Positions 1 to 5,931 of a DNA stretch of 5,931 nucleotides are shown piece after piece; within the stretch, counting starts at the first letter, position 1; the number at the start of each line of letters is the position of its first letter. The notes beneath the pieces were generated by a model that did not search any database, had not been told where the DNA came from, and saw nothing but the letters and a program-made list of their open reading frames with translations. The DNA comes from an uncultured Litorilinea sp. (GTDB lineage: Bacteria; Chloroflexota; Anaerolineae; Caldilineales; Caldilineaceae). Position numbers and translations under genes: made by a program. The stretch covers positions 1 to 5,931 of the forward strand of contig CAMPHP010000231.1 of NCBI GenBank assembly GCA_946885925.1. The letters are read 5' to 3'.

Positions 1-1
1 G

Positions 2-388
2 GAGTTCATTGGTCAGGGGTTAGCATTCCCCCTGCAAGTGAACCCGCGTGGCGAGTTGGCCTTGGTGACAGGGCCGACGGATATTGAACAGGCCATCGGC
101 ATCATCTTGGGAACAATTCCGGGTGAGCGAGTGATGCGCCCGCAATTTGGTTGTCGCGCATGGGAATTGATCTTTGAGCCTATCAATGCCGCCACGACCA
201 GTCTGCTCGCACTTTATGTGCGACAAGCATTGGAGTTTTGGGAGCCGCGCATCGAGTTGACGGATGTCATTGTCAACATTGACCCCAACGAGGAGAGCGC
301 GTTGTTGGTCGAGATCTACTATACGATCAAGAGTACCCACGACCATCGTAGTATTGTTTATCCATTTTATATTATGGGTGAGGAGTAG
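2..388 (+). CDS. gp25-like baseplate wedge protein of a contractile tail / eCIS (5' partial)
   Basis: This is the C-terminal 128 residues of a T4 gp25-family (GPW/gp25, Afp9-like) protein, a baseplate wedge component of contractile tails thought to help nucleate sheath assembly. The reading frame is open to the left edge and begins with FIGQGLAFPLQVNPRGELAL, the usual N-terminal family signature, so only a few residues are missing and the true start lies before base 1. Other visible hallmarks are DIEQAIGIILGT (visible residues 27-38), the GERVMRPQFG block (41-50), which is the most conserved part of the family, and ELIFEP (55-60). The total length fits the usual 130-150 residues. The stop is 3 nt before the next ATG, so the two genes are co-transcribed. 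A GTG at 38 could be read as a start but would remove the conserved FIGxGxAFPL segment. Family assignment is strong; the choice of eCIS over phage rests on the neighbours. Confidence 0.93.
   Translation, partial: EFIGQGLAFPLQVNPRGELALVTGPTDIEQAIGIILGTIPGERVMRPQFGCRAWELIFEPINAATTSLLALYVRQALEFWEPRIELTDVIVNIDPNEESALLVEIYYTIKSTHDHRSIVYPFYIMGEE
381..385 (+). promoter_or_regulatory. Ribosome binding site of the gp6/gpJ-like baseplate gene
   Basis: AGGAG lies 6 nt before the ATG at 392 and is embedded in the last codons of the gp25-like gene. This fixes the start of the 709-residue protein and indicates coupled translation of the two genes. Confidence 0.7.
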
Positions 389-391
389 CGC

Positions 392-2521
392 ATGGCTCTG
401 CCTGTGCCCAATTTGGACGATCTTCAGTTCCAACGTGACTTGGTGGATGAGGCGCGCTTACGCATCATTCGCTATTGTCCGGAGTGGACTGAATATAATG
501 TGAGTGATCCTGGCATTACGTTGATCGAGTTATTTGCCTGGATGACCGAGATGATTGTCTATCGCCTGAACAAGGTGCCGGACAAGAATTACATCAAGTT
601 TCTTGATATGGTCGGCGTGGAACTTATGCCCGCTGCCAGTGCAGAAGCCGACTTGACCTTTCGCCTCTCTGCGCCCTTTCCGTTGAGTGCAGAGAGCAAC
701 ACCCCAGCGGTTGTACCGAGCGGGTTGGAAGTGGCAACCAACGCGATGGGCGATGCGCCAGAGGTTATCTTCACTACGACTGAGCCGTTGATTATCAATG
801 GCCCGGTCTTGTCACAATTGCGTGGGGATGAGTTTCATAAGAACTATCTACCGCGCCTGGGCATTGAGATCTTCCATGTCTTTGGCGCGGGGCGTCCCCA
901 AACGGGTGCTACCTTTTACCTGGGTTTTGAGGATAACAACAACATTGCAGGCCATATCCTGCGCCTGGTCTTCGAGTGTGAGCGCACGGAAGCTGTCGGT
1001 ATCCGCCGCGAAGATCCGCCGCTGGTCTGGGAGTGCTCGTTGGGCGATGGGATTTGGGAAGAGATTTTGCCTAGCAACTTGGAAGGCGAAAAAGATACCA
1101 CGGGCGGTTTGAATAACGAACGTGGCGAGATTACCTTTTATCTGCCACGCGCCTTCCGGCCCGATCAGGTGTATGGGCGCAATGCCTATTGGTTGCGCTG
1201 TCGTTTTGAGCCGCGGCGTCCAGAACAGGGACGTTATACCGAATCCCCGCGCGTGCGCAATGTTCAAGCCTTTGCACTGGGCGCAACCACGACCGCAGTC
1301 AATGCCGTCTTTAATTACTTTGAAGATCTCGGTACGAGCAGTGGCGATCCGGGTCAGAGTTTTCAGTTGGCTTTCTCGCCTGTCCTAGATTTGCATGAAG
1401 ACGAGACGGTGGAAGTGGAGGAGATCCGCGATGGGCTGTTGGTCTATGTTCCCTGGCAGCGCGTCAAGGATTTTAGCAAGTCTGATCGTTTCGACCGCCA
1501 TTTTGTGTTAGAAACCGCAACAGGCCAGATTCACTTCGGCCCCAGCATCCGCCAGCCCGATGGCAGCGTGCGCCAATATGGGCGCGTGCCGGAGGTAGGG
1601 CGACGCATACGCATTACAAAATATCGCTATGGCGGTGGTGTGGCTGGCAACGTGCCCACGGGGCGCATCAGCGTTATGCGTTCAGCAGTTCCCTATATTG
1701 ACCGTGTGACCAACATGCGCCGCGCCACCGGCGGGCGCGACCAAGAGACGCTGGAGGAAGCAAAAGAGCGGGCGCGGCGCGAGATGCGCGCCCAATATCG
1801 TGCGGTCACTGCCGAAGACTTTGAAAACCTGGCGTTGAGTGCGGGGCGGGAGATCGCGCGGGTCAAGTGCTTGGCCCCCAGCACCACAGATTCTGCACTG
1901 CCACCGGGCATGGTTGAATTGCTTGTTGTGCCTGCTGTCGCGGATGCGATCTTTGCCGGGGATCTTTCCCGCTTGCAATTGACCGAGCGCACGATCAACC
2001 GGGTGCAACAGTATTTAGACGAGTATCGCTTGTTGACCACGATGCTGCGCGTGCGTGAGCCGAAATATATCGGCGTTAAAGTGCGCGCTGAAATTGTTGT
2101 GAGTGAGCATATTCGCCCTGAAATTGTGCTTGGCCGCGTTGCAGAGGTGTTGCGCCAATATCTGTCCCCCTTGGCTCCATCCGGGCAGAACTTGTTGCCG
2201 GAAGGTGTGGTTGACCCCAACTGGCAAGGATGGCCCTTTGGGCGTTCGCTTTATGTGGCCGAGTTGTATTCACTCATCCAACAAGTGCCAGGGGTAAAGC
2301 ATGTGCTGGATGTGCAGATTCGCCAACGTCCGGTTCTGCCCAACAAGGAAGCTCCTCCATTGGGGCAGTTGGAGGATTTTGCTGGCGCAACTGCGGGTAA
2401 TCTTGCGGGTGCAGGTGGTCAAGACAATACGCTGAACCTTGTCACTGGCAAGGTGCTGCTCGTGCCTGCCGATAGCTTGCTTTGCTCTTTGGAGCATGAA
2501 ATCGAGTTGGTGGAATTATGA
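392..2521 (+). CDS. Putative baseplate assembly protein, gp6/gpJ-like (TIGR02243 type, Afp11-like)
   Basis: This is a 709-residue baseplate wedge protein of the kind found in eCIS loci (TIGR02243, distantly related to T4 gp6 and P2 gpJ). It would form the baseplate ring that connects the central spike to the sheath. The N-terminal segment 8-75 carries the typical PEWTEYNVSDPGITLIELFA block (30-49) and then VPDKNYIKFL (62-71). The middle (about 85-400) is a beta-rich insertion including a GGLNNERGEITFYLP-type strand and an yWLRCRF motif. The Baseplate_J-like core starts at GGGVAGNVPTG (414-424), continues with ATGGRDQETLEEAKERA (445-461) and RAVTAEDFENLAL (470-482). The C-terminal part has WPFGRSLYVAELY (614-626) and VPGV (632-635), typical of the J-family end. 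A Gly/Ala-rich linker precedes the last 35 residues. The protein appears full length and intact. It is soluble, with no signal peptide or membrane segment. It overlaps the next gene by 4 nt. Confidence 0.93.
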   Translation: MALPVPNLDDLQFQRDLVDEARLRIIRYCPEWTEYNVSDPGITLIELFAWMTEMIVYRLNKVPDKNYIKFLDMVGVELMPAASAEADLTFRLSAPFPLSAESNTPAVVPSGLEVATNAMGDAPEVIFTTTEPLIINGPVLSQLRGDEFHKNYLPRLGIEIFHVFGAGRPQTGATFYLGFEDNNNIAGHILRLVFECERTEAVGIRREDPPLVWECSLGDGIWEEILPSNLEGEKDTTGGLNNERGEITFYLPRAFRPDQVYGRNAYWLRCRFEPRRPEQGRYTESPRVRNVQAFALGATTTAVNAVFNYFEDLGTSSGDPGQSFQLAFSPVLDLHEDETVEVEEIRDGLLVYVPWQRVKDFSKSDRFDRHFVLETATGQIHFGPSIRQPDGSVRQYGRVPEVGRRIRITKYRYGGGVAGNVPTGRISVMRSAVPYIDRVTNMRRATGGRDQETLEEAKERARREMRAQYRAVTAEDFENLALSAGREIARVKCLAPSTTDSALPPGMVELLVVPAVADAIFAGDLSRLQLTERTINRVQQYLDEYRLLTTMLRVREPKYIGVKVRAEIVVSEHIRPEIVLGRVAEVLRQYLSPLAPSGQNLLPEGVVDPNWQGWPFGRSLYVAELYSLIQQVPGVKHVLDVQIRQRPVLPNKEAPPLGQLEDFAGATAGNLAGAGGQDNTLNLVTGKVLLVPADSLLCSLEHEIELVEL
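2509..2514 (+). promoter_or_regulatory. Weak Shine-Dalgarno at a gene overlap with two possible ATG starts
   Basis: GGTGGA lies 3 nt before the ATG at 2518 and 6 nt before a second in-frame ATG at 2521. The spacing favours the second ATG, which would shorten the product by one residue. The first ATG overlaps the upstream stop as ATGA, so re-initiation by terminating ribosomes is likely and either codon may serve. Confidence 0.45.
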
Positions 2522-3723
2522 TGGAGCAAACTCCGCCAACCACTGCATCCTTGGCGGCGTTCGCAAGTGACGCAACGGTTTCGAATGAACTTGCAGTGCG
2601 TGAACGTGGTCAACGTGTGGAGGATGCACTAGGGCCTGCCCGTTCGGCTATCACTGTTGACCATGTGGCCGATCAGAGCCGTCGTTACCCAGGAGAAGTG
2701 GTCTCGTTCTATACCCGTATCCACATTCGTGCCGCCGTACCAGGTTTTGCAGTGCGCGTCCAGGTGCCTGCCGGACTAGAGATTGACACCTATCATGCTG
2801 TGGACAGCGGACTGATGCCGATCTTCTATTCCGTCATGGAAGCTCCCGCGCGTGAGTTGGTCATGCTGCCAGGGGCCGATGGTGAGCCGTTCCCGGTAAG
2901 AGTGCCCCACCAGCCAACGCTTCCCATTGAACCCGTACGCCCGGCCCAGGATATGGTCTGGCGTGTAGCAGAGCCCCAAGAGGCGGGGACATCACATGAA
3001 TTTGTGGTAACGGCTGTTGTCCTGCCTGTCTATCACGACACCGTATTGCATAGCACTGCTTCGTTGGCACTTTTGGACGGGGGAGGGGAGCAATTGCTTA
3101 GTACGGCGGCGGCTAGCGTAGCCATTCACCGCAGGGGGCGCTATCTGGATCATCTTCCTTCGTTGTATGAGCAAGATGGATTCATGGGGCGCTTTTTGAT
3201 GCTCTTTGAGAGCTTCCTGGCACCCATTGAACAACAGATCTCTGAGATTCATAACTATTTTGATCCAGACTTGACCCCGGCGCGGTTTCTGCCCTGGCTG
3301 GCATCTTGGTTTGATTTGGTGCTGGATGGCAATTGGAGTGAAGCACAGCAACGTGAGTTGCTGAACTCGGTTATCTGGCTCTATCGCCGTCGTGGTACAC
3401 GCGCTGCGCTACAGCGTTATTTGGAGATTTTTACCCAGCAGCCTGTGGAAATTTTGGAAAGACGCGCCAAGAACATGACGTTGGGGCGGATGGCCCGTTT
3501 GGGCGTGGGAGTTGCCTTGGGCACAGGGAATCAGCCCCACACCTTTACGGTCAAAGTGCGCTTGCGTCCAATTGTGGCAGCAGCCGACCTTGACGAAGAG
3601 GTTGCCGCACGCGAGATTGCACGGTTGGAAAAGCAACGACGTGCCCTGATCGACCGTATGATCATGGCGGAAAAGCCCGCCCATACCAGCTACCGGCTGG
3701 AAATTCTTCCGGTCACCGATTAG
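2518..3723 (+). CDS. gpI-like tail/baseplate protein (TIGR02242 type, Afp12-region) with N-terminal DUF11-like beta domain
   Basis: This 401-residue protein has two parts. Residues about 205-401 match the eCIS/phage tail protein family TIGR02242 (related to P2 gpI): YLDHLPSLY (209-217), a DPDLTPARFLPWLASWF-type helix, then the WLYRRRGT motif (287-294) and LQRYLEIFT. It ends with a family-typical tail that includes HTFTVKVRL and EKPAHTSYRLEI. P2 gpI and its relatives sit at the baseplate wedge beside gpJ-like proteins, which matches the gene order here. Residues about 35-200 are a beta-rich extension. Elements such as YPGEVVSFYTRI, VRVQVPAGLEI and a W-R-V-A-E-P-Q-E-A-G-T-S segment resemble DUF11/TIGR01451-type Ig-like repeats, suggesting an exposed structural or binding domain. 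There is no signal peptide. It shares a 4-nt overlap with the gene before it and is followed by a 59-nt gap. The C-terminal call is strong; the N-terminal fold is a visual inference. Confidence 0.9.
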   Translation: MMEQTPPTTASLAAFASDATVSNELAVRERGQRVEDALGPARSAITVDHVADQSRRYPGEVVSFYTRIHIRAAVPGFAVRVQVPAGLEIDTYHAVDSGLMPIFYSVMEAPARELVMLPGADGEPFPVRVPHQPTLPIEPVRPAQDMVWRVAEPQEAGTSHEFVVTAVVLPVYHDTVLHSTASLALLDGGGEQLLSTAAASVAIHRRGRYLDHLPSLYEQDGFMGRFLMLFESFLAPIEQQISEIHNYFDPDLTPARFLPWLASWFDLVLDGNWSEAQQRELLNSVIWLYRRRGTRAALQRYLEIFTQQPVEILERRAKNMTLGRMARLGVGVALGTGNQPHTFTVKVRLRPIVAAADLDEEVAAREIARLEKQRRALIDRMIMAEKPAHTSYRLEILPVTD

Positions 3724-3752
3724 CAGCGAGAACTGCACCAGTGTTGAAAACA

Positions 3753-3767
3753 ATCGTTGAGAACGAT
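3753..3767 (+). other. Small perfect hairpin between the gpI-like and DUF4159-like genes
   Basis: ATCGTT-GAG-AACGAT forms a 6-bp stem with a 3-nt loop. An alternative pairing uses CAATC (3751-3755) with GATTG (3768-3772), because GAT is repeated on the 3' side. No T-tract follows, and the start codon is only 15 nt downstream, so it does not look like a terminator. It could modulate translation or mRNA stability at the junction, or be accidental. Confidence 0.3.
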
Positions 3768-3771
3768 GATT

Positions 3772-3776
3772 GAGGA
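3772..3776 (+). promoter_or_regulatory. Ribosome binding site of the DUF4159-like gene
   Basis: GAGGA ends 6 nt before the ATG at 3783, supporting that start. It overlaps the outer arm of the alternative form of the hairpin just upstream, which uses bases 3768-3772. Confidence 0.65.
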
Positions 3777-3782
3777 CAAGGT

Positions 3783-4955
3783 ATGTTTAACAGGGAAGTA
3801 GTAGGTCTCTTTCCGCGCAAGCGAATTCGTGCGGTTGATGGTATGGCGGTGACCGCGGATGTGTGGGAAGAAGCTCACGATTATCATCGCCAGATTAATC
3901 GCCTGCATACCCTGCTTTATCATGGCGCGGGAATTGTCACTGGTCTAGAGGTGATTGCCAGTGATCCAGCCGATAGCTCGGTTTATGTGCTGCCAGGATT
4001 GGCGATGGATTCGATTGGGCAGACGATTGTGATACCAGAGCCGCGTGCGTATGATCTGGGGCACACGGAAGGGCGTCTTTATCTCATTGTGACGTATAAT
4101 GAGAGTCGCCCACAAAGCAGTGGCAGCCGAGTCCAAGAAGATGCTCCGCTCTATGTCCAGGCACAGTACAGCCTGGAAGCTGTCACTGATCTGCCGCCAA
4201 CGCCACACATTGAAGTTGCGCGCATTTGGCGGCGCGACAATACAGCACCCATCGTAGCAGCTAAAGATCCAAATCACCCCCGCGGTAACGAGATTGACAT
4301 GCGTTACCGTCGAACAATCGGCCAACAAGATAAGCCGGTGGTGACTGTTGGCGTGGTTTCCTTGCGTGGCACAGAGGGCGCAAAGCATGGTGAAGGCATG
4401 GCGGCTTTGGCGGCTAGTATCAGGCTGAGCGGTGCCGGGCAAGTCTGGGTCGATCGGGGTGTGCCGCTGTTGGGTGAGCTATCCCGCTATGATTTGATCT
4501 ATTTGGTTGGGCGCGATCAAGTGCAACTGAACAATGACGAGATGATGGCCCTTTATGCCTATTGGCAGGAGGGGGGCGTGATCTTCTATGAGGGCTGTCG
4601 CCGGAACCATGAGGGCGATCCGCCAGCCGATGGGGTCTTTCTGGACTTGGTGAGTGCTTTTGGTGCCAAGATGGAACCGCTAGCCAGCAAGCATCCGATC
4701 TTTTCAACAACCTTTCTCTTTGCGCAACCACCAGCGGGCTTTGAGACCCAGGGCTCATCCCAGGTGCAGGTGGGTGATGGTCTGATCATGAGCACGGCGG
4801 ATTATGGTTGTCTCTGGCGCGGTGAGCGGCGTGGTCGCCCCGCCCAACGGAGTGAAATCCGCGATGCTCAAGAGTGGGGGGCAAACTTAGTGTTGTGGGC
4901 CGCAGCCCATCGCCAAGAACGCACTAGCGCGGCGCGCCAACAATCTCCTGCATAA
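3783..4955 (+). CDS. Two-part eCIS-associated protein: N-terminal tail-associated-type region fused to a DUF4159-like domain
   Basis: This is a 390-residue soluble protein with no signal peptide. Residues about 8-95 (FPRKRIRAVDGMAVTADVW, then HDYHRQINRLHTLLYHGAGI at 32-51, TGLEV, and YVLPGLAMDSIGQTIVIPEP) follow a pattern I recall from uncharacterised proteins in eCIS and phage-tail-like loci: an FPRK start, an RLHxxLxHGxGxVxGL core, then a PGxAxDxxGxxIxI strand. From about 187 the sequence resembles DUF4159, a flavodoxin-like fold related to class I glutamine amidotransferases: YDLIYLVGRD (236-245), NDEMMALYAYWQEGGVIFYE (251-270), HPIF (304-307), MSTADYGCLW (336-345) and EWGANLVLWAA (364-374). 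C272 lies just after the GG-V-I-F-Y-E-G strand, but no full GxCxG nucleophile elbow or Cys-His-Glu triad is evident, so catalysis is doubtful. A GAGGA site supports the start. The locus position suggests a baseplate or tail accessory part. Its function is unknown. Confidence 0.82.
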   Translation: MFNREVVGLFPRKRIRAVDGMAVTADVWEEAHDYHRQINRLHTLLYHGAGIVTGLEVIASDPADSSVYVLPGLAMDSIGQTIVIPEPRAYDLGHTEGRLYLIVTYNESRPQSSGSRVQEDAPLYVQAQYSLEAVTDLPPTPHIEVARIWRRDNTAPIVAAKDPNHPRGNEIDMRYRRTIGQQDKPVVTVGVVSLRGTEGAKHGEGMAALAASIRLSGAGQVWVDRGVPLLGELSRYDLIYLVGRDQVQLNNDEMMALYAYWQEGGVIFYEGCRRNHEGDPPADGVFLDLVSAFGAKMEPLASKHPIFSTTFLFAQPPAGFETQGSSQVQVGDGLIMSTADYGCLWRGERRGRPAQRSEIRDAQEWGANLVLWAAAHRQERTSAARQQSPA

Positions 4956-4987
4956 TCTATCTTGACACTGTATCTTTATGCCGTGTC

Positions 4988-5019
4988 TTTACAGAGTGCA
5001 TTTAGGTGCCTTCTGTGAA
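4988..5019 (+). terminator. Imperfect hairpin after the DUF4159-like gene, possible weak terminator
   Basis: The arms 4988-5000 and 5007-5019 pair over 12 positions (two G-T wobbles, one mismatch) around a TTTAGG loop. A short TTTT at 5023-5026 follows. The stem is AT-rich and the T-run short, so termination would be inefficient. It could instead be an mRNA processing or stability element. It lies 33 nt after the stop at 4955. Confidence 0.3.
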
Positions 5020-5038
5020 TACTTTTGGAGACAAGTAG

Positions 5039-5070
5039 CTGTCAATTTGGTAAGCTTTTTGTGGTGACAG
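5039..5070. promoter_or_regulatory. Inverted repeat CTGTCA/TGACAG, operator-like
   Basis: CTGTCA (5039-5044) and TGACAG (5065-5070) are a perfect 6-bp inverted repeat separated by 20 nt. The right arm covers five of the six bases of the promoter-like GTGACA hexamer at 5064-5069, an arrangement that would fit a dimeric regulator binding across a -35 region. Six-base inverted repeats at this spacing also arise by chance. Confidence 0.25.
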
Positions 5071-5092
5071 TCCTGGGGGAAGCAAGGATAAT
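5064..5092 (+). promoter_or_regulatory. Sigma-70-like promoter candidate just upstream of the FHA-like gene
   Basis: GTGACA (5064-5069) and GATAAT (5087-5092) match TTGACA and TATAAT at 5 of 6 positions each, with an ideal 17-nt spacer. The predicted start of transcription falls at about 5098-5101, on or just after the ATG at 5097. An active promoter here would give a leaderless or nearly leaderless mRNA, or would serve a start further downstream. The GATAAT also overlaps the Shine-Dalgarno, so it may be accidental. Confidence 0.3.
5084..5088 (+). promoter_or_regulatory. Ribosome binding site that decides the FHA-like gene start
   Basis: AAGGA lies 8 nt before the ATG at 5097. It favours this ATG over an in-frame TTG at 5025, which would add 24 residues unlike any FHA N-terminus. 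Confidence 0.65.
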
Positions 5093-5096
5093 ACGT

Positions 5097-5861
5097 ATGG
5101 CTCAAGAAAGCCGCATCGAAGTTATCAATAAACTTGGCTGGCGCAAGGATTTTGTACTCGATAAGCCGATCATCCAGATTGGGCGCGATGCGCGCAATGA
5201 TCTTGTGCTGGACGATGGTTATGAAAATGGCATTGCCCCGCGCCATGCCCAGTTGCTACCATCGCCGGTAAACAGCCTAGGGTTGCGACTGATTAACTTG
5301 AGTGACAAAGATATTTTGGTCTATGCCCAAGGTGGCAAAGCGACAGCGACCGAGAGCCTCGCTGGGACGCCCACGAGCACCATTGCCCCTCGTTCTTCGG
5401 CGGAGGTGGCTGGTGGTGACCTGCTGAAGATTGGCGAATATTCGTTGATCATTCACGGTGGGACAGTTTACTCCGAAGTTGTAAAGCTAAAGCTGGAGAT
5501 GGCAAGCCGCACATTGGCGCTGGATCGTCCATTAACCGGCGTGCTGACAATTCACCATGTGGGGAATAAGGCCGCGGTTCAGTTCAAGATTGAACTTGAG
5601 GGACTGGACCCTGATTCGTATGAGATTGGGCCAGGGCCAGTGCTCTTCCCCAATGCGGAGAAGCAAGTCTCCTTTCGCTTAATCCATCCTAAGCGTCCTT
5701 ATCCTGCGGCTGGGGCGAATCTCATTACATTTCATGTGAGCGCGCCAGCTGCATATCCGGGTGAGCGTGCGACGGTGAGCCAAGAGATTGAGGTGGCTCC
5801 AATCTATCAACACAAGATGCGCGTCGTGGTCATGGATTCTGCCGATTATCGATTGACTTAG
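5097..5861 (+). CDS. FHA-like domain protein with C-terminal Ig-like beta domain
   Basis: With the ATG at 5097 the protein has 254 residues. Residues about 15-122 read as a forkhead-associated (FHA) domain: IIQIGRDARNDLVLDD (25-40) carries the conserved Gly-Arg and the N-D-L-V-L pattern, PRHAQL (48-53) the conserved His, then LRLINLSDKDILVYAQG (63-79), and GGDLLKIGEYSLII (106-119) closes the fold. FHA domains normally bind phosphothreonine peptides. Here the Ser three residues before the His is Ala (A-P-R-H), and the SxNG loop reads S-D-K-D, so the binding residues look lost. Residues about 125-236 are an Ig-like domain of the kind found in FHA and membrane-associated proteins of eCIS loci (GPVLFPNAEKQVSFRL, KRPYPAAGANLITF). 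There is no transmembrane segment or signal peptide. It lies 141 nt after the previous gene and may have its own promoter. It probably acts as a structural or protein-protein adaptor; the role is inferred. Confidence 0.82.
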   Translation: MAQESRIEVINKLGWRKDFVLDKPIIQIGRDARNDLVLDDGYENGIAPRHAQLLPSPVNSLGLRLINLSDKDILVYAQGGKATATESLAGTPTSTIAPRSSAEVAGGDLLKIGEYSLIIHGGTVYSEVVKLKLEMASRTLALDRPLTGVLTIHHVGNKAAVQFKIELEGLDPDSYEIGPGPVLFPNAEKQVSFRLIHPKRPYPAAGANLITFHVSAPAAYPGERATVSQEIEVAPIYQHKMRVVVMDSADYRLT

Positions 5862-5905
5862 TTCAAGCCAGCATTGGGGCTGCTCGATACGTTTACTGTC
5901 TCTTT

Positions 5906-5931
5906 ATTGTTTTGTACCGGATTGTTTTGTA
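5906..5931. repeat. Two direct copies of ATTGTTTTGTA with 15-bp period, at the window edge
   Basis: ATTGTTTTGTA occurs at 5906-5916 and again at 5921-5931, separated by CCGG. The second copy touches the last base, so further units may lie outside. This is a non-coding AT-rich stretch after the FHA-like gene. It could be iteron-like binding sites, the start of a tandem repeat, or a local duplication. Confidence 0.6.

Follow-up and report, generated by a model that had tools for sequence, protein, structure and literature searches.

Among the closest described systems to the adaptor reported here are the eBAP3-type eCIS tail fibers (Nachmias et al. 2026, PMC12923769). Both have an N-terminal TssK-like shoulder of about 200 residues, both are encoded downstream of Tail_P2_I in a CIS locus, and both carry a variable C-terminal module. 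The adaptor differs in its head, which has a DUF4159/ThuA-GATase fold, and in the N-terminal FHA fusions of some relatives. The main text of that paper contains neither “chloroflex” nor “amidotransferase”, and both of its “DUF4” words are DUF4157. TssK of the T6SS (PDB 5y0e, 5mwn and 6n38; IglD, 8dql) shares with the adaptor the shoulder fold, a gene position after TssE-F-G-like genes and a C-terminal head past the anchor. The TssK shoulder binds the baseplate and its head binds TssL/TssM, according to the available part of PMC6300606. Unlike TssK, the adaptor has no helical neck, and its head fold is another one. A similar shoulder fold is found in the crown protein Cis19 of the Anabaena thylakoid CIS (PDB 7b5h, All3314), a 1476-aa protein whose C-terminal part is flexible and unmodelled. 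Alg19, the tail fiber of AlgoCIS, is called TssK-shaped by its authors; as described in the accessible portion of that report, it has Ig-like folds and no DUF4159, which sets it apart (PMC8894135).

Firing in Streptomyces coelicolor requires the membrane protein CisA, and a tail-fiber component was not seen there, according to the sections available of PMC12237407. The present loci do have a shoulder protein. The CIS of Roseiflexus and others occur free in the cytoplasm; the excerpts of PMC12998442 state that no close CisA homolog was found in Roseiflexus.

We analyzed a stretch of 5,931 nt from an uncultured Litorilinea sp. (contig CAMPHP010000231.1, positions 1 to 5,931, forward strand), here called the window. 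Its features are as follows.

2–388, + strand: gp25-like baseplate wedge protein (TssE/Cis9-type; PF04965, E 8.9e-25), 5' end beyond the window
392–2521, + strand: baseplate J-like protein (Cis11/TssF-type), 709 aa (TIGR02243, E 2.2e-120; PF04865, E 1.6e-17)
2518–3723, + strand: Tail_P2_I/TIGR02242 protein (Cis12/TssG-type), 401 aa (PF09684, E 2e-17; TIGR02242, E 1.6e-26)
3783–4955, + strand: shoulder and DUF4159 adaptor, 390 aa, ATG start (Pfam, NCBIfam, homolog search, model)
3783–4322, + strand: adaptor residues 1–180, shoulder (baseplate-anchor) domain with a fold of the TssK, phage RBP and tCIS crown (Cis19) type
4338–4907, + strand: adaptor residues 186–375, DUF4159 (ThuA/GATase-fold) head
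4590–4601, + strand: codons 270–273 (E-G-C-R), end of a central head strand (model and alignment)
4800–4817, + strand: codons 340–345 (D-Y-G-C-L-W) of the head (alignment of 238 sequences)
5097–5861, + strand: FHA-like protein, 254 aa from the ATG at 5097 (alternative ORF start TTG at 5025; PF00498, 16.8 bits against a cut-off of 20.7, sub-threshold)

By Pfam and NCBIfam, the neighbors 5' of the adaptor gene encode components of a CIS baseplate (GPW_gp25, TIGR02243 baseplate J and Tail_P2_I/TIGR02242). The N-terminal ~200 residues of the window's Tail_P2_I protein (2518–3130) have no significant Pfam match; the entire Tail_P2_I protein of loci L004 and L064 is just ~190–210 aa long.

The adaptor joins two domains. 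Its C-terminus matches Pfam DUF4159 (PF13709) over residues 232–373 (E 2.7e-12; bit score 47.1, cut-off 25.9). Profile comparison likewise assigns the head to DUF4159 (E 2.6e-17) and, distantly, to the ThuA-like proteins (probability 86%), and in fold searches it conforms to the class-I glutamine amidotransferase fold, like ThuA-like proteins (1t0b) and YaaE (2nv0). The N-terminus matches NCBIfam CIS13_fam (NF053767) over residues 18–108 (E 7.3e-10). This match reaches profile positions 10–103 of 392 and 38.6 bits, far below the full-length cut-off of 370. We rejected the adaptor as a member of NCBI's CIS13_fam because the likeness is limited to the first ~100 residues. The model, the fold search and the shoulder proteins of the loci extend the anchor domain to about residue 180. 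By fold search these ~180 residues are a complete shoulder domain, like those of TssK and phage receptor-binding proteins, matched at middling Z and low TM-scores. In the model the stretch from residue 48 to residue 201 contains no helix, and thus no TssK-type neck, and a hydropathy scan predicted no membrane segment. Anabaena Cis13 (All3316), described in the available part of PMC8894136, was dropped as a structural analog; fold and profile searches gave All3314 (Cis19).

The original prediction had read the ORF at 3783–4955 (+) as a fusion with a DUF4159-type C-terminus, which the Pfam match and the full-length homologs described below bear out. The ThuA/GATase-like fold it proposed agrees with the model and the fold searches, and instead of a single domain of unrelated structure we found a shoulder and a DUF4159 domain. 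Its division into two domains holds; its N-terminal limit of ~95 residues does not, as the anchor reaches ~180. The N-terminus that it called tail-associated is indeed a CIS-locus domain, and the whole shoulder sharpens this to a probably baseplate-anchored adaptor.

The shoulder–DUF4159 fusion is genuine and widespread in Chloroflexota. Among 5.8 billion proteins searched there were 443 homologs at E<=1e-3, and 112 of the best 120 cover at least 92% of the query; 58 homologs were aligned over nearly the whole adaptor. Starting from a divergent alignment, a second search found 303 relatives, the best 120 of which were listed. The organisms named among the listed matches all belong to Chloroflexota. 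We also sampled 400 genomes of Chloroflexota, the phylum of locus L005 (G005, Caldilineaceae). DUF4159 scored above cut-off in 14 of them (six sub-cut-off matches are left out of this count), and each of these belongs to the 20 genomes that match the shoulder–DUF4159 alignment. A single match spans both domains in 12 of them. G264 has the halves on separate contigs, and the gene is broken in G333. There (locus L060, G333:C2, 9885–11058) the adaptor gene is split into two frames, while other relatives are intact. That two unrelated genes were fused by chance or by an assembly artifact is exceedingly improbable, refuted by the number of near full-length homologs and by the pairing in 14 of 400 genomes.

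The remaining 6 of the 20 matched genomes match the shoulder region alone, so the shoulder carries other C-termini too in the phylum. One of these six (L043, 350–1540) encodes a shoulder protein with C-terminal helix-hairpin-helix (HHH_5) repeats, which is odd for a fiber-type protein. Beyond Chloroflexota, only Caulobacter among 14 named control genomes has DUF4159. The domain occurs in 102 of 140 Myxococcota genomes; among 131 Myxococcota genomes no listed match spans shoulder and DUF4159, and matches of each are separate. Canonical DUF4159 (PF13709; Hoch_4089, PDB 4i66) thus differs from the adaptor in having no shoulder joined in the sampled Myxococcota. A separate DUF4159 gene does lie divergently beside a CIS gp25-J-shoulder operon in one myxobacterial genome (L157, G483:C48, 6619–8288), a single case that possibly arose by chance. 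A phage origin, or a phage tail protein, was rejected: tblastn at E<=1e-5 found no relative in 50,697 phage records, and 0 of 92 IMG/VR pattern matches were confirmed.

The surroundings of the gene were examined in 17 of the 18 fusion genomes (all except G264). In 14 of the 17, gp25, baseplate J, Tail_P2_I and the adaptor follow in this order on one strand, which equals TssE, TssF, TssG, TssK. The order J, Tail_P2_I, adaptor is seen in G177 as far as the piece extends, and the contigs of G002 and G113 have almost no sequence upstream of the adaptor. The adaptor of L004 lies ~4.5 kb downstream of Tail_P2_I, the gene order being otherwise kept. Each locus piece examined has one shoulder protein. 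The G005 contig also codes for a WHD-AAA ATPase, a Pvc16_N protein, sheath, tube and hub; CIS_tube-LysM and PAAR proteins were found in two further loci. The loci examined are CIS loci, in line with the baseplate-linked position claimed at the outset, and homologs do not lie mostly outside such loci: all 14 DUF4159 genomes carry the shoulder–DUF4159 protein.

FHA domains are usually cytosolic phosphothreonine readers. Such a domain stands N-terminal to the shoulder in L034, L035, L039 and L041, in proteins of ~550–580 aa (PF00498, E 1.9e-9 to 4.7e-6, above cut-off). The adaptor of L038, from the same FHA-fused group (~550–580 aa), is cut at its start. Six of 229 proteins are at least 500 aa long, and all six have an FHA domain in precomputed Pfam annotation. 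One FHA-fused relative also resembles T6SS TagH (E 8e-7, far below the model cut-off). Downstream of the adaptor, 14 of 16 loci, among them the window, have a gene from a single loose FHA/Ig-like family, built by single linkage at E 1e-5. The hydropathy scan found a strong hydrophobic segment in 11 members, and such a member is the immediate next gene in seven loci (L004, L061–L063 and L065–L067). L001 and L064 lack the family, and the next gene of L064 has a hydrophobic segment of its own. No membrane segment is predicted in the window's FHA-like protein, whose FHA match stays below threshold, and the window ends soon after it. Its FHA-like domain (5097–5861) has APRHA where the fused relatives have SRHHA, which presumably makes phosphothreonine binding doubtful.

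Conservation in the head was counted over the listed matches (best 120 of 443 and best 120 of 303) plus the loci. After removal of 4 repeats, 238 distinct sequences of 241 aligned were counted, L003, P0055 and P0058 being omitted for gaps (before removal, 242 of 245 rows, 238 of them with both cysteines). Position 270 is E or D in 238/238, and R360 and N368 are invariant. C272 is kept in 235 and C343 in 234, with both present in 234; three sequences lack both cysteines and one lacks C343 alone. The gapped, uncounted L003 also seems to lack both in the alignment. D340 is found in 237, W345 in 236, H304 in 213 and Y341 in 216, with F in 21 more. C272, H304, D340 and Y341 are the four residues singled out in the original prediction. 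The joint loss of C272 and C343 suggests a shared role in a metal site, a disulfide or an active site, judging from few and related exceptions. As the sequences share ancestry, a Fisher p value lacking phylogenetic correction was set aside.

In 29 canonical Myxococcota DUF4159 domains (L142 and L082 were dropped for stops), D270 and D340 never vary, but Cys does not occur at position 272 and Gly occupies position 343 throughout. The absence of Cys at 272 and 343 in 29/29 marks the pair as a feature of the CIS form. When the head is aligned to ThuA with hhalign, the ThuA His pairs with E270, not C272; a profile of the glutaminase PdxT gave no alignment to the head. C272 as a canonical glutaminase nucleophile, plausible by strand order, was set aside on these grounds. 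No Cys-His-Glu triad could be placed in the head, and the earlier remark that catalytic residues are not obvious stands.

Identities were compared across 14 loci (91 pairs); L002, L037, L038 and L060 were left out as cut or broken. Mean identity falls from gp25 (0.548) through J (0.466), Tail_P2_I (0.422) and the shoulder (0.400) to the head (0.355). Conservation is lowest in the head, which lies below the shoulder in 78 of 91 pairs and whose identity correlates with that of baseplate J (r 0.86).

We tentatively favor a reading in which the adaptor fills the fiber slot of cellular (non-phage) Chloroflexota CIS and its DUF4159 head docks a conserved partner. Judging from fold and gene order, the shoulder (1–180) would anchor the adaptor, probably in trimeric form, on the Tail_P2_I/baseplate-J wedge of the baseplate, much as TssK is seated on TssG, with Tail_P2_I as a candidate attachment site. 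The DUF4159 domain (186–375) would point outward as a compact head. A conserved partner is more likely than a changing host receptor because the head is kept across Chloroflexota and its divergence tracks the baseplate; the FHA fusions and the downstream FHA/Ig-like family also support such a partner. The best candidate would be the FHA/Ig-like protein whose gene lies just downstream and which is often a single-pass membrane protein. Docking is favored in view of the phosphothreonine-reading, usually cytosolic role of FHA domains and of the binding of TssK heads to membrane proteins, and the CIS would then work like TssK docking the T6SS baseplate to the producer's membrane complex. More speculatively, the contact would be gated by a ligand, metal or redox switch held in a site around E/D270, C272, H304, D340 and C343. 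However, trimerization, Tail_P2_I binding and contact with the downstream proteins are all steps that we infer, the shoulder matches score modestly and the TssK neck is absent. The low conservation of the head is as expected of a recognition tip, and heads vary within the phylum. The L004 adaptor is distant from Tail_P2_I, the membrane segments come from a hydropathy scan, two loci lack the downstream family, and the window's own member has neither a membrane segment nor an above-threshold FHA domain. Roseiflexus CIS were imaged free in the cytoplasm in the available part of PMC12998442, although they may belong to another lineage than the present loci. The fuller scheme of a Chloroflexota CIS branch docking T6SS-like to its own membrane, through a TssK-like shoulder, a DUF4159 head and an FHA/Ig-like single-pass receptor, possibly with a threonine-phosphorylation switch, is rather doubtful. 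If true, such docking would use parts not known from the T6SS, and DUF4159 would serve for docking or ligand sensing instead of catalysis.

It is also possible that the particle acts after release, as an eCIS, and that the head binds a target-cell surface molecule, as thought for other eBAP3-type fibers. That precedent, the CBM-like heads found elsewhere and the low conservation of the head agree with this. The six genomes with a shoulder match and no DUF4159 also made us slightly less inclined to docking and more to a target tip. Yet a fast-evolving receptor tip was set aside as the favorite because head identity follows baseplate J, and kept as a rival because the head also has the lowest conservation. 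The head is moreover kept in 14/14 sampled DUF4159 genomes and has many near-invariant residues, and the fused or adjacent FHA domains are of a usually cytosolic kind. A displayed enzyme (hydrolase, amidotransferase-like or metal-dependent), acting on a target surface or a CIS component, is unlikely. Its fold, the strict conservation of R360, N368, D340, C272 and C343, with three of four exceptions lacking both cysteines, and the enzyme domains on other fibers in the eBAP3 catalog (PMC12923769) would fit catalysis; the ThuA and PdxT comparisons would not, nor would the Myxococcota domains, which have neither Cys yet keep D270 and D340. The word DUF4159 was not found in the literature searched, from which no activity is known. 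As for an assembly factor that assists in cytoplasmic baseplate construction but is absent from the finished particle, the lack of a predicted membrane segment and the conserved place beside the wedge genes are compatible with it, but the shoulder resembles structural particle parts (TssK, the tCIS crown, phage RBP), which makes this very unlikely.

The adaptor is thus a conserved TssK/RBP-like CIS protein with a DUF4159 head. This enzyme-like outer half, which apparently sits where related machines hold a target-binding fiber or a membrane dock, may be a new docking or recognition head. DUF4159 gains a concrete place in a nanomachine, with candidate partners. The finding bears on how Chloroflexota CIS meet the membrane and fire, given that the accessible part of PMC12998442 reports no close CisA homolog in Roseiflexus. 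A head on a TssK-type anchor, with a fused or adjacent FHA domain, makes the question of membrane contact testable.

Two further kinds of gene lie downstream of the adaptor. Two or three related methyltransferase genes follow it in L005 (11062–14509), L001 (7761–12057) and L002 (1373–4810); the one scanned has PF10119 regulatory and PKMT C-terminal domains. Long VWA and Big_7 proteins with predicted membrane segments adjoin the FHA genes downstream of the adaptor in L005 (15644–18445) and L002 (5790–8621).
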